The position numbers and the translations under genes were made by a program. Below the pieces are notes generated by a model, which was not told where the DNA came from, did not search any database, and saw nothing but the letters and a program-made list of their open reading frames with translations. From positions 468,487 through 532,486 of the forward strand of contig NZ_JAHKPH010000014.1 of assembly GCF_018860385.1 (NCBI RefSeq): 64,000 nucleotides of DNA. Direction: 5' to 3'. Position 1 is the first letter of the stretch. Every line of letters starts with the position of its first letter. The DNA is from Reinekea forsetii (lineage in GTDB: Bacteria > Pseudomonadota > Gammaproteobacteria > Pseudomonadales > Natronospirillaceae). Positions 1-64,000 of the stretch are shown here, piece by piece.

Positions 1-826
1 TGGTCACCCAGAAGTGTACATCATGATTTTACCGGCCTTTGGTGTGGTTTCCGCTATTATTCCAACCTTCTCGCGTAAGCCACTATTTGGCTATGCGTCC
101 ATGGTATACGCCACTGCGTCGATTGCTTTGTTGAGTTTCATTGTTTGGGCTCACCACATGTTTACCGTTGGTATCCCATTTGCCGGTGAATTGTTCTTTA
201 TGGCCGCCACCATGCTGATCTCGATTCCGACAGGTGTGAAAGTATTTAACTGGGTCACCACTATGTTCCGTGGTTCGATCACATTTGAAACTCCGATGCT
301 GTTCTCAATCGCCTTCGTGGTGTTGTTTACCATTGGTGGCTTCTCAGGGTTGATGCTTGCGGTGGCTCCTGCAGATTTCCAGTATCACGATACTTACTTT
401 GTTGTTGCTCACTTCCACTATGTTCTTGTTCCGGGTGCTGTATTCTCAATTATGGCGGCTGCCTATTACTGGTTACCTAAGTGGTCAGGCAAAATGTACA
501 ACGAGACATTAGGTAAGGTTCACTTTTGGTTGAGTTTTGTGGGCGTTAACTTAACGTTCTTCCCACAACACTTTATTGGCTTGGCCGGCATGCCACGTCG
601 AATTCCGGACTATGCCGTGCAATTTGCCGATTTCAACATGGTGTCGAGTGTGGGTGCGTTCTTGTTTGGTGCGAGCCAGATCTTATTCCTGTACATCGTG
701 ATCAATACGATTATGGCAGGTAAGAAAGCACCAGCTAAACCTTGGGAAGGTGCGGAAGGGCTTGAGTGGACTGTACCATCTCCAGCGCCGTTCCATACTT
801 TTTCTACGCCTCCTAAAGTAGATTAA
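1..826 (+). CDS. ctaD: Cytochrome c oxidase subunit I, C-terminal part (5' end outside window)
   Basis: Catalytic subunit of an aa3-type terminal oxidase in the inner membrane. The window opens inside the gene; the first full codon is at base 2 and the reading starts with the HPEVY motif, whose His is a CuB ligand and whose Tyr is the cross-linked residue. Further on are the AHHMF pair (CuB ligands) and the HFHYVL motif with the heme a3 and heme a ligands. Several membrane helices follow and the tail is hydrophilic. About 275 residues are present, roughly the last half of the usual 530. It heads the oxidase assembly run that continues to the SCO gene. Confidence 0.97.
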   Translation, partial: GHPEVYIMILPAFGVVSAIIPTFSRKPLFGYASMVYATASIALLSFIVWAHHMFTVGIPFAGELFFMAATMLISIPTGVKVFNWVTTMFRGSITFETPMLFSIAFVVLFTIGGFSGLMLAVAPADFQYHDTYFVVAHFHYVLVPGAVFSIMAAAYYWLPKWSGKMYNETLGKVHFWLSFVGVNLTFFPQHFIGLAGMPRRIPDYAVQFADFNMVSSVGAFLFGASQILFLYIVINTIMAGKKAPAKPWEGAEGLEWTVPSPAPFHTFSTPPKVD

Positions 827-841
827 GAAGACGTTATTGCT

Positions 842-1438
842 ATGACTGAACATACACAGACAGATCAGCCAATATCTCATAAAAAGGTGGTCATCAGCTC
901 AGTGCTGGTGGTTATTGGGATGGTTCTGTTTGTGTACTTCGTACTTCGACCGATGTATTACCTGATATGTGAATGGACTGGTATTACCGGCAGCACATTT
1001 GAGGAGGTCGAAGCACGATCGTTCGAGGTTGATTACGATCGCCCAATCAAAGTTCAGTTTTTAGCAATGAATAACGCCAGTATGCCCTGGAAGTTTAAGC
1101 CGGTAGAAACGGAAATAATTGCTTACCCTGGTGAGCAAACGTCTATTTTCTACTACGCTAAAAATACCAGTCAGCGAGATATGGTGGCTCAAGCGGTTCC
1201 GAGTTTATCGCCTTTTGATGCAACCAATTATTTTTTAAAAACTGAGTGCTTTTGTTTTAATTCGCAGCCATTGGCGGCTGGTGAAGAGGTCGATATGGGG
1301 TTGGTTTTTCAAATAGATCCCGATTTACCGGAGTGGGTAAAAACGATCAGCTTAACCTATTCACTCTTTGATATTACCGAAAGCGCACAACTTGCTGAAC
1401 AAAAGACCGTTAACAACAGTGATCAAGCAACCAACTAG
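842..1438 (+). CDS. ctaG: Cytochrome c oxidase assembly protein CtaG/Cox11
   Basis: Periplasm-facing copper chaperone that delivers copper to the CuB site of subunit I. The 198-residue protein has one N-terminal membrane helix (about residues 18-38) followed by a soluble domain. The copper-binding CFCF motif is visible at C136 and C138. Length matches the family. It lies 15 bases after ctaD and before ctaE, the conserved order in aa3 oxidase operons, so co-transcription is likely. The ATG is the first after the ctaD stop. Confidence 0.95.
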   Translation: MTEHTQTDQPISHKKVVISSVLVVIGMVLFVYFVLRPMYYLICEWTGITGSTFEEVEARSFEVDYDRPIKVQFLAMNNASMPWKFKPVETEIIAYPGEQTSIFYYAKNTSQRDMVAQAVPSLSPFDATNYFLKTECFCFNSQPLAAGEEVDMGLVFQIDPDLPEWVKTISLTYSLFDITESAQLAEQKTVNNSDQATN

Positions 1439-1489
1439 GTTGTTCGATTAAGAGTACATCAAACACAATAAAAACAATTGGAGAGCAAC

Positions 1490-2392
1490 ATGACCTCATC
1501 CAGTCAACATACAGAACATGATCATTATTATGTTCCAACGCAATCACGATTGCCGGTATGGACCGCATTTGCAATGTTCCTTACCGTTTTTGGTGCGGGC
1601 AGTTTATTCAATGATATGTCTAAGGGCATTGAATCGAATGCCCAGTGGATACTATTAGCCGGATTTATTGCATTAGCCTTTGTGCTTTATCTTTGGTTTG
1701 CAGCCACGATAAAGGAAAACCAAGCCGGTTTAGTAAATAAGCAGCTTAAACACTCCTACGTTTGGGGAATGGGCTGGTTTATTTTCTCTGAAGTGATGTT
1801 TTTTGCTGCATTCTTCGGTGGGCTTTTTTACATTCGTAACTTTGTTGGTCCTTGGATCGGAGGCGAAGGCGCCAAGGGTGTTACAAATTACCTTTATGAA
1901 GGCTTTAGCTACAGCTGGCCTATGTTGAGTAACCCCGACAACAGTTTGTTTACGCCACCTACAGAAGTAATCAATGCTTGGCATTTACCTCTGTTGAACA
2001 CAATTCTATTAATTACATCTAGTATTACCCTAACGTTTGCTCACCATGCATTGCGCGCACGTAAGCGTAAGCAATTAAACATTTGGATGGCCATAACCGT
2101 GGCATTGGGTTTAACCTTTTTATTCTTCCAAATTGAAGAATACATTGAGGCTTACACCCATCTAGGGCTAACACTGCAATCAGGAATATATGGATCAACC
2201 TTCTTTATGTTGACCGGCTTCCACGGTGCCCACGTTACCATTGGTACTTTTATGCTGATTGTACAAATGATTCGTGGCTTTAAAGGTCACTTTGAACCGG
2301 ACGATCATTTTGGCTTTGAAGCGACCGCATGGTATTGGCATTTTGTTGATGTTGTGTGGGTCATGTTATTTGTATTTGTTTATATCGTATAA
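1490..2392 (+). CDS. ctaE: Cytochrome c oxidase subunit III
   Basis: Third core membrane subunit of the aa3 oxidase. The 300-residue product carries the family's hydrophobic helices and the typical C-terminal stretch GFHGAHVTIG and WYWHFVDVVW. The frame can be extended to a TTG at 1478, but a good Shine-Dalgarno (GGAGAG, 1480-1485) sits directly in front of the ATG at 1490, so 1490 is chosen. It is 51 bases downstream of ctaG. Its end converges on the DUF2909 gene with 19 bases between them, where a 9-bp stem with one wobble (2402-2410 with 2422-2430) could help end transcription. Confidence 0.95.
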   Translation: MTSSSQHTEHDHYYVPTQSRLPVWTAFAMFLTVFGAGSLFNDMSKGIESNAQWILLAGFIALAFVLYLWFAATIKENQAGLVNKQLKHSYVWGMGWFIFSEVMFFAAFFGGLFYIRNFVGPWIGGEGAKGVTNYLYEGFSYSWPMLSNPDNSLFTPPTEVINAWHLPLLNTILLITSSITLTFAHHALRARKRKQLNIWMAITVALGLTFLFFQIEEYIEAYTHLGLTLQSGIYGSTFFMLTGFHGAHVTIGTFMLIVQMIRGFKGHFEPDDHFGFEATAWYWHFVDVVWVMLFVFVYIV

Positions 2393-2411
2393 ATAAACAC
2401 TCTGGGCAGGT

Positions 2412-2636
2412 TTAGTATTTGCCTGTCCAGGGTGCTCCTATCGTCAACTCCCCAGTAAAAAAACCAATTGCCACAACGACGCCAATAGCCACAGCTAGAG
2501 TCACTCGAATGGTTAGCCAGTTTAGAGTCTTTGATTTTCCATGCGCTTGACCTTGCTCTTTAAAAAGAGCTTTTAGTGAGGCCGCAAGTGACACTAACAT
2601 TGCAATGATTAAAATCACGAGAATAAATTTATACAT
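2412..2636 (-). CDS. DUF2909 twin-transmembrane protein
   Basis: Small 74-residue inner membrane protein with two predicted helices (about residues 2-22 and 44-64) joined by a short charged loop. I recognise it as the DUF2909 family, which is regularly found inside gammaproteobacterial oxidase assembly clusters; its function is unknown. The frame could extend upstream to 2819, but that part is antisense to SURF1 and unlike the family. The ATG chosen overlaps the SURF1 start codon on the other strand within the palindrome CATG (2634-2637). The gene therefore starts back to back with SURF1 and runs against ctaE. Confidence 0.85.
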   Translation of the reverse strand: MYKFILVILIIAMLVSLAASLKALFKEQGQAHGKSKTLNWLTIRVTLAVAIGVVVAIGFFTGELTIGAPWTGKY

Positions 2637-3357
2637 GAAAGTACCTGTCATAGTTGTATTAAAGCGGTTTAAGCCCGGTAAGTTATTAACGGTGTTTTTT
2701 ACGGTATTTTTTTGTTTATTCTTAACCTTGGGTTTTTGGCAATTAAATAGAGCACACGAAAAATCGGTCTTAGCTGAGCAGGTTAATTCATCGGCCAGCC
2801 AATTTGAAGCCTCGACCAACCCATCACCTTATCAATCCTTTAAAATAGCAGGGCAGTTTACTGAGCTGCCAACCTTTTATATGGATAACCGAACGCTGAA
2901 TGGGCAGGCGGGTTACGAGGTTTGGTTGTTCTTTGAAACCAAGCAAGGCCGCTGGTTGGTTTCTTCTGGGTGGGTCGCTGGGCTAAATACTCGCGAAAAA
3001 ATGCCTAGCTTTGAGCTTTCGACAAAACCCCAAGCTATTGAAATTATTGTACGACCCGATTCAGAAAATCCGCTGTACGGTGTCGATACAAACACGCCCT
3101 TGAACGACGGTAAAAGTGTTTGGTTGGTACAAAGCCTAAATCAACAATGGATTGAAAATTTATACCCTAAAAAGCCATTGCTCGGATTGGCTCAATTAAA
3201 AGATTCTGAGCTCTTTGGCGTAGGACCTAGTGTTTGGCAACCATCAGTCATGACGGTAGAAAAACACCTTGGGTATTCATTGCAATGGTTTGGTATGTCG
3301 ATAGCTTTGCTGGGCATGTTTTTGTATGCTGGCTTTTCTAGAAAGCAACAACAATAA
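2635..3357 (+). CDS. SURF1 family cytochrome oxidase assembly protein
   Basis: Inner membrane factor that helps insert heme a into subunit I. The 240-residue product shows the SURF1 pattern: an N-terminal helix ending in GFWQLNRAHEK, a periplasmic domain and a C-terminal helix preceded by YSLQWFGM. Start choice: the frame also offers an ATG at 2605, but the one at 2635 fits the family N-terminus and leaves the divergent DUF2909 gene intact except for the shared CATG. It is followed after 19 bases by the thioredoxin-like assembly gene, consistent with an operon running to the SCO gene. Confidence 0.92.
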   Translation: MKVPVIVVLKRFKPGKLLTVFFTVFFCLFLTLGFWQLNRAHEKSVLAEQVNSSASQFEASTNPSPYQSFKIAGQFTELPTFYMDNRTLNGQAGYEVWLFFETKQGRWLVSSGWVAGLNTREKMPSFELSTKPQAIEIIVRPDSENPLYGVDTNTPLNDGKSVWLVQSLNQQWIENLYPKKPLLGLAQLKDSELFGVGPSVWQPSVMTVEKHLGYSLQWFGMSIALLGMFLYAGFSRKQQQ

Positions 3358-3376
3358 AATTTTAGAGGATGTAACC

Positions 3377-3967
3377 GTGTCACAGAATTCAGCCGTTTCT
3401 CCGGCGCAGAGTGCTCCATACAGTAAAATGCAACTACTCATCATTCTTTTAACGCCTATTATAGTGATGGGCGCTTCTAGTTGGTTGTATTTTAGTGGGG
3501 TGTTAATGCCAGATGGTCACACCAACAAAGGCGTACTGTTGACGCCGGTATTGTCCGTGACTGACTTTGGTTTTCCTGAGCCCGTCATTAGCGAAGAGCG
3601 TCAGTGGATGATGATTCAACTTTCTACTGATTGTACCGAGCAATGTGAAGAACGTGTCTACGTACAACGCCAAATTCACGTAGCATTGGGTAAGCTGGAA
3701 TCGCGTATTGATCGCGTGTTGCTGACTGAAAACTCGAACAGTGACCAGTTAAAACAAAACTTCCCTCGATTAACGATAAAGCCAATCACTCAACTGGATT
3801 TAAGCGAACAATTGCGTGAGCGCGTTCCTGAAGAAGTGTTATTAAACAACCCTGTGTTTATTGCCGACCCTTTTGGAAACGTCATGCTCTACTTTACAGA
3901 TGAACATGATTATAAAGCCCAAATCAGTGACATTAAGAAGTTACTGAAATTATCGACAATAGGGTGA
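3377..3967 (+). CDS. Membrane-anchored oxidase-assembly-associated protein
   Basis: A 196-residue protein with one N-terminal membrane helix (about residues 18-38) and a periplasmic domain that recalls the thioredoxin/SCO fold. The C-terminal part, with DPFGNVMLYF followed by a Lys/Leu-rich helix, resembles the uncharacterised gene found between SURF1 and ctaA in Pseudomonas. A CxxxC pair is present (DCTEQCEE), but its spacing and context differ from SCO proteins, so copper binding is uncertain. Start: the frame extends to 3326 inside SURF1, but AGAGG at 3363-3368 favours GTG 3377. ctaA follows after 4 bases. Confidence 0.8.
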   Translation: MSQNSAVSPAQSAPYSKMQLLIILLTPIIVMGASSWLYFSGVLMPDGHTNKGVLLTPVLSVTDFGFPEPVISEERQWMMIQLSTDCTEQCEERVYVQRQIHVALGKLESRIDRVLLTENSNSDQLKQNFPRLTIKPITQLDLSEQLRERVPEEVLLNNPVFIADPFGNVMLYFTDEHDYKAQISDIKKLLKLSTIG

Positions 3968-3971
3968 TGCC

Positions 3972-4988
3972 ATGAGCTTTAGAAAAGTAAAACCCGGTTT
4001 TGGGTTGTCTCTATTAGCGACCATAGTGGTGTCCGTTGTCGTTGTTTTGGGTGCATTCACTCGATTAGTCGACGCAGGGTTAGGCTGTCCAGACTGGCCA
4101 ACCTGCTACGGTCATATTTGGGCACCAACGACAGAAACTGAGATTGCTGCGGCGAACGGTGCCTACCCCGAGATTCCGGTTGATCTGAATAAAACTTGGC
4201 CAGAAATGGTTCATCGCTATTTTGCGTCGAGTTTAGGGTTGATCATCATCGCCATTGTCGCGGTATCGGTTCGGCATCGAAAATTGCCGGATCAGCCATT
4301 TAAACTGCCGTTGTTTTTATTGGCGTTTGTCATTATTCAAGGCATTTTCGGTGCTTGGACTGTGACCATGAAATTATTGCCTCAAGTGGTAACGGCTCAC
4401 TTATTGGGTGGGTTTACAACCTTTACCTTATTAGTCATTTTAACCTTACGATTAAGTGGTCTTAATTTTCCAAAAATTTCTTTGTTAAACCGTGCACTCA
4501 AGCCGAAACGATTGGCTGCGGTGTCATTGCTCGCGGTCATTATACAAATCTTTTTAGGCGGCTGGACCAGCTCGAACTATGCCGCTATGGCCTGCCCAGA
4601 CTTACCTACTTGTCAGTTACAATGGTGGCCAGAAGCAGATTTTAAAACCGGTTTTGATCTTATTCATCCAATAGGTCCTAACTATCAAGGTGGCACTTTA
4701 GATTTGCCTGCACAAATAGCTATTCATTTGTCGCATCGTATTGGAGCGATGGTTGTTACCTTGCTGAGCTTGATGTTAGTTGCCGTGTTATACATGCGAG
4801 GACTGAAGCCATGGGCGATGGGTTTGCTCACGCTATTAGCCATTCAAGTTAGCTTAGGGCTCAGTAACGTTTATTTTGGATTACCGCTGTCTGTTGCGGT
4901 ACTGCACAATCTTTTTGGTGCACTTTTACTTATTTATCTCGCGGTTTTGAATGTAATGCTCAACCGTAAGGAGCCTGTTTATGTCTGA
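3972..4988 (+). CDS. ctaA: Heme A synthase (COX15/CtaA)
   Basis: Multi-helix inner membrane enzyme that oxidises the methyl group of heme O to the formyl group of heme A. The 338-residue product has the duplicated four-helix layout of the family, with CPDWPTCYG near the N-terminus (C39, C45) and a second ACPDLPTCQ in the middle, plus conserved helix histidines such as MVHRYFAS and HLSHRIGA. Its 3' end overlaps ctaB by 8 bases, so the two heme-modifying enzymes are translationally linked and must act in series. Confidence 0.95.
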   Translation: MSFRKVKPGFGLSLLATIVVSVVVVLGAFTRLVDAGLGCPDWPTCYGHIWAPTTETEIAAANGAYPEIPVDLNKTWPEMVHRYFASSLGLIIIAIVAVSVRHRKLPDQPFKLPLFLLAFVIIQGIFGAWTVTMKLLPQVVTAHLLGGFTTFTLLVILTLRLSGLNFPKISLLNRALKPKRLAAVSLLAVIIQIFLGGWTSSNYAAMACPDLPTCQLQWWPEADFKTGFDLIHPIGPNYQGGTLDLPAQIAIHLSHRIGAMVVTLLSLMLVAVLYMRGLKPWAMGLLTLLAIQVSLGLSNVYFGLPLSVAVLHNLFGALLLIYLAVLNVMLNRKEPVYV

Positions 4989-5904
4989 TCACGCCATTGC
5001 ACCCACGTCCGATTCTTGGCGAGAAATACTCGCCGACCTGTTTGAAATGACCAAGCCCAAAGTGGTGTTTGTTATGCTAATTACCGTTTGGGTTGGTATG
5101 GCACTGACCCCAATCGGCGCTATTCCATGGCTCGCGGTAATAGCAGGAAATATAGGGATTGCAGCATTAGCCGGTGCTGGTGCGGCCTTTAACCATATTC
5201 TTGATGAGCACATTGACCAGAAAATGGCTCGAACCCACAAACGCCCAGTTGCAACGGGTCGTATCAGTCGTAAAGCGGGTCTTATTTTTGCAACGAGCCT
5301 ATCCGTCTTTGGTTTTGTTGTGCTCATGGCATTTACCAATGCGTTGACAGCTTGGCTTACCTTGTTTTCAATGGTTGGGTATGCGCTGGTGTATACGGCG
5401 TTTTTAAAGCGCGCAACGCCACAAAATATTGTCATTGGTGGTTTAGCCGGAGCAATGCCTCCTTTGCTGGGCTGGACAGCGATTACTGGACACATTATGG
5501 GGCTTCCACTGTTGCTGGTTTTAATTATCTTTGCTTGGACACCGCCCCATTTTTGGGCGTTAGCCATTCACCGTAGAGATGATTATGCGCGCGCGGAAAT
5601 TCCTATGATGCCAGTAACCCACGGTATTGCCTTTACTAAAATCCAAGTCTGGCTGTACAGCTGGTTGTTGTTGTCTATCTCGATGCTACCGGTTGCATTG
5701 GGCTCATTAGGATTAATATATGCCGTTTCAGCGCTTATTTTAGGTGCGCGATTCTTGCAGTGGAGTTTTTGGCTGTTGTATGACAAGAAACCAGATGCTG
5801 CGTGGGGTACGTTTAAATACTCAATTACCTATTTAATGGTGTTGTTTGTCATGATGCTGGTAGATCGCTTTACCTGGCCGTGGCTAGCTACTTTCATAAA
5901 TTAA
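4981..5904 (+). CDS. ctaB: Protoheme IX farnesyltransferase (heme O synthase)
   Basis: UbiA-type membrane prenyltransferase that attaches farnesyl to heme B, giving heme O, the substrate of CtaA. The NxxxDxxxD motif for diphosphate/Mg binding is seen at N71, D75 and D79 (NHILDEHID), followed by RTHKRP. The 307 residues and about nine helices fit the family. The start ATG at 4981 lies within the end of ctaA. It is next to SCO with 34 bases between. The alternative name cyoE is used where the oxidase is of bo type; the neighbours here indicate aa3. Confidence 0.95.
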   Translation: MSDHAIAPTSDSWREILADLFEMTKPKVVFVMLITVWVGMALTPIGAIPWLAVIAGNIGIAALAGAGAAFNHILDEHIDQKMARTHKRPVATGRISRKAGLIFATSLSVFGFVVLMAFTNALTAWLTLFSMVGYALVYTAFLKRATPQNIVIGGLAGAMPPLLGWTAITGHIMGLPLLLVLIIFAWTPPHFWALAIHRRDDYARAEIPMMPVTHGIAFTKIQVWLYSWLLLSISMLPVALGSLGLIYAVSALILGARFLQWSFWLLYDKKPDAAWGTFKYSITYLMVLFVMMLVDRFTWPWLATFIN

Positions 5905-5938
5905 ACCACTTAAACGAATAACAGAGCGATATTACAGA

Positions 5939-6601
5939 ATGAGCACACGCACTGCCGCACAAAAGAAATCCATTCGACTGACCGTAGGTATATTGATTTT
6001 TATTATTACCAGCATTGTTGCTGGTATTGTGCTTCAGGTATTAACAACAAAACCAGATGTAAAGTCGGCGTTGTCGGGTTATTCGGTCATTTGGTTTGAA
6101 AAGCCAAGATTAATTCCTGATGTTGCATTGGTCGATCATCAAGGTGCCACTTTTTCAATTGAGCAGTTTAAAGGTCAATGGGATTTAATTAACTTTGGTT
6201 ACACACATTGCCCTGACATTTGCCCAACTAATATGGCCGATATGAACATTGTTCATCGATTAATGACTGAGGCAGGAGAAGCAGACTCGATAAACTTTTG
6301 GATGGTAACGGTTGACCCAGCACGAGATACCGTTGAAAAACTCAGCCTTTATGTACCTTATTTTAATAAAGCCTTTACGGGCCTAACGGGCGATTTGGAT
6401 AACATTCAAGCCATAGCAACGTCGATGAGTGCCGTTTTTTATCAAGAAGGTACTGGAGAAGGGTATACCGTTGCGCACAGTGACAACTATGCGGTAATTG
6501 ACCCAAATGGCCATTTTGTCGCTCTACTAAGACCACCGCATAAACCGCAATCTATGTTTGAAGCGTTGTCGATTATGATGAGCGCTTGGTCTGGAGCCTA
6601 G
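5939..6601 (+). CDS. SCO1/SenC/PrrC family copper chaperone
   Basis: Membrane-tethered thioredoxin-fold protein that metallates the CuA site of oxidase subunit II or reduces its cysteines. One N-terminal helix (about residues 13-35) anchors a periplasmic domain. The copper ligands are visible: CxxxC at C91 and C95 (HCPDICPTN) and a distal His at H180 (VAHSDNY). The length of 220 residues is typical. It closes the oxidase assembly run; the next gene begins 75 bases later and has an unrelated role. Confidence 0.93.
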   Translation: MSTRTAAQKKSIRLTVGILIFIITSIVAGIVLQVLTTKPDVKSALSGYSVIWFEKPRLIPDVALVDHQGATFSIEQFKGQWDLINFGYTHCPDICPTNMADMNIVHRLMTEAGEADSINFWMVTVDPARDTVEKLSLYVPYFNKAFTGLTGDLDNIQAIATSMSAVFYQEGTGEGYTVAHSDNYAVIDPNGHFVALLRPPHKPQSMFEALSIMMSAWSGA

Positions 6602-6676
6602 AGGATGACTAAAAATTAACCTGTCGACAGCCGAACGGGTTCTATGTGACACTGTAGCGCTAAATGGAGGTTAGCC

Positions 6677-7645
6677 ATGAAAGCCCTATTTCCTGAGATT
6701 AGACCTTATATGACGACCATGCTGCCAGTTTCAGATGGTCATCAGTTGTACGTTGAGTGCTCTGGCACTCAATCAGGAATTCCCGTTTTAGTGATACATG
6801 GTGGTCCTGGTGCGGGTTGCTCAGATAAAATGCGGCGATTCTTTGACCCAGAGCGTTACAACATCATCGTATTCGACCAGCGCGGTGCCGGTCGGTCTAC
6901 ACCTCATGCCAGTATCGAACATAATACGCCCAGCCATATTCTGGACGACATTGAAGTGCTTAGGAAGCATCTAGGCATCTCTCGTTGGGTGTTGTTTGGG
7001 GGCAGTTTTGGCGCAACATTAGCTTTACTCTACGCCCAACATTTCTCAAAACATGTCTGCGGATTAATATTAAGAGGCGTGTTTCTAGGCAGACAACAAG
7101 ATTTAGATTGGCTCTATAAAAATGGCGCAGGGCGCTTTTTTCCTGAAGAGTGGCAACTGTTCTTAGAGCCGTTGCAAAGTAACGTTAAAGCTAACGTTAT
7201 TGATCAATACTATCAAATATTACAAGGCGATAACGATTTAGCGAGAGTTGCCGCCGCTAAAGCGTGGGCTCGATGGGAGGCGGCGAACAGTTCATTTCGC
7301 CCAAATCAAAGTTCAAAAGAATACTTTACCGCAACCCATGTAGCCTTAGCGCTGTCGTGTATATCAAGCCATTATTTTAAAAATAAATGTTTCTTAGATG
7401 AGAACCAAATTCTCGACAATATAGCCAAGATCGCCGATATTCCTGGCCATATTGTGCACGGACGATACGATATGGTTTGCCCACCTGAGCAGGCTTATAT
7501 ACTTTCCGAACACTGGCCGTTGGCTAAGTTGAATATAGTACGTGAAGGTGGCCATTCAGCGTTTGATAACGCCATGCTAGATGCACTGATATGCGTAACG
7601 AACGATTTTGCGAAACAGTTAGGAGCGCCAGAAACAGAAGCATGA
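6677..7645 (+). CDS. pip: Proline iminopeptidase
   Basis: Alpha/beta hydrolase that removes N-terminal proline from peptides in the cytoplasm. Visible elements: HGGPGAG oxyanion segment (about residues 41-47), nucleophile S110 in GGSFGA, and the acid and base of the triad in GRYDMVCPP and GGHSAFD near the C-terminus. The 322 residues match family S33 enzymes. A Shine-Dalgarno GGAGG precedes the ATG. The stop overlaps the dtd start (ATGA), so the two are translationally coupled. The pairing is also known from other gammaproteobacteria. Confidence 0.93.
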   Translation: MKALFPEIRPYMTTMLPVSDGHQLYVECSGTQSGIPVLVIHGGPGAGCSDKMRRFFDPERYNIIVFDQRGAGRSTPHASIEHNTPSHILDDIEVLRKHLGISRWVLFGGSFGATLALLYAQHFSKHVCGLILRGVFLGRQQDLDWLYKNGAGRFFPEEWQLFLEPLQSNVKANVIDQYYQILQGDNDLARVAAAKAWARWEAANSSFRPNQSSKEYFTATHVALALSCISSHYFKNKCFLDENQILDNIAKIADIPGHIVHGRYDMVCPPEQAYILSEHWPLAKLNIVREGGHSAFDNAMLDALICVTNDFAKQLGAPETEA

Positions 7646-8079
7646 AAGCCTTAGTTCAAAGAGTTGTCGAAGCGCGAGTAGAAGTTGATGGCCAGGTGGT
7701 TGGAGCTATATCACAGGGCATGTTGGTGCTCATTGGCATCGATGCACATGACAACCAAGACTCTGTAAAAAAGCTTTCAGATAAGCTGTTAAAGTATCGA
7801 ATTTTTGTTGATGATAGCGGTAAAATGAACCTAAACGTTCAGCAAATAAATGGACAGCTTTTGCTCGTTTCGCAATTTACCTTATCTGCGGATACTCACA
7901 AAGGGTTAAGACCCGGCTTTTCAAGCGCGGCTACCCCAGAACAAGGTCGCAAGCTTTTTGACTACGCATGCCAGTATATTAAAAACCAACGACCTGATAC
8001 ACAAATGGGGGTATTTGGCGCTGATATGCAGGTTTTCCTGCAAAATGACGGTCCAGTGACGTTTTTATTAGAAAACTAA
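7642..8079 (+). CDS. dtd: D-aminoacyl-tRNA deacylase
   Basis: Cytoplasmic proofreading enzyme that hydrolyses D-amino acids and glycine from mischarged tRNAs. The 145-residue length equals that of the E. coli enzyme. The two signature motifs are intact: SQFTL (77-81) and the cross-subunit GPVT loop (137-140). The frame extends upstream to 7591, but the family N-terminus starts MKALVQRV at 7642, which forms a 4-base ATGA overlap with pip. Confidence 0.96.
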   Translation: MKALVQRVVEARVEVDGQVVGAISQGMLVLIGIDAHDNQDSVKKLSDKLLKYRIFVDDSGKMNLNVQQINGQLLLVSQFTLSADTHKGLRPGFSSAATPEQGRKLFDYACQYIKNQRPDTQMGVFGADMQVFLQNDGPVTFLLEN

Positions 8080-8207
8080 TCAAAATCTAAATAAAGCTGA
8101 CTGTTTAATCAAAAATGAGGTATAAGTACAATTAAGCAACAAATAAATGTAGTTTAATACAAGTCAGTCGTGATTTTTTAGACCTATTTCAAAGAAGAGC
8201 TCATTGA

Positions 8208-10337
8208 ATGGAAGCCCAAGTTCAGATAGAACAATGGTTATCTGCTTGTTGGGATATAATGATTAGTGAGCCTGCTAAGGCCATAACATTAGCCAACCAA
8301 GTTATAGATAACTCAGAACCTCAGAGCGAATATCGTTCTTCAGGTTTGTACTATCGTGGCTTAAGTTATATGTATCAGGGTGACTTTAACCGTGCTTTTG
8401 ATGAACTCACCGACGCCCTACACCACGCCCATGAACACCACTTTGATTTAAATACTTCGCGTATAAACAATGCTTTGGGTATGGTGCACCAATCCAATGG
8501 TCGATACGGCCCAGCTTTAGATCACTTTGAACTCACTTCTGAGTTTGCACGCGAATCGGGAAATACCCCGGCGCTAGTACCGCCTTTGTCTAATATGGCT
8601 CAAGTATTCTTTGATATGGGTGATTTGGAGTCGGCCAGCGATCAACTCAGAGAAATAGATGAGTTAAATACCAAAATATCTGATGACAATCTGGTGGAGA
8701 TAGATCTGCTTCGGGCTAGAATTCAGTTAGGTTATCTTAACTTTCAAGAAGCAGAAGCCTACTTGGCTAAGGCGATAGCTTTAGCGCATTCGATAAATTA
8801 CGCCTCATTTAAGTTACGCTGTCAAGAAGTGCTAGGGCGCTTACGACGTTTGCAAGGGCGATTAGACGAAGCCGAATCGATTTTTAAAGCTTTAATAGAG
8901 GACAGTGATATTTATTCTGTCGGATCTGATGCTATTTATATCTATATCGAATTATCTAAGTTGCTGATAAGTAAAGGCCAAATCGATGATGCCATTGAGA
9001 TAGTTGAAGACGGCATTACTTTTGTTAAACCTTTAAAGCGATCCCCGCAAAACATTAAAGCCTTAGGTCAATTGGCCTATGCCTATGAAATGGCTGAAGA
9101 TACTCATAATCACGCAAAGGCATTGTCTTTGCTGGTATCGGCTATGAAGCACAGTAGCAAGCGTCAAGGGCAAAGCTTTTTAGATGTGCGCCGCATTAAG
9201 CGTCAGCAAGTGAAAGATCAATTTCAAAAGAAGTTGCTCGATCAAGAAAACCAAGCTCTAAAGAGAGCTCAAAACCGATTAGAATTTTTAAATGATATTG
9301 CTCATCAGCTAGCTTCAACGTTAAATTTTGTAGAATTGGGACAGCGACTGTTCGATATTTTTAGCCGAAAAGTGGACACTCATTTTTTGTCCTTAGTGAC
9401 AACAGATTACGAATTGCAAAGTTTAAAATTTCAGTTCGTGATAGACCAAAATGAATTGGTCGAGTCAGAGAATATCCCCTTTAATACGCCCGGAAGTAAT
9501 ATGGTTAAAGCCGCCCTTACACGCAAGGTAGTGGTTATTAATGACGCGCGTAAAGAAAAAGTAGTGAATTTAATTGGTAATCACGCCGTTTCACCTCGAA
9601 CCATGTTGTTCTTTCCATTGGTTCAAGAAAATGAAGTCATTGGTGTGTTTTCAATTCAGTCGCCAATACCTTCAGCTTTTAGTGAAGAAGAGATTCATTT
9701 GTTAGAGGCGGTGACAACGTTTATTTCGATTGCGGTCAGTAATATTCAAAGTCATGAAACAGTGAAGCAGCTCAATAAAATTTTACATCAAGAAAAGCAA
9801 GAAATTGAAACTGCACAGCAACGTATCGAACACATGGCGTACCATGATTCTCTTACCAGCTTACCAAACAGAGAGTCGCTCGACATTTTCATTAATGGCC
9901 AAATAGAAAAAGCTCGTTTTGAACGGCGTAACTTCCATTTGGTCTATATCGACTTAGATGGATTCAAACCGGTTAATGATCAATTTGGTCATCGAGTTGG
10001 TGATCAAGTGTTAATTGTCATCAGTCGTCGAATTCAAAAAGCCTTAAGATCATTAGATTTTGCCGCACGAGTTGGGGGAGATGAATTTGTATTGATCATC
10101 GATAGCTTCGATAAAAAGGGCGCAGTTAAGGGTTTCTTAGAGCGCTTACTGGGTGTTATCCAAGAGCCCATTGCGGTTGATCAATATAACTTAACCGTTT
10201 CTGCCAGTATTGGTGCCGCCCGTTTTCCTGAACAGGGCTCCGATTTAGACCGCCTGATGCACAGTGCCGATCAAGCAATGTACGCCATTAAACGATTAGG
10301 TACCGGTGGTTTTCAATTTGTTGAAAACCATCAGTGA
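8208..10337 (+). CDS. TPR-GAF-GGDEF diguanylate cyclase
   Basis: A 709-residue cytoplasmic protein, with no membrane segment, that should make c-di-GMP. Residues 1 to about 330 form TPR-like helical repeats; a coiled coil rich in Gln/Lys/Glu follows (about 330-350); about 355-515 look like a GAF domain; a second short coiled coil leads into the cyclase domain. GGDEF is intact at 623-627, and an RxxD inhibitory site (RSLD, 614-617) lies exactly five residues before it, so product inhibition is expected. No EAL domain. TPR input suggests control by a protein partner or peptide. Its end overlaps the convergent small membrane gene by 7 bases. Confidence 0.88.
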   Translation: MEAQVQIEQWLSACWDIMISEPAKAITLANQVIDNSEPQSEYRSSGLYYRGLSYMYQGDFNRAFDELTDALHHAHEHHFDLNTSRINNALGMVHQSNGRYGPALDHFELTSEFARESGNTPALVPPLSNMAQVFFDMGDLESASDQLREIDELNTKISDDNLVEIDLLRARIQLGYLNFQEAEAYLAKAIALAHSINYASFKLRCQEVLGRLRRLQGRLDEAESIFKALIEDSDIYSVGSDAIYIYIELSKLLISKGQIDDAIEIVEDGITFVKPLKRSPQNIKALGQLAYAYEMAEDTHNHAKALSLLVSAMKHSSKRQGQSFLDVRRIKRQQVKDQFQKKLLDQENQALKRAQNRLEFLNDIAHQLASTLNFVELGQRLFDIFSRKVDTHFLSLVTTDYELQSLKFQFVIDQNELVESENIPFNTPGSNMVKAALTRKVVVINDARKEKVVNLIGNHAVSPRTMLFFPLVQENEVIGVFSIQSPIPSAFSEEEIHLLEAVTTFISIAVSNIQSHETVKQLNKILHQEKQEIETAQQRIEHMAYHDSLTSLPNRESLDIFINGQIEKARFERRNFHLVYIDLDGFKPVNDQFGHRVGDQVLIVISRRIQKALRSLDFAARVGGDEFVLIIDSFDKKGAVKGFLERLLGVIQEPIAVDQYNLTVSASIGAARFPEQGSDLDRLMHSADQAMYAIKRLGTGGFQFVENHQ

Positions 10338-10669
10338 GTGATCATATAGCTGATTATTTTTAATAAAAACAAAAGCAAAAAACCGCTAGCAACCACCCAA
10401 GCCCAATACATCAGATGATTCCATAAGTTGGAAAACCAGCCAGACAATCCCGATTTTTTTTGTTGATGTTGAAAAGCAATGTCTATGATCGCAGCGCTGG
10501 AAAACAAGAATGCCGTCATCGCAAGAGCCGTAAACCAATACAAAGTATCAAAGCTTGGAAAAATAACCGGCAATGCTAATGTCCCAATGAGTGAGCAAGC
10601 GGCAACCCAATATATAGGCTTTGCAAGAAAATGAACTTTTTGAAGCGCTTTAAACAGTGCGTTTTTCAT
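10331..10669 (-). CDS. Small integral membrane protein of unknown function
   Basis: 112 residues with about three hydrophobic helices (roughly 18-38, 44-66 and 88-108) and a short His/Gln/Lys-rich loop. I do not recognise the family. It starts 6 bases after the EamA gene on the same strand and is probably co-transcribed, which makes a role alongside that exporter possible but unproven. Its 3' end overlaps that of the diguanylate cyclase gene by 7 bases, convergently. Confidence 0.65.
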   Translation of the reverse strand: MKNALFKALQKVHFLAKPIYWVAACSLIGTLALPVIFPSFDTLYWFTALAMTAFLFSSAAIIDIAFQHQQKKSGLSGWFSNLWNHLMYWAWVVASGFLLLFLLKIISYMITH

Positions 10670-10675
10670 GTGAAA

Positions 10676-11578
10676 TTATACCGCTACAAAAATGAGAGAA
10701 GTGCCGGCGACTACGATTGCCGCGGCCATAAAAGACATCATCGAAGGGCGTTCTTTGGTTGCGTACCAAACCAAGGGTAACAATATAATTGGAGTGGTTG
10801 CCGATAAAATTGACACGATCCCGAGCGGCGCTAGGTTAACCCCCCAAAGTAGCAAGCTCATGCCCACGCCCATGCCTAAAAAGCCGCTGATAAATACTTG
10901 GCCTAAAGATCGACGCGTTAATTGACGGTAAATGGCAAGGCCCCCTAAAGACTTAACGGTAAACACCGCAAGGCCGAGGCAAATGACGGCAACCCAAACT
11001 CGGATCATGGTCGCAAAAATTGGATCTTGTCCGCCTTTCATGATGTCATACACCACAAGCGTGCCTATTGACTGGCACAGTGCTGCGCCAAAGCCTGCTA
11101 CTAGCCCTAAACTGGCTTGCCCTAACGTTTGTTCCCATTGATGTGCGCCTGCTTTTCCACGGCTGGCAATAGCTAAAAAAACACCAAGCATGACTCCAAG
11201 TACACCGAGAATATTAAGCCAAACATAGTGTTCACCCAGCAACCAAGCTCCAAAAGCAAAACTCATGGGTGCATTACAGGCAAAAAGTAAACCGGCCATT
11301 CTTGGGCCCAGTATCTTTACCGCCGTAAACAGCAGCGTATCGCCTAAAAATATACCGATGAAACCAGAAACAATGAGGATGCCAATATCTTCAGTCGTTG
11401 GTGGGTGCCATTGCCCTGAAATGATTAAAAATAAAGTGAGGAATAGCGCCACCATGAACATTCGAATGGCATTAAATGGAATGGGCCCTAATTGGCGAAC
11501 GGGGCCAACAGAAAGCATGCTACTTACAGCCCAACAGGTAGCCGCGCCAAGTGCAGCAAGATAACCAATAAATTCCAC
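10676..11578 (-). CDS. EamA/DMT-family transporter
   Basis: A 300-residue inner membrane protein made of two EamA repeats, about ten helices, typical of drug/metabolite exporters. The opening GYLAALGAATCWAVSS and the GxxxGDTLLFTAVKILGP segment are family-like. Substrate cannot be told. The start is GTG at 11578 with AAAGGA five bases upstream, a strong ribosome site. It leads the two-gene minus-strand unit with the 112-residue membrane protein. Confidence 0.85.
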   Translation of the reverse strand: MEFIGYLAALGAATCWAVSSMLSVGPVRQLGPIPFNAIRMFMVALFLTLFLIISGQWHPPTTEDIGILIVSGFIGIFLGDTLLFTAVKILGPRMAGLLFACNAPMSFAFGAWLLGEHYVWLNILGVLGVMLGVFLAIASRGKAGAHQWEQTLGQASLGLVAGFGAALCQSIGTLVVYDIMKGGQDPIFATMIRVWVAVICLGLAVFTVKSLGGLAIYRQLTRRSLGQVFISGFLGMGVGMSLLLWGVNLAPLGIVSILSATTPIILLPLVWYATKERPSMMSFMAAAIVVAGTSLIFVAV

Positions 11579-11594
11579 GAAGATCCTTTCAACG

Positions 11595-11617
11595 AAAAAG
11601 CGCGCTAAATAGCGCGC
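11595..11617 (-). terminator. Rho-independent terminator of the OmpA-like gene
   Basis: On the minus strand a perfect 7-bp GC-rich stem (GCGCGCT/AGCGCGC with a four-base loop, 11600-11617) is followed by five T residues (11599-11595). It lies about 55 bases past the stop of the OmpA-like lipoprotein gene and just before the EamA gene on the same strand, separating the two units. Confidence 0.8.
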
Positions 11618-11671
11618 AAATTTGAAAAAAACGGTTAAGCCAACATATACATTAGCAAAACAAGCGTTCTA

Positions 11672-12346
11672 TCATTCAGCCACAATGGCGTCGAGCGTAA
11701 TTTCAACTCGGCGGTTTTGAGCGCGTCCTTGTTCCGTGCTGTTATCTGCGATGGGTTTTGATTCGCCGTGACCCATCGCTGCAATTCGCTCCACAACAAT
11801 GCCTTGCTCTAATATAATATTGGCAACCGATGTAGCTCGTTGCTCTGAAAGCAATTGATTGTAAGATTCGCTGCCGGTGCTGTCAGTATGACCGGAAATC
11901 GTTACTAGCGTATCATCATATTCTGCGAGTACTTTAGCCACCGACTTTAAGGTTGGTAAAAAGCTACCAGCAACTTCACTGCTGCTCACATCAAAAGTGA
12001 TGTTACCCGGCATGATAAGTTCGATTTGCCCTTCTTCTGTACGTTTAACCTGAACACCTGAGCCGACTAACTCATCACGTAACTTTTCTTCCTGTTTATC
12101 CATGTAGAGGCCAACACCACCACCTGCAACACCACCGATACCGGCACCAATGATTGCACGTTTCATTCGATCTTCTTTAGGCGAAGTGGCTGCACCAATT
12201 ACGGCGCCAATGAGGCCACCAGCAATGGCTCCTTTAGAAGCACCGCTAATTTGAGATTCACCAGAATAAGCTTCTAATGTTGTACAGCCACTTAAAATAG
12301 CTCCAGCAAACAGGGAAGACATACCTAATTTTGTTAAAAGACGCAT
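11672..12346 (-). CDS. OmpA-family lipoprotein with glycine-zipper segment (YiaD-like)
   Basis: A 224-residue envelope protein. The N-terminus is a lipoprotein signal with lipobox LSGC (Cys 21), so it should be lipidated in the outer membrane. Residues about 35-85 form glycine-zipper repeats (GAIAGGLIGAVIG and GAGIGGVAGGGVG). The C-terminal about 110 residues are an OmpA peptidoglycan-binding domain with SGHTDSTGS and QNRRVEI. It probably links outer membrane and cell wall. A good ribosome site (GGAGCA) precedes the ATG. Its own terminator lies downstream. Confidence 0.92.
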   Translation of the reverse strand: MRLLTKLGMSSLFAGAILSGCTTLEAYSGESQISGASKGAIAGGLIGAVIGAATSPKEDRMKRAIIGAGIGGVAGGGVGLYMDKQEEKLRDELVGSGVQVKRTEEGQIELIMPGNITFDVSSSEVAGSFLPTLKSVAKVLAEYDDTLVTISGHTDSTGSESYNQLLSEQRATSVANIILEQGIVVERIAAMGHGESKPIADNSTEQGRAQNRRVEITLDAIVAE

Positions 12347-12429
12347 TTTACGTTGCTCCTATAGTAATGAAGTGCCATTTAATAACATGGATGGCACATA
12401 ATTTAACAAGGTAAACGACAGGAGGTGAC

Positions 12430-12759
12430 TTACTCAGCCATTTCTTTTAAACGCTTAAGAGGACGAACTTTAACGGCAGTAGAAGCGGGCTTAGCTGCAA
12501 TCATAATTTCTTCACCGGTGAATGGGTTAACACCTGGACGTGCTTTTCTAGCTGGTTTTTTAACGGTTTGAATTTTTAACAAACCTGGTAATACAAACTC
12601 ACCACAAGAACGCTTACGAATATGACGTTCAATCACGTCGGCTAACTCATCTAAAACGGAAGCGACTTCTTTTTTGCTCAACTCAGTGTTTTCGGCAATT
12701 TCAGATAAAATTTGAGTTTTAGTGTAACGTTCTTTGACTGCTGTTGTTTTTTTAGCCAT
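12430..12759 (-). CDS. HU/IHF-family DNA-binding protein
   Basis: A 109-residue nucleoid protein. After a Lys/Thr-rich start, the HU fold is seen as TKTQILSEIAENTELSKKEV, a helical dimer part, LPGLLKIQTVKKPARKARPGVNPFTGEE (the DNA-bending arm region, here cited in pieces) and AAKPASTAVKVRPLKRLK. It is a divergent HU-like paralogue rather than canonical HU-alpha/beta or IHF, longer at both ends. The frame reaches 12792, but AAGGA upstream and the family start favour ATG 12759. A 7-bp stem (12372-12378 with 12391-12397) lies after the gene, without a T-run. Confidence 0.88.
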   Translation of the reverse strand: MAKKTTAVKERYTKTQILSEIAENTELSKKEVASVLDELADVIERHIRKRSCGEFVLPGLLKIQTVKKPARKARPGVNPFTGEEIMIAAKPASTAVKVRPLKRLKEMAE

Positions 12760-13005
12760 GTGATAGATCCTTACATGTAGGGTGTTTTTCAAGATAGTTC
12801 GCCGAGTATTGCAGAGGCTGTAAAAAAGACAATAGAGAATTTAGCAAAAAAGTAAAAAAACCCACTAATTTCCACTTCATCGGCCAAGCTTTACCCACAA
12901 TTCTGTGGCGTATTACGACTGAGATTTGATTGCTAAAAATAAATTAGGCTGTCGAATTGATTCGTATTCGGTATCATTCGCCACCCAGTCAAGGAAGCCA
13001 ACGGC

Positions 13006-14217
13006 ATGACATTGTCAAACATTCGATATTTCCCCCTGCAAATATGGGTTGTATTAATTGGAACCTTTTTAACGCGCGCTGCTTTTTTTATGGTTTGGCC
13101 GTTTATGGCGGTGATATTAAATCAACGCTTTGAGATGAGTGAGGCTGTCATTGGTTTTATTTTAAGCCTCAGTGCGTTGGCTAGCGCTTTCTTTTCACTT
13201 TATGTTGGCTACTTATCCGATAAATTGGGTCGAAAAGGCTTGATGATGTTGGGGTGCGTAACCTATGTGGTGGCCTTCATCATTTTAGCTATATCTACGA
13301 CGGCTGTTTGGGTTTCTGTGGGCGCAATGATGGTGGGTATGAGCCGGTCAATGCTAGAAACACCCGCTAGAGCAATGATATCTGATCTTTTGGAAGATAA
13401 AGAAATAAGAGATTTAGCCCATCAGGTGCGGTATTACATGGTCAATGTTGGCGCTTCGATGGGGCCTATCTTAGGTTTATATTTAGGCTTCACAGGAGCA
13501 CAAACCACTTTTTGGTTTGTAGCTTTAACCTATGCGCTCTATGGATTCGGATTTATGTATGTATTCCATTTAGTTAAAAATGAGGTTGAGCCACCAAAAA
13601 GTGAGTTGAATTTTCAGCAGACTCTTACCGTATTGCGCCAAGACCGCTCATTCTTGTTATTGATACTGGCTAATATGTTTGTGATGTACAGTTATATGCA
13701 TCAAGAAACTTCGCTCGTTCAGCATTTAAATCAGCTGGGTGACCGAGTAGTCGATGTGTATACCCCGATGATTTTGATTAACGGCGTGATTATTATTGTT
13801 TTTCAGTTTCCGTTGTTAAAGCTTATGTCGGCTTGGCCACTGACCCATCGAGCCTACTTTGGCTTATCGGGCTTTGCGTTGGCATTTTTAATGTATGCCT
13901 TTACACCACTCGATGCGCCTGTCTATTGGTGGTTTGCAGGCGCCACCGTGTTGGCCATCGGTGAAGTGGTGTTGTTTCCTACCTTCAATTTATTTATAGA
14001 CCGAGCCGCACCAGCGCATATGCGTGGCAGTTACTTTGGTGCCGGCAGCCTTGCCGCCATTGGAGTGAGTTTGTCGCCGTTAATTGGCGGAATAATACTG
14101 CAGTTTTTTGGCGGTACGGCACTGTTTGTTTCGACCGCTTTTGTGTGTGTTATCGCTGGTATTTTTTATCACCTATCGGATAAACAACGTAGGCTACAAT
14201 CTCCAGTAGTTAGCTAA
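13006..14217 (+). CDS. MFS transporter
   Basis: A 403-residue carrier with about twelve helices. The helix 2-3 loop motif (GYLSDKLGRKG) is the classical MFS signature, and the second half repeats the fold. It resembles drug-efflux MFS proteins of the MdtH/YceL type; the substrate is not deducible. AAGGAAG precedes the ATG. The stop overlaps the stop of the convergent prepilin gene in CTAA (14214-14217), leaving no room for a separate terminator. Confidence 0.88.
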   Translation: MTLSNIRYFPLQIWVVLIGTFLTRAAFFMVWPFMAVILNQRFEMSEAVIGFILSLSALASAFFSLYVGYLSDKLGRKGLMMLGCVTYVVAFIILAISTTAVWVSVGAMMVGMSRSMLETPARAMISDLLEDKEIRDLAHQVRYYMVNVGASMGPILGLYLGFTGAQTTFWFVALTYALYGFGFMYVFHLVKNEVEPPKSELNFQQTLTVLRQDRSFLLLILANMFVMYSYMHQETSLVQHLNQLGDRVVDVYTPMILINGVIIIVFQFPLLKLMSAWPLTHRAYFGLSGFALAFLMYAFTPLDAPVYWWFAGATVLAIGEVVLFPTFNLFIDRAAPAHMRGSYFGAGSLAAIGVSLSPLIGGIILQFFGGTALFVSTAFVCVIAGIFYHLSDKQRRLQSPVVS

Positions 14218-14810
14218 CATTCATCGGTGACCATATTAATCGTGCATTCTGGTAGGCCAAACGAGTCATAAAATACGTAGCAACCCGGGTTAAGGTTTGA
14301 ATAATAATTAACATTCCTACTTGGGTTTTGGTCTAAATCGTAGCCAACGACGGTGTAACGGTTTCCATACCATAATTGAATTTGACCGTTTAACGTATTG
14401 ATTTGTGGCGTGTTTGTACTTGTAATGTCACTGGTAATAGTGAGGGTGCTTTCTGTAAGGTTTAGAAAGTGATACATGTCTTTTGCATCCCCGCGCTCAC
14501 CAGAGCTTTCGGGGCATAAATTGCGCCAATCAACTTCTACAGAAAAACCTTCCATTTGAATGAGATGGGAGTCTTGAGCTGAGTTTCCTGGATTACTGGG
14601 CAACACTGACAACCCGTTTGCTAAGGCATTCACTCTTGCTACCGCAATGGCAGAGCGCATTGAGCCTTGCATGCCTTGGAGCACCGCTACTCTTGAGTTC
14701 TGTTGTAAATTTGCGAATCGCGGTAAAGCGAAGGTCGCTAGAATGGCAACGATAACGATGACCGTGATGAGCTCGATGAGTGTAAAACCAGCTTGGTGAA
14801 GACGTTTCAA
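14214..14810 (-). CDS. Type IV prepilin-like protein (MSHA/type II pseudopilin-like)
   Basis: A 198-residue protein with a textbook class III signal: short basic leader, then cleavage between G8 and F9 (AGFTLIEL, Glu at +5) and a long hydrophobic helix (about residues 9-32). The C-terminal half carries several Cys residues, as in pilins closed by a disulfide loop. The start is TTG, with AGGGAA eight bases upstream. No other pilus or secretion genes are next to it, so it is an orphan that would depend on machinery encoded elsewhere. A perfect CRP-like palindrome abuts its ribosome site. Confidence 0.88.
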   Translation of the reverse strand: MKRLHQAGFTLIELITVIVIVAILATFALPRFANLQQNSRVAVLQGMQGSMRSAIAVARVNALANGLSVLPSNPGNSAQDSHLIQMEGFSVEVDWRNLCPESSGERGDAKDMYHFLNLTESTLTITSDITSTNTPQINTLNGQIQLWYGNRYTVVGYDLDQNPSRNVNYYSNLNPGCYVFYDSFGLPECTINMVTDEC

Positions 14811-14823
14811 AATATTACTTCCC

Positions 14824-14839
14824 TGTGACCTTGATCACA
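14824..14839. promoter_or_regulatory. Perfect CRP/Vfr-type binding site
   Basis: TGTGA-N6-TCACA with both half sites exact, and the right flank also matches (TCACATTT). It sits between the divergent prepilin gene (minus) and tex (plus), directly above the prepilin ribosome site. At this place CRP would more naturally block the prepilin transcript or act on a tex promoter than serve as a standard activator site for the pilin. Confidence 0.6.
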
Positions 14840-15061
14840 TTTTAGTTGACCCATGGGTAAAAGGGCAAGCTTTAGACAAATGAACATATAAATCACTAAA
14901 CTTAGGGTAACCTAGAGTTACTCAACCTCACAAAATAGTGACTCGTCACATTTCTAATAATGCAGTAAAATCATAGAGTTAGAATAGTGTAGAGTAGTCT
15001 TAAGTTTTGTCATTGCTCAAATGATGGCGGAAATGTTTATCGTTACCTGATTAGGAAGTGT

Positions 15062-17380
15062 ATGAGTCTCATCGAACAAAAAATTGCCAAAGAATTAAAT
15101 GTACATGAGCGCCAGGTGGCCGCAACCGTCGCTTTATTGGATGAAGGAGCCACGGTCCCGTTTATCTCACGATACCGAAAGGAAGTAACAGGGGGCCTTG
15201 ATGACACCCAATTGCGTAATTTAGAAGAGCGATTACGATATCTGAGAGAACTGGATGATCGCAGAGGCACAATTCTGGCGAGCATAGAAGAACAGGGCAA
15301 ACTAACGGATGCACTCAAAAAAGACATCTTAACGTGCGAAACCAAAACCGAGCTAGAAGACCTCTATCTACCGTATAAGAAAAAACGCCGTACCAAGGGT
15401 GAGATAGCTAAAGAAGCGGGGCTAGAGCCATTAGCCGATGCATTGCTCAACGACCCAATGCTTAACCCAGAATTGGAAGCCGCAAATTATTTAAATCCTG
15501 AAAAAGAAATTAATGAAACCAAAGCTGCGTTAGACGGAGCAAGATACATTTTAATGGAGCGTTTTGCTGAAGAAGCCAGCTTGTTGAAAACTTTACGAGA
15601 CTACATGTGGCGTCACGGTGAAATGCAGTCTCGCGTGATTACAGGGAAAGAGCGAGAAGCTGAGAAGTTTCGAGACTATTTTGAACACGATGAGTTGATT
15701 TCTAAAGTGCCCAGTCACCGAGCCTTGGCAATGTTCCGCGGTCGCAATGAAGGTTTCTTGCAAGTTAGCCTAGTTATGCCCGATGAGGATCCACGCGCTG
15801 CCGGTGTTGGCGCTTTAATGGTTGCAGAGCAATTCGGTATCGAAGATCAGCAACGCCCAGGTGATAAGTGGCTGTTGGATGTATGCCGGTGGACGTGGCG
15901 CATTAAATTGTTAACTCATATTGAGACTGACCTGTTTGGTCGTGTAAGAGAAGAGGCAGAGCAATCCGCGATTGATGTCTTCGCTAAAAACCTTAAAGAC
16001 CTACTGTTGGCAGCACCGGCCGGACCAAAAGCCACGATCGGTTTGGATCCTGGTTTGAGAACCGGTGTAAAGGTTGCGGTGGTAGATGCTACCGGCAAAG
16101 TACTTGATCATTGCGCTATTTACCCAACGGCACCACAAAATAAAACGGTTGAATCCGAACAAATATTAGCCGCGTTGTGTGCAAAATATAACGTCGAGTT
16201 GATTGCCATTGGTAATGGTACCGCCAGTCGAGAAACAGAACGTTTTGTGAAAGATATGATCAAGAAGTACCCGCAAATCAAAGCACAGCCGGTGGTTGTA
16301 AATGAGTCGGGCGCTTCTATTTACTCAGCATCAAAATACGCGGCCAAAGAATACCCTGATTTAGATGTAACCATTCGTGGCGCTGTCTCAATTGCCCACC
16401 GCTTGCAAGACCCGCTAGCCGAATTGGTGAAGATTGACCCTAAATCAATTGGCGTGGGTCAATATCAGCACGATGTGTCGCAAGTTGCGTTGGCGCGTCA
16501 GCTAGACTCCGTTGTTGAAGACTGTGTTAACGGTGTGGGTGTGGATCTAAATACCGCATCGGCTCCTTTATTGGCGCGTGTTTCTGGCTTAAACCAGACC
16601 ATCGCCTCGAATATTGTGGCATTTCGAGACGCGAACGGTGCTTTTGTTGAGCGCAAACAGTTAAAAGACGTGCCGCGTTTGGGCCCTAAAGCTTTTGAAC
16701 AGGCGGCTGGGTTTTTACGAATTATGAACGGCAAGAACCCGTTAGATCGATCTGGTGTTCACCCTGAAGCTTATTCAGTGGTTAAGCGCATAGTAGAAAC
16801 ACACCAAAAGGCTGTCAGCGATGTGATTGGCGATACCGCATTTCTTAAAGCAGTGAATGCGGCAGATTTTACCGATGATACCTTCGGGTTACCAACTGTT
16901 ACCGACATTATCAAAGAACTTGATAAACCTGGCCGCGATCCTCGCCCTGAATTTAAAACCGCCACTTTCCAAGATGGCGTTGAAAAAATCGGAGATTTAC
17001 GTCCAAATATGACACTTGAAGGCGTGGTTACTAACGTCACTCATTTTGGGGCATTTGTCGATGTTGGCGTACATCAAGATGGTTTAGTGCATATTTCAGC
17101 ATTGAGCCATACTTTTGTTGAAGACCCATCTAAAGTGGTTAAAGCCGGCGATATTGTCAAAGTGAAAGTGATGGATGTAGATCCAGAACGGAAACGAATT
17201 GCTTTATCTATGCGCTTAGACGATGACGCCAGTGAGCATGAACAAGCCGGTGCTAATCGTAGCGGGCAACGGCTACAAAACAATGGCAGCAGGGCAAAAA
17301 CACGTTCAAATCAACAGCAACAAAAGCAAGCACCCGCAAACACGCTAGGGTCATTGTTTGATCAAGTATTGAAGAAGTAA
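15062..17380 (+). CDS. tex: Tex-family RNA-binding transcription accessory protein
   Basis: A 772-residue cytoplasmic nucleic-acid-binding protein. Order of parts: N-terminal HTH/helical region, YqgF/RuvX-like RNase H fold (about 320-450, with [12 protein letters not shown]), helix-hairpin-helix (about 490-560, VGVDLNTAS), and a C-terminal S1 domain (about 640-710, [21 protein letters not shown] is its core). A basic Gln/Arg-rich tail follows. Length is typical. It has a 251-base upstream region and stands alone. A strong hairpin follows its stop. Confidence 0.96.
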
Positions 17381-17394
17381 CCATTGCACCTAAT

Positions 17395-17426
17395 CACAAC
17401 GCTTTCTAAACAAAGAAAGCGTTGTG
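17395..17426 (+). terminator. Long perfect hairpin after tex
   Basis: A perfect 13-bp stem (17395-17407 with 17414-17426) and a six-base loop begin 15 bases after the tex stop. No T-tract follows on either strand, so it is either a weak terminator or an mRNA 3'-end stabiliser. The rest of 17427-17674 shows no gene that I can support. Confidence 0.5.
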
Positions 17427-17674
17427 ACTCTGAACTCCCTTCCGTAATTTTCTAGCGCCCTCACACAATATTGTTCGAAATTTAATCGTTCCCGTTGACT
17501 CCATCGAACCTAAGCTACAATATGAGTTTCTAAGGGCAATTTCCAATTGTAAAAAGGCAGGTTGAAGTTCGCCTATTGCCAAAGAGCTAGAAATAAGGTC
17601 TATGGTGAAGTACCAAGTAGTGATGAACTACTAAAAAAGCGTCAATATAGGGCAAACAAGAGGAGAAACCCTTT

Positions 17675-18076
17675 ATGGCTAAAATGATCTTTGTAAACTT
17701 ACCTGTCGTAAGTTTATCGGACTCAATAAATTTTTATGAAACCCTGGGTTTTAAAAATAACCCGACCTTTACAGACGAGACAGCGGCTTGCATGGTATGG
17801 AGTGACACCATAAATGTCATGCTACTGACACATGAAAAATGGCGCACCTTTACCCAACGTGAGATACCCCCTTCAACGTCAAGTGAAGTCATGTTGGCTA
17901 TTTCTCTCGATGATAAAAATACAGTCGATACACTCACTGAAGCAGCCATACAGTCTGGCGGGACGGGAGATATCAACTCCAAACAAGATTTAGGCTTTAT
18001 GTATAATCGAAGTATTGCTGATTTAGATGGTCATGTTTGGGAACTCATGTGGATGAACCCCTCAGCCATGGCCTAG
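17675..18076 (+). CDS. VOC-family (glyoxalase/bleomycin resistance-like) protein
   Basis: A 133-residue single-domain protein of the vicinal oxygen chelate fold: FVNLPVVSLSDSINFYETLGF at the start (cited as family hallmark) and DLDGHVWELMWM at the end, with the terminal Glu in the usual metal-ligand place. Lactoylglutathione lyase-like members of this kind often have unknown substrates. Strong ribosome site (AAGAGGAG). It opens a small same-strand group with SRPBCC, an unknown protein and DUF1428. Confidence 0.85.
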   Translation: MAKMIFVNLPVVSLSDSINFYETLGFKNNPTFTDETAACMVWSDTINVMLLTHEKWRTFTQREIPPSTSSEVMLAISLDDKNTVDTLTEAAIQSGGTGDINSKQDLGFMYNRSIADLDGHVWELMWMNPSAMA

Positions 18077-18144
18077 TCCAGATTCCTCAGTCAATGCCCA
18101 TAGCGCATGGCTTAAAATCCACCGCTTTTTAAAAAGGAACTTTG

Positions 18145-18558
18145 ATGCAAATAGCCATTGAAACAACCGTTAATGCAACACTCAGCCAAGCCTGGAATGC
18201 GTGGGTCACTCCAGATGATATTATCCAATGGAACTTTGCCAGTGCCGATTGGGCTTGCCCGAAAGCAGAAATTGACCTTCGCGTGGGTGGGCGTTTTTCA
18301 TATCGCATGGAAGCAACAGATGGATCGATGGGGTTTGATTTTGAAGGCGAGATTGTCGCAATTGAGCCAAATAAATCAATACGTTATAAGCTCGAGGATA
18401 GTCGTCATGTGCTTATTGAGTTTATCGAGGTTGAAGCTGGGGTGAAAATTATGGAGACCTTTGATGCTGAAAATGAAAACACTATTGAATTGCAGCGTAC
18501 GGGTTGGTTGGCTATTTTGAATAACTTTAAGCGCCATGTAGAAAATAGTCATCGCTGA
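18145..18558 (+). CDS. SRPBCC/AHSA1-like protein
   Basis: A 137-residue START-like fold protein related to the C-terminal domain of Aha1. Signs are the opening ETTVNATLSQAWNAWV, the PDDIIQWNFAS segment and the closing TGWLAILNNFKRH. The pocket usually binds a hydrophobic ligand; which one is unknown. AAAAAGGA supports ATG 18145 over the TTG one codon earlier. The stop overlaps the next start (TGATG), indicating translational coupling. Confidence 0.85.
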   Translation: MQIAIETTVNATLSQAWNAWVTPDDIIQWNFASADWACPKAEIDLRVGGRFSYRMEATDGSMGFDFEGEIVAIEPNKSIRYKLEDSRHVLIEFIEVEAGVKIMETFDAENENTIELQRTGWLAILNNFKRHVENSHR

Positions 18559-18968
18559 TGGACAACTTACTAGAATTTCACTGGTGGTATATCCTTATTG
18601 CAGTGATCATTTTTGCCATTGTTAAAAGAGGCAAAGGTGGCGTTGTAACTAAGCGCTATGAAGCAAAACTGGTGGCAGTTGAGCCAAGTTTTCAGGGCTG
18701 CAAGACAGAAGCAACTTATGCAGTATTTAAAGAAGGTCGCCCTGATCATATCAATATCGAAATCGATAATTTACCGATTGCAGCAGGAGAAGAAGTTGAA
18801 TTGCTTATGGATGGTCAGCGGTTCGCGAGAGTTAAGGTAAACCGACGCTCGAGTATAGATTTTGACCACTGGAGTGATGAAACAACGTCCTTTCCGGTTG
18901 TTTCTGGAGGAGAAGACCTCTGTGTGCGTTTTCAAGGATCAGACCTATTTAAAGGCACATTTAGTTAA
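18558..18968 (+). CDS. Membrane-anchored protein of unknown function
   Basis: 136 residues: one N-terminal membrane helix (about 8-22) followed by a soluble part rich in beta-strand-like segments. I do not recognise the family. Its ATG overlaps the stop of the SRPBCC gene by one base, so it is made from the same message. It may work with the SRPBCC protein at the membrane, but only the coupling supports this. Confidence 0.6.
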   Translation: MDNLLEFHWWYILIAVIIFAIVKRGKGGVVTKRYEAKLVAVEPSFQGCKTEATYAVFKEGRPDHINIEIDNLPIAAGEEVELLMDGQRFARVKVNRRSSIDFDHWSDETTSFPVVSGGEDLCVRFQGSDLFKGTFS

Positions 18969-19008
18969 ATCAGAGTGATATACAACTAACATTATTAAGG
19001 GACACATA

Positions 19009-19362
19009 ATGCATTATTTCGATTGTTTTGTTGCTGCAGTACCCAAAGAAAATAAACAAAAATATTTAGAGCACGCTCGGATTTCTGCGGAAGTATTTAA
19101 AGACCACGGCGCGCTCAAAATAACAGAAGCCTGGGGTGATGACGTACCTGAGGGTGAAACCACTTCGTTACCCTTGGCTGTTCAATGCAAGGAAGATGAG
19201 AACGTCGTATTTTCTACTGTCGTGTGGCCGTCGAAAGAAGCTCGAAACCAGGGCTGGGCCGCCATCATGGAAGACCCCAGAATGAGTGATGAGGCAAACC
19301 CAATGCCTTTTGATGGTAAAAGACTAATTTACGGTGGCTTTGAAACATTACTTGAATCCTAG
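19009..19362 (+). CDS. DUF1428 family protein (YbaA-like)
   Basis: A 117-residue protein of the DUF1428 family, recognisable by the opening YFDCFVAAVP, the GALKITEAWGDDVPEG segment and the PMPFDGKRLIYGGFE end. It has a ferredoxin-like dimeric barrel fold in solved members; function is unknown. Ribosome site AAGGGA. Its 3' end overlaps the possible start of the following cyclase gene. Confidence 0.9.
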   Translation: MHYFDCFVAAVPKENKQKYLEHARISAEVFKDHGALKITEAWGDDVPEGETTSLPLAVQCKEDENVVFSTVVWPSKEARNQGWAAIMEDPRMSDEANPMPFDGKRLIYGGFETLLES

Positions 19363-20296
19363 TCTGGGTATTGGCGTGGAAAGCGCACTGCAATTTTATA
19401 AGCTCATATTAGACTCAACGTCTGAACACATTGTGGTCATCGATGAGCAGGGCGATATTCAATTTGTGAACAAGCAATGGTCTAATTTTGGCTTGCATAA
19501 TGAATGTACGGTTGGTCAAAGTTGGAAGGGCGTTAACTACATTTCTGAATGTGATAAAGCCGCCGCCATGGGAGATGAATTTGGCGCTCAAGCCGCGAAG
19601 GGGATTAGAGGGTTGATCAACCAAACGTTGCCCAGCTTCTATTTTGAATATCCTTGTCATAGCCCTTTAGAAAAGCGCTGGTTTATGATGCATGTGACTC
19701 AGTTTGAACTGGATGGAGACCGATTTTTTATTATATCCCATCAAAACATAACCGAGCGTAAGCAAGTTGAAGAAGCCATCGCGAACCTCGCCATGGCAGA
19801 CGGATTGACGAACATTGCTAACCGTCGAATGTTCGATCAGTTTTTGAATTTAGAATGGCGACGGTGTAAGCGCTTAGAAAAGCCTATTTGCTTAGCCATC
19901 ATTGATTTGGATTTTTTTAAAGAGCTCAACGACGAATACGGCCACCAAAAAGGTGATGAATGCTTAAAGCTCGTGGCGAATTTACTTAACGGGTTAGCGC
20001 ATCGTCCTGGTGATCTTGCCGCTCGTTATGGAGGCGAAGAGTTTGCCTTAGTGTTAGGAGATACTCAGCTAGAAAATGCCTGCACTTTTGCTCAATCCTT
20101 CCTTGATCAGATTGCCGAGTTAGACATTGAAAACATCAATGCGCCAACAGGAACTAAGCTTTCAGCGAGTATTGGCATAGCAGAACTCATGCCTATTGAT
20201 TATGAATCAGAACAAGATTTAATCAAACGAGCCGATAAACTGTTGTATAAGGCAAAAACCAACGGTCGTAATAGAATAGAGCTTGGCAGGGGTTAG
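19334..20296 (+). CDS. PAS-GGDEF diguanylate cyclase
   Basis: A 320-residue soluble c-di-GMP synthase. Residues about 20-145 are a PAS domain ending in the usual NITERKQVEE linker; the rest is the cyclase domain. The active motif is GGEEF (233-237) with an RxxD inhibitory site (RPGD, 224-227) five residues before. Start is uncertain: GTG 19334 overlaps DUF1428 by 29 bases, while GTG 19376, after the DUF1428 stop, would remove 14 residues without touching the PAS domain. No strong ribosome site decides it. Confidence 0.87.
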   Translation: MALKHYLNPSLGIGVESALQFYKLILDSTSEHIVVIDEQGDIQFVNKQWSNFGLHNECTVGQSWKGVNYISECDKAAAMGDEFGAQAAKGIRGLINQTLPSFYFEYPCHSPLEKRWFMMHVTQFELDGDRFFIISHQNITERKQVEEAIANLAMADGLTNIANRRMFDQFLNLEWRRCKRLEKPICLAIIDLDFFKELNDEYGHQKGDECLKLVANLLNGLAHRPGDLAARYGGEEFALVLGDTQLENACTFAQSFLDQIAELDIENINAPTGTKLSASIGIAELMPIDYESEQDLIKRADKLLYKAKTNGRNRIELGRG

Positions 20297-20416
20297 CACT
20301 GAACTTGGTAGTAGAGAAAGAGCCGGATTTGGGCAGCCAACCAATGATAGAAATAATTTGATCTTATTCGAATTGCCCCCATACTTTGAGTCACTCATTT
20401 TTAAAGGATTTCCGGT

Positions 20417-21970
20417 TTGGCGAAACTTTCCAGGCTAAAGCGTCTACAAGCGCTCGATCATGCCGCATTTAAATTTCAACGAGGAATCGAGCGAGAAACC
20501 CTTCGAGTCGATACAACGGGTACCCTTAGCCAAACGCCTCATCCAGAGACATTGGGCGCCGCGTTAACCCATGGCTCTATTACCACCGATTACTCCGAAG
20601 CCCTGTTAGAGTTTATTACGGGCGTTCATACCAACTCCGACGAGCTGATTGAAGAGCTAGACTCGCTGCATCGCTTTACTCATAGTCAGATAAAAGGCGA
20701 GCATTTTTGGGCTGGTAGCATGCCGTCTAAGTTACCAGAGCAAGAGCAAATACCTATTGCTCAATATGGCTCAAGCCACAGTGGTTTGATGAAAACCTAT
20801 TATCGCCATGGCTTATGGCACCGCTACGGTCGTAAAATGCAAACCATAGCGGGTCTGCACTACAACTGGTCATTACCGGATGCATTTTGGACACAATGGG
20901 CGAAAAGCAACGGTGAAACCGATAACCTGCAAGATTTTAAAACCAAAGAGTATTTTGGATTAATTCGCTCGTTCCGTCGCCACTCCTGGTTGTTACTGTA
21001 CTTATTCGGTGCTTCACCTGCCATGGACAAATCATTTTTAGACACTAAAAATGATAATTTGGCATCCTTGGGTGATGATACGCTTTTTGCTCCCTACGCC
21101 ACGTCGTTACGGATGAGCGATTTAGGCTATTCCAATCGTGCGCAAAAAGAGCTCTTCGTCTGCTTTAATTCGCTAGAAAGCTATGCCGATACCCTGATAA
21201 AGGCAATCAAAACCCCTTATGCCGATTATGAAAAAATAGGTACAAAAACAGAAGCAGGGTATAACCAACTCAATACCAGTATTTTGCAGATAGAAAATGA
21301 GTATTACAGCGATATAAGACCCAAACGAGTTGTAGGCAGTGGTGAGACGCCAATCAATGGTTTGAGGGCGCGTGGAGTTGAGTATATTGAAGTACGTTGT
21401 TTAGATATCAACCCATTTGAGCCTCTGGGTATTAATAAATCTCAAATGAACTTTATCGATTTATTTTTACTTTGGTGTTTAGTTCAAGACAGTCCAATGA
21501 TTGAGCCGAACGAGTGTTCGTTATTGAGAGATAACAGTGAACGCGTCGCTCTAAAAGGTCGCCAACCCGATTTAGGCATCTATTTTAATGGTGAAATTGA
21601 AGCGATTAAGCCACTTTCAGAACGTTTATTAGATCAAATTTATCAATTTGCGGAACTGATTGATGAACATGAAGGTTGCACTCGATACCGAGAAGCCTGT
21701 ACTGAGCAGCTTGCAAAAGTTCGTGATGAGAACCTAACGCCTTCGAGTAAAATACTGTCGAGAATTAAGCAAAATGGATCGTTTGCGAGCACGCTTTTGG
21801 AGCATTCAAAAGCACTTAGCCGGTATTTCACTGCATTAAATTTACCCAAAGAAAAACAAGACGCCTTTACAAAAATGGCCGAACAAAGTTGGCAGGAAGC
21901 TCGAGATAAAGAAGCCGCCGATGTCGGTGATTTTGACTCGTTCTTAAAAAGTTATTTCGAACAATCTTAA
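20417..21970 (+). CDS. gshA: Glutamate-cysteine ligase
   Basis: First enzyme of glutathione synthesis, joining the gamma-carboxyl of glutamate to cysteine with ATP. The 517 residues match the gammaproteobacterial GshA type (E. coli 518). Recognisable parts are RGIERETLRV near the N-terminus and the IEVRCLDINPF stretch. The start is TTG, with AAAGGA eight bases upstream and the family N-terminus in register. A weak promoter may lie at 20358-20387 (TTGATC, N18, TACTTT). Confidence 0.97.
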   Translation: MAKLSRLKRLQALDHAAFKFQRGIERETLRVDTTGTLSQTPHPETLGAALTHGSITTDYSEALLEFITGVHTNSDELIEELDSLHRFTHSQIKGEHFWAGSMPSKLPEQEQIPIAQYGSSHSGLMKTYYRHGLWHRYGRKMQTIAGLHYNWSLPDAFWTQWAKSNGETDNLQDFKTKEYFGLIRSFRRHSWLLLYLFGASPAMDKSFLDTKNDNLASLGDDTLFAPYATSLRMSDLGYSNRAQKELFVCFNSLESYADTLIKAIKTPYADYEKIGTKTEAGYNQLNTSILQIENEYYSDIRPKRVVGSGETPINGLRARGVEYIEVRCLDINPFEPLGINKSQMNFIDLFLLWCLVQDSPMIEPNECSLLRDNSERVALKGRQPDLGIYFNGEIEAIKPLSERLLDQIYQFAELIDEHEGCTRYREACTEQLAKVRDENLTPSSKILSRIKQNGSFASTLLEHSKALSRYFTALNLPKEKQDAFTKMAEQSWQEARDKEAADVGDFDSFLKSYFEQS

Positions 21971-22185
21971 TTGATCTGATTTTGACTGTTTACTTATCGA
22001 TCAGCGGCAATTTTTTGTCGCTGGGTCGGTAATTGCAAACCAATTCTCAAAATTCACGCTAAAAGTGTGATCAAACCAGCGTTTTCAGTACTAACATCCT
22101 ATACAATGTCTGCTAAATTGAACGTAAGATTCAATATTACTGATTGAGGCCTTCTCTATCTCGATAAATAAAGGAATGAGCTAGC

Positions 22186-22392
22186 ATGTCAGAAACAGAA
22201 TGGACACTGGAGACACTGAACAAAGGTTACCAGCAGGGCTATATGACAGGCCTCGCCGGTAAAGAACGAAGTGAATGCCAGTTTGAAAATGATGTACTCA
22301 TTGCTGCTTGGGAAGCCGGTTGGGATGATGGCGCCAGTCAATACCAGCGTTCTCTCGATGAAAGAAATCGCAGCAGTATGAAATCTGCCTAA
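22186..22392 (+). CDS. rmf: Ribosome modulation factor
   Basis: Small basic/aromatic protein that dimerises 70S ribosomes into inactive 100S particles in stationary phase. The Rmf pattern GYQQGYMTGLAG, a following Cys and the WEAGWDDG end are visible. At 68 residues it is longer than the 55-residue E. coli protein, with about five extra residues in front and a hydrophilic tail. The region before it (21971-22185) has no gene. It ends directly against the convergent FliL-like gene. Confidence 0.8.
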   Translation: MSETEWTLETLNKGYQQGYMTGLAGKERSECQFENDVLIAAWEAGWDDGASQYQRSLDERNRSSMKSA

Positions 22393-22821
22393 TTACGATT
22401 GCACAATAAAATCAGTAAATAGAACGCGGTCGATTAATGGTCGGCCCGTCTCCTTTATCATCAAATCTTGAAGCTCCCGCAACGCTTGATCCAATATATT
22501 ATCACGACCCGCCGATGACTTGATTTGCTCGGGAGATTGTCGTGAAAACAGCATTATAATTTGATGCCGAATAGCATCGGAATGAGCCGTTACATCAAGC
22601 GCTGCAGAACTGTCTCTTACCCGAAGGGTTATTGAAGCTTGTATATAGCGTAAACGAGCAGAGGAACCATAATTTAGCGTAAACGAAGGTTCTAATTCTA
22701 CATACGAAGGTCCTGTGGCGGCGGGTGGATCTTCGGCAAATACCGCTGAAACTAACCCAAAGCAGCAGATTAGGCTGCCAACGCCGCGTAAAGTGCATTT
22801 ATAAAAGTGGCGAAGTAACAT
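22393..22821 (-). CDS. FliL-like protein
   Basis: A 142-residue exported protein. The N-terminus has a basic stretch and hydrophobic core ending near AVFAEDP, which may be a cleavable signal rather than the membrane anchor of standard FliL. The rest matches the FliL fold, with YVELEPSFTLNYG, RYIQASITLRV and a C-terminal DRVLFTDFIVQ. FliL modulates stators at the flagellar motor; this copy lies away from flagellar genes, like the second FliL-type protein of several marine gammaproteobacteria. Confidence 0.8.
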   Translation of the reverse strand: MLLRHFYKCTLRGVGSLICCFGLVSAVFAEDPPAATGPSYVELEPSFTLNYGSSARLRYIQASITLRVRDSSAALDVTAHSDAIRHQIIMLFSRQSPEQIKSSAGRDNILDQALRELQDLMIKETGRPLIDRVLFTDFIVQS

Positions 22822-23006
22822 GAGAATCCTTCTTTACGGTTAATGAGTGGCTTAGGCAAGTATAGGTTAGCTTTATAAATCGGCCACTTAAATGGAAACT
22901 TGACCTAGAAAAGGTAAAAGATCAATCTGCGGTTGAATGCCTTGATCACAAAGCATATATTGAAGTCAACGGAAGGTATCAAAGCTTACATAAAGGGTTA
23001 TTAATT

Positions 23007-23471
23007 ATGTTGGAAAATTGTAAAACCGCACAGGAACGCTGGGGTGGCACACACGAGATGATTGATCGTTGGTTAGCCGACCGACGTGAAACTCTGGTCA
23101 CATTTTTTGATATACAAGGCAAGGAAGGGGAAGAAGACGTCTCTTCATCGCTCAAAGCTTTTTGTGAACGTTTGATGGACTATTTATCAGAAGGGCATTT
23201 CGAAATTTATGAACAGCTGTTTCGAGAGGCTAAAGAATTTGATGACGGCGGGCTGGCTTTAGCGAATGAGATTTATCCAAAAATCGACGCAACCACTCAA
23301 ATCATGCTCGACTTTAACGATAAATACGACACTGATGCCCATATTCATGAGAACTTAACCGACCTTCATGAAGACCTATCTCGACTAGGTGAAAAGTTAT
23401 CTGAACGCTTTGATTTTGAAGATCAACTTATCGAAAAACTGCATAATGTCCATAAGAACGCTGTAGCTTAA
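23007..23471 (+). CDS. rsd: Regulator of sigma D (Rsd/AlgQ)
   Basis: A 154-residue four-helix protein that binds region 4 of RpoD and frees core polymerase for other sigma factors in stationary phase. The start MLENCKTAQERWGGTHEMID and the later HFEIYEQL segment are diagnostic. Length is typical. It stands alone, with a terminator after it that also covers the end of lspA. Together with rmf it marks a stationary-phase control area. Confidence 0.92.
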   Translation: MLENCKTAQERWGGTHEMIDRWLADRRETLVTFFDIQGKEGEEDVSSSLKAFCERLMDYLSEGHFEIYEQLFREAKEFDDGGLALANEIYPKIDATTQIMLDFNDKYDTDAHIHENLTDLHEDLSRLGEKLSERFDFEDQLIEKLHNVHKNAVA

Positions 23472-23489
23472 AAGCGAGCATTGGGCGAA

Positions 23490-23521
23490 AGACACATTAG
23501 CGAAGCTAGTGTGTCTTGTTT
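23490..23521 (+). terminator. Terminator shared by rsd and lspA ends
   Basis: A 12-bp stem with one wobble pair (23490-23501 with 23505-23516, loop GAA) followed by TGTTTTCTTT on the plus strand ends rsd. The stem reaches into the last codons of the convergent lspA gene (stop at 23506), and on the minus strand it is followed by CTTT, so it may work in both directions. Confidence 0.7.
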
Positions 23522-24015
23522 TCTTTGTGACCAAAAATTGCTGGGCCTACGATCATTAAACCAGCGCCAATCATGATGTAAACATCGGCGATGTTGAATA
23601 TTCCTGTTCGTAGTCCACCAATGCCCATATTTAGGAAATCTACCACACCGCCATTGTTTAATGCTCTGTCTATGAAGTTGCTGTAGCCACCGGCCAGAAC
23701 CAAAGCGAGTGAGATTAGGCTGATTTTATCCATATCTTTACTGACCAACACATAGATCAAAAGCGCCGTTAAAAAGACACCCACTAATGCGGTAAATATC
23801 CAAAATCGTAGATTCGGATCTAGGCTGGTACCTAACCCTAAAAATGCGCCATAGTTTTCAGCATAAAGAATGCGGATAGAATCAAATAGATAGCTGTATT
23901 GTGGGCCTGACTTTAAAAAAGAGACGGCCCAAAGCTTTGAAAGCTGGTCAACTATTATGGTCACCGCCATCAATGGAAGTAATACTTTTAAGCGGCTTTT
24001 AATTGTAAATGTCAT
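23506..24015 (-). CDS. lspA: Lipoprotein signal peptidase
   Basis: Inner membrane aspartyl protease that cleaves signal peptides of lipidated prolipoproteins. Four helices are evident. The catalytic pair is present at D126 (VVDFLN) and D144 (NIADVYI), as is the DQLSKLW motif near the N-terminus. The 169 residues match the family. Unusually, it is not next to ileS or fkpB, the common neighbours in this class, but stands alone between rsd and an Lrp-type regulator. Confidence 0.95.
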   Translation of the reverse strand: MTFTIKSRLKVLLPLMAVTIIVDQLSKLWAVSFLKSGPQYSYLFDSIRILYAENYGAFLGLGTSLDPNLRFWIFTALVGVFLTALLIYVLVSKDMDKISLISLALVLAGGYSNFIDRALNNGGVVDFLNMGIGGLRTGIFNIADVYIMIGAGLMIVGPAIFGHKENKTH

Positions 24016-24066
24016 AAAGGTCTGTCGATCTGATGATTTAGCGTGAGTATAACTGAAATTACCGCA

Positions 24067-24549
24067 TCAAATGTACTTCAACGGTAAAGCTTTATGGTTA
24101 ATGATTTGGCGCAGCAAAAAGCTGGAATGAACACCGTCGACGCCTTCAATGGTAGTAATGTTTTTTAGTAGCACATTGTGGTATTCATCCATATCTGGCA
24201 CGACCACTTTTAATTGATAATCGGCATCTTGCCCTGTAACTAGCAAGCACTCGATGACTTCGGGTAGCATGGCAACGCGCTGCTCGAAGTTTTCAAATCG
24301 TTCAGGGGTATGTTTATCCATGCGAATATTGAGAATTGCCGTTAAGTTTAAATTCACCGATTTAGGGTTCACTACGGTAATGCGGCGCTGAATATAGCCC
24401 CGATCTTCTAAGCTCTTAATTCGCCGTGAACAAGGCGAAGCAGACAGTCCAATTTGATCTGCTATATCTTGATTTGATAAGCTAGCATCGGTCTGAATTA
24501 TCTCTAGAATTTTGCGATCATATCGATCTAAATGCGATTCGCTTTCCAT
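24067..24549 (-). CDS. Lrp/AsnC family transcriptional regulator
   Basis: A 160-residue regulator: N-terminal winged HTH (about 5-65, LDRYDRKILEIIQTDASLSNQDIA) and a C-terminal RAM ligand-binding domain with the GQDADYQLKVVV segment. Such proteins sense amino acids. The frame extends to 24645, but AAGGAAAG before ATG 24549 and the family start decide. It is divergent from leuA across 330 bases, so it may control leuA, itself or both. Confidence 0.9.
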   Translation of the reverse strand: MESESHLDRYDRKILEIIQTDASLSNQDIADQIGLSASPCSRRIKSLEDRGYIQRRITVVNPKSVNLNLTAILNIRMDKHTPERFENFEQRVAMLPEVIECLLVTGQDADYQLKVVVPDMDEYHNVLLKNITTIEGVDGVHSSFLLRQIINHKALPLKYI

Positions 24550-24879
24550 ATAACTTTCCTTTGCGCAATATAATGGCGTTTTAATAAGTTTTTTGAGTGA
24601 TTGGTTGTTCAAAAATAGCAAATAACTTTGAACTTGCACACACATTGCGCACCTTAAGTTCTATTATTTTTACCAACTAAGGCATGAATGCTTCAGCGCT
24701 GGATACCACTGACGCTTATTCGAAGATTTGTTACCCGCAATCAACGATGCATTTAATCCCATACCTACCCGGTAAGCACATGATGGTCTATCCTCATCAT
24801 TACTATCTACGGTCGGATCAGCAGAGCCGACCAATATCTTTATTTCTTTGTAAATCTTGGTGATTTTTTTGGGTGAATT
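24550..24879. other. Intergenic region between Lrp regulator and leuA
   Basis: 330 bases with no supported protein gene. It holds the divergent control regions of both neighbours. On the plus strand a 59-codon open frame (24684-24863) ends just ahead of leuA and has no clear ribosome site. A 6-bp stem (GGTCGG/CCGACC near 24810-24830) and a run of seven T residues shortly before leuA could belong to an attenuator-like leader, but no run of leucine codons is present. Confidence 0.4.
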
Positions 24880-26613
24880 ATGAGTGATACTAAATCGATG
24901 AAAGCGAATACGTCTGTCGCGCAACAAATGGCCGCCGCAGGCTCGTTCGACCACCGTAAATATAAACAGTATCAACCCATGAGCCTGAAAGATCGGACCT
25001 GGCCGGATAAAACCTTAAGCAAAGCGCCAATTTGGTGCAGCGTTGACTTACGAGATGGTAATCAAGCGCTCATACAGCCGATGTCGGTTGAGCAGAAAGT
25101 GACCATGTTCAATATGTTGGTTAAACTTGGCTTCAAACAAATAGAGATTGGCTTCCCATCGGCCGCGCAACCAGAGTTCGACTTTGCACGTCGATTAATC
25201 GAAGAAAATCTAATTCCCGATGATGTTACGATTCAGGTACTGGTACAGGCACGCGAACATCTTATCGAACGCACCTTTGAGTCTTTAAAGGGTGTTAAGC
25301 GTGCAATTGTGCATGTGTACAATTCGACTTCAACGGTTCAACGCCAACAAACCTTTGCCATGAGCAAAGAGCAAATTGCAGCCATCGCCGTGCAAGGCGC
25401 AACGTGGGTGCAAGAATATGCTGCAAAACACCCTGAAACCGAGTGGACATTCCAATATTCTCCAGAAAGTTTCACCGGCACAGAAATAGACTACGCCATT
25501 GATGTTTGTAACCAGGTGATCGAAACGTGGAATCCAAAAGATACTGGCAAGGTCATTATAAACTTACCTGCTACCGTCGAGATGTCTACGCCTAACGTAT
25601 TTGCGGATCAAATAGAGTACATGTGTCGAGGGTTAAGTCAGCGCGACCATGTCATCGTCAGTTTGCATACACATAACGATCGCGGCTGTGGTGTGGCAGC
25701 GACTGAACTTGGCTTGATGGCCGGTGCAGACCGTGTTGAAGGTGCGTTGTTAGGTAATGGGGAGCGTACCGGGAATATGGACATCGTTACTCTAGCCATG
25801 AACCTCTATTCTCAAGGAATCGACCCTGAGTTAGATTTTAGCAACGTTCAAGAAATGATCGATATATGTACGGCATGTACGAATTTGCCTGTTCATCCTC
25901 GGCACCCCTGGGTGGGCGAGCTCGTTTACACGGCATTTTCCGGCAGCCATCAGGATGCCATTCGAAAGTCTTTGCAATACCACAGTGATGAAAACTTGCC
26001 TCATTGGCAGGTCGCTTATTTGCCGATCAACCCCGCAGATTTAGGGCGTGATTACGAGGCTGTGGTGCGTATCAATAGCCAATCTGGTAAAGGCGGTGTG
26101 GCGCATGTACTTGAACGTGATTACGGTATTGAATTACCAAAATGGATGCATGGCCATGTAAGCCAAGTGGTTCAAAAAGCCGCGGAAGTGTCGGGTGATG
26201 AAATCTCAAGTAAAGCTATTCATCAGTTGTTTGTGGATAACTTTATTGAAACGCCGACGCAATGGGCTCTCAATGGGTATTCATTGAACAGTCAGGACAA
26301 TTTAACGATCGCTAACTTTAAAATTGGCGATCGTAAATTTGAAGGAAAAGGGCAAGGCGCTCTAGAAGCACTTGCTCAAGCGATATCGAGTGAATTGGGC
26401 GTAGAACTTAAGGTCACTCAATTTGATGAGCATGCTTTATCGCAAGGCACCGATTCTAAAGCCATTTCCAGTGTGTGTATTGATGTAGACGGTAAACAAA
26501 GTGTGGCCTGTTTTATTCATGAAGACACCACCACCGCAAACCTACAGGCGTTGTTATCGGCCGTTGGCCGTTCTGGGTTAAATTTATTATCGCAACAAGC
26601 CGAATCAGCCTAA
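24880..26613 (+). CDS. leuA: 2-isopropylmalate synthase (long type)
   Basis: First committed enzyme of leucine synthesis; condenses acetyl-CoA with 2-ketoisovalerate. The 577 residues and the opening YQPMSLKDRTWPDKTL identify the long 'type 2' form known from Pseudomonas and mycobacteria. DLRDGNQ near residue 57 carries the metal-binding Asp and catalytic Arg, and LHTHNDRG the metal-binding His pair. The C-terminal about 140 residues form the allosteric leucine-binding domain. A terminator follows. No other leu genes are adjacent. Confidence 0.96.
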   Translation: MSDTKSMKANTSVAQQMAAAGSFDHRKYKQYQPMSLKDRTWPDKTLSKAPIWCSVDLRDGNQALIQPMSVEQKVTMFNMLVKLGFKQIEIGFPSAAQPEFDFARRLIEENLIPDDVTIQVLVQAREHLIERTFESLKGVKRAIVHVYNSTSTVQRQQTFAMSKEQIAAIAVQGATWVQEYAAKHPETEWTFQYSPESFTGTEIDYAIDVCNQVIETWNPKDTGKVIINLPATVEMSTPNVFADQIEYMCRGLSQRDHVIVSLHTHNDRGCGVAATELGLMAGADRVEGALLGNGERTGNMDIVTLAMNLYSQGIDPELDFSNVQEMIDICTACTNLPVHPRHPWVGELVYTAFSGSHQDAIRKSLQYHSDENLPHWQVAYLPINPADLGRDYEAVVRINSQSGKGGVAHVLERDYGIELPKWMHGHVSQVVQKAAEVSGDEISSKAIHQLFVDNFIETPTQWALNGYSLNSQDNLTIANFKIGDRKFEGKGQGALEALAQAISSELGVELKVTQFDEHALSQGTDSKAISSVCIDVDGKQSVACFIHEDTTTANLQALLSAVGRSGLNLLSQQAESA

Positions 26614-26641
26614 CAGCGTTAAATTTGCTAGCGCTCAATAT

Positions 26642-26673
26642 AAAAACCCATTACAGTTTGTCGTGGGTTTTTT
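26642..26673 (+). terminator. Rho-independent terminator of leuA
   Basis: A 9-bp stem (AAAAACCCA with TGGGTTTTT) and a T-run begin about 28 bases after the leuA stop. The loop is 13 bases. It separates leuA from the TerB-like gene, whose start lies only 17 bases on. Confidence 0.75.
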
Positions 26674-26690
26674 AATGGGTAGAAAATACG

Positions 26691-27083
26691 ATGACGATGT
26701 TTACCGATATCTTGCTGTTGTTAGAAAAAACAGAGCCTGTAGACCAAGTTAAATCCGAAGCCATCATTGCGATCATGACCTTACTGTATCAAGTAGACGG
26801 CAAGTTCCGCATTCAAGAGCAGGAAGCATTTGATCGTGTGATGGAAGACCTTCCATGGCACGACAAAGGTGTTTCAAAAGAAGCATTCCATCGCAGTCAA
26901 ATCACTAAGTCTTTAAATGCCCTTGAGCAAAATAGCATTGCTGACTATCTTCAGGAGTTTGTGCCTGCTTTGCGCTCAGATGGGAAAGTATTAGCCTTAT
27001 TCCGTAATTTGGCGAATGCGGATGGAGATTTGCACCCTAAGGAGGCTGAAATAATACGCCAAGTGGCTACAATGATGGTGTAG
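26691..27083 (+). CDS. TerB-like protein
   Basis: A 130-residue all-helical protein of the TerB/DjlA-like superfamily, with VDGKFRIQEQEAFDRVM and NADGDLHPKEAEIIRQVA as the repeated acidic metal-binding type segments. Function in stand-alone members is unknown; tellurite resistance should not be assumed. Two in-frame ATGs (26691, 26697) are possible. The next gene starts 4 bases after its stop, so the two are probably one transcript. Confidence 0.75.
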   Translation: MTMFTDILLLLEKTEPVDQVKSEAIIAIMTLLYQVDGKFRIQEQEAFDRVMEDLPWHDKGVSKEAFHRSQITKSLNALEQNSIADYLQEFVPALRSDGKVLALFRNLANADGDLHPKEAEIIRQVATMMV

Positions 27084-27087
27084 ACAA

Positions 27088-27900
27088 ATGAATGACCTCC
27101 AAGAAAAAGGTCTTTGGCAAAAGGTACAAGATACTGCGAAAATAGCGACTCTTTCGGGGCATTTAATTCATTATAAGAGCATTTTATACTGTATTGAAAA
27201 TGACGGCATTCAAGTTGTCGTGCGAATAGCACCTGAATTATCTACTGCTAAGTATCCGAAATCGTCGACAAAACCCACCAACCCTTTCTTGCCGCCAGAA
27301 CCTGAATTAACAGTCACTTCGTTGTGTAATACACACAATCTTGTCCTCAATAAATACAGTGTTATACCCAATCATTGCCTTATAACGACTCAAGAATTTG
27401 TTTCTCAAACGGACCAACTGCACTTGAGTGATTTCAAAGCTATTGAAGCTGTACTCCGAGAAGTTGATGGGCTGGTGTTTTATAATGGTGGCCGTGAGGC
27501 CGGAGCGTCGCAATCTCATCGCCATTTTCAGCTCGTCCAAAGAGACTTAGGAGGCGGTAATCTCCCAATTGAGAGGATCATCGAGCACGTTCACCATTCG
27601 TCATCTTCGAAACTATTTCCCTTTGAGCACCGATTTTATAGTCTACCAAACTTTGAAAACGGCACATTGTTCGACGCTTGGCAGAAAATTGAGTTTAGCT
27701 GGCAGCCTTATAATTTATTAATCACTCGTAACTGGATGTTAGTGATTCCTCGTCGTACTGAAAAAAGTGAAGGGATGTCGATCAATGCATTGGGGTTTGC
27801 TGGCGCACTCTTAGCGAAAAATGAAAAAGAGCTTCAGCGCATTCAAAAGGTAGGCTATTTGAAGTTACTTGGACACGTTTGTTTCAACCGTCAATTATAG
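27088..27900 (+). CDS. ATP adenylyltransferase / Ap4A phosphorylase-like protein
   Basis: A 270-residue HIT-superfamily protein of the kind that splits diadenosine tetraphosphate to ATP and ADP using phosphate. The active HxHxQ motif is intact at H144, H146 and Q148 (SHRHFQ), preceded by FYNGGREAGASQ, and the N-terminal NPFLPPEPEL matches the family. Ap4A phosphorylases are common in fungi and cyanobacteria but less so in gammaproteobacteria, where ApaH usually does this job. It is coupled to TerB upstream and overlaps the convergent LRAT-type gene by 10 bases. Confidence 0.88.
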   Translation: MNDLQEKGLWQKVQDTAKIATLSGHLIHYKSILYCIENDGIQVVVRIAPELSTAKYPKSSTKPTNPFLPPEPELTVTSLCNTHNLVLNKYSVIPNHCLITTQEFVSQTDQLHLSDFKAIEAVLREVDGLVFYNGGREAGASQSHRHFQLVQRDLGGGNLPIERIIEHVHHSSSSKLFPFEHRFYSLPNFENGTLFDAWQKIEFSWQPYNLLITRNWMLVIPRRTEKSEGMSINALGFAGALLAKNEKELQRIQKVGYLKLLGHVCFNRQL

Positions 27901-28517
27901 TGTTTTCGGTGTTGCAATATTTGTTTGGATACTCGGTATCCAACATAGGCTGCCACTCCAACCGGGCCTGCTGCCCATCGTGCGGCAGATTTTAAGCCCC
28001 AGTCAATCGCAAGGTCTTTTGCGATCGCGCCAATGACTTGTTTGCGTGCTCTGCTAGACATTCCGCTTGGACGTTTTAAACCACTCACCCCTTTACTCGC
28101 GGCTTCAAGACCGGGGTGAATTGCTCCTAATGCGGTATTGAACCAATCTACTTGCTTAGAATTATGCTCGCCCATAATGGCCCAGGCACAAAAGTGCTCA
28201 CAATTGTTGTCGTGAACGTTGTATTGGTCTTCTCCCAAGCGTTGCAGCGCCCGCTCGACACTTTCTTCGCGGCTATAGAGTCGATTTCGATACCGGCGAA
28301 CATGCACCGTTTTACCTTGGCTAAATCGATCTAAGGTTTCTAGGCACAACGGACCACTGCGAAAACCATCTACCCAACCAGCATAATGAATGACCATAGG
28401 GTGTTCTTCTTGGGTCAAACCCACAAATAACGCATGATGACTGTAGCCTTTTTTATGAATCCAAAGGTGATCACCGAGCGTGGGGAGCTGGTCTGGTTGA
28501 AGTATGTTAGAGGCCAT
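27891..28517 (-). CDS. LRAT-domain (NlpC/P60-like) protein
   Basis: A 208-residue protein with an N-terminal LRAT-type thiol enzyme fold. Likely catalytic residues are H28 (YSHHALFVG), H44 (VIHYAGW) and C106 (NNCEHFC). Families with this fold transfer acyl groups or act as proteases. The C-terminal 80 residues are basic with a glycine/alanine-rich, possibly membrane-associating stretch (WAAGPVGVAAYVG). Its actual substrate is not known. It is convergent with the Ap4A phosphorylase gene and divergent from the DsbA-family gene. Confidence 0.82.
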   Translation of the reverse strand: MASNILQPDQLPTLGDHLWIHKKGYSHHALFVGLTQEEHPMVIHYAGWVDGFRSGPLCLETLDRFSQGKTVHVRRYRNRLYSREESVERALQRLGEDQYNVHDNNCEHFCAWAIMGEHNSKQVDWFNTALGAIHPGLEAASKGVSGLKRPSGMSSRARKQVIGAIAKDLAIDWGLKSAARWAAGPVGVAAYVGYRVSKQILQHRKHYN

Positions 28518-28604
28518 AAAGTGCCCTTTAAAAATAGTCTCGCCTTACTGTAGCCCTTGTCGTTAGACTAGGCATAGGTCAAATGTCATATTTTGGATAA
28601 ATTT

Positions 28605-29222
28605 ATGGAAAACAGTCAATTTTATTATGTTCATGACCCAATGTGCAGTTGGTGCTGGGCGCATCGACCTCAATGGGATCAATTTAAAAAAGCCCTTGAA
28701 TCACGAAACGTTCCGGTGGAGTACGTTGTTGGTGGATTAGCGCCCGACAGTGATAAACCGATGCCAGAAGAGCAAAAGGAAACGGTTTCTGGCTATTGGA
28801 GAAAGATTGAAGCTTTATTAGGTACGCCATTTAATCATGACTTTTGGAGCTCTGCGACGCCAAGACGCAGTACCTACCCAGCATGCCGAGCGGTCATAGC
28901 GGCCAAAAGCCAGCAGGCGGAAGAAAAAATGATACATGCCCTACAAGAAGCCTATTATTTGCGTGCCTTGAACCCTTCGGATGTTTCAATTCATGAGCTT
29001 TTAGCGGCTGAACTCGGCTTAGACGTATCCAAATTCAGCAATGAATTAGCCTCTAACGAACTTGAGGCCGAGTTTAACCGGCAACTGCGGTTTGCACACA
29101 GTATGCCGATATCAGGCTTCCCCTCTATGGTGCTGAAGCATAATGATCAATGGCACAGTATCGTTTTAGATTACAAAGATTATAGCGGGGCTTTGGCTCA
29201 AGTTGAGGAGATTTTATCCTGA
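28605..29222 (+). CDS. DsbA-family (FrnE-like) protein
   Basis: A 205-residue thioredoxin-fold protein with active site CSWC (C14, C17) and the helical insertion of DsbA relatives; the end has the cis-Pro type loop SGFPSMVL. No signal peptide is visible, so it is probably cytoplasmic, unlike true DsbA. ATG 28605 is preferred to TTG 28593, which lacks support. It is convergent with hemF with 30 bases between. Confidence 0.85.
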   Translation: MENSQFYYVHDPMCSWCWAHRPQWDQFKKALESRNVPVEYVVGGLAPDSDKPMPEEQKETVSGYWRKIEALLGTPFNHDFWSSATPRRSTYPACRAVIAAKSQQAEEKMIHALQEAYYLRALNPSDVSIHELLAAELGLDVSKFSNELASNELEAEFNRQLRFAHSMPISGFPSMVLKHNDQWHSIVLDYKDYSGALAQVEEILS

Positions 29223-29252
29223 GCTAAATAAGCCCTGATGATTTAAATTGAG

Positions 29253-30176
<924 letters not shown>

Positions 30177-30190
30177 TTAAAACACCCTTG

Positions 30191-30760
30191 TTAATTGGCT
30201 CGTAAAACGAGTCCTGTGGATAAATCGCGAATGGTACTGGCCTTACCAGCAGATTGCACCTGTCCGGTGACGATTGCATCGACTTCTTGGCCTAAACAAG
30301 TGGCCACTTGAGTTCGATTAGTAAAGGCTGGTTTACCTGATCGGTTGGCACTGGTGGAAACCAATGGTTGTTTTAAAGCGGCACACAAGGTTTTTACAAT
30401 AGGATGGTCGCTGACACGAATAGCCACGCTTGGTCGACCACCGGTTACCCAATCAGGCAGTGTTCCATTGTGCTCTATTACCCAGGTATTTGGTCCTGGC
30501 CAGCTTTGTTGAAGCAAGTCACGTTGAGCAACGGTTATTGGGGTCAAAAATGGCAAAACAGAGTCCATTGAATGTGCAACTAAAATTAACCCTTTAGCAA
30601 CGTCTCGTTTTTTTATGTCTAAAATACGCTGCACGGCTTGCTGGTTCCGATAATCACAGCCTAAACCGAAAACACCTTCGGTAGGGTAAGCAATAACACC
30701 GCCAGCGTGAACAATATCGGTGAGTTTTCTTAAAGTATGGTGAGGAATTAACAACGGCAA
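30191..30760 (-). CDS. tsaC: Threonylcarbamoyl-AMP synthase (YrdC/Sua5 family)
   Basis: Makes threonylcarbamoyl-AMP for the t6A37 modification of ANN-decoding tRNAs. The 189-residue form equals the short TsaC type, with GGVIAYPTEGVFGLGCD at the nucleotide site and the SANRSGKPA segment. The start is unusual: no ATG or GTG lies between the dprA stop and the conserved domain; TTG 30760 is the only standard choice. The upstream codons are in frame with dprA, interrupted by its single TAG stop. Confidence 0.92.
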   Translation of the reverse strand: MPLLIPHHTLRKLTDIVHAGGVIAYPTEGVFGLGCDYRNQQAVQRILDIKKRDVAKGLILVAHSMDSVLPFLTPITVAQRDLLQQSWPGPNTWVIEHNGTLPDWVTGGRPSVAIRVSDHPIVKTLCAALKQPLVSTSANRSGKPAFTNRTQVATCLGQEVDAIVTGQVQSAGKASTIRDLSTGLVLRAN

Positions 30761-30808
30761 ACCATCGGATAGTTGAATTTGCCGTAAAGAGTAGCGATTT
30801 GGTTTCGT

Positions 30809-31900
30809 CTAGGCAAACCCAGAATAAACATAACCACCCGGGTGCTGTTCTATCAAGCCTTCCAGCTCCAGTTCGAGCAAAGGCTCTAGAAGTTGGTGGG
30901 CAGCGATGGACAACTCATGGCTGAGCCCTTCTATGGGTAAGTGCGCTCTTTTTAGCTGCTCAATAATTCTTAGCTGAACGGGGTTTAAGTGACTAGGTAG
31001 CTCAGGTATTTCTACTTGATTGTGGTGACCAAACTCCAACATATCTTGAGCATCGGTTAACAAATAAGCACCATCTCGAATCAATTGATGACAACCCGCA
31101 CTGTTCGGGTTTAGCACATCGCCGGGCATTGCATAGACATCGCGACCTTGTTCCAATGCGTGCTGTGCCGTTACAAGTGAACCACTTTTGAGCGCGGCTT
31201 CTACCACCACTATTGATTCCGATAGACCACTGATTATGCGATTTCTTCTCGGAAAGTGACCCGGCTTTGGTAAGGTTCCTAATGGGTGCTCACTGACTAG
31301 TGCTCCGGATCGGGCTATATCACCAAACAATGCACGATGGCTTTTAGGGTAAATCTGATCAATTCCACAGCCAAAAACAGCGATGGTATGGCCCTGTGCT
31401 TCTAAGGCTCCCTCATGACAGGCTTTATCAATACCGGAAGCACCACCGCTGGTTATAGTCCTTTGGTGGCGACATAATTTTTTGGCGAGTGACTTTGCAT
31501 GATTACGAGCATTTGGGCTGGCACTGCGGCTTCCTACAATGCCAATCTGTTGGCTGCTGAGTAGAGTAGGTTGACCTTGTACCCATAACATTAAGGGAGC
31601 GTCATGAATCTCAGCCAATAAACTTGGGTAAGCATCATCGGGCAGCGCGATCAGGTGATGATTATCGTTTTCAGCCTGCCAAACCAGTTGATCCATTGCA
31701 CGGCGATGCACCGGATGTTGTTCGCCTAAATGTGCCATCTGTTTGAGAACGGCTTTAATAGAATCTGGTAAAGGCCAGCGGTCAGGGTGTAAAAATAAAC
31801 TGGAAGGTGAGTCAATGTAGGCTAATAATTCGTGGGAGCGCTTTACGCCTAAACCAGGCACAAGCACCCAACGCAGCCACGCAAGCGTGTCTTTATTCAT
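30809..31900 (-). CDS. dprA: DNA-processing protein DprA
   Basis: Loads RecA on incoming single-stranded DNA during natural transformation. The 363-residue protein has an N-terminal helical part, a Rossmann-like core with GSRSASPNA and SGGASGIDKACHEGAL, NRIISGLSE, and a C-terminal winged-helix domain. It belongs to the conserved tsaP-dprA-tsaC-hemF neighbourhood. Here 130 bases and a chemotaxis receptor separate it from tsaP. Confidence 0.95.
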   Translation of the reverse strand: MNKDTLAWLRWVLVPGLGVKRSHELLAYIDSPSSLFLHPDRWPLPDSIKAVLKQMAHLGEQHPVHRRAMDQLVWQAENDNHHLIALPDDAYPSLLAEIHDAPLMLWVQGQPTLLSSQQIGIVGSRSASPNARNHAKSLAKKLCRHQRTITSGGASGIDKACHEGALEAQGHTIAVFGCGIDQIYPKSHRALFGDIARSGALVSEHPLGTLPKPGHFPRRNRIISGLSESIVVVEAALKSGSLVTAQHALEQGRDVYAMPGDVLNPNSAGCHQLIRDGAYLLTDAQDMLEFGHHNQVEIPELPSHLNPVQLRIIEQLKRAHLPIEGLSHELSIAAHQLLEPLLELELEGLIEQHPGGYVYSGFA

Positions 31901-32030
31901 TCGAACAATCCTTGTTCTGTGTTAAGAAATGGGCTTATAAAGCCCAGTTCAGATTAAAGCGAATTGTCGAAAAATAAAACCGAAAGAATAAAGCTAAGAG
32001 ACCTTTTTGTTATAAATGTGATCAAAGTAG

Positions 32031-34055
32031 CTATATTTTGAACCGAGAGATAGAGGCGTGCTGCTTTTCAACCAGTTCGTTTAGGGCTTCAAATGAATTT
32101 ACGTTTTTGCCTGCGTTATTAAATACTGAGTCTGCGATACTCGCAATTTCTTGTATTTCAAGTTTTACATCATCAACCGTAGCTTGTTGTTCTGATGTTT
32201 GTGCATCGATGCTTTCACTCATGTGCGTAATTCGGACGAGAGATTCCATGATCAATGACATGGCTTTATTGGTCGCCTCAAAATTTTCAAGCAAATCGTT
32301 TATTTGCAGTAAATTATGACTCATTGTATTCGCGGCTGTGTTGGTTTGGTTCTGAAAGCCTTCAATGGTGTTGTAAATTTCTTCTGTCGCGGCTTGAGTC
32401 TTGCTGGCCAAACTTCTGACTTCATCGGCTACCACTGCGAAACCACGACCTTGCTCCCCGGCTCGCGCTGCTTCAATGGCTGCGTTCAAAGCCAGTAAGT
32501 TGGTTTGTTCGGCAATGGCTTGAATCGTGGTGACAATTTGGCTGATGTTATTACTTTCTTGCTTTAACTCGCCCATCACATCATTGGTTTTAGTAATATC
32601 AGAGACTAATTTTTTAATGAATTGGTAGCTGGTATCAACATTAGATTGACCCTGTGTGGCTACTTCGCTTACCTCTCGGACATCGGTGAGTGTGGCGGAA
32701 GAGTTGCTATTGATCCCTTCAGACGCGTCCGCCAATCGCCCAGTGGCCTGTACAATGCCTTCGGATTTGTCTTTTTGAACCTGCAGGCGTGTTAAGGAGC
32801 CTTTTGTTGTGTTAGTGACATTTGAAACAAGGTTTTCGATTTGAGTCGCGTTTTCGATTATTTCACCGATCACATTTCGTATGTTTGTGATTAGGGTATT
32901 CACCCCTTCAGAAATTTGACCAAATTCATCCTTACTGGCCACTTGAGCGGTAGAGGTTAAATCGCCATCACTGACTTTTCTTAGTGTGGAAATTATAGTT
33001 TTCAGTGGCTTTTTGATTGACCGTACTACGCTGTATACGACTAAAGCCCCTAATAAAAGAGATAAACCGGCGACGAAAAACTGCACCAATAAAGCGTTCT
33101 GGCTGCTTTTCTGTACTCTAGCGGTGGTTAAATTGGTGTTTTCTGTAACTTGATCAATGAGTGCTTGCTGTTCAGTTAAGGTGGTATTAACCGAAGTTGC
33201 TAAGTCGGCTAATAAGGTGCTGTCGTTGTTTTTAGCCTGCTGTAATTTAATATACAGGCTAAACATGGACTCATCGCCATCGATGATTTTGTTCGATAAT
33301 TCAACATATTTACCAAGCTTACGAAATAGAAAGCTTTGTTCAGTTTCGAGCTTCGCCATGCTGTCTTGAATCAGTTTTGCATTGCGAGTTAGGTTATTTA
33401 GGGTAATTTCTAGTGTATCGGTACTTTGCACACCAACGATAGCACCCGCAGAAGCTCGAGATAACGAGAGTTTTTCTGTGACTAAACGAGCCGCGGTTTC
33501 AATGGAGGTTGCGTTTGGATTTCCTTCACTCTTCATCCGACCGATAGTAAGGTCTACTATCTTTAAATCGCCATTATAAGCCAGCCACTGGCTGTTTATT
33601 TCGTTGTATAGCGCATTGAAGTCGGCACTGAGTTTTAGCTTTCGCTTATGGGAATCCATATGCTGCTTGCCCAAGGTGATACTCACCTGAGCAGATTCAT
33701 CCGAGCGCTTCAGCGCGTTCATAAGTGGCTCATCAATTAATCGGTTATTTTGTATTTGTTCAAGCACTTGGGCGTATTGGACTGCGAATTGTTCGTACTG
33801 AGCGGTGAAGGCATCCAGTTGTTCTGAATCTTCTACCGCAGCGTGTTGGGTTACCGCCTTATTGATATTTTGAATGGTGGATTGCAGTTGATACACCTGC
33901 TGCAACAGCGGTATCACTTCATTACTTAAGGACTCAAATTCGTTACCGGCCGTTCGCTGGTTATTGATCGCCACTAGGGTAATCGCAATAACAAACGCCA
34001 AAACGAGCGCAAAGCCAAAGGTGACTTTACTAATGATAGTTTGCAATACACGCAT
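32031..34055 (-). CDS. Methyl-accepting chemotaxis protein
   Basis: A 674-residue transmembrane receptor. A first helix (about 8-30), a long, mostly helical periplasmic sensor (about 35-320), a second helix (about 325-345), HAMP (about 345-400) and the cytoplasmic coiled-coil with the kinase-contact hairpin ([20 protein letters not shown], about 512-531). No CheR/CheB tether pentapeptide at the C-terminus. The ligand is unknown. AAGGG precedes the ATG, and a sigma-28-like promoter lies about 40 bases upstream. It interrupts the usual tsaP-dprA order. Confidence 0.93.
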
Positions 34056-34094
34056 AATTTGCCCTTAAGTATCTCAATGAAGGTCGTTCAATAT

Positions 34095-34121
34095 TTATCG
34101 ACATATAGCTAAATTTCTTAA
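34095..34121 (-). promoter_or_regulatory. Candidate sigma-28 (FliA) promoter of the chemotaxis receptor
   Basis: Read on the minus strand: TTAA, 15 bases, GTCGATAA. The -10 element matches the FliA consensus GCCGATAA in seven of eight places, and the -35 core TAAA in three of four, with the standard spacing. It ends 40 bases before the receptor start codon, giving a short leader of about 30 bases. Confidence 0.55.
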
Positions 34122-34240
34122 CTGAAATTAAACCGAATTGTTTAAATAAATAGATGAAGTTAGCTTCAGTATAGTTAAAAACACAGGACTGCAAGTAAAT
34201 ATCATGCGAAAGAAGTAGGGCAGTGTTCAGGTGTAAAGCC

Positions 34241-34270
34241 AAAAAAAAGCAGCCATGGCGGCTGCTTTTT
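34241..34270. terminator. Bidirectional terminator after tsaP
   Basis: A GC-rich 6-bp core (GCAGCC/GGCTGC, loop ATGGC) flanked by eight A and five T residues, giving an 11-bp stem. On the minus strand it ends in a T-run of eight and terminates tsaP transcription 23 bases after its stop, insulating the chemotaxis receptor gene downstream. Confidence 0.82.
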
Positions 34271-34293
34271 AACGTTGTCAAAAGTACCCTTGT

Positions 34294-35370
34294 TTAGAAT
34301 CCAGGGTTGGTCACTCGGTCTCCAATCCGCATTGGAATATCAGATTCTAAGACGAGCGCGTAAGACATTTTATCAAACACTCGGAAGACCATGGCTAACC
34401 CAGCATCTTCGAGCGGTAATTGGATTTTTTGGTTGTTAATCGGGTCGCGAACTTTATCCCCAAAGCGTGAAACTCGGAAAATGTTACCGGCTTCAACTCC
34501 TTCTCGAGCACCAAGGTTTAACAAAACAATGTCGTATTGCCCTATGAAACGAACACCTCTGGCAACATCAACGATTGCACCGACTAAATCTTTAGGAGGC
34601 TCACTCGGGTAGAAAAAGGTGTCTAACGTCGCTTCATCGGAAGGTAAGATGCGATCGGAAATTCCGATTTGCTGGTTTGAGCGTTCAATTAAAAACGTTG
34701 CAATGTCGCTCTCTAAATCTTTAATTCGAGCTTGGCCTAGCTCGATCGCTTCAAAACCTAAGCCTTCTTTCGTAAATGGATCTTTATAGCGCTTGCCCAT
34801 TCGGTAGATTTGGTACACAGGTAATTCGGAATCAAACTCACCTCGTCCGAAAACAGTATCGCCAGCACCCATAATCACACGGCCTTCTGTACCGCTGATG
34901 ATATATGGTGCTGAATTTAACTCTTGAGTGCTTAAAATACGGTTACCCGATAAAAAGCCTTCAATGTGCTCACGAGCAATGGCAGGGATCGCACCAAATA
35001 TTGGTGTTATGCGCGCCGTAGGCCGTAATTTAACCACGCCATTTTCATCGGCTTGGTTGGTGTTAATTTTTAGCGTGTTGGCGTTGTCCCCATCAGTTAA
35101 ACGAGTTAACCGCGTTTGGCCATCTACAGTGATCAGCCCTATAATATCGCCAGGGAAGATGAGATGTGGGTTTTCAACTTGCGGGTTGAGATACCAAATG
35201 TCTTGCCATTTCCAAGGGTCCTGCAGGTACATGGCAGCGATATCCCATAATGTATCGCCTTTAACGACGACATACCGCTCAGGTACATCATTATTGATGA
35301 CTAATTCGTCGGCCCAAGACATCCCTGTTATGACAATGGATGTTAATAAAGCAGCGATGATTTTCCTCAT
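34294..35370 (-). CDS. tsaP: LysM-domain protein, TsaP-like
   Basis: A 358-residue exported protein with a signal peptide (cleavage near MSWA-DE) and a LysM peptidoglycan-binding domain at about 33-85 (YVVVKGDTLWDIAAMYL). The C-terminal region matches the uncharacterised part of TsaP, which anchors type IV pilus secretins to the cell wall. The frame extends to 35457, but ATG 35370 gives a clean signal peptide. Its location beside dprA and divergent from def is the conserved one. Type IV pili also fit the prepilin at 14.2-14.8 kb and DprA. Confidence 0.85.
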   Translation of the reverse strand: MRKIIAALLTSIVITGMSWADELVINNDVPERYVVVKGDTLWDIAAMYLQDPWKWQDIWYLNPQVENPHLIFPGDIIGLITVDGQTRLTRLTDGDNANTLKINTNQADENGVVKLRPTARITPIFGAIPAIAREHIEGFLSGNRILSTQELNSAPYIISGTEGRVIMGAGDTVFGRGEFDSELPVYQIYRMGKRYKDPFTKEGLGFEAIELGQARIKDLESDIATFLIERSNQQIGISDRILPSDEATLDTFFYPSEPPKDLVGAIVDVARGVRFIGQYDIVLLNLGAREGVEAGNIFRVSRFGDKVRDPINNQKIQLPLEDAGLAMVFRVFDKMSYALVLESDIPMRIGDRVTNPGF

Positions 35371-35612
35371 GGCCAGATTCCCTATACAATTCGGTGTTGT
35401 AGGCACTAAGCTAATTTTAATTCTTGTAGCCAGTATAATACAGGCGACAGGGTACAAGAGTGAACACTTTTAGTTTAGCAGTCAATCGCTTAGCGAAACA
35501 CCTTAAAGCCAAATCTATCTGTGAAAAGTGTGATTTTGTTAACTGCGTATCATTTTGCAGAAGGTTCGCTAAGATTATTTAGCTTAATAAACAGTTGGTG
35601 AATCAATAAGTT

Positions 35613-36122
35613 ATGGCAATACTCGATATTTTAGAATTTCCCGATGATCGTTTGCGTACCGTTGCAACGAATATCGAAAAAGTGGATGCAAACATCCAAA
35701 AATTAGCCGAAGACATGCTCGAAACCATGTATGAAGCGCCTGGTATTGGTTTAGCGGCCAGTCAGGTAAACGTACATAAGCGTTTAATTGTCGTCGATGT
35801 ATCAGAAGATCAGGATGAACCTCATGTCTTGATTAACCCAGAATACGTGAAGTTAGGCGATGATATTGAATACCAAGAAGGGTGTTTGTCTATTCCTGGG
35901 TTTTATGAAAAGGTGTCACGTTCCGATAAAATTGAAGTGACGGCGCTGAATAAAGAGGGCGAGTCGATCAAATTTATTGCTGAAGACCTATTTGCAATCT
36001 GCATTCAGCACGAAATAGACCATCTCGATGGCAAGCTGTTCGTAGACTACCTCTCTAACTTAAAGCGAACCCGCATTAAGAAGAAACTAGAGAAGCAGCA
36101 CAAAATGGCGGCACGCGGTTAA
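35613..36122 (+). CDS. def: Peptide deformylase
   Basis: Metalloenzyme that removes the formyl group from nascent chains. The three motifs are intact: GIGLAASQ (about 44-51), EGCLSIP with metal ligand C91, and QHEIDHLDG with H133, E134 and H137. The 169 residues match the E. coli enzyme. The stop overlaps the fmt start by one base (TAATG). The 242-base region upstream, shared with tsaP, holds nested inverted repeats. Confidence 0.98.
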
Positions 36123-37090
36123 TGGCGTTGAATATTGTTTTTGCAGGCACGCCAGAATTTGCAGCACATCATCTTCAAGCCTTAATAAGCAGCGAGCACA
36201 ATGTTATTGCAGCCTATAGCCAGCCCGATCGGCCGGCCGGTCGAGGCCGTAAATTGGTTGCTTCACCTGTTAAAGCTTTAGCATTAGAGCATGACATTCC
36301 TGTTTATCAGCCACAAAACTTCAAAAGCGAAGAAGCCGTGCAAGAACTGGCCTCACTCAACGCCGATTTAATGGTGGTAGTGGCCTATGGCTTAATTTTG
36401 CCGCAAGTTGTGCTTGATACGCCGCGCTTAGGGTGTATCAATGTTCACGCATCTTTATTGCCGCGTTGGCGAGGTGCCGCACCCATTCACCGCAGTTTGC
36501 TGGCGGGCGATGAAAAAACCGGTGTCACCATTATGCAAATGGACAAAGGCTTAGATACGGGCGATATGCTGGTAAAAGCAGAGTGTGACATTTTACCAAC
36601 CGATACCAGCGAAATACTGCATGATCGGCTCATTTCCATTGGTAGCCCAGCGTTGCTAGAGGCTTGTATGCAGCTTGAGTCTGACTCAGCTTATCCAATC
36701 AAACAAGATGATACGCAAGCAACCTATGCGCATAAGTTAGAAAAATCCGAAGGCCTCATTGATTGGTCAGAATCGGCGGACGCTATTGACCGAAAAATAA
36801 GAGGTCTCACACCTTGGCCGGGCGCATATACGCAATGGCAAGGTGACAACATTCGCATCCACAAAGCCAAAGCACAGCTATATAGTGGTGCATTACCACC
36901 AGGTTCATTAGCATCAATGTCTAAACAAGGTATTGAAGTGGCCACCGGCGAGGGCAGCTTACTGGTTACCACGCTGCAAATGCCGGGTAAAAAAGCCATG
37001 TCCGCGGCCGATGTCTTAAACGCACGTAAAGCCCAATTCGAAGCACATCCCGTTTTTGGTCAGACCCATAACACCGAAGGCGATCAATGA
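36122..37090 (+). CDS. fmt: Methionyl-tRNA formyltransferase
   Basis: Formylates initiator Met-tRNA using 10-formyl-tetrahydrofolate. The 322-residue protein has the N-terminal formyltransferase fold with the SLLPRWRGAAPI motif and the C-terminal beta-barrel that binds tRNA. It overlaps def by one base and rsmB by four, so formylation and deformylation enzymes are made together, as in most proteobacteria. Confidence 0.97.
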   Translation: MALNIVFAGTPEFAAHHLQALISSEHNVIAAYSQPDRPAGRGRKLVASPVKALALEHDIPVYQPQNFKSEEAVQELASLNADLMVVVAYGLILPQVVLDTPRLGCINVHASLLPRWRGAAPIHRSLLAGDEKTGVTIMQMDKGLDTGDMLVKAECDILPTDTSEILHDRLISIGSPALLEACMQLESDSAYPIKQDDTQATYAHKLEKSEGLIDWSESADAIDRKIRGLTPWPGAYTQWQGDNIRIHKAKAQLYSGALPPGSLASMSKQGIEVATGEGSLLVTTLQMPGKKAMSAADVLNARKAQFEAHPVFGQTHNTEGDQ

Positions 37091-38382
37091 GTTTATCCAC
37101 ACGATTAGCGGCAGCAGACACCTTGTATCAAATGGTCGAGCACGGACGCAGTTTAAATGACCTGATTCCAGCTAACCTAGAAAAACTCGATATTGATCAA
37201 CATCCGTTTTATCAACAGCTGGTCTATGGCGCTACCCGTTATTACTTCGCGCTTGATGAAATTGCCAGCCTGTTGCTCGAAAAGCCCATCAAAGAAAAAG
37301 AACGCTTGGTTCATATGTTGCTACTGGTGGGTGTATACCAATTGTGGAAACTAGAAGTGGCTGATCACGCTGCCTTGAATGAAACCGTGCAAGCGGCGGT
37401 CGATAGCAAAAAGCAATGGGCCAAACCCTTGTTAAACGCTACCTTAAGGCGTTTTCAGCGTGAAAAAGAGCAAATTACCGCCGATCTTCGTCGAAAAGAC
37501 TCTTTTCCAGGTTGGTTGAATAAGCGTTTGCGCAAAGCCTACCCTGATCACTGGCAAGACATTTGTCAGCAATCTAACCAACTTGGTCCAATGACGTTAC
37601 GCGTTAATCAGCGTCACCACACTCGCGATGCTTGGCTAGCTTTAGCCGATGAACAAGGGCTTGAATGCCAAGCCACCGAATATTCACCGGTGGGAATTCA
37701 CTTAGCTGCCCCAGCACCCGTGTTTGCTTTGCCAGGCTTTGAGCAAGGGCTAGTTTCGGTTCAAGATGAAGCGGCGCAAATGTGTGCCACGCTGCTGAAC
37801 GTGCAAGACGGTGAAAAAGTATTGGACGCTTGTGCCGCGCCCGGAGGCAAAACCGGCCACTTGTTAGAATCGGCCAACATAGATTTGATTGCTTTAGATG
37901 TTGATGAACGTCGATTGACCCGCGTTGAAGAAAACTTATCAAGAATCGGCTTGGCAGCGACTCTGACGGCCTGCGATGCTGGTGATTTAGAACAATGGTG
38001 GAATGGCGAAGTTTTTGATGCCGTTTTACTCGATGCGCCCTGTTCAGGCACCGGTGTTATTCGCCGCCACCCCGATATAAAGCTACTTCGTAAATCGGCC
38101 GATATCACCGCGCTGGCCAAAGTGCAGAAAAATTTGCTTGAAAAACTCTGGTCTACAGTAAAGCCGGGCGGGCGGCTGCTCTACGCGACCTGTTCGATTC
38201 TGCCTGACGAAAACAGCGACCAAGTGGTTCAGTTTTTGGCCAATCATGCTGATGCAGAGCTTTTAGCGCTTAATTTAAAAACTGACGTTGCCTGTGAAGC
38301 GGGTGTGCAATGGTTACCGCGGAGCGAAGGACACGATGGTTTCTATTTTGCGTTATTGCATAAAAAAGCCACCGAACAATAG
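37087..38382 (+). CDS. rsmB: 16S rRNA (cytosine-967-C5)-methyltransferase
   Basis: Methylates C967 of 16S rRNA. The 431 residues comprise an N-terminal NusB-like helical domain and a Rossmann methyltransferase domain with CAAPGGKTGH (SAM site), DAPCSGTG and ATCSILPDEN, the latter two carrying the two catalytic cysteines of m5C enzymes. It overlaps fmt by four bases (ATGA). The trkA gene follows after 89 bases, in the order conserved in Pseudomonas. Confidence 0.97.
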   Translation: MSLSTRLAAADTLYQMVEHGRSLNDLIPANLEKLDIDQHPFYQQLVYGATRYYFALDEIASLLLEKPIKEKERLVHMLLLVGVYQLWKLEVADHAALNETVQAAVDSKKQWAKPLLNATLRRFQREKEQITADLRRKDSFPGWLNKRLRKAYPDHWQDICQQSNQLGPMTLRVNQRHHTRDAWLALADEQGLECQATEYSPVGIHLAAPAPVFALPGFEQGLVSVQDEAAQMCATLLNVQDGEKVLDACAAPGGKTGHLLESANIDLIALDVDERRLTRVEENLSRIGLAATLTACDAGDLEQWWNGEVFDAVLLDAPCSGTGVIRRHPDIKLLRKSADITALAKVQKNLLEKLWSTVKPGGRLLYATCSILPDENSDQVVQFLANHADAELLALNLKTDVACEAGVQWLPRSEGHDGFYFALLHKKATEQ

Positions 38383-38471
38383 TCGAAAGAATTGAAAACA
38401 GAGTACTATAGTTAGAGTGCAGTTCTTAAGCTGCGTAAACGTAAAAGTCATTAACGAATGGGTGTGCTGCG

Positions 38472-39848
38472 TTGAAGATTATTTTGTTAGGAGCGGGTCA
38501 AGTTGGTGGTAACTTAGCCGAGAACCTCGCTTCTGAAGAAAACGATATTACCGTAGTTGATACCGACGGTAAGCGATTGCGAGACTTACAAGATCGGCTC
38601 GATATTCGAACCGTCAATGGCTTGGCCTCGTTACCCGATGTATTAAAGCAAGCCGGTGCCGAAGACGCTGACATGCTGATCGCAGTTACGAACAGCGATG
38701 AAGTCAACATGATTGCATGTCAGGTGGCTTTCACCCTGTACCGGACGCCCATGAAGATCGCTCGTATTCGCAACCCGCAATACATTCGTGAAGGCGACCG
38801 TCTGTTCAAGCAAGAGCATGTTCCGATCGATGTGCTTATCTCGCCAGAGCTGTTGGTGACCAACTACATTCAAAGGTTAATTGAAACACCTGGTGCATTG
38901 CAGGTGCTCGATTTTGCGCAAGGACAGTTGCAGTTAGTGGCCGTTAAAGCCGTTCATGGTGGTCTATTGGTGGGTCAAGAGCTTCGGTTTTTAAAGCACC
39001 ACATGCCGTCAATTGAAACGCGAGTTGCTGCTATTTTCCGAAAAGGCCGCGCCATTACTCCGCAAGGCTCAACCGTTATTGAAGCCGATGATGAAATTTT
39101 CTTCATTGCGGGAAAAGCCGATATTAACGCTGTCATGAGTGAGTTGCGTCGTAAAGAAAGCAACTACAAGCGCATCATGATAGCCGGTGGCGGCAATATT
39201 GGTTACAGCCTTGCTAAAACCCTAGAAAGCCGATACTCGGTTAAACTTATCGAACGCAATGAAGAGCGCGCCGACTGGTTAAGTAACCATTTAACGCAAG
39301 CCATCGTGCTGAACTCCGATGCGTCGGATCAAGATTTAATGCTCGATGAAAACATTGAAGACATCGATATTTTCTTATCGCTAACCGATGACGACGAAGT
39401 AAACATCATGGCCTCAATGCTGGCAAAACGCTTAGGCGCGCGCAAAGTGATGACGCTAATTAACAACACCGCTTATGTTGATCTTGTTCAAGGGGGTGAT
39501 ATTGATATTGCGATTTCACCTTCTCAAACCACCATTGGTAGTTTGCTGACGCACGTAAGACGCGGCGATATTGTGAATGTGTATTCATTGCGTCGTGGCG
39601 CGGCTGAAGCCATTGAAGCTGTCGCCCATGGCGATGAACGTTCTTCGAAAGTTGTTGGCCGCAGCATTGAAGACATCGACTTACCCGAAGGCTGCACCAT
39701 TGGGGCGATCGTTCGAAAAGACCAAGTGATTATCGCGCATGATCATACGGTTATTGAATCGGGCGACCACGTAATTTTGTTCCTCATAGATAAGCGCCGT
39801 ACCGTTGATGTAGAGCGTTTGTTTCAGGTTGGCTTTACTTTCTTTTAA
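38472..39848 (+). CDS. trkA: Trk potassium uptake regulatory subunit TrkA
   Basis: Cytoplasmic NAD-binding gating subunit for the TrkH channel. The 458 residues equal the E. coli protein. Two RCK repeats are seen, each with a Rossmann GxGxxG ([11 protein letters not shown] at the N-terminus and [11 protein letters not shown] near residue 238). The start is TTG; the family N-terminus MKIILLGAG in register supports it, although the ribosome site is poor. trkH follows after 15 bases. Confidence 0.96.
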
Positions 39849-39863
39849 CAGGACCCCTAATTT

Positions 39864-41312
39864 ATGCAGTTTCGCTTGATCATACGAATACTGGGATTGC
39901 TGTTGATGGTATTTAGTTTATCGATGCTACCGTCGGCCGTAGTGTCGTTAATCTATGACGATGGCGCGCATAACGCTTTTGTACTGGGGTTTCTATTAGT
40001 CCTCTGTGCGGGCTTTATCATGTGGTATCCAGTACGAAACCGCCGCAAAGAACTGCGCACCCGAGATGGGTTTTTAATCACAGTTATGTTTTGGGTGGTA
40101 CTCGGCGTGGCCGGTTCTGTACCTCTTTCTTTAGCGCCTTCAGTTGATCTAACCTATACCGATGCCTTTTTTGAGTCATTCAGTGGGCTTACCACGACAG
40201 GCTCTACCGTTATAACGGGAATTGATTCCCTTCCAAAAAGTATCCAGTTTTATCGCCAGCAACTTCAGTGGTTGGGTGGCATGGGTATCGTCGTATTAGC
40301 GGTCGCAGTATTACCTATGCTAGGCATTGGCGGTATGCAGTTATACCGCGCTGAAATTCCTGGACCAATGAAAGACAGTAAGCTCACCCCCAGGATTGCC
40401 GAAACCGCAAAAGCATTGTGGTATATCTACTTAACCTTAACGGTGGTCTGCGCATTAGCCTATTGGCTCGCGGGCATGAGTTTTTTCGATGCAATAGCGC
40501 ACAGCTTTTCGACGGTGGCCATTGGTGGGTTTTCGACCCACGATGCATCGATAGGCTATTTTGACAGCGCCACCATTGAAATGATCGCGATATTGTTCAT
40601 GATTTTATCGTGCGCTAATTTTGGATTGCACTTCGCCGCATGGCACTCAAAATCTATAAGTCATTATTTAAAAGATCCTGAATATCGTTTCTTTTTATTT
40701 ATAGCCTTTGGACTCATGGCGCTGGCATCGTTGGTGTTATGGGGGACCCATACTTACAATTTAAGTGATTCGGCACGCTATGGAATGTTTGTATCCGTTA
40801 GCCTGTTAACAACAACAGGGTACGGCACGGCTGATTTTTCAACCTGGCCATTATTCTTACCTTTTTTACTTTTCATGGCATCTTTTGTGGGCGGTTCCGC
40901 CGGCTCAACCGCCGGTGGCATGAAAGCCATTCGCGTATTACTGATACTGAAGCAAGGCATGCGTGAGGTGAAACGACTTATACATCCTACTGGTGTGTTC
41001 CCCGTTAAAATCGGCAAGCGGCCAGTGAGTAACCGAGTGGTAGAATCGGTCTGGGGCTTTTTTAGCGTTTACATTATGGCTTACGCACTGATATTTTTTG
41101 GCTTGCTTGCCACGGGTCTCGATTTCGAAACAACTTGGTCTGCAGTAGGTTCTTCGTTAAATAACTTAGGTCCTGGCTTAGGCGAAGTGGCTTTAAACTA
41201 CGGCTCAATCCCCGATACGGCAAAATGGTTGCTATGCTTTGCCATGCTGTTAGGGAGACTCGAAATATTCACCTTGTTGGTGATATTAACGCCTCAGTAT
41301 TGGCGAAAGTAA
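39864..41312 (+). CDS. trkH: Trk potassium channel subunit TrkH
   Basis: Inner membrane K+ channel, 482 residues, with four repeats of the helix-P-loop-helix unit. Selectivity-filter-like loops are seen in GLTTTGSTV, TVAIGGFSTHD and TTTGYGTAD. GGSAGSTAGGMK is the conserved cytoplasmic hinge. It forms the uptake system with TrkA immediately upstream. Confidence 0.96.
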   Translation: MQFRLIIRILGLLLMVFSLSMLPSAVVSLIYDDGAHNAFVLGFLLVLCAGFIMWYPVRNRRKELRTRDGFLITVMFWVVLGVAGSVPLSLAPSVDLTYTDAFFESFSGLTTTGSTVITGIDSLPKSIQFYRQQLQWLGGMGIVVLAVAVLPMLGIGGMQLYRAEIPGPMKDSKLTPRIAETAKALWYIYLTLTVVCALAYWLAGMSFFDAIAHSFSTVAIGGFSTHDASIGYFDSATIEMIAILFMILSCANFGLHFAAWHSKSISHYLKDPEYRFFLFIAFGLMALASLVLWGTHTYNLSDSARYGMFVSVSLLTTTGYGTADFSTWPLFLPFLLFMASFVGGSAGSTAGGMKAIRVLLILKQGMREVKRLIHPTGVFPVKIGKRPVSNRVVESVWGFFSVYIMAYALIFFGLLATGLDFETTWSAVGSSLNNLGPGLGEVALNYGSIPDTAKWLLCFAMLLGRLEIFTLLVILTPQYWRK

Positions 41313-41376
41313 TCGTTTCGTGCGTTTTTATCGAAATACGCCTATTCTAAATTTTTAAGCTGTAAGCGAGATTGAT

Positions 41377-41811
41377 ATGGCTAAATACACATTAAAAACA
41401 CAACCTACATCGGAATCTATAGAAACCTATCTTAGCGCAATTGAAGACGAATCGCGTCAAGCTGACTGCCGCAAAATTATAGAGATAATGAGTGAAGAAA
41501 GCGGCTGTGAACCGGTAATGTGGGGCACCATTGTGGGCTTTGGCAAATATCATTACAAATACAAAACCGGTCATGAAGGCGATTTTATGCGTGCGGGTTT
41601 TTCGAGCCGCAAGAGCAACATTTCGTTATATATCATGGCAGGCTTCGATGCCTACCCCGATTTAATGTCTAAGCTGGGCAAGTTCAAAACGGGTAAATCA
41701 TGTTTGTACGTTAAGAAGCTTGAAGATGTCGATATCGATGTCTTACGCCGCTTAATTAGAGAATCGTTAGACTTTATGGAAGCGACCTACGGGCCAGAAG
41801 AGAGTCATTAG
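41377..41811 (+). CDS. DUF1801 family protein
   Basis: A 144-residue soluble protein of the DUF1801/YdhG-like family, with GTIVGFGKYHYKYK and GKSCLYVKKLEDVD as recognisable parts. Function is unknown. It starts 64 bases after trkH on the same strand and may be a separate unit. A stem of 9 bp (41826-41834 with 41848-41856), lacking a T-tract, lies between it and the convergent binding-protein gene. Confidence 0.8.
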   Translation: MAKYTLKTQPTSESIETYLSAIEDESRQADCRKIIEIMSEESGCEPVMWGTIVGFGKYHYKYKTGHEGDFMRAGFSSRKSNISLYIMAGFDAYPDLMSKLGKFKTGKSCLYVKKLEDVDIDVLRRLIRESLDFMEATYGPEESH

Positions 41812-41825
41812 CTTATAAGGAGCAT

Positions 41826-41856
41826 TGCCCTAAACCCAGTTCAGGCATTTAGGGCA
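41826..41856. terminator. Hairpin between converging genes
   Basis: A perfect 9-bp stem (TGCCCTAAA with TTTAGGGCA, 13-base loop) placed midway between the stop of the DUF1801 gene and the stop of the periplasmic binding-protein gene. There is no T-run on either strand, so its role as a terminator is only suggested by position. Confidence 0.4.
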
Positions 41857-41869
41857 GGTGATTAGTTGA

Positions 41870-42637
41870 TTATTCGCCGTAAATATCAAAGTTGAAATAT
41901 TTATCCGCAATTTTATCGTAAGTGCCATTCGCCCGAATGGCTGCGATGGCCGCATTAAATTTATCCGCTAATTCTTTGTCGCGCTTACGCAATGCTAAGG
42001 CTGTACCTTTCCCGATATAGGCTTCATCGGTGACAGGTTTGCCAACAAATTCAAACGCCTTACCGTCTTCGGTATTTAAAAAACTGAGCGCAAGCTGATC
42101 TGAATTAGCGAAAACCAAATCCAGGCGGCCACTGACCAGCTCCATATAAACTTCACTTTGACCATCGTAACGTAAAATATTGACCGCTTTGCCGAAGGTG
42201 TCTGAAATATAGGCATCGTGAATGGTGCCACGTTGTACGCCAATATTTAGCCCTTTTAAACCTTCTGGACTGATATTAAAGTTACGGTCACTGCGACCCG
42301 CAAATTGAGCGGGTGTTTTATAGTAGCGATCCGTAAAGAGTACTCTTTTTTCTCGCTCTTCTGTTATTCGCATAGACGCCATGATGACATCAATTTTACG
42401 AGACAATAAGCCTGGTATTAATCCGTCCCATCCCATCGAGACCCACTCGCAATCGAGCTTTGCTTCAGCGCATAAGGCATCTGCGATTTCAATGTCAAAA
42501 CCAACCGGTACCTGTTGCTCGTTTTTATAGTTAAAAGGAGGGTAGGTGAAATCGGACCCTAATTTAACAGTTTCTGCAAAAAGGCTTGCACTGATGCAAG
42601 TAGCGGCTAACCCTAAAACGGTTACTAATTTTTTCAT
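41870..42637 (-). CDS. Periplasmic amino acid-binding protein (Lys/Arg/Orn/His type)
   Basis: A 255-residue ABC-type solute-binding protein of family 3, with a signal peptide (MKKLVTVLGLAATCISASLFA). VKLGSDFTYPPFNYKNEQ and VGFDIEIADALC are typical of cationic amino acid binders such as ArgT/HisJ. No permease or ATPase gene is adjacent. Its start overlaps the stop of the hisC-like gene by four bases (ATGA), so it is translated in coupling with an aminotransferase. Confidence 0.9.
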   Translation of the reverse strand: MKKLVTVLGLAATCISASLFAETVKLGSDFTYPPFNYKNEQQVPVGFDIEIADALCAEAKLDCEWVSMGWDGLIPGLLSRKIDVIMASMRITEEREKRVLFTDRYYKTPAQFAGRSDRNFNISPEGLKGLNIGVQRGTIHDAYISDTFGKAVNILRYDGQSEVYMELVSGRLDLVFANSDQLALSFLNTEDGKAFEFVGKPVTDEAYIGKGTALALRKRDKELADKFNAAIAAIRANGTYDKIADKYFNFDIYGE

Positions 42638-43707
42638 ACGGCATCTCTCACTTTGTTATTAAGGGCCAAAAGTATTTCGGCCATGCTTTTTTCTGAGCCA
42701 ATGGTAATGCGCACGCAATCTTGCAGCGCAGGTTCGTGACTTTGATTGCGCGTGACAATGCCCTGCGCAATCAAAAGATCAAAAGGGTTAATGTTGGGTT
42801 TAAAGCGCACCAGTACGAAATTGGTCGCACTTGGGTATAAGGCTTCTATTAAACCGGTTTGTATGAGTTGTTCGCAAAAACTCACTTTTATCCGATTTAA
42901 ATTTGCAACACCTTGGCGCATGATTTCTGTGTTTATAGGCTTTAAAGCGGCAATGGCGATGTCAGCGCATGGATCCGGGATCGGGTAAGGAGCGATTAAT
43001 TTGCGCAGTGCATCAATAATCGTGCAATGTCCCAAAACAAAGCCAACGCGCGCGGCTGCTAAACCAAAAGCTTTTGATAAAGTGCGAATGACAACCAAGT
43101 TTGGGTACTGATCTAATAAGGGCAATACAGAATCTTGTTCGCTGTATTCAATATAGGCTTCATCGACGACCACAATGTGCGATTGCCGCGTATGTTCAAG
43201 CAAAAACTGGATGTCGTCTAGGTTGATCAAATTACCGGTTGGGTTATTTGGGGAGCAAATAAAAATAAGTTTAGAGCTCGGTAACTGTTGGTCAATGGTG
43301 ACGAGGTCTAATTGAAAACTATCGGTGAGTGCCGCTTTATGAACGCCAACGTTGGTGGCGGAAGCGCAAATTTCATACATGCCATAGGTGGGTGGGCAAA
43401 CAATAATGTGATCATCACCTGGGGCGCAAAAAGTACGTACTAATAACTCTATCCCTTCATCGGCCCCACGTACGGCTATGCAATCAGCATCGGTACCGCT
43501 AAAAGCCTGGTAGGCATCGGCCAGTTGCTGAGGTTTAAAATCTGGATATCGGTTAAGTGGCGCAAAGCTAGGTTCAGTGGCTAAAGGCTGCTCAAGTTCA
43601 TTAGCATTTAAATATAAATGCCCTTTTGCACCAATGCGTCTTGCCGATTGGTAAGGTATGAGATTTTTTATTGCCTCAGGCAATAATTGTTCAACAAGGT
43701 TATTCAT
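42634..43707 (-). CDS. hisC: Histidinol-phosphate aminotransferase-like enzyme
   Basis: A 357-residue PLP enzyme of fold type I, class I/II. The HisC pattern is visible: CSPNNPTGN, VVDEAYIEYSE and RTLSKAFGLAAARVGF with the PLP lysine. It lies far from any other his gene here and is coupled to a periplasmic binding protein, with a LysR regulator in divergent orientation. It may be the biosynthetic HisC or a paralogue acting on an imported amino acid. Confidence 0.87.
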   Translation of the reverse strand: MNNLVEQLLPEAIKNLIPYQSARRIGAKGHLYLNANELEQPLATEPSFAPLNRYPDFKPQQLADAYQAFSGTDADCIAVRGADEGIELLVRTFCAPGDDHIIVCPPTYGMYEICASATNVGVHKAALTDSFQLDLVTIDQQLPSSKLIFICSPNNPTGNLINLDDIQFLLEHTRQSHIVVVDEAYIEYSEQDSVLPLLDQYPNLVVIRTLSKAFGLAAARVGFVLGHCTIIDALRKLIAPYPIPDPCADIAIAALKPINTEIMRQGVANLNRIKVSFCEQLIQTGLIEALYPSATNFVLVRFKPNINPFDLLIAQGIVTRNQSHEPALQDCVRITIGSEKSMAEILLALNNKVRDAV

Positions 43708-43836
43708 AGTGTACTCAAAACAATACGGGAAATACCGCTTAAATGATCGATATTTAGTTGACTATAGAGAGTCTTAGGTTGATAAAGAATCGAATTATTG
43801 TCATGCTTGCCATGCAATTTAATCATGGCTGAGCCA

Positions 43837-44703
43837 ATGAAACGCTTACCCTCTAGCAAAGCTATGTTGGCTTTTGTTACCACGGCTCAATGCCTGAATA
43901 TTACCCGCGCGGCAGAATCTCTAAACTTGACGCAAGGCGCGATTAGCCGCCAGTTATCTAGCTTTGAACAAGACCTTGGGGTTAAATTATTTAATCGTGA
44001 AGCAAAAGGGTTATCGTTAACGAGTGCAGGCCGGCAACTATTGCCCGAGATAAGCCAAGCGCTACAGAGAATTCAACAAGCTGTCGATCACCTGGCTATC
44101 AATCATCGCCGAATTCGCTTGAAAGCCCCAAGCTGTATTACCTATTGGCTGATGCCAAAGTTGGCCGACTTTCATGGCCGGCACCCAACCTTAGAGGTGG
44201 AGCTCACTTCGACAACCACCCACGATGTTAACTTTTTGACCGAGCAATTTGATGCCGCCATTTGTTACGGACACCGCTCAAATAGCCAAGGAGCCGATAG
44301 GCATTGGTTGCTGGAGGAAGTACTTACACCTATGTGCAGCCCTGAAATAGCCCAAACTCTGGATAACAATGATTTGCTTCACAGCTTTACTGAACATACG
44401 TGGTTGCACGCGAATCAAGAACAAGTCGATTGGCGACTTTGGTTAATCAGAACGGGGCACGAAAGTATTCAAGCCGAACGAAACCAAATATTCGCCACCT
44501 TAGATATGGCCACCAGTGCAGCCGCGAGAGGCTTTGGTATTGTCATAGGGGATATCAATTTGGCCGTTCATGAATTGGAAAGCGGGCGACTTATTACGCC
44601 GTCTCCCATACAGATAACAACCGATAATGGCTACTACTTGCAAATTCCGCAAGATAACCACACCCCAGCCGCAGAAACCCTATTGAAAGATCTATTGCGT
44701 TAA
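43837..44703 (+). CDS. LysR-family transcriptional regulator (GcvA-like)
   Basis: A 288-residue regulator: N-terminal winged HTH (about 5-65, with FVTTAQCLNITRAAESLNLTQGAISRQ as the recognition region) and a C-terminal effector domain. The opening MKRLPSSKAMLAF is typical of GcvA-like members. In-frame alternatives at TTG 43798 and ATG 43825 exist; none has a strong ribosome site. Divergent from hisC over 129 bases, it is likely to regulate the hisC/binding-protein pair. Confidence 0.85.
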   Translation: MKRLPSSKAMLAFVTTAQCLNITRAAESLNLTQGAISRQLSSFEQDLGVKLFNREAKGLSLTSAGRQLLPEISQALQRIQQAVDHLAINHRRIRLKAPSCITYWLMPKLADFHGRHPTLEVELTSTTTHDVNFLTEQFDAAICYGHRSNSQGADRHWLLEEVLTPMCSPEIAQTLDNNDLLHSFTEHTWLHANQEQVDWRLWLIRTGHESIQAERNQIFATLDMATSAAARGFGIVIGDINLAVHELESGRLITPSPIQITTDNGYYLQIPQDNHTPAAETLLKDLLR

Positions 44704-44785
44704 CCAAATAGGAAGCCAAAGGTAGCGAATGCGTGCAACAGCCAACGAAAACCAACAAAAAGGTGACGCAACGCTAAGCGAATAT

Positions 44786-44876
44786 CCGACTAAATTGTAA
44801 AAGGGATTCTGAGCCAAGGATGGCGAAGCATAGCGCACACGGACGTGTTCACAGCGACCTTTTACAATTTAGTTGG
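44786..44876. repeat. Structured inverted-repeat element
   Basis: Two 19-base arms (44786-44804 and 44858-44876) are inverted repeats of each other, 16 bp perfect plus one wobble and two further pairs. The 53-base centre contains its own near-palindrome around CACACGGACGTGTTC. The element lies in the 296-base gap between the LysR gene and glyQ, which holds no gene that I can support. It looks like a dispersed intergenic repeat or small non-autonomous element, but I see only this one copy in the window. Confidence 0.6.
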
Positions 44877-44925
44877 CTCTTTGCGCCACACTCAAACGTC
44901 CCAAACTAAACAATAAAAAACCCGC

Positions 44926-44954
44926 ATGACCACTGGCTTTGCCCTGTGTATAAT
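44926..44954 (+). promoter_or_regulatory. Sigma-70 promoter of glyQS
   Basis: ATGACC (-35, four of six matches) and a perfect TATAAT (-10, 44949-44954) are 17 bases apart. The -10 ends 45 bases before the glyQ GTG start, giving a leader of about 38 bases. Confidence 0.65.
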
Positions 44955-44999
44955 GGCAGACCTTTTGAATTTTAAACTATCGGGCGAACGGACTTTATC

Positions 45000-45959
45000 G
45001 TGACGAAACTAAAATCGGATACACAGACATTTCAGGGCTTAATCCTGACACTGCAAAAATACTGGGCCGACCAAGGCTGCGTAGTTTTACAACCTCTCGA
45101 TATGGAAGTGGGCGCGGGTACCAGCCACCCGGCTACCTTTTTACGTGCGCTCGGGCCAGAAACCTGGAACGCCGCCTATGTGCAACCTTCACGTAGACCG
45201 ACCGATGGCCGTTACGGTGAAAACCCGAACCGCTTGCAGCACTACTATCAGTATCAGGTTGTGTTGAAGCCAAGCCCAGATAACATCCAAGAACTGTACT
45301 TAGGTTCGTTAGAGGCCATTGGCATTGACCCAACCGTGTATGACATTCGCTTTGTGGAAGACAACTGGGAAAACCCAACGTTGGGCGCCTGGGGCTTAGG
45401 TTGGGAAGTGTGGCTCAACGGTATGGAAGTCACTCAGTTTACCTACTTCCAGCAAGTTGGAGGCATTGAATGTTACCCAGTTACCGGCGAGATCACCTAC
45501 GGTTTAGAGCGACTCGCCATGTACGTTCAAGGTGTTGACAGTGTTTACGACCTTATTTGGACGGTTGGGCCCGACGGCACACCGGTTACTTACGGAGATG
45601 TATTCCACCAAAACGAAGTTGAGCAATCGACCTATAATTTCGAGCACGCCAACGTTAAAGAATTGTTTCACCAGTTCGATTACCACGCCGCTGAAGCACA
45701 AATGCTCATAGGCAAAGATTTACCGTTACCCGCGTATGAGCAAATTTTAAAAGCCGGCCATACCTTTAACTTGTTAGACGCGCGTAAAGCTATTTCGGTA
45801 ACCGAACGGCAGCGTTACATTTTGCAAATTCGTACCTTGTCTCGTTCAGTGGCGAAAGGCTATTACGATTCGCGCTTACGATTAGGGTTTCCACAAGCGC
45901 CTGCGGCGTTGCGTGATGAAGTGATTGCAAAAGAACAAGCTCAGGGAGATAAAAAATAA
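45000..45959 (+). CDS. glyQ: Glycyl-tRNA synthetase alpha subunit
   Basis: Catalytic subunit of the bacterial alpha2beta2 glycyl-tRNA synthetase. The 319-residue protein is highly conserved; class II motifs are seen in [24 protein letters not shown] (motif 2-like region, shown in part) and in [22 protein letters not shown]. The start is GTG. The stop overlaps the glyS start (TAATG). Confidence 0.97.
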
Positions 45960-48022
45960 TGTCACAGGCCAATTTTTTAATAGAACTGGGCACCGAAGAA
46001 TTACCGCCAAAGGCACTTAAAACACTTCAAAATGCCTTTGCCGATGGCATATTAAAACGCCTGAAAGACGCTGGTCTCGGATTTGAGAGCAGCGAACGTT
46101 TTGCCGCACCGCGTCGATTGGCGTTAAGCATTAGTGCATTACAGCTGACTCAGCCAGATGAAAAAATTGAACGTCGTGGCCCTGCCATTCAAGGTGCCTA
46201 TGATGCCGATGGAAAGCCCACCAAAGCTTGTGAAGGTTTTGCACGCTCATGTGGTGTGAGCGTCGATGAGCTAACGCAACTTGAAACCAACAAAGGCACT
46301 TATGTGGTTTATAACGGCACCAAAGCCGGACAAGCCACTAAAGATTTATTGCCTTCCATCGTGCAAGAAACACTCGATACGCTACCCATTGCCAAACGCA
46401 TGCGTTGGGGTGCCAGCCGAACTGAGTTTGTACGTCCAGTAAAATGGATGTTGATGCTATTAGATGATCAAGTTGTACCGGCCAGCATGTACGGTGTTGA
46501 AAGCGGCAATACAACGCGCGGCCATCGCTTCCACGCACCGCAAGAAATTACCATCACCGATCCACTTTCTTACGCCGATGTATTGAGAAGCCAAGGTAAA
46601 GTTATGGCGTCTTACTCTGAGCGTCAGCAATTAATCGAAACGCAAGTAAAGTCACTCGCCAAAGAAAAAGGCATTGTGGCGGTCATCGACCCAGCGTTAC
46701 TTGAAGAAGTGACCTCGTTGAATGAATGGCCGGTGGCGTTGGTTGGACAATTTGAAGAACGCTTCTTAGATGTGCCCGCAGAAGCGTTGATGTCTTCTAT
46801 GGAAGAGCATCAAAAATATTTCCCAACGGTAAACAGCAAAGGCGACATACAGCCGTACTTTATTTTCATCGCTAACATCGAAAGTAAAGACCCGAAAATA
46901 GTCATCGAAGGTAACGAGAAAGTGATTCGCCCTCGATTAGCCGATGCTGCTTTCTTCTGGGAAACCGATAAAAAGACGCCATTAGCGAACCGAGTACCTC
47001 AATTAAAAACGGTCATGTTCCAAAAAGATTTGGGCAGTACCTTTGATAAAGTTGAACGCTTGCAAAAAGTCGCGTCGTTTATTGCCGCTAAAATTGATGC
47101 CTCAGTGACCGAGTCTGAACGAGCGGCTTACTTATCAAAAGCCGATCTTGTTACCGACATGGTGTTTGAATTTACCGACTTGCAAGGATTAGCCGGAAAG
47201 TACTATGCCTTGGCCGATGGCGAAGCCGAAGCCGTCGCCGAAGCATTGCACGAGCAATACAAGCCAGCCGGAGCAGGTGATGAACTGCCGCAAACGCGTG
47301 AAGGTATGGCGCTGGCATTAGCCGACCGTCTCGATAATTTATCGGGATTATTCGGTATTGGTCAGCCGCCCACGGGTACAAAAGATCCGTTTGCGCTGCG
47401 GCGTGCCGCGCTAGGTGTGTTGCGAATTTCTGTTGAACGTAAACTTGACCTAGATTTAGTCGACATGGTGAGCTTTGCGGCACAGCAACACACAAGCCTG
47501 AGTAACAAAGAGGTGGTGTCTCAAGTGGTAGAATATGCACTCGATCGGTTTAGTGCCTTATACCAAGATGCCGGTATTCGTACCGAAGTGTTCCAATCGG
47601 TTAGAGCGTTAAAGCTCACCCACCCATACGATATTGATCGTCGTGTGCGTGCTGTGTCTCAGTTTAGCCAATTAGAACAAGCCAGTGCGCTAGCGGCCGC
47701 AAATAAACGTGTGTCGAACATATTGTCGAAAGTGAAAGGTGAGATCAGTGAGCAAGTGGATGAAAGCTTATTCAGTGAGCAAGCCGAAACCGATTTACTG
47801 CGTGCGCTCGACTCCGTCAGTGCCGATGTCAATGCCGCCGTAGCCGAAGCTGACTACGCCGGTGCGCTGGCCTTATTAGCTGGATTGCGCGAGGTAGTTG
47901 ATTCGTTCTTTGATAAAGTGATGGTGATGGCCGACGATGATGCCGTTAAGAACAACCGCTTAGCGCTACTCGCTAAGTTACGTGGGTTGTTTATCTTAGT
48001 GGCTGATATCTCAGTCTTGTAA
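45959..48022 (+). CDS. glyS: Glycyl-tRNA synthetase beta subunit
   Basis: Partner subunit that binds tRNA-Gly. The 687 residues compare with 689 in E. coli. LIELGTEELPPKALK at the N-terminus, MRWGASRTEFVRPVKWM and the ALADRLDNLSGLFGIG plus PTGTKDPFALRRAALG segments are diagnostic. It is coupled to glyQ by a one-base overlap, ensuring equal output. A long hairpin follows its stop. Confidence 0.97.
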   Translation: MSQANFLIELGTEELPPKALKTLQNAFADGILKRLKDAGLGFESSERFAAPRRLALSISALQLTQPDEKIERRGPAIQGAYDADGKPTKACEGFARSCGVSVDELTQLETNKGTYVVYNGTKAGQATKDLLPSIVQETLDTLPIAKRMRWGASRTEFVRPVKWMLMLLDDQVVPASMYGVESGNTTRGHRFHAPQEITITDPLSYADVLRSQGKVMASYSERQQLIETQVKSLAKEKGIVAVIDPALLEEVTSLNEWPVALVGQFEERFLDVPAEALMSSMEEHQKYFPTVNSKGDIQPYFIFIANIESKDPKIVIEGNEKVIRPRLADAAFFWETDKKTPLANRVPQLKTVMFQKDLGSTFDKVERLQKVASFIAAKIDASVTESERAAYLSKADLVTDMVFEFTDLQGLAGKYYALADGEAEAVAEALHEQYKPAGAGDELPQTREGMALALADRLDNLSGLFGIGQPPTGTKDPFALRRAALGVLRISVERKLDLDLVDMVSFAAQQHTSLSNKEVVSQVVEYALDRFSALYQDAGIRTEVFQSVRALKLTHPYDIDRRVRAVSQFSQLEQASALAAANKRVSNILSKVKGEISEQVDESLFSEQAETDLLRALDSVSADVNAAVAEADYAGALALLAGLREVVDSFFDKVMVMADDDAVKNNRLALLAKLRGLFILVADISVL

Positions 48023-48035
48023 AAGCACAACGCAG

Positions 48036-48071
48036 AACCTCTTTACGGGCTACACGTTTCGTAAAGAGGTT
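48036..48071 (+). terminator. Hairpin after glyS
   Basis: A perfect 12-bp stem (48036-48047 with 48060-48071) and a 12-base loop start 14 bases after the glyS stop. An outer GCAGAA/TTCTGC pair can lengthen it over a two-base bulge. No T-run follows, so it may attenuate rather than fully stop transcription into mutM. Confidence 0.5.
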
Positions 48072-48103
48072 GCTTCTGCCACTCACGTAGATGAAGGGTT
48101 GTT

Positions 48104-48925
48104 ATGCCAGAATTACCCGAAGTTGAAACTACCCGCCGTGGTATAGAGCCCCATGTTACAGGGCGCTCAATTTCGCGAATTACGGTTCGAGACAAACGGC
48201 TTCGATGGCCCATTCCAGATAGCCTACCCGCTTGGGCAGAAGACCAAACCATTGTGCGTGTGGAGCGCCGCTCGAAGTACCTTTTGTTGGTGCTCGAACG
48301 CGGTACCGTGCTGGTGCATTTGGGCATGTCTGGCTCGTTACGCGTACTGCTAGACGACCCAACGCCCACCAAGCACGATCATGTGGATGTAGAACTCGAT
48401 AACGGCATTCGGTTACGCTACAACGACCCACGTCGTTTCGGAGCTTGGCTATACACAGAGCAGCCCGTAAACGAGCACAGTTTAATTGAAAAGCTCGGTC
48501 CTGAACCACTCACCGATGCCTTTAATTTTGACTACTTCTACCCGCTAACTCGTAAGCGTAAAACCAAGATTAAGACCTTCATCATGGACGCCCATATAGT
48601 TGTTGGTGTTGGTAATATTTACGCCAATGAAGCGCTGTTTTTATCGGGTATTAACCCGCACAAGTTGGCTGGTAAAATCACCAAAGCCGAAACAACTTTG
48701 CTGATTAGCAACATCAAAAAAGTATTGGCGCGCGCCATAGACCAAGGCGGCACCACTCTAAAAGACTTTGTCGGTGGCGATGGCAAGCCAGGTTATTTTG
48801 CACAATCGCTCAATGTTTATGGCCGCACCGGTTTACCTTGTTTTCAGTGTGAATCACTCATAAAGGAAATGCGTACCAACAATCGTGGCACCTTCTATTG
48901 TTCACATTGCCAGCCATCACGTTAA
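48104..48925 (+). CDS. mutM: Formamidopyrimidine-DNA glycosylase
   Basis: Excises 8-oxoguanine and ring-opened purines. The catalytic N-terminal PELPEVE (Pro2, Glu3 after Met removal) is intact, which fixes the start. The middle carries the GNIYANE helix-two-turn-helix and the end the four-cysteine zinc finger (CFQC and CSHC). 273 residues, as in the family. pdxH follows after 9 bases. Confidence 0.97.
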
Positions 48926-48934
48926 GGGAGTTTC

Positions 48935-49573
48935 ATGAAGTTAGAAGACATTCGCAGAGAATACACTCAAATGGGGTTGAATCGAGAAGACCTTCATTCA
49001 GACCCGATCTTTCAATTTGAAACTTGGTTAAACCAAGCCATCGAGGCCAAATTGTCGGCCGACCCAACGGCCATGTGTTTAGCCACCGTCGATGCCTCTG
49101 GGCAACCTAGCCAGCGCATTGTGTTGCTCAAACACTTGGATGAAAAAGGCTTTGTATTTTATACCAACTTAGAAAGCCATAAAGCCAAAGACATAGCGCA
49201 AAATAGTAAAGTAAGTCTTCACTTTCCTTGGACACCATTAGAACGTCAGGTGATAGTTTACGGTGAAGCTGAAAAATTGAGCCTTGCCGAAGCCACGAGC
49301 TATTTTGTATCGCGCCCATTCGATTCAAAAGTGGCGGCATGGAGCAGCCAGCAGAGCCGCGTTGTAGAGTCTCGCAAAGTCTTAGAGCAAGCCTTTGATC
49401 AAATGAAAGCCAAATTCAAACAGGGCGATGTTCCGATTCCATCTTTTTGGGGCGGCTTTCGCGTCAAGCCTGTTAAAATTGAGTTTTGGCAAGGGCGAGG
49501 TGCACGGCTGCATGACCGCTTTATGTATGAGCGAGCTGAAGATGAGTGGCAAATTAATCGCTTGCAGCCATAA
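48935..49573 (+). CDS. pdxH: Pyridoxamine 5'-phosphate oxidase
   Basis: FMN enzyme that oxidises pyridoxine/pyridoxamine phosphate to PLP. The 212 residues match Pdx[19 protein letters not shown] and the C-terminal [16 protein letters not shown] and RLHDRF segments bind FMN and substrate. It follows mutM closely and converges on the HD-GYP gene with one base between. PLP from it serves the transaminases in this window among many others. Confidence 0.96.
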
Positions 49574-49574
49574 A

Positions 49575-50786
49575 TTAAATAAAGTCAGAGATGTCGAGTT
49601 TTAATGATCGAGCATCAAGTGTATTGACTATTTCGAGGCTTACTTTGTTGTCAGCGAGATTAATGATTTCTTGTTCAATTTGATGGTTATGACGGGTGTT
49701 ATAAAACACCTTAACTAATGGGTGCTTTGGGCTGCGGCGGTTGGCTTCAAGAACAACACCCGCTCGGCCATTTGAAAGCTCGACTAACGTTCCCACTGGG
49801 TATACCGACAAACTTCGAATGAAATCGTAAACCAACTCTTTGTCGAGATGGAAAATACTCCATTCTACCAGTTTTCGTAACGCATCGTTGGGCGGCATAC
49901 CAGTGTGATAGACCCGATCGGCGGTAATTGCATCGTAGACATCGCAAATAGCAGACATGCGACCGTATTCAGAAATTTGCTCGGCTTTTAGATTACGTGG
50001 GTATCCACTGCCGTCTAAGCGTTCATGATGTTGGCTGCAAATAGAGCGAGTGATGTCAGAAAGCCCCGAAGTTACATCAAGAATTTGTTCACCATAAGTC
50101 ACGTGGCGCTTCATTTCTTCCCATTCATGGCCTTCAAGCTTACCGGGCTTATCTAAAATTTCCGTTGGGACCAGAATCTTTCCAATATCATGAAGGATGC
50201 CTCCAGAAACCACTTGGCGCATGATCTCTGGCTCTACTCGGCGAGCACGGCAAAAGATGCCGAGCAGAATGCCAACATTGACAGAGTGCTCTAATAAGTA
50301 TTCATCTTTTTCACGAATAAAAGATAAGCAAGCCAATGCATTTTCGTTTTCATTTAAGGATAAAATTAAATCATCGGTGGTGTTGTCTACAGCTTGAGCG
50401 TCAATGCCTTTACCGTTCTTAATATCAGCAAGTATGTCGCCTACTAGCCCTTTTGCTTGCGCGTATGATTTCTCGGCTTTATCTCGGGCTTTCTCAACAG
50501 ACAATCGCTTTGGCGTATGGTTAGCGTCACTTTGGGTTTTTAACGATTCAAACTGGCTAGCTTGCAGTTGCTTAATAGAATCGGCCGCCTCGCCAGCCTC
50601 ACAGTCTAACCCTTTGCTGGTATCTATATAGATTTCTGTGACGCCGAGCGCCTTAATTTTATTGACTGTCGCTGTACTGCCAATTTTACCGCTGCGCGAT
50701 GCATTGCCAGAGGGCACCCACTGATTATTCAGGTCCGATACGTACATGCCTGGAATGAGGTGCTCGATGTTTATTTTTTTGATCAC
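49575..50786 (-). CDS. HD-GYP domain c-di-GMP phosphodiesterase
   Basis: A 403-residue protein: N-terminal DUF3391-type domain (about 1-130) and a C-terminal HD-GYP domain. The metal site is intact with H199-D200 (LHDIGK), H253-H254 and the DGSGYP motif (GYP at 261-263), so it should hydrolyse c-di-GMP to pGpG or GMP. The start is GTG. It is the only c-di-GMP-degrading enzyme here, against two GGDEF synthases. Confidence 0.92.
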   Translation of the reverse strand: MIKKINIEHLIPGMYVSDLNNQWVPSGNASRSGKIGSTATVNKIKALGVTEIYIDTSKGLDCEAGEAADSIKQLQASQFESLKTQSDANHTPKRLSVEKARDKAEKSYAQAKGLVGDILADIKNGKGIDAQAVDNTTDDLILSLNENENALACLSFIREKDEYLLEHSVNVGILLGIFCRARRVEPEIMRQVVSGGILHDIGKILVPTEILDKPGKLEGHEWEEMKRHVTYGEQILDVTSGLSDITRSICSQHHERLDGSGYPRNLKAEQISEYGRMSAICDVYDAITADRVYHTGMPPNDALRKLVEWSIFHLDKELVYDFIRSLSVYPVGTLVELSNGRAGVVLEANRRSPKHPLVKVFYNTRHNHQIEQEIINLADNKVSLEIVNTLDARSLKLDISDFI

Positions 50787-50942
50787 AGTTGAATCTCGTT
50801 AATACATACATCAAGCATAGACCAGAATTCTGACGGGCTACTCAATTTTCCTAAAAAATTGGCTTATTTTTATGGGCTATCCATGAGGTCAGTCATAGTC
50901 TTGTTTAGAATGGTGATCGAGTACTTCTTACCCGAAATCAAT

Positions 50943-51953
50943 TCATAGACTGAGGTGTTGAAACTCTATGCAAGGGTATGACCCATAATAGTATTGAGCG
51001 TGCCAAACTTGATTTGGCAACGCGTTATCTAAAGAAAACGCTGGCACAGTTAAGGTGATGTCCGATTCATCTTCGTATAACCAAATATCTTTCAAAACTT
51101 GTATTCGGGTTTGTAGCACAAAGCGTTGTTGCACAGAGTTATATAGTTCAGGTATGTAAAATTGAGTCAGGGGCAGCCTAAGGCTGTTTTGGTTTGAAGC
51201 GTTGTTTAATTTACTGAACAGCGGGCATTGACTCGACAGCGCCAGTAAAGGTTTAGACTTATTGTTGAAAACTAAGGTTTCTCTATCTTGAAGCGCTAAC
51301 GAAACGAATATTTCTTCGGGTATAAAAATACCGGTTGGTTTTAACTGGTCAGCAAGTTGAGCGGTCACCATAAACTGGGGCTCTTGTTCCAAGGCTTTTT
51401 GCATGGTTTCTGCGACGATGATGTCAAAAGGATCAGAAGCCTGAAAGTGACAAGCATTGTCGCAATGATAGTGAAGGCGAAGTTGGTCAAAGTTAAAAAC
51501 CTGCATGAGTGTTTGCACACTGCTAAGCGATTCTTCGTGGATGTCTAAAAAATGAATGCTCATTTCTTTTTCGCAGTGCAGAGCCAGTAGTGGCAATAAT
51601 AACGTTGCGAATGGGCCGCACCCTGCGTATAAAATTTTTAGGGTAGATCCTGGGTGTAAAGCGTGCTGTTGCGTGATGGCGTGATGCACAGCATTAACAA
51701 ACTTAATAGTACGGATGTAGTCTTTCACGCACTGCGCGGCGGCTGCAGGGTTTATTGCGATTCCCTGAGTTAACTCAGTATCTCCAGAGAAGGCTGAAAA
51801 GCAAACATCGGGGGTTATCTCAACGGCACTCTGGCAAAGTACAATAAACTTTTCTAAGGCATCGATTTGGTGCTCAGTGCTTTGGCCTGTAGTGATAAAC
51901 TGCGCTATTTCTCTAAGCGTATTCAACGCCTCGGCCGTTGCCTTAGTTGTCAT
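50943..51953 (-). CDS. SAM-dependent methyltransferase-like protein
   Basis: A 336-residue protein. A Rossmann-type motif I is visible (LKILYAGCGPFATLLLP), then an acidic end of the next strand (IHFLDIHEES) and a FDIIVAETMQ post-motif reminiscent of class I and protein-arginine methyltransferases. The C-terminal half is beta-rich. The substrate is unknown. Start is uncertain: ATG 51953 or an in-frame TTG at 52019, neither with a good ribosome site. Confidence 0.7.
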   Translation of the reverse strand: MTTKATAEALNTLREIAQFITTGQSTEHQIDALEKFIVLCQSAVEITPDVCFSAFSGDTELTQGIAINPAAAAQCVKDYIRTIKFVNAVHHAITQQHALHPGSTLKILYAGCGPFATLLLPLLALHCEKEMSIHFLDIHEESLSSVQTLMQVFNFDQLRLHYHCDNACHFQASDPFDIIVAETMQKALEQEPQFMVTAQLADQLKPTGIFIPEEIFVSLALQDRETLVFNNKSKPLLALSSQCPLFSKLNNASNQNSLRLPLTQFYIPELYNSVQQRFVLQTRIQVLKDIWLYEDESDITLTVPAFSLDNALPNQVWHAQYYYGSYPCIEFQHLSL

Positions 51954-52095
51954 AAATATAGATCGTTTATTGGGTGAAAGCGTTGAATTATAAAGCGAAT
52001 TGAATAATTTATCTTGCAAACACTAATCAAATTGACACCTAACGGATAAGCCGCCAAACTGACCCATTAATAGACTTCAAATAGAGTCACTAGTA

Positions 52096-52596
52096 ATGCC
52101 TCAAGATAAAATATTAGTCAGCGCTTGCTTACTTGGCAATCCAGTTCGTTACAATGGTAAATCGCTTACACTGCAAAGCGATATTCTTCTTCGCTGGCAG
52201 CAACAAGGTAGAGTTGTTTCAGTATGCCCAGAGGTGGGGGGTGGTATGAGCACTCCTCGTCAACCCGCCGAGATAAAGCACGGCAGCGGAGAAGACGTTT
52301 GGCAGAGAAAAGCGATCGTTGTAAATAACGATGGAGAAGAGGTGACCAGTGCCTTTAAAACGGGAGCACAACTGGCCTTGAGGCTTTGCCAGCAGCATCA
52401 CATAAAAGTGGCGGTTTTAACAGAAGACAGCCCTTCTTGTGGTAGCCAAATGATCTATGATGGCACCTTTACCAGCCAAAAAACCGCTGGGAAAGGCGTT
52501 ACAGCGGCCTTACTTGAGCAACACGGCGTCCTTGTTTTTAATCAATTTAATTTAGAACAGGCTGAACATGCGCTGACTCTAATGGACACTGTGTGA
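52096..52596 (+). CDS. DUF523 family protein, TudS-like iron-sulfur enzyme
   Basis: A 166-residue protein with the DUF523 pattern SACLLGNPVRYNG, VCPEVGGGMSTPR and EDSPSCGS. The three conserved cysteines are C11, C44 and C115. The founding member with known function, TudS, uses three such Cys to hold a [4Fe-4S] cluster and desulfurates thiouracil; whether this copy does so is inferred from family only. It starts a run of five closely spaced genes leading to PhzF. Confidence 0.85.
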   Translation: MPQDKILVSACLLGNPVRYNGKSLTLQSDILLRWQQQGRVVSVCPEVGGGMSTPRQPAEIKHGSGEDVWQRKAIVVNNDGEEVTSAFKTGAQLALRLCQQHHIKVAVLTEDSPSCGSQMIYDGTFTSQKTAGKGVTAALLEQHGVLVFNQFNLEQAEHALTLMDTV

Positions 52597-52602
52597 ACAA
52601 CG

Positions 52603-52926
52603 ATGATTAACCAAAAGCCTCTATTCAGTAAAAAAGAAATCCCTAATCCTGCAAAGCCGGTGCAAACGGCACAGCATTTTTTTATGTTGGCATTAATGAT
52701 GTCAATGGCGTTTGTATTTTTGACAAATAAATCGATCGATGCGCTCTATGTTTTTATCTTGCCATTTAGCGTTTACCACAGTTGGCAAGTTGCTAAAACA
52801 GGCTATGCTTTAACAAACAATGACGTTTATCACCGCGATCAAAACGCCATCGCTTATTGGGTCAACCTATTTTGTTCTGTGGCATTTACCGTTCTGCTTG
52901 CTTGGCTTGTGTTGGCTGAAAATTAA
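52603..52926 (+). CDS. Small integral membrane protein of unknown function
   Basis: 107 residues with about three hydrophobic helices (roughly 25-42, 46-62 and 83-104) and a hydrophilic N-terminus. I do not recognise the family. It starts 6 bases after the DUF523 gene and ends 14 bases before the next, so it belongs to the same transcript. Confidence 0.6.
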   Translation: MINQKPLFSKKEIPNPAKPVQTAQHFFMLALMMSMAFVFLTNKSIDALYVFILPFSVYHSWQVAKTGYALTNNDVYHRDQNAIAYWVNLFCSVAFTVLLAWLVLAEN

Positions 52927-52940
52927 AAAGGTAAGGCCCT

Positions 52941-53198
52941 ATGGATATTGAATATTATGATTTTAACGAACACATCGGTTCAATTGAGTGGATGCAAGAG
53001 TTACCGAAAGGGCTAATAAGCGACAAAATTGATATTCGCTACAATACCGTAACGATTTCAAAAATGGAGTTTGGATACGAGGTTTATATCGCGCCAAAAG
53101 ATTTAGACAAAGGTGGTGATGGTTTACTGATTCGTTTAGACGCTAATTTTAAACTCATTGATTATGAAATAGAACGAATAGAACCTAACCCGTTTTAA
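52941..53198 (+). CDS. Small acidic protein of unknown function
   Basis: 85 residues, soluble, acidic, rich in Ile/Asp/Tyr, with no recognisable motif. A ribosome site (AAGG) stands before the ATG. It is located between the small membrane protein and the BLUF gene, and ends 69 bases before the BLUF start chosen here (3 bases before the longest reading). The context suggests a partner in the BLUF group. Confidence 0.55.
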   Translation: MDIEYYDFNEHIGSIEWMQELPKGLISDKIDIRYNTVTISKMEFGYEVYIAPKDLDKGGDGLLIRLDANFKLIDYEIERIEPNPF

Positions 53199-53267
53199 AC
53201 AATGGCGTTAGCCAAATCGAAAATTCAAAAGGTCACATCAAAAGTAAACGCCAATAGGTGCCAAATT

Positions 53268-53726
53268 ATGTCGAGAGATTCAGAAGAACCAAATTTAATG
53301 CATTGTATTTATGCGAGTACGGCATCGATAGATTTCTCGGAAAAAGATATTGAATTACTGTTAGAGAAGTGCAGAAAGAATAACGCCATGCTCGGGGTAT
53401 CTGGCATGTTACTGTTTGAAGGAAACTCATTTTTTCAAATTCTAGAGGGCGAGCAAAAAACATTAGAAGCACTTTACAAAAAAATCAGTTTAGACAAACG
53501 CCACTCTCATATTTCAAAAATAATCGTTGAACCGATAGATGACAGAGATTTTGCTGACTGGAGTATGGGGCTTGCGCCCTTAAAAATGAAACAGCTAGCC
53601 ACGATAGAAGGGCTGAACGATTTTTTTCAATCCGGACAATGCTTCACAGACTTAGACGATAGTAGAGCTAAAAGACTACTCAATGCATTTAAAGGAGGGC
53701 AGTGGCGATCTTCCATTACCGAATAA
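53268..53726 (+). CDS. BLUF-domain blue-light sensor
   Basis: A 152-residue single-domain flavin photoreceptor. Counted from ATG 53268, the light-switch residues are Y15 (CIYAST), N39 (KNNAMLG), Q57 (FFQILEG), W98 and M100 (DWSMG). Their spacing from the Tyr (24, 42, 83, 85) is exactly that of AppA. No output domain is attached, so it must signal through a partner. Start could also be 53202 or 53298; TAGG before 53268 slightly favours it. PhzF follows after 12 bases. Confidence 0.9.
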   Translation: MSRDSEEPNLMHCIYASTASIDFSEKDIELLLEKCRKNNAMLGVSGMLLFEGNSFFQILEGEQKTLEALYKKISLDKRHSHISKIIVEPIDDRDFADWSMGLAPLKMKQLATIEGLNDFFQSGQCFTDLDDSRAKRLLNAFKGGQWRSSITE

Positions 53727-53738
53727 CTGGAGATTTAA

Positions 53739-54587
53739 ATGGCATTATTTAAAGTGGCGGCGTTTTCGGACGGTCAACAAGGTGGCAACCCTGCCGGTGT
53801 ATATATTAGTGATCAACACCCAGAAGAATCTGAAATGAGAGCAATAGCGGCCGAGCTAGGATATTCTGAAACAGCGTTTGCGGCCCCTATTGAAAAAGGC
53901 GGGAATGCCCGAAGTTGGCGAGTGCGCTACTTCTCACCTGAATCCGAAGTGCCTTTTTGCGGTCATGCTACTATTGCCTTAGGGGCTGTGTTGTCTAAGG
54001 AGTTTGGACCAGCCGTTTATAAATTGCAGCTTAATAACGCGAATATAACAGTAGAAGCTTCTAAGAACGAAAACCTTTATATCGCAGCGCTTCAATCCCC
54101 TGCTACCCGCAGTCAAATAGCGAGCGATGCATTAGTGCAATCGGCTTTAGGTTTATTTAATTTAGATGCAAACGACTTAGACAGCCGATTGCCGCCTTAC
54201 ATTGCCCATGGTGGTGCCGACCACCTTATTTTATCAATGAAAAATCGTGAACTGTTGGCCGGAATGAGCTACGTGCAAAGCGCAGGTCGAGATTTTATGC
54301 TGGCAAACGGTTTAGTCACCGTTATGCTGGTCTATGCCCAAAGTAATACTGTTTTTCATTCACGAAACCCCTTTGCTTCTGGCGGTGTATATGAGGACCC
54401 AGCAACCGGTGCGGCGTCAGCGGCCTTCGCCGGATATCTACGAGATATAGATTGGCCGCATGAGAATAGTATTCAAATTATTCAAGGAGAAGATATGGGT
54501 GCACGGTCTTTGTTAAAGGTTGAACTGAGCAATGAGAAAGGTGCCTCAGTTCGCGTATCGGGTTCAGCTAGATTTATTGCAGATTGA
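53739..54587 (+). CDS. PhzF family isomerase
   Basis: A 282-residue enzyme of the diaminopimelate-epimerase fold. The catalytic Glu is E44 (GYSETAFA); FCGHATIALG and DPATGAASAAF are the two phosphate-loop-like motifs. True PhzF acts in phenazine synthesis, but single relatives in genomes without phz genes, as here, have unknown or detoxifying roles. A GGAG ribosome site precedes the ATG. It is the last of the closely spaced run starting at the DUF523 gene. Confidence 0.88.
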   Translation: MALFKVAAFSDGQQGGNPAGVYISDQHPEESEMRAIAAELGYSETAFAAPIEKGGNARSWRVRYFSPESEVPFCGHATIALGAVLSKEFGPAVYKLQLNNANITVEASKNENLYIAALQSPATRSQIASDALVQSALGLFNLDANDLDSRLPPYIAHGGADHLILSMKNRELLAGMSYVQSAGRDFMLANGLVTVMLVYAQSNTVFHSRNPFASGGVYEDPATGAASAAFAGYLRDIDWPHENSIQIIQGEDMGARSLLKVELSNEKGASVRVSGSARFIAD

Positions 54588-54630
54588 TTCTGTTATTTTC
54601 AAAAAATTTTTAAAGGACATATCAAATTTA

Positions 54631-55656
54631 ATGATGAGTAGAAAATTGTTGGTAGCTTTAGTTGCCATGATCGGTATCAATGTGCACTCGGCGACTATAG
54701 TTACAGAAGCCTATAATGTCGCTGTTTCAGAGCAGTTTCCAGAATTAAATCTATGGGGATACCGAGTATTACCTGAACCGGGTGCTAAAGAGCTAAAACC
54801 AAATGCAGAACTGGGCGAAGTCGATAGTATATATATTGCCCCTAGGCAAGAGCAACGACCCGTCTTAGGTGAGTATACTTATACGGCTTGGGATTTTTCA
54901 GTCAATGGCAATATTGTCCATACACTGAGTGTTGGCCGAACATGGATACTGCAACGCCGAGATAGCAAGATTGTAATAGATGAAGAGGTTGCACATCGAA
55001 CGAGAGGCTTATTGGCCGCGCAAGTGTTAGGCGCTGATATCTACTATCGACATTTCGTTGATCGGTTTTCGATGAGTTATATGGATCCATTCGTATATTT
55101 TGGTGATCAAGAAAAAAAGAAGTACATGGATTTTTTCAATAATAAGAATATCCTTATTCAGTCACTTGCAAAGTCTAATACAGATTATTTGAATAATGTA
55201 AGTAAAAACATAGTAACCAAGAATAACTGGGTTTCTTATTCTAGACATAAAATTCCTAGCGATCAGTTAGCTTGGACTGTTGAAGACCCTGAATTAAAAT
55301 CAAATTTAGTTTTTGTAAGGGGTCTTGGTGAAAGTACCGATAAATATCTTATACCCAGTGACAATTTAGCCCTACAAGAAAGAACCATCAGTCTTAAAAT
55401 GGATGTTAAAATTCACCGAAAGTCTATGCTAAGAAAAATCACGCTAAACGAACCGGTGTTATTTACCGATTTAGTAACGCTCTATATGGCCTGTAGCTAT
55501 AAATCAGCTGCCGAAACTTTAGATTGGTTGTTCTCCAATCTCACTACAGCGTCTACCCAGCCGAACATAGACGGTGCTCATATTGTTTCAGTGAAAGAGT
55601 TCTTGAACGCGGTATTGCAATGTCAGGAAAAAAATCAAGAAAATATAGCACTTTAA
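54631..55656 (+). CDS. Secreted protein of unknown function
   Basis: 341 residues with a cleavable signal peptide (MMSRKLLVALVAMIGINVHSA). The rest is soluble and shows no family that I know; two cysteines lie near the C-terminus (MACSYK and LQCQEK). Its middle third is clearly AT-richer than the neighbours, with Asn/Lys-heavy codons, which may point to acquisition. AAAGGA lies 13 bases before the ATG, a long spacing. It ends 2 bases from the convergent selD. Confidence 0.65.
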   Translation: MMSRKLLVALVAMIGINVHSATIVTEAYNVAVSEQFPELNLWGYRVLPEPGAKELKPNAELGEVDSIYIAPRQEQRPVLGEYTYTAWDFSVNGNIVHTLSVGRTWILQRRDSKIVIDEEVAHRTRGLLAAQVLGADIYYRHFVDRFSMSYMDPFVYFGDQEKKKYMDFFNNKNILIQSLAKSNTDYLNNVSKNIVTKNNWVSYSRHKIPSDQLAWTVEDPELKSNLVFVRGLGESTDKYLIPSDNLALQERTISLKMDVKIHRKSMLRKITLNEPVLFTDLVTLYMACSYKSAAETLDWLFSNLTTASTQPNIDGAHIVSVKEFLNAVLQCQEKNQENIAL

Positions 55657-55658
55657 TT

Positions 55659-57800
55659 CTAACTCTGAATTAAGTTTATTTTCATTCCATCACTACACCG
55701 CTGAATTTGTCCAATTTTAACCGCGTCTGTTTTTGCGATGATTTCTTTTGCAGTGCTCGGGTCTGTCGATACCAGTAAGCCACCGTTTGTTTGAGGGTCT
55801 ATTAAACAGTTAACTAGCGCTTGCTGTGTATTGTTTAGAGAGCATTCGTTGAGCAACGGCAATAGTTTTGGCATTAGTGAAGAGGTGATGCCTTGATGAC
55901 TCGCGTCGAGTGCTCCAGGTATGAGAGGTAGGTCCTCTACGTTAAGGTTCGCTGCGAGCGATCTGTGTTTTAACATTTCCAAAAGATGGCCTATTAGCCC
56001 AAAACCGGTGACATCGGTTGCCGCATGTATTTTTTCATTCTTTATCGCTAAAAAGAAATCTCGATTTGACTGTTGTAGCACGTGCCAGAGGGCTTCTTTT
56101 GATGGAGCAGGTGCCTTACCTTGAGCATCGGCGGCTAACAGTATGCCGGATCCAAGCGGTTTGTTTAGCAGTAGCCAATCGCCTTCTTCCACGGCGTTCT
56201 TTGGCCAAACCGAATGCCCTATACCGTTCACCACCAACGCGACATGGGTTTCTGCGCCTTCGGTACTGTGCCCACCCACTAAGGTTGTTTCGTGATGCAA
56301 TAGTGTTTCGGTAATGCCCGTCATCAAGCGTTTAAAATCACGTTGAATTAATCGAGGGTGATTAAACGCTAGGTTAACCCATACCTGTGCGCTTGTAGGG
56401 GTATTACCCATGGCGTATAAATCATTGATGGCATGGTGAGTAGCTACGACGCCTAGCCGGTACATATCGTCTGTGAAGGCTCGGAATCCGTCGATACTTT
56501 GCAGCATAGCAACGTCTTGATGCACAGCGGCCACCGCTGCATCTTCAGCAAGTGTTAGGTCTGGCTTTAAAGTTGAATTCGGAAATATGGGCAGTTCTTT
56601 TAGCGTGCTGGTTAACAGCTCCGGTCCAATCTTGCTTCCGCATCCAGCACAGTGCATAGGTTCATTTTCCACGCTATCCATCGCAGACAGTGGCGCATTG
56701 AATTTAGACATAAACGCCTGATCAATACGGTTTTTCCATTGCCAAACCCAGTTTCCTGAAAAACTAACGCCGAATCGTTGCCCTACTGCGCGTGTGTCAC
56801 CTAAAGATATAAGCGATAAAAAGTCAGTCTGTAAATTTAAAGGAGCCATGGCGTTACCCAACATGACAGCACGTAAGTTTTTAACAAGAAAGGGAGCGGA
56901 TCTAACGGCATATACGCCAGACTTAGGTCTTGGCGATTTTAACATAGCGGCCACATCTCCGCAGGCAAACACATCGCCATGAGAAGTGCTTTGCAAAAAT
57001 TCATTGACGGCGATAAAACCATTGTCGTCCGTTGCTAAACCAGACTCGCTAGGCCAAGCAGGGGCCGTTGCGGGTGTACACCAAATAGATTGGTCTACAT
57101 CTAATTTTTGCTCATGAGTCGACACAATCGAAGATTGATGTACTTCAGCCACACGAAAATGACTAACAACCGAAACATGAGCGTTAGCCAGTGCCTTTTC
57201 AGCTATTTTCCGAGTGCCGGATTTGACGTGCGGCAAGATGCACTCGCCGGCATGCACTAATGAAAGATGAATAGATTTGTTGGACTGTTTAAACCGATGG
57301 GCAATGGCCAGTGTCATTTCAATACCCGCAGCACCCGCGCCAACAATGGCCCAATGCGGTTTTTTCTGAGCGTTGCATTTATCGAGTAATGTTTGCCACG
57401 TTTGGGTTAATTGACTCACAGGCTTAACACCTAGAGCAAACTCAGCGGCACCAGGTACACCAAGATTAGGTGTTGATCCGGTGTTAATAGAAACTTTATC
57501 GTAGCGAATATTGGCTTGACCAATAATTTTGATTTCTTTTTTATTGAGATCTAACCCACATACTCGACCATGAATTAATCGAACATTAGCGCGTTGGCAG
57601 AGCAGGTTTAAGTCAATATGGATATCGTCGAGTGAATAGTGACCAGCGATGTAACCGGGCAGCATTCCCGAATAGGGCGTTTGGAGTGTGTCTGTAATTA
57701 AAGTGAGCCGAGCATTCTGCAAGGGCTTCATTGCAAGCATGCGAATTGCTAGAGCGTGGCAATGACCGCCACCAATAAACACAATGTCACGTTCATGCAT
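55659..57800 (-). CDS. selD: Selenide, water dikinase fused to NADH dehydrogenase-like flavoprotein
   Basis: A 713-residue fusion. Residues 1 to about 365 form a pyridine nucleotide-disulfide oxidoreductase domain (FIGGGHCHALA at the FAD site, VGAGAAGIEM at the NAD site, FACGDVAAM). Residues about 375-713 are SelD, which makes selenophosphate from selenide and ATP. The SelD active loop reads CAGCGSKIG: the position of E. coli C17 is Cys (codon TGC, not TGA), C19 is Ser and K20 is kept. The frame extends to 57896, but ATG 57800 begins the flavoprotein domain. Its start overlaps the upstream membrane gene by 8 bases. Confidence 0.93.
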   Translation of the reverse strand: MHERDIVFIGGGHCHALAIRMLAMKPLQNARLTLITDTLQTPYSGMLPGYIAGHYSLDDIHIDLNLLCQRANVRLIHGRVCGLDLNKKEIKIIGQANIRYDKVSINTGSTPNLGVPGAAEFALGVKPVSQLTQTWQTLLDKCNAQKKPHWAIVGAGAAGIEMTLAIAHRFKQSNKSIHLSLVHAGECILPHVKSGTRKIAEKALANAHVSVVSHFRVAEVHQSSIVSTHEQKLDVDQSIWCTPATAPAWPSESGLATDDNGFIAVNEFLQSTSHGDVFACGDVAAMLKSPRPKSGVYAVRSAPFLVKNLRAVMLGNAMAPLNLQTDFLSLISLGDTRAVGQRFGVSFSGNWVWQWKNRIDQAFMSKFNAPLSAMDSVENEPMHCAGCGSKIGPELLTSTLKELPIFPNSTLKPDLTLAEDAAVAAVHQDVAMLQSIDGFRAFTDDMYRLGVVATHHAINDLYAMGNTPTSAQVWVNLAFNHPRLIQRDFKRLMTGITETLLHHETTLVGGHSTEGAETHVALVVNGIGHSVWPKNAVEEGDWLLLNKPLGSGILLAADAQGKAPAPSKEALWHVLQQSNRDFFLAIKNEKIHAATDVTGFGLIGHLLEMLKHRSLAANLNVEDLPLIPGALDASHQGITSSLMPKLLPLLNECSLNNTQQALVNCLIDPQTNGGLLVSTDPSTAKEIIAKTDAVKIGQIQRCSDGMKINLIQS

Positions 57801-58572
57801 AATTAGCTGATCTATTAAATAAGTTGAAAGTGACTTTATAACCCAGCCACAGAGTGGCCATTGGAATAATGATGCTTTTAAATAACATGCCGACAATGAG
57901 CGTCACCACAGAACTTGAAATTTTTGCGCCCAAATCTTCATCGGCAATTACCGGTGCATCTGAACCAAATATAAGCTCACTCAAATTTATTTGTGAGATG
58001 CTCTCCTTTAACCGCTCAACGACGGCAATAGTGGCTTCTAAAACAGACAGGGCTTGTTCACCGGTAGCCTCAAAATAAAGCGTATCAAACAGCCAAACTA
58101 AGAAGATTTGCACAACTAATATAAACCGAATAAAAACCGCAACCAGAATCCAACGAAGTAGGGTTTGAGATGTGCTGGGCTTTGCCCAAATTAGAATCGT
58201 GGCTATCAAACACACAGCGGTAAAAACGGTTTTTAAAGTAACCGAAATAGTTAACAGTAACAGCACTTGTGAAATACCCAAAGCGGTTAGGGTTATCAAC
58301 AACAAACCAGAAAACCGCTCAACCAAATCGTTGACGGGGTCTAATATTTCACCAATAGAAACACTGGCAACCCCAATGCCGATATCGGCCGACTGAATAA
58401 CCGATATAACACCATTCAGTGTGCGGACAACACCAAACACAATGGCGTTGCTGTTGATGCTGTCAGATAAAAATTGCTGCGCCATTGCGTCAATCTGAGG
58501 TAGCCAGTTCATAACGACCATAAAAAGAAGTACAACGCTAATGGCCATTTTTTGTGTGTGGTTGAATAACAT
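57793..58572 (-). CDS. Uncharacterised integral membrane protein in selenium operon
   Basis: 259 residues with a first hydrophobic helix at about 9-25, a helical periplasmic-like stretch, then about four more helices (roughly 88-110, 112-130, 138-165, 222-248) separated by an acidic loop. I do not recognise the family; it is not YedE-like. It starts 4 bases after mnmH and overlaps selD by 8 bases, so it is encoded between two selenium enzymes in one message. Transport of a selenium species is possible but only inferred from this position. Confidence 0.75.
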   Translation of the reverse strand: MLFNHTQKMAISVVLLFMVVMNWLPQIDAMAQQFLSDSINSNAIVFGVVRTLNGVISVIQSADIGIGVASVSIGEILDPVNDLVERFSGLLLITLTALGISQVLLLLTISVTLKTVFTAVCLIATILIWAKPSTSQTLLRWILVAVFIRFILVVQIFLVWLFDTLYFEATGEQALSVLEATIAVVERLKESISQINLSELIFGSDAPVIADEDLGAKISSSVVTLIVGMLFKSIIIPMATLWLGYKVTFNLFNRSANYA

Positions 58573-58576
58573 AAAG

Positions 58577-59689
58577 TTACCTAGTGGCTAACCATTCTAG
58601 GATGTCAGAATGCGACCCTTTGAATATGGTTTTATCAGCCTTTTGTTGGTATTGATATTGATACATAGGGTCATAGTAATCGTTTAATAACACTTCGATT
58701 AACGCATCGAACCCTGTCCAATCGTTTTGGCTTTTTAACGAAACTATCGCTGAATCTAGCATGTCATTGAGCAGATTAAAGCGAACACCGCCCAATCGTT
58801 TTTTTATTCTCGACACTGCGTTTCTGATAAAATCATCGAGCATTTGGTAGGCATGATCAGATTCTGCCTTTTGAAAGTGGTCAAAAGCGTCCATAAAATA
58901 GTCTTGCCTTATGCGTCTGACTCGCTCTTCAAAAGGGGCTTCCAGTAATACATTATTGGCGTCTTTTGCAGCATCTAGGTATTCAGGTAACACGGCAATT
59001 CTGCCTATGAGGCGGGACTCATCTTCAATCAACACAGGTGCACTGCTTAATTGCTTGCGCTTTAACCAGGCCACTGACCATGCATTTTCAAAATCTATTT
59101 GTGAGGGTTGCGGCTGCGTTGTTTTTCCAAAAGCACTGCCTCGATGTTTCGCTAAGCCTTCTAGGTCGATCGAGTGTGGCCAATCGTGTATGACCTCTGT
59201 CTTTCCTGAGCCGGTCGCGCCGGATAACACCATGAATGCGCCTGACTCGACCCGTTCGTGTAATTGCTGCAATAAAAAGCCCCGCATGGCTTTATAGCCA
59301 CCTTGAATAAAGGGACGGTTTATACCGGCTTCCGCTAACCATTGCTGTGTAATACGAGACCGCAAACCGCCGCGAAAGCAATACAAAACACCTTTAGGGT
59401 ATTGTTCTGCGAAGTCAATCCAGGCGTTGATGCGTTGTTGTTTTACGTCGCCACAAACAAGGCGGTGACCTAAGTCTTGTGCTGCTTGAGCACCTTGGTC
59501 TTTATAGCAAGTGCCGACTAGCTCACGTTCTTGGTCGTTCATTAAAGGGGCATTAATACTGGTTGGAAACGCCCCCTTGGAAAACTCGATCGGTGCTCGA
59601 ACATCCAGTAATGGGGTATCAGATAAAAACAGTTGCGCGTAGTCGGTTATGGCCTGCAAGGTAATAGCTCTTAAGATATGAAATGCCAT
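58577..59689 (-). CDS. mnmH: tRNA 2-selenouridine synthase
   Basis: Replaces sulfur in 2-thiouridine 34 of tRNA with selenium, using selenophosphate from SelD. The 370 residues have an N-terminal rhodanese domain with the active Cys at C104 (YCFRGGLRS) and a C-terminal P-loop domain (GATGSGKT, 157-164). E. coli MnmH (SelU/YbbB) is 364 residues. It heads the minus-strand operon mnmH-membrane protein-selD. Confidence 0.96.
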   Translation of the reverse strand: MAFHILRAITLQAITDYAQLFLSDTPLLDVRAPIEFSKGAFPTSINAPLMNDQERELVGTCYKDQGAQAAQDLGHRLVCGDVKQQRINAWIDFAEQYPKGVLYCFRGGLRSRITQQWLAEAGINRPFIQGGYKAMRGFLLQQLHERVESGAFMVLSGATGSGKTEVIHDWPHSIDLEGLAKHRGSAFGKTTQPQPSQIDFENAWSVAWLKRKQLSSAPVLIEDESRLIGRIAVLPEYLDAAKDANNVLLEAPFEERVRRIRQDYFMDAFDHFQKAESDHAYQMLDDFIRNAVSRIKKRLGGVRFNLLNDMLDSAIVSLKSQNDWTGFDALIEVLLNDYYDPMYQYQYQQKADKTIFKGSHSDILEWLATR

Positions 59690-59790
59690 TATGGCGTGGT
59701 TCAGTGCATGAACTCAAATAAGATTGAACTTCATCTGAAATAACCTGTCAAAGAAAGGCAGCCAGCCCCCTGGTAATTGAACACAGCCCT

Positions 59791-59820
59791 TTCACAGGAG
59801 GGGTTGTGTTCTGCTACAAT
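59791..59820 (+). promoter_or_regulatory. Candidate sigma-70 promoter of slyD
   Basis: TTCACA (-35, five of six matches) and TACAAT (-10, five of six) with 18 bases between. It lies in the 243-base region between divergent mnmH and slyD and would give a leader of about 105 bases before the slyD start. Confidence 0.5.
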
Positions 59821-59932
59821 AGCCGCACTCGCGTGTTTCTTCGTTGAACGGCGGTTGCTTTTGCACTGCTCCGTACGTCCCCTTCGTTAGCTCGCATTCA
59901 TACATTAAAACTAACCGAGGTCACGTTCTACC

Positions 59933-60412
59933 ATGATCGAAGATAAAAAAGTTATCACTCTAGAATACCAAGTTACTGATGAAAAAGGCGACGTTATCGA
60001 CACGTCTGAAGGCCAAGATCCATTGGTGTATTTACACGGTGCTCAAAACATCATTCCAGGCCTAGAAAACGCATTAACGGGTAAAAACCTTAACGACACT
60101 TTTGAAGTAACCGTAGAGCCAAAAGACGCTTACGGTGAGTACAACGAAGAAATGGTTCAAGTTGTGCCACGCAGCGCTTTTGAAGGCGTAGAAAGCGTTG
60201 AGCCGGGAATGGCATTTACCGCACAAACTCAAGGTGGCCCTGTGCAGTTAGTTGTTACGGGTGTAGAGGGTGACGACATCACCGTTGACCCAAACCACCC
60301 ATTGTCTGGTAAAACGCTAGGCTTTACCGGAAAGATCATCGATATTCGTGAAGCGACAGCTGAAGAAATTGAACACGGTCATGTTCATGGCGCCGGTGGT
60401 CATCAGCACTAA
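59933..60412 (+). CDS. slyD: FKBP-type peptidyl-prolyl isomerase SlyD
   Basis: Cytoplasmic prolyl isomerase and chaperone with metal-binding tail, involved in nickel supply to hydrogenases in E. coli. The 159-residue protein has the FKBP core (YQVTDEKGDVIDTS), the insert-in-flap domain (about 70-125) and a short His-rich end (HGHVHGAGGHQH). The tail is shorter than in E. coli SlyD and lacks its many cysteines, so metal capacity should be lower. Confidence 0.93.
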   Translation: MIEDKKVITLEYQVTDEKGDVIDTSEGQDPLVYLHGAQNIIPGLENALTGKNLNDTFEVTVEPKDAYGEYNEEMVQVVPRSAFEGVESVEPGMAFTAQTQGGPVQLVVTGVEGDDITVDPNHPLSGKTLGFTGKIIDIREATAEEIEHGHVHGAGGHQH

Positions 60413-60442
60413 GCGTTGGCGTAACCAACCCAAATTTGTCAC

Positions 60443-60474
60443 AAAAAAGGGCGCTGATACATGCGCCCTTTTTT
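60443..60474. terminator. Bidirectional terminator between slyD and the aldehyde dehydrogenase gene
   Basis: GGGCGC/GCGCCC stem with an eight-base loop, flanked by six A and six T residues. It follows slyD on the plus strand and the convergent aldehyde dehydrogenase gene (stop at 60500) on the minus strand. Confidence 0.88.
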
Positions 60475-60499
60475 ATTACATTTTAAATTCTCAGACTTT

Positions 60500-61996
60500 T
60501 TACAACTTTATCCAGGTGGCCTTTATTTCACTGTATTTATCAAAAGCATGCAGCGATTTATCTCGCCCATTACCGCTTTGTTTAAACCCGCCAAAAGGCG
60601 CGGTCATATCACCACCATCATATTGATTTACCCAAACCGATCCTGCCTGTAGTTTGCTGGAGAAACGATGCGCGCGGCTGAGGTTGCTTGTCCATACACC
60701 TGCGGCTAAACCATAAATAGAATCATTAGCAATGCTCAAGGCTTGCTCTTCTGTTTTAAATGGGATGACCGATAAGACCGGACCAAAAATTTCTTCGCTG
60801 GCAATGGTCATATCGTTGCTGACATTCTCGAAAATGGCGGGTTCTATATAGCAGCCGTTTTTAACAGGCGCTTGTAGGCCGCCGCCTTGTGTTAAGGTCG
60901 CCCCTTCGAGCTTACCTTTGTCGACATAGCTCAATACGCGTTGCATTTGGCTACTGTCGACTATAGCGCCCATTTTAGTTGTAGGGTCTAATGGGTTTCC
61001 AGGTGTCCATTTTTTCATAGCTTGGCGAACTTTGGCTGTGAATGCTTCTGCAATGCTTTCTTCGACAAGAAGCCTTGAGCCTGCCGTACAAACCTCGCCT
61101 GCATTAAAGCAAATAGCGCCTGCCGCAGCTTCAGCGGCTTCGTCTAAATTCGGGGCGTCGGCAAATACAACATTTGCAGATTTCCCGCCGGCTTCTGTCC
61201 AGACACGTTTCATGTTGGATTCGCCAGAATAAATCATCAGCTGTTTAGCAACGCCAGTTGAGCCGGTGAATACGAGCGTATCAACATCCATGTGTCGTGC
61301 GAGCGCTTTTCCTACGGTATGCCCAAAGCCGGGCAGTACATTAAAAACACCCTTTGGTATGCCTGCTTCTAGAGCAAGTTGCGCCATGCGAATGGCTGAT
61401 AAAGGTGACTTTTCAGAGGGCTTAAGTATGAATGAATTTCCCATCGCCAATGCCGGTGCAAATTTCCACGCCGCCATAATCATTGGGAAATTCCATGGCA
61501 CTATGGCCGCAACCACACCAACGGCTTGGCGCGTAACCAGGCCAAGCTCATTACTCGCGGTAGGTGCAACCTCATCGTAGATTTTATCAATTGCTTCGGC
61601 TGTCCATTCAATTGCGCGGGCGGTACCGTTAATGTCTACCGTTCGTGAATCGCCAATCGGCTTGCCCATATCTAAGGTATCTAACAAAGCAAGCTCATCG
61701 CCGTGTTCACGAATGAGGCCGGCAAATTTCAAGAGAATTTTTTTGCGCACAGCCGGTGGTCGTTCAGACCAAACGCCAGCATTAAAAGAGTCACGGGCGG
61801 CTTTTACAGCCAAGTTGGCATCTGCTTGATCGCAAGAGGCTACTTTGGCTAGGAGTCGCTGGTCTATCGGTGAAGTTTTTTCAAAGGTTCCACCATCGAC
61901 AGCGTCAACATAAGCGCCATTTATAAAGGCGCGAGATTCGATCGAGAGAGATGCCGCTTTTGCTTGCCAAAAGCTTAGATCATGTAAGTTAGCCAT
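60500..61996 (-). CDS. puuC: Gamma-glutamyl-gamma-aminobutyraldehyde dehydrogenase-like (PuuC/KauB type)
   Basis: A 498-residue NAD(P)-dependent aldehyde dehydrogenase. Catalytic Asn is in VPWNFPMI, the general base Glu in TEAGGKSANVV and the nucleophilic Cys in FNAGEVCTAGSRL. The FTGSTGVAK cofactor motif is present. Sequence type is close to PuuC/KauB enzymes that oxidise omega-aminoaldehydes from polyamines. GGAGA supports ATG 61996 over an upstream reading. It is divergent from the omega-amino acid transaminase gene, which suggests shared control. Confidence 0.88.
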   Translation of the reverse strand: MANLHDLSFWQAKAASLSIESRAFINGAYVDAVDGGTFEKTSPIDQRLLAKVASCDQADANLAVKAARDSFNAGVWSERPPAVRKKILLKFAGLIREHGDELALLDTLDMGKPIGDSRTVDINGTARAIEWTAEAIDKIYDEVAPTASNELGLVTRQAVGVVAAIVPWNFPMIMAAWKFAPALAMGNSFILKPSEKSPLSAIRMAQLALEAGIPKGVFNVLPGFGHTVGKALARHMDVDTLVFTGSTGVAKQLMIYSGESNMKRVWTEAGGKSANVVFADAPNLDEAAEAAAGAICFNAGEVCTAGSRLLVEESIAEAFTAKVRQAMKKWTPGNPLDPTTKMGAIVDSSQMQRVLSYVDKGKLEGATLTQGGGLQAPVKNGCYIEPAIFENVSNDMTIASEEIFGPVLSVIPFKTEEQALSIANDSIYGLAAGVWTSNLSRAHRFSSKLQAGSVWVNQYDGGDMTAPFGGFKQSGNGRDKSLHAFDKYSEIKATWIKL

Positions 61997-62178
61997 AGTG
62001 TCTCCGCAGGCAAACATTTATAAAGAATGGAGAACATACTCACTTTAGTGCTTTGTATCAATATATCGAACACAAATATTCGCATTTATTTTGTTCAGTT
62101 AGTCCTCTAGCCCAATACACATAGACTTACGGAAGAATTTTTATGTTTTAAATAACTTTTTATTGATGTTTTATTTAA

Positions 62179-62208
62179 TTGACATAAACTCGGCTTTGCT
62201 TGTTCAAT
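62179..62208 (+). promoter_or_regulatory. Candidate promoter of the transaminase gene
   Basis: Perfect TTGACA (-35, 62179-62184), 18 bases, TTCAAT (-10, four of six). The leader would be about 18 bases with AAGGTG as ribosome site. An imperfect palindrome around GAACACAAA/TTTTGTTC (about 62073-62098) in the same divergent region could be an operator. Confidence 0.4.
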
Positions 62209-62232
62209 ATAAAAAACACTAAGGTGCGATTT

Positions 62233-63549
62233 ATGACTCAATCTACCCCCGCAAATCTAGACGCGTTTTGGATGCCATTTACGGCTAATCGTCAATTTAA
62301 AGCGCAACCTCGCATGCTTGTGTCAGCACAGGGAATGTACTATCAAAGTGACGATGGGCGTTCCATTATCGACGGTACAGCGGGTTTGTGGTGCACTAAC
62401 GCAGGGCATGGCCGAACAGAAATTACCCAGGCGGTGAGCAAGCAAATTCAAGAGCTCGATTTTGCACCGACCTTTCAAATGGGGCACCCTTTAGCCTTTG
62501 AATTGGCAAATCGTTTGATTAAGCACACACCTAAAGGCATCAATAAGGTGTTTTTTACCAATTCAGGCTCTGAATCGGTAGATACCGCACTGAAGATTGC
62601 CTTGGCGTACCACAAAGCTCGCGGAGAATCGTCGCGTACTCGTTTAATTGGACGAGAAAAAGGCTACCACGGCACAGGCTTTGGTGGCATTTCTGTTGGG
62701 GGCTTGGGCAATAATCGAAAAGGCTTTGGTCCATTATTAAGCGGTGTCGATCACCTTAAACATGCATGGACCCCTGGTACCGAGTTTACCAAAGGGCTAC
62801 CCAAGGAAGGCGCCCATTTAGCGGATGAACTTGAATCAATGGTTGCGTTGCACGGTGCCGAAACAATCGCCGCTGTCATTGTTGAGCCTATTGCTGGGTC
62901 GGGCGGCGTCTGGATGCCGCCTCAAGGTTACCTTAAACGCTTACGTGAGATTACAAAGAAATACGGCATTTTATTGATATTAGACGAAGTTATTACCGGC
63001 TATGGTCGAATAGGGGATGCCTTCGCCGCAACACACTTTAACGTAACACCCGATATTATAACTACAGCAAAAGGGTTAACGAATGGTGCTGTGCCAATGG
63101 GGGCGGTTTTTATCAGTGACGATATTCACCAAGCATTTATGAGCGGACCAGAAGAGGTGATTGAGCTTTTCCATGGCTACACTTATTCAGGACACCCTGT
63201 GTCTGCGGCGGCAGCCATTGCGGCGCTCGATACCTATGAGCAAGAAGGCTTGTTTAACAAAGCCAAGCAACTCGGTGGCTACTTTGAAGAACAACTGCAC
63301 AATTTACGAGAATTCGATGTTGTTAAAGATATCCGCAATTATGGTTTGGTCGGCGCTATTGAATTTAAGTCGACCGATAAATTTGGCGAGCGTGGTTACA
63401 AAGTTTTTGAGCATTGCTTTTGGCACGGTAATGCCCTGGTGCGATGTACGGCCGATACCATTGCGCTGTCTCCACCATTAATTTTAGAAAAAGAACACAT
63501 CAATGAACTAATGAATGCTATTCATTGTGCCATTCGATCATTGAATTAA
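62233..63549 (+). CDS. bauA: Omega-amino acid (beta-alanine)-pyruvate aminotransferase
   Basis: A 438-residue class III PLP transaminase. FWMPFTANRQFK at the N-terminus and IDGTAGLWCTNAGHG are typical of the beta-alanine/omega-amino acid:pyruvate group. The Asp before the PLP is in LILDEVITGYGR and the PLP lysine in TAKGLTNG. The product from beta-alanine is malonate semialdehyde, the substrate of the enzyme encoded next, 25 bases on. AAGGTG before ATG 62233 fixes the start. Confidence 0.9.
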   Translation: MTQSTPANLDAFWMPFTANRQFKAQPRMLVSAQGMYYQSDDGRSIIDGTAGLWCTNAGHGRTEITQAVSKQIQELDFAPTFQMGHPLAFELANRLIKHTPKGINKVFFTNSGSESVDTALKIALAYHKARGESSRTRLIGREKGYHGTGFGGISVGGLGNNRKGFGPLLSGVDHLKHAWTPGTEFTKGLPKEGAHLADELESMVALHGAETIAAVIVEPIAGSGGVWMPPQGYLKRLREITKKYGILLILDEVITGYGRIGDAFAATHFNVTPDIITTAKGLTNGAVPMGAVFISDDIHQAFMSGPEEVIELFHGYTYSGHPVSAAAAIAALDTYEQEGLFNKAKQLGGYFEEQLHNLREFDVVKDIRNYGLVGAIEFKSTDKFGERGYKVFEHCFWHGNALVRCTADTIALSPPLILEKEHINELMNAIHCAIRSLN

Positions 63550-63574
63550 AATAGATAACAATAAAAGGCAAGTT

Positions 63575-64000
63575 ATGAACCAGATTACACACTTTGTTAG
63601 CGGAGCAAAGACCGCGGCCAGTATACGCACTGCGTCGGTTTTTAATCCCGCGCTCGGCTTACCCATAGCTGAAGTTTCTTTGGCTTCTAAAACTGAAGTT
63701 GAACAAGCCATCGCCTCTGCAAAGGAAGCTTTCCCTGTTTGGTCAGCAATGAGCCCGTTGAGTCGATCACGTATTCTGTTCAAGTTTAAAATGTTACTAG
63801 ATGAGCGCATCGATGAATTGGCACACGCCATTACAACCGAGCACGGTAAGGTATTCGAAGATGCCAAAGGCGAAATTGTTCGTGGAATAGAAGTAGTCGA
63901 GTTTGCGTGTGGCATTCCGCAAATGTTGAAAGGCGAGATGACAGAACAAGTAGGCTCTGGTGTTGATGCTTGGACACTGAATCAAGCGCTAGGCGTGGTG
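63575..64000 (+). CDS. mmsA: CoA-acylating (methyl)malonate-semialdehyde dehydrogenase, truncated by window end
   Basis: The first 142 residues of an aldehyde dehydrogenase of the MmsA/BauC/IolA type, with no stop before the window edge. FVSGAKTAAS, a VFNPALG segment and LSRSRILFKFKMLLDE with TTEHGKVFEDAKGE fit this family, which converts malonate or methylmalonate semialdehyde with CoA to acetyl- or propionyl-CoA. Ribosome site AAAAGG precedes the ATG. With the transaminase upstream the likely substrate is malonate semialdehyde. Confidence 0.88.
   Translation, partial: MNQITHFVSGAKTAASIRTASVFNPALGLPIAEVSLASKTEVEQAIASAKEAFPVWSAMSPLSRSRILFKFKMLLDERIDELAHAITTEHGKVFEDAKGEIVRGIEVVEFACGIPQMLKGEMTEQVGSGVDAWTLNQALGVV

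Follow-up and report, generated by a model that had tools for sequence, protein, structure and literature searches.

What is a membrane protein gene doing between two genes for selenium enzymes, and does its product have a selenium role of its own? The stretch of Reinekea forsetii DNA that was analysed (64,000 nucleotides, referred to here as the window) has the following arrangement, in which the membrane protein is designated MEM and the flavoprotein-SelD fusion FAD-SelD.

58577..59689, minus strand: mnmH, tRNA 2-selenouridine(34) synthase, 370 aa (NCBIfam PRK11784.1-3, 482 bits, cut-off 361)
57793..58572, minus strand: MEM, a 259-aa membrane protein without a curated family, read as having four transmembrane segments (N-in/C-in)
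55659..57800, minus strand: FAD-SelD, 713 aa from ATG (TIGR03169 and TIGR00476)
57793..57800, minus strand: 8-base overlap of the MEM end and the FAD-SelD start, read from the sequence

With a probability only a little above one half (about 0.52), we take MEM to be a general envelope protein that was captured by the operon and has no special selenium role. A widespread, uncurated proteobacterial inner-membrane protein would have been inserted once between mnmH and FAD-SelD, in the ancestor of a Neptunomonas-like group (so labelled because N. antarctica carries the closest named MEM), and would have been translated with both enzymes since; its co-expression with the selenouridine genes would be incidental or regulatory. 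This reading builds on the observed gene order and overlaps, a single clade, purifying selection, and a family that is not tied to selenium.

Conservation of the three-gene unit

The spacing given in the first-pass annotation, a 4-base gap between mnmH and MEM followed by an 8-base overlap with FAD-SelD, is exact on the sequence, with the FAD-SelD start taken at the ATG at 57800 (the list of open reading frames uses an upstream TTG, giving 745 aa). Both flanking enzymes are selenium genes, as had also been claimed: in addition to the mnmH match, the N-terminal part of FAD-SelD matches TIGR03169 (N-terminal-to-SelD; 465 bits, cut-off 310) and its SelD part matches TIGR00476 (SelD; 221 bits, cut-off 125), and MnmH and SelD are thus above their curated NCBIfam cut-offs within one gene run, as expected of a SeU operon. 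A single transcript for mnmH, MEM and FAD-SelD, as proposed, is likely, judging by spacing only. In Neptunomonas antarctica the MEM/FAD-SelD overlap is again 8 bases. A scan of the locus found promoter-like sites at chance level (8 against 7.8 expected) and 8 terminator-like sites where chance would give 5.1 (sd 2.2); one of these lies on the same strand inside MEM.

The mnmH–MEM adjacency is present in all six genomes found with this MEM subfamily, with FAD-SelD directly next in five of them, and the order is therefore not a matter of chance. The full trio occurs in the window, in N. antarctica, and in three genomes of the window's genus (G662, G663 and G664). Two further members of the genus differ: G284 retains mnmH–MEM but has lost FAD-SelD from the locus and encodes a separate SelD elsewhere, and G225 has mnmH directly before FAD-SelD without MEM, with flanking genes in common with G284. 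All six mnmH-linked MEM genes form one clade in a 107-row tree (support 100/99); its sister is a MEM-family gene (L003) beside which the contig ends. MEM has evolved at a pace similar to that of its neighbours, with 67% identity between the window and N. antarctica compared with 68% for mnmH and 64% for FAD-SelD, and its dN/dS between the window and G663 is about 0.05 (0.005/0.092). It is under purifying selection, and is a kept, working gene. The selenium-linked subfamily also has conserved stretches of its own.

SelA has no match in seven genomes of the window's taxonomic family, and neither SelB nor YedE has one above cut-off in seven genomes of its genus. Selenouridine is the only selenium use seen in the window's genome, Se-cofactor genes being outside the search.

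The MEM family: motif, predicted topology and genome contexts

MEM belongs to a widespread, uncurated proteobacterial family with a near-invariant motif. Matches at E ≤ 0.001 are present in 42 of 293 genomes of the order (the window's own included), and scanning genome contigs yielded 63 MEM-family loci, which range from Kangiella, Zooshikella, Granulosicoccaceae, Sedimenticola and Lysobacterales to Desulfobacteraceae and a Sulfurospirillum. A wider draw of the phylum has profile matches in 27 of 398 genomes, and a single family (f78) accounts for 20 of these. Members are thus found in Gammaproteobacteria, other Pseudomonadota, Thermodesulfobacteriota and Campylobacterota. The family has no match in phage records and matches three plasmid records, the two contexts examined being without an annotated selenium gene. 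The conserved residues are concentrated in two segments:

58393..58425, minus strand: MEM residues 50-60, first half of the conserved hairpin (R50, N53, S57, Q60)
58309..58353, minus strand: MEM residues 74-88, GEILDPVNDLVERFS, second half of the conserved hairpin

An alignment of 58 MEM-family sequences has 12 invariant columns, of which 11 fall in N53..S57..Q60 and GEILDPVNDLVERFS; N53, S57, Q60, G74, D78, P79, N81, D82, E85, F87 and S88 are invariant and R50 is conserved in at least 90%. Six columns (N53, S57, P79, D82, E85 and P237) show no variation even among 62 sequences drawn more widely, with further columns at 90% or more. No column of the 58 sequences has Cys above 30%. Profile searches add little: the best Pfam match to MEM is to an unrelated family (E 0.058), NCBIfam gives no match to MEM alone at E up to 1, in agreement with the first-pass view that the protein is not YedE-like, and Pfam searches with MEM, the 58 aligned sequences and 10 longer relatives, together with PADLOC on the 58, return scattered weak matches below cut-offs (mostly of coiled-coil type for the Pfam matches of the longer relatives). 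The best PDB matches by sequence (E 0.042 for MEM, 0.021 for the profile) are judged to be chance.

Charge and hydropathy suggest four transmembrane segments (about residues 9-24, 112-130, 141-163 and 222-246) with both ends inside. Averaged over the family, Lys and Arg cluster at both termini and at 126-140, and the net charge is negative over residues 26-90 and 166-220, with local positive charge at 41-50 and 206-215. By this predicted topology the conserved hairpin would be periplasmic, away from MnmH and FAD-SelD, the second periplasmic part would be a helical loop of variable length, and the cytoplasmic parts would be short (about 8, 10 and 13 residues). Residues 89-111 are fairly hydrophobic and could be a fifth transmembrane segment, in which case the hairpin would still be outside and the second loop inside. 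The motif-bearing part (positions 28-88) is nearly fixed in length across the family at 61-65 residues, and the second loop ranges from 58 to 185. AlphaFold2 models of MEM (pLDDT 86.2, pTM 0.78) and of a Kangiella family member (pLDDT 84.7, pTM 0.76) are all-helical and have fair to good confidence. The helix spacing and a turn at residues 66-70 would place the row R50-N53-S57-Q60 opposite the row E75-D78-N81/D82-E85, and if MEM is a captured envelope protein these two polar rows of the hairpin would form its working site. MEM would then most likely act as a small unit of the envelope whose hairpin binds a small solute, ion or lipid or lets it pass, whatever operon MEM is encoded in; that activity is a tentative guess.

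The models give no Foldseek match at E ≤ 0.001 (PDB for two models, BFVD for one). The best VIA-align scores (Z 10.8 and 10.3, both IncA) are within the tool's range for common helical arrangements, and the rest of the VIA-align matches listed consist of long coiled coils and helices of ABC exporters; TTYH and YedE chains do not appear among those listed, an absence that proves nothing. Between Foldseek and the VIA-align matches listed, there is no meaningful fold match to a selenium transporter.

The first-pass annotation had named homologues lying mostly away from selenium genes as the outcome that would speak against its proposal, and this is the pattern found, with mnmH beside MEM in only 6 of 114 loci (some genomes counted twice). 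These comprise 93 loci searched with mnmH, FAD and SelD, where mnmH is present in three and FAD-SelD in two of those three; 17 further loci from the phylum, none with a labelled selenium gene; and four further family loci, of which L173, L174 and L175 have mnmH beside MEM and L178 does not. At the genome level, and among the matches listed, mnmH is present in 22 of 42 MEM-bearing genomes of the order compared with 148 of 251 others (odds ratio 0.77, p = 0.5); across the 293 genomes the two genes are found together no more often than chance predicts.

No same-strand neighbour lies within 60 bases in 54 of 105 MEM loci, contig edges being scored as none and with G284 counted twice and some loci coming from the same genome. 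There are 61 operon-like neighbours, and the 48 scanned by Pfam include EamA (6), Trp/Tyr-tRNA synthetase (4, all TrpS by NCBIfam), class-V aminotransferase (3), FolE (2), cyclophilin (2) and L-PSP (2), with the remaining families occurring once each among the 25 of 49 families listed. The 13 neighbours outside the scan are six selenium genes of the clade, four ORFs that are short or truncated, and the genes downstream of MEM in L138, L140 and L147. Flanks are at most 1.5 kb in loci L001-L030, some contigs ending beside the gene, and the gene calls in the retrieved loci come from a longest-ORF script, which is fallible in GC-rich DNA. Because tight, clade-specific links to unrelated genes are normal in the MEM family, the link to mnmH proves little by itself. 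Most relatives are away from selenium genes, and a selenium role is therefore possible only in this one marine bacterial group.

The slot between mnmH and FAD-SelD

In at least 34 genomes of the order, among the matches listed, FAD-SelD follows mnmH on the same strand no more than 10 kb away. The slot between them is empty in 21 (20-168 bases between the profile matches), contains MEM in one, the window's own genome, and spans 3-10 kb in 12. The empty-slot genomes, one of which belongs to the window's genus, have no MEM between the two genes. All 12 wide slots have a binding protein gene within 0.5 kb after mnmH, then an ATPase and then a permease. Four of the binding proteins were scanned and match TIGR04553, putative selenate ABC transporter (370-393 bits, cut-off 250), and each of the remaining eight shares 64-74% identity with one of these. 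Thus, among the matches listed, the first occupant is a putative selenate importer in 12 of 13 filled slots and MEM in the thirteenth. In five of the 12, a further 0.8-6.8 kb separates the permease from FAD-SelD, with a PhzF-like gene in three, and other genes therefore do enter the slot region. A genome of the window's taxonomic family, G658, has the importer right after mnmH, without FAD-SelD following it. The importers of L184 and L188 were located by tblastn.

The leading alternative is that MEM, in this lineage, would carry selenium across the inner membrane, as an oxyanion or a reduced species, to supply the FAD domain and SelD, and would replace the ABC importer that relatives have in this slot. 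We regard this as possible, on the unlikely side, and doubt its fuller form, in which the one-gene MEM took over selenium uptake for tRNA selenation and the wider family consists of undescribed small-solute carriers or channels. It is consistent with the shared slot, with the importer of G658, with the coupled trio in five genomes, and with the results for SelA, SelB and YedE. Moreover, MEM-family genes are present anywhere in the genome in 10 of 21 empty-slot genomes and in none of the 12 importer-slot genomes (p = 0.005), an anticorrelation counted by genome and noticed after the fact, with relatedness not removed; by taxonomic family the figures are four of six against none of six, one family being in both (p = 0.06). 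Against uptake stand a protein family that is not linked to selenium, the lack of a conserved Cys and of a meaningful fold match to a selenium transporter, and the 21 empty slots, in which nothing is therefore needed.

The anticorrelation also goes against simple capture, as do other points: the slot is otherwise filled first only by the putative importer (12 of 12, among the matches listed), MEM stays with mnmH in G284 despite the loss of FAD-SelD from the locus, and the subfamily has its own conserved stretches. The adjacency limited to one clade, the absence of co-occurrence, the equally tight links to unrelated genes elsewhere, the loci lacking a close same-strand neighbour, the empty slots and the missing Cys column argue for it. 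The family-wide facts favour a captured envelope protein and the slot facts keep lineage-specific import alive. The earlier suggestion that MEM may import a selenium species is not borne out for the family, and is possible only in a form limited to this lineage.

Release or tolerance, whereby MEM would export excess or toxic selenium made near FAD-SelD or shield the envelope, is improbable: its membership in the operon is consistent with such a role, and the same family data, with no meaningful transporter fold and no conserved Cys, weigh against it as they do against uptake. Finally, the earlier idea that MEM anchors selenophosphate production at the membrane, close to the flavoprotein domain, draws on the adjacent gene and its overlap, and is very improbable because the invariant residues are predicted to be periplasmic, the cytoplasmic parts also being short on the four-segment reading.

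Comparison with known systems

According to passages of one report (PMC2432076), ybbB (mnmH) is often in an operon with selD, and a COG1252-SelD fusion is on record. The window resembles such a SeU-trait operon in its two enzymes, and differs in having a third, unrelated membrane gene between them. YedE (TIGR04112), a candidate selenium transporter that typically has ten transmembrane segments and a conserved Cys (PMC5322559), is likewise a membrane protein beside selenium genes, whereas MEM has about four predicted segments, no conserved Cys and no profile match.

As a fold lead only, MEM is similar to Tweety homologues and prominins (prominin criteria from passages of PMC11405016) in having two large helical loops outside and only short loops inside; four transmembrane segments are predicted rather than five, residues 89-111 being a possible fifth. 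TTYH chains recur weakly (E 0.04-0.2) among Foldseek matches of the Kangiella model; the PDB search by sequence gives no TTYH match, and no paper contains any of the four phrases on bacterial tweety or prominin proteins that were tried.

An ABC-type ATPase near orphan selD genes is mentioned in a section of PMC5029168, and according to a review no high-affinity selenium transport system was known (PMC9312934). Our searches found no paper mentioning TIGR04553 and, judged by listing, no on-topic literature for Neptunomonas and selenium. Selenium aside, MEM flags a conserved, uncurated membrane protein family. It occupies the same place after mnmH as the TIGR04553 importer and its PhnC/PhnE-like partners in the 12 genomes among the matches listed, and unlike that importer it is one gene of another family, with no match to the TIGR04553 binding-protein profile and without an ATPase or binding protein. 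The mnmH/FAD-SelD slot offers two genetically simple candidates, the ABC set of TIGR04553 type and, for this lineage alone, MEM.

Putative importer genes between mnmH and FAD-SelD

Twelve loci (L181-L192), apart from the window, have a non-empty interval on one strand between mnmH, the tRNA 2-selenouridine synthase gene, and the gene for the flavoprotein-SelD fusion (FAD-SelD), and in all twelve mnmH is followed by a putative selenate ABC importer with a TIGR04553-type binding protein, a PhnC-like ATPase and a PhnE-like permease. As the missing selenium importer, this putative transporter is a clean candidate.

Genes flanking the selenium genes

Two rightwards-transcribed genes lie beyond FAD-SelD in the window:

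53739-54587, +, PhzF-like gene, about 1 kb past FAD-SelD on the opposite strand
54532-55656, +, gene for a 374-aa protein, convergent to FAD-SelD

Relatives of the PhzF-like gene are located between the permease and FAD-SelD genes in L188 (5236-6009), L189 and L190. The 374-aa protein gene ends 2 bases from the FAD-SelD stop, and its product has no match in an NCBIfam search and no more than a sub-threshold match in Pfam. Immediately upstream of mnmH, four genomes of the window's genus encode an MFS-type transporter that is absent from this position in the window:

L148, 9384-10607, assigned by Pfam match
L149, 5685-6992, by sequence similarity
L173, 9819-11120, by sequence similarity
L174, 6772-7992, by sequence similarity

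Other SelD and membrane protein loci

Stand-alone SelD proteins of a second kind (429-449 bits) are encoded in G662:C5, G664:C22 and G284:C24 (genome:contig); none of these three genomes has a SelB match over the cut-off, and SelA, searched in G284 alone of the three, has no match there.

A gene of the 259-aa membrane protein's family on a Flavobacteriaceae-labelled contig is nearly identical to a Granulosicoccaceae one (L081 and L082), and the Flavobacteriaceae-labelled contig is probably a misbinned one from a MAG. In seven loci of one bacterial family, f78 (L132-L136, L139 and L143), the gene of this membrane protein family follows a C39 peptidase-TPR gene, itself preceded in six of the seven by a DUF6627-type gene; the one f78 peptidase copy scanned belongs to the PA2778 family (NCBIfam).
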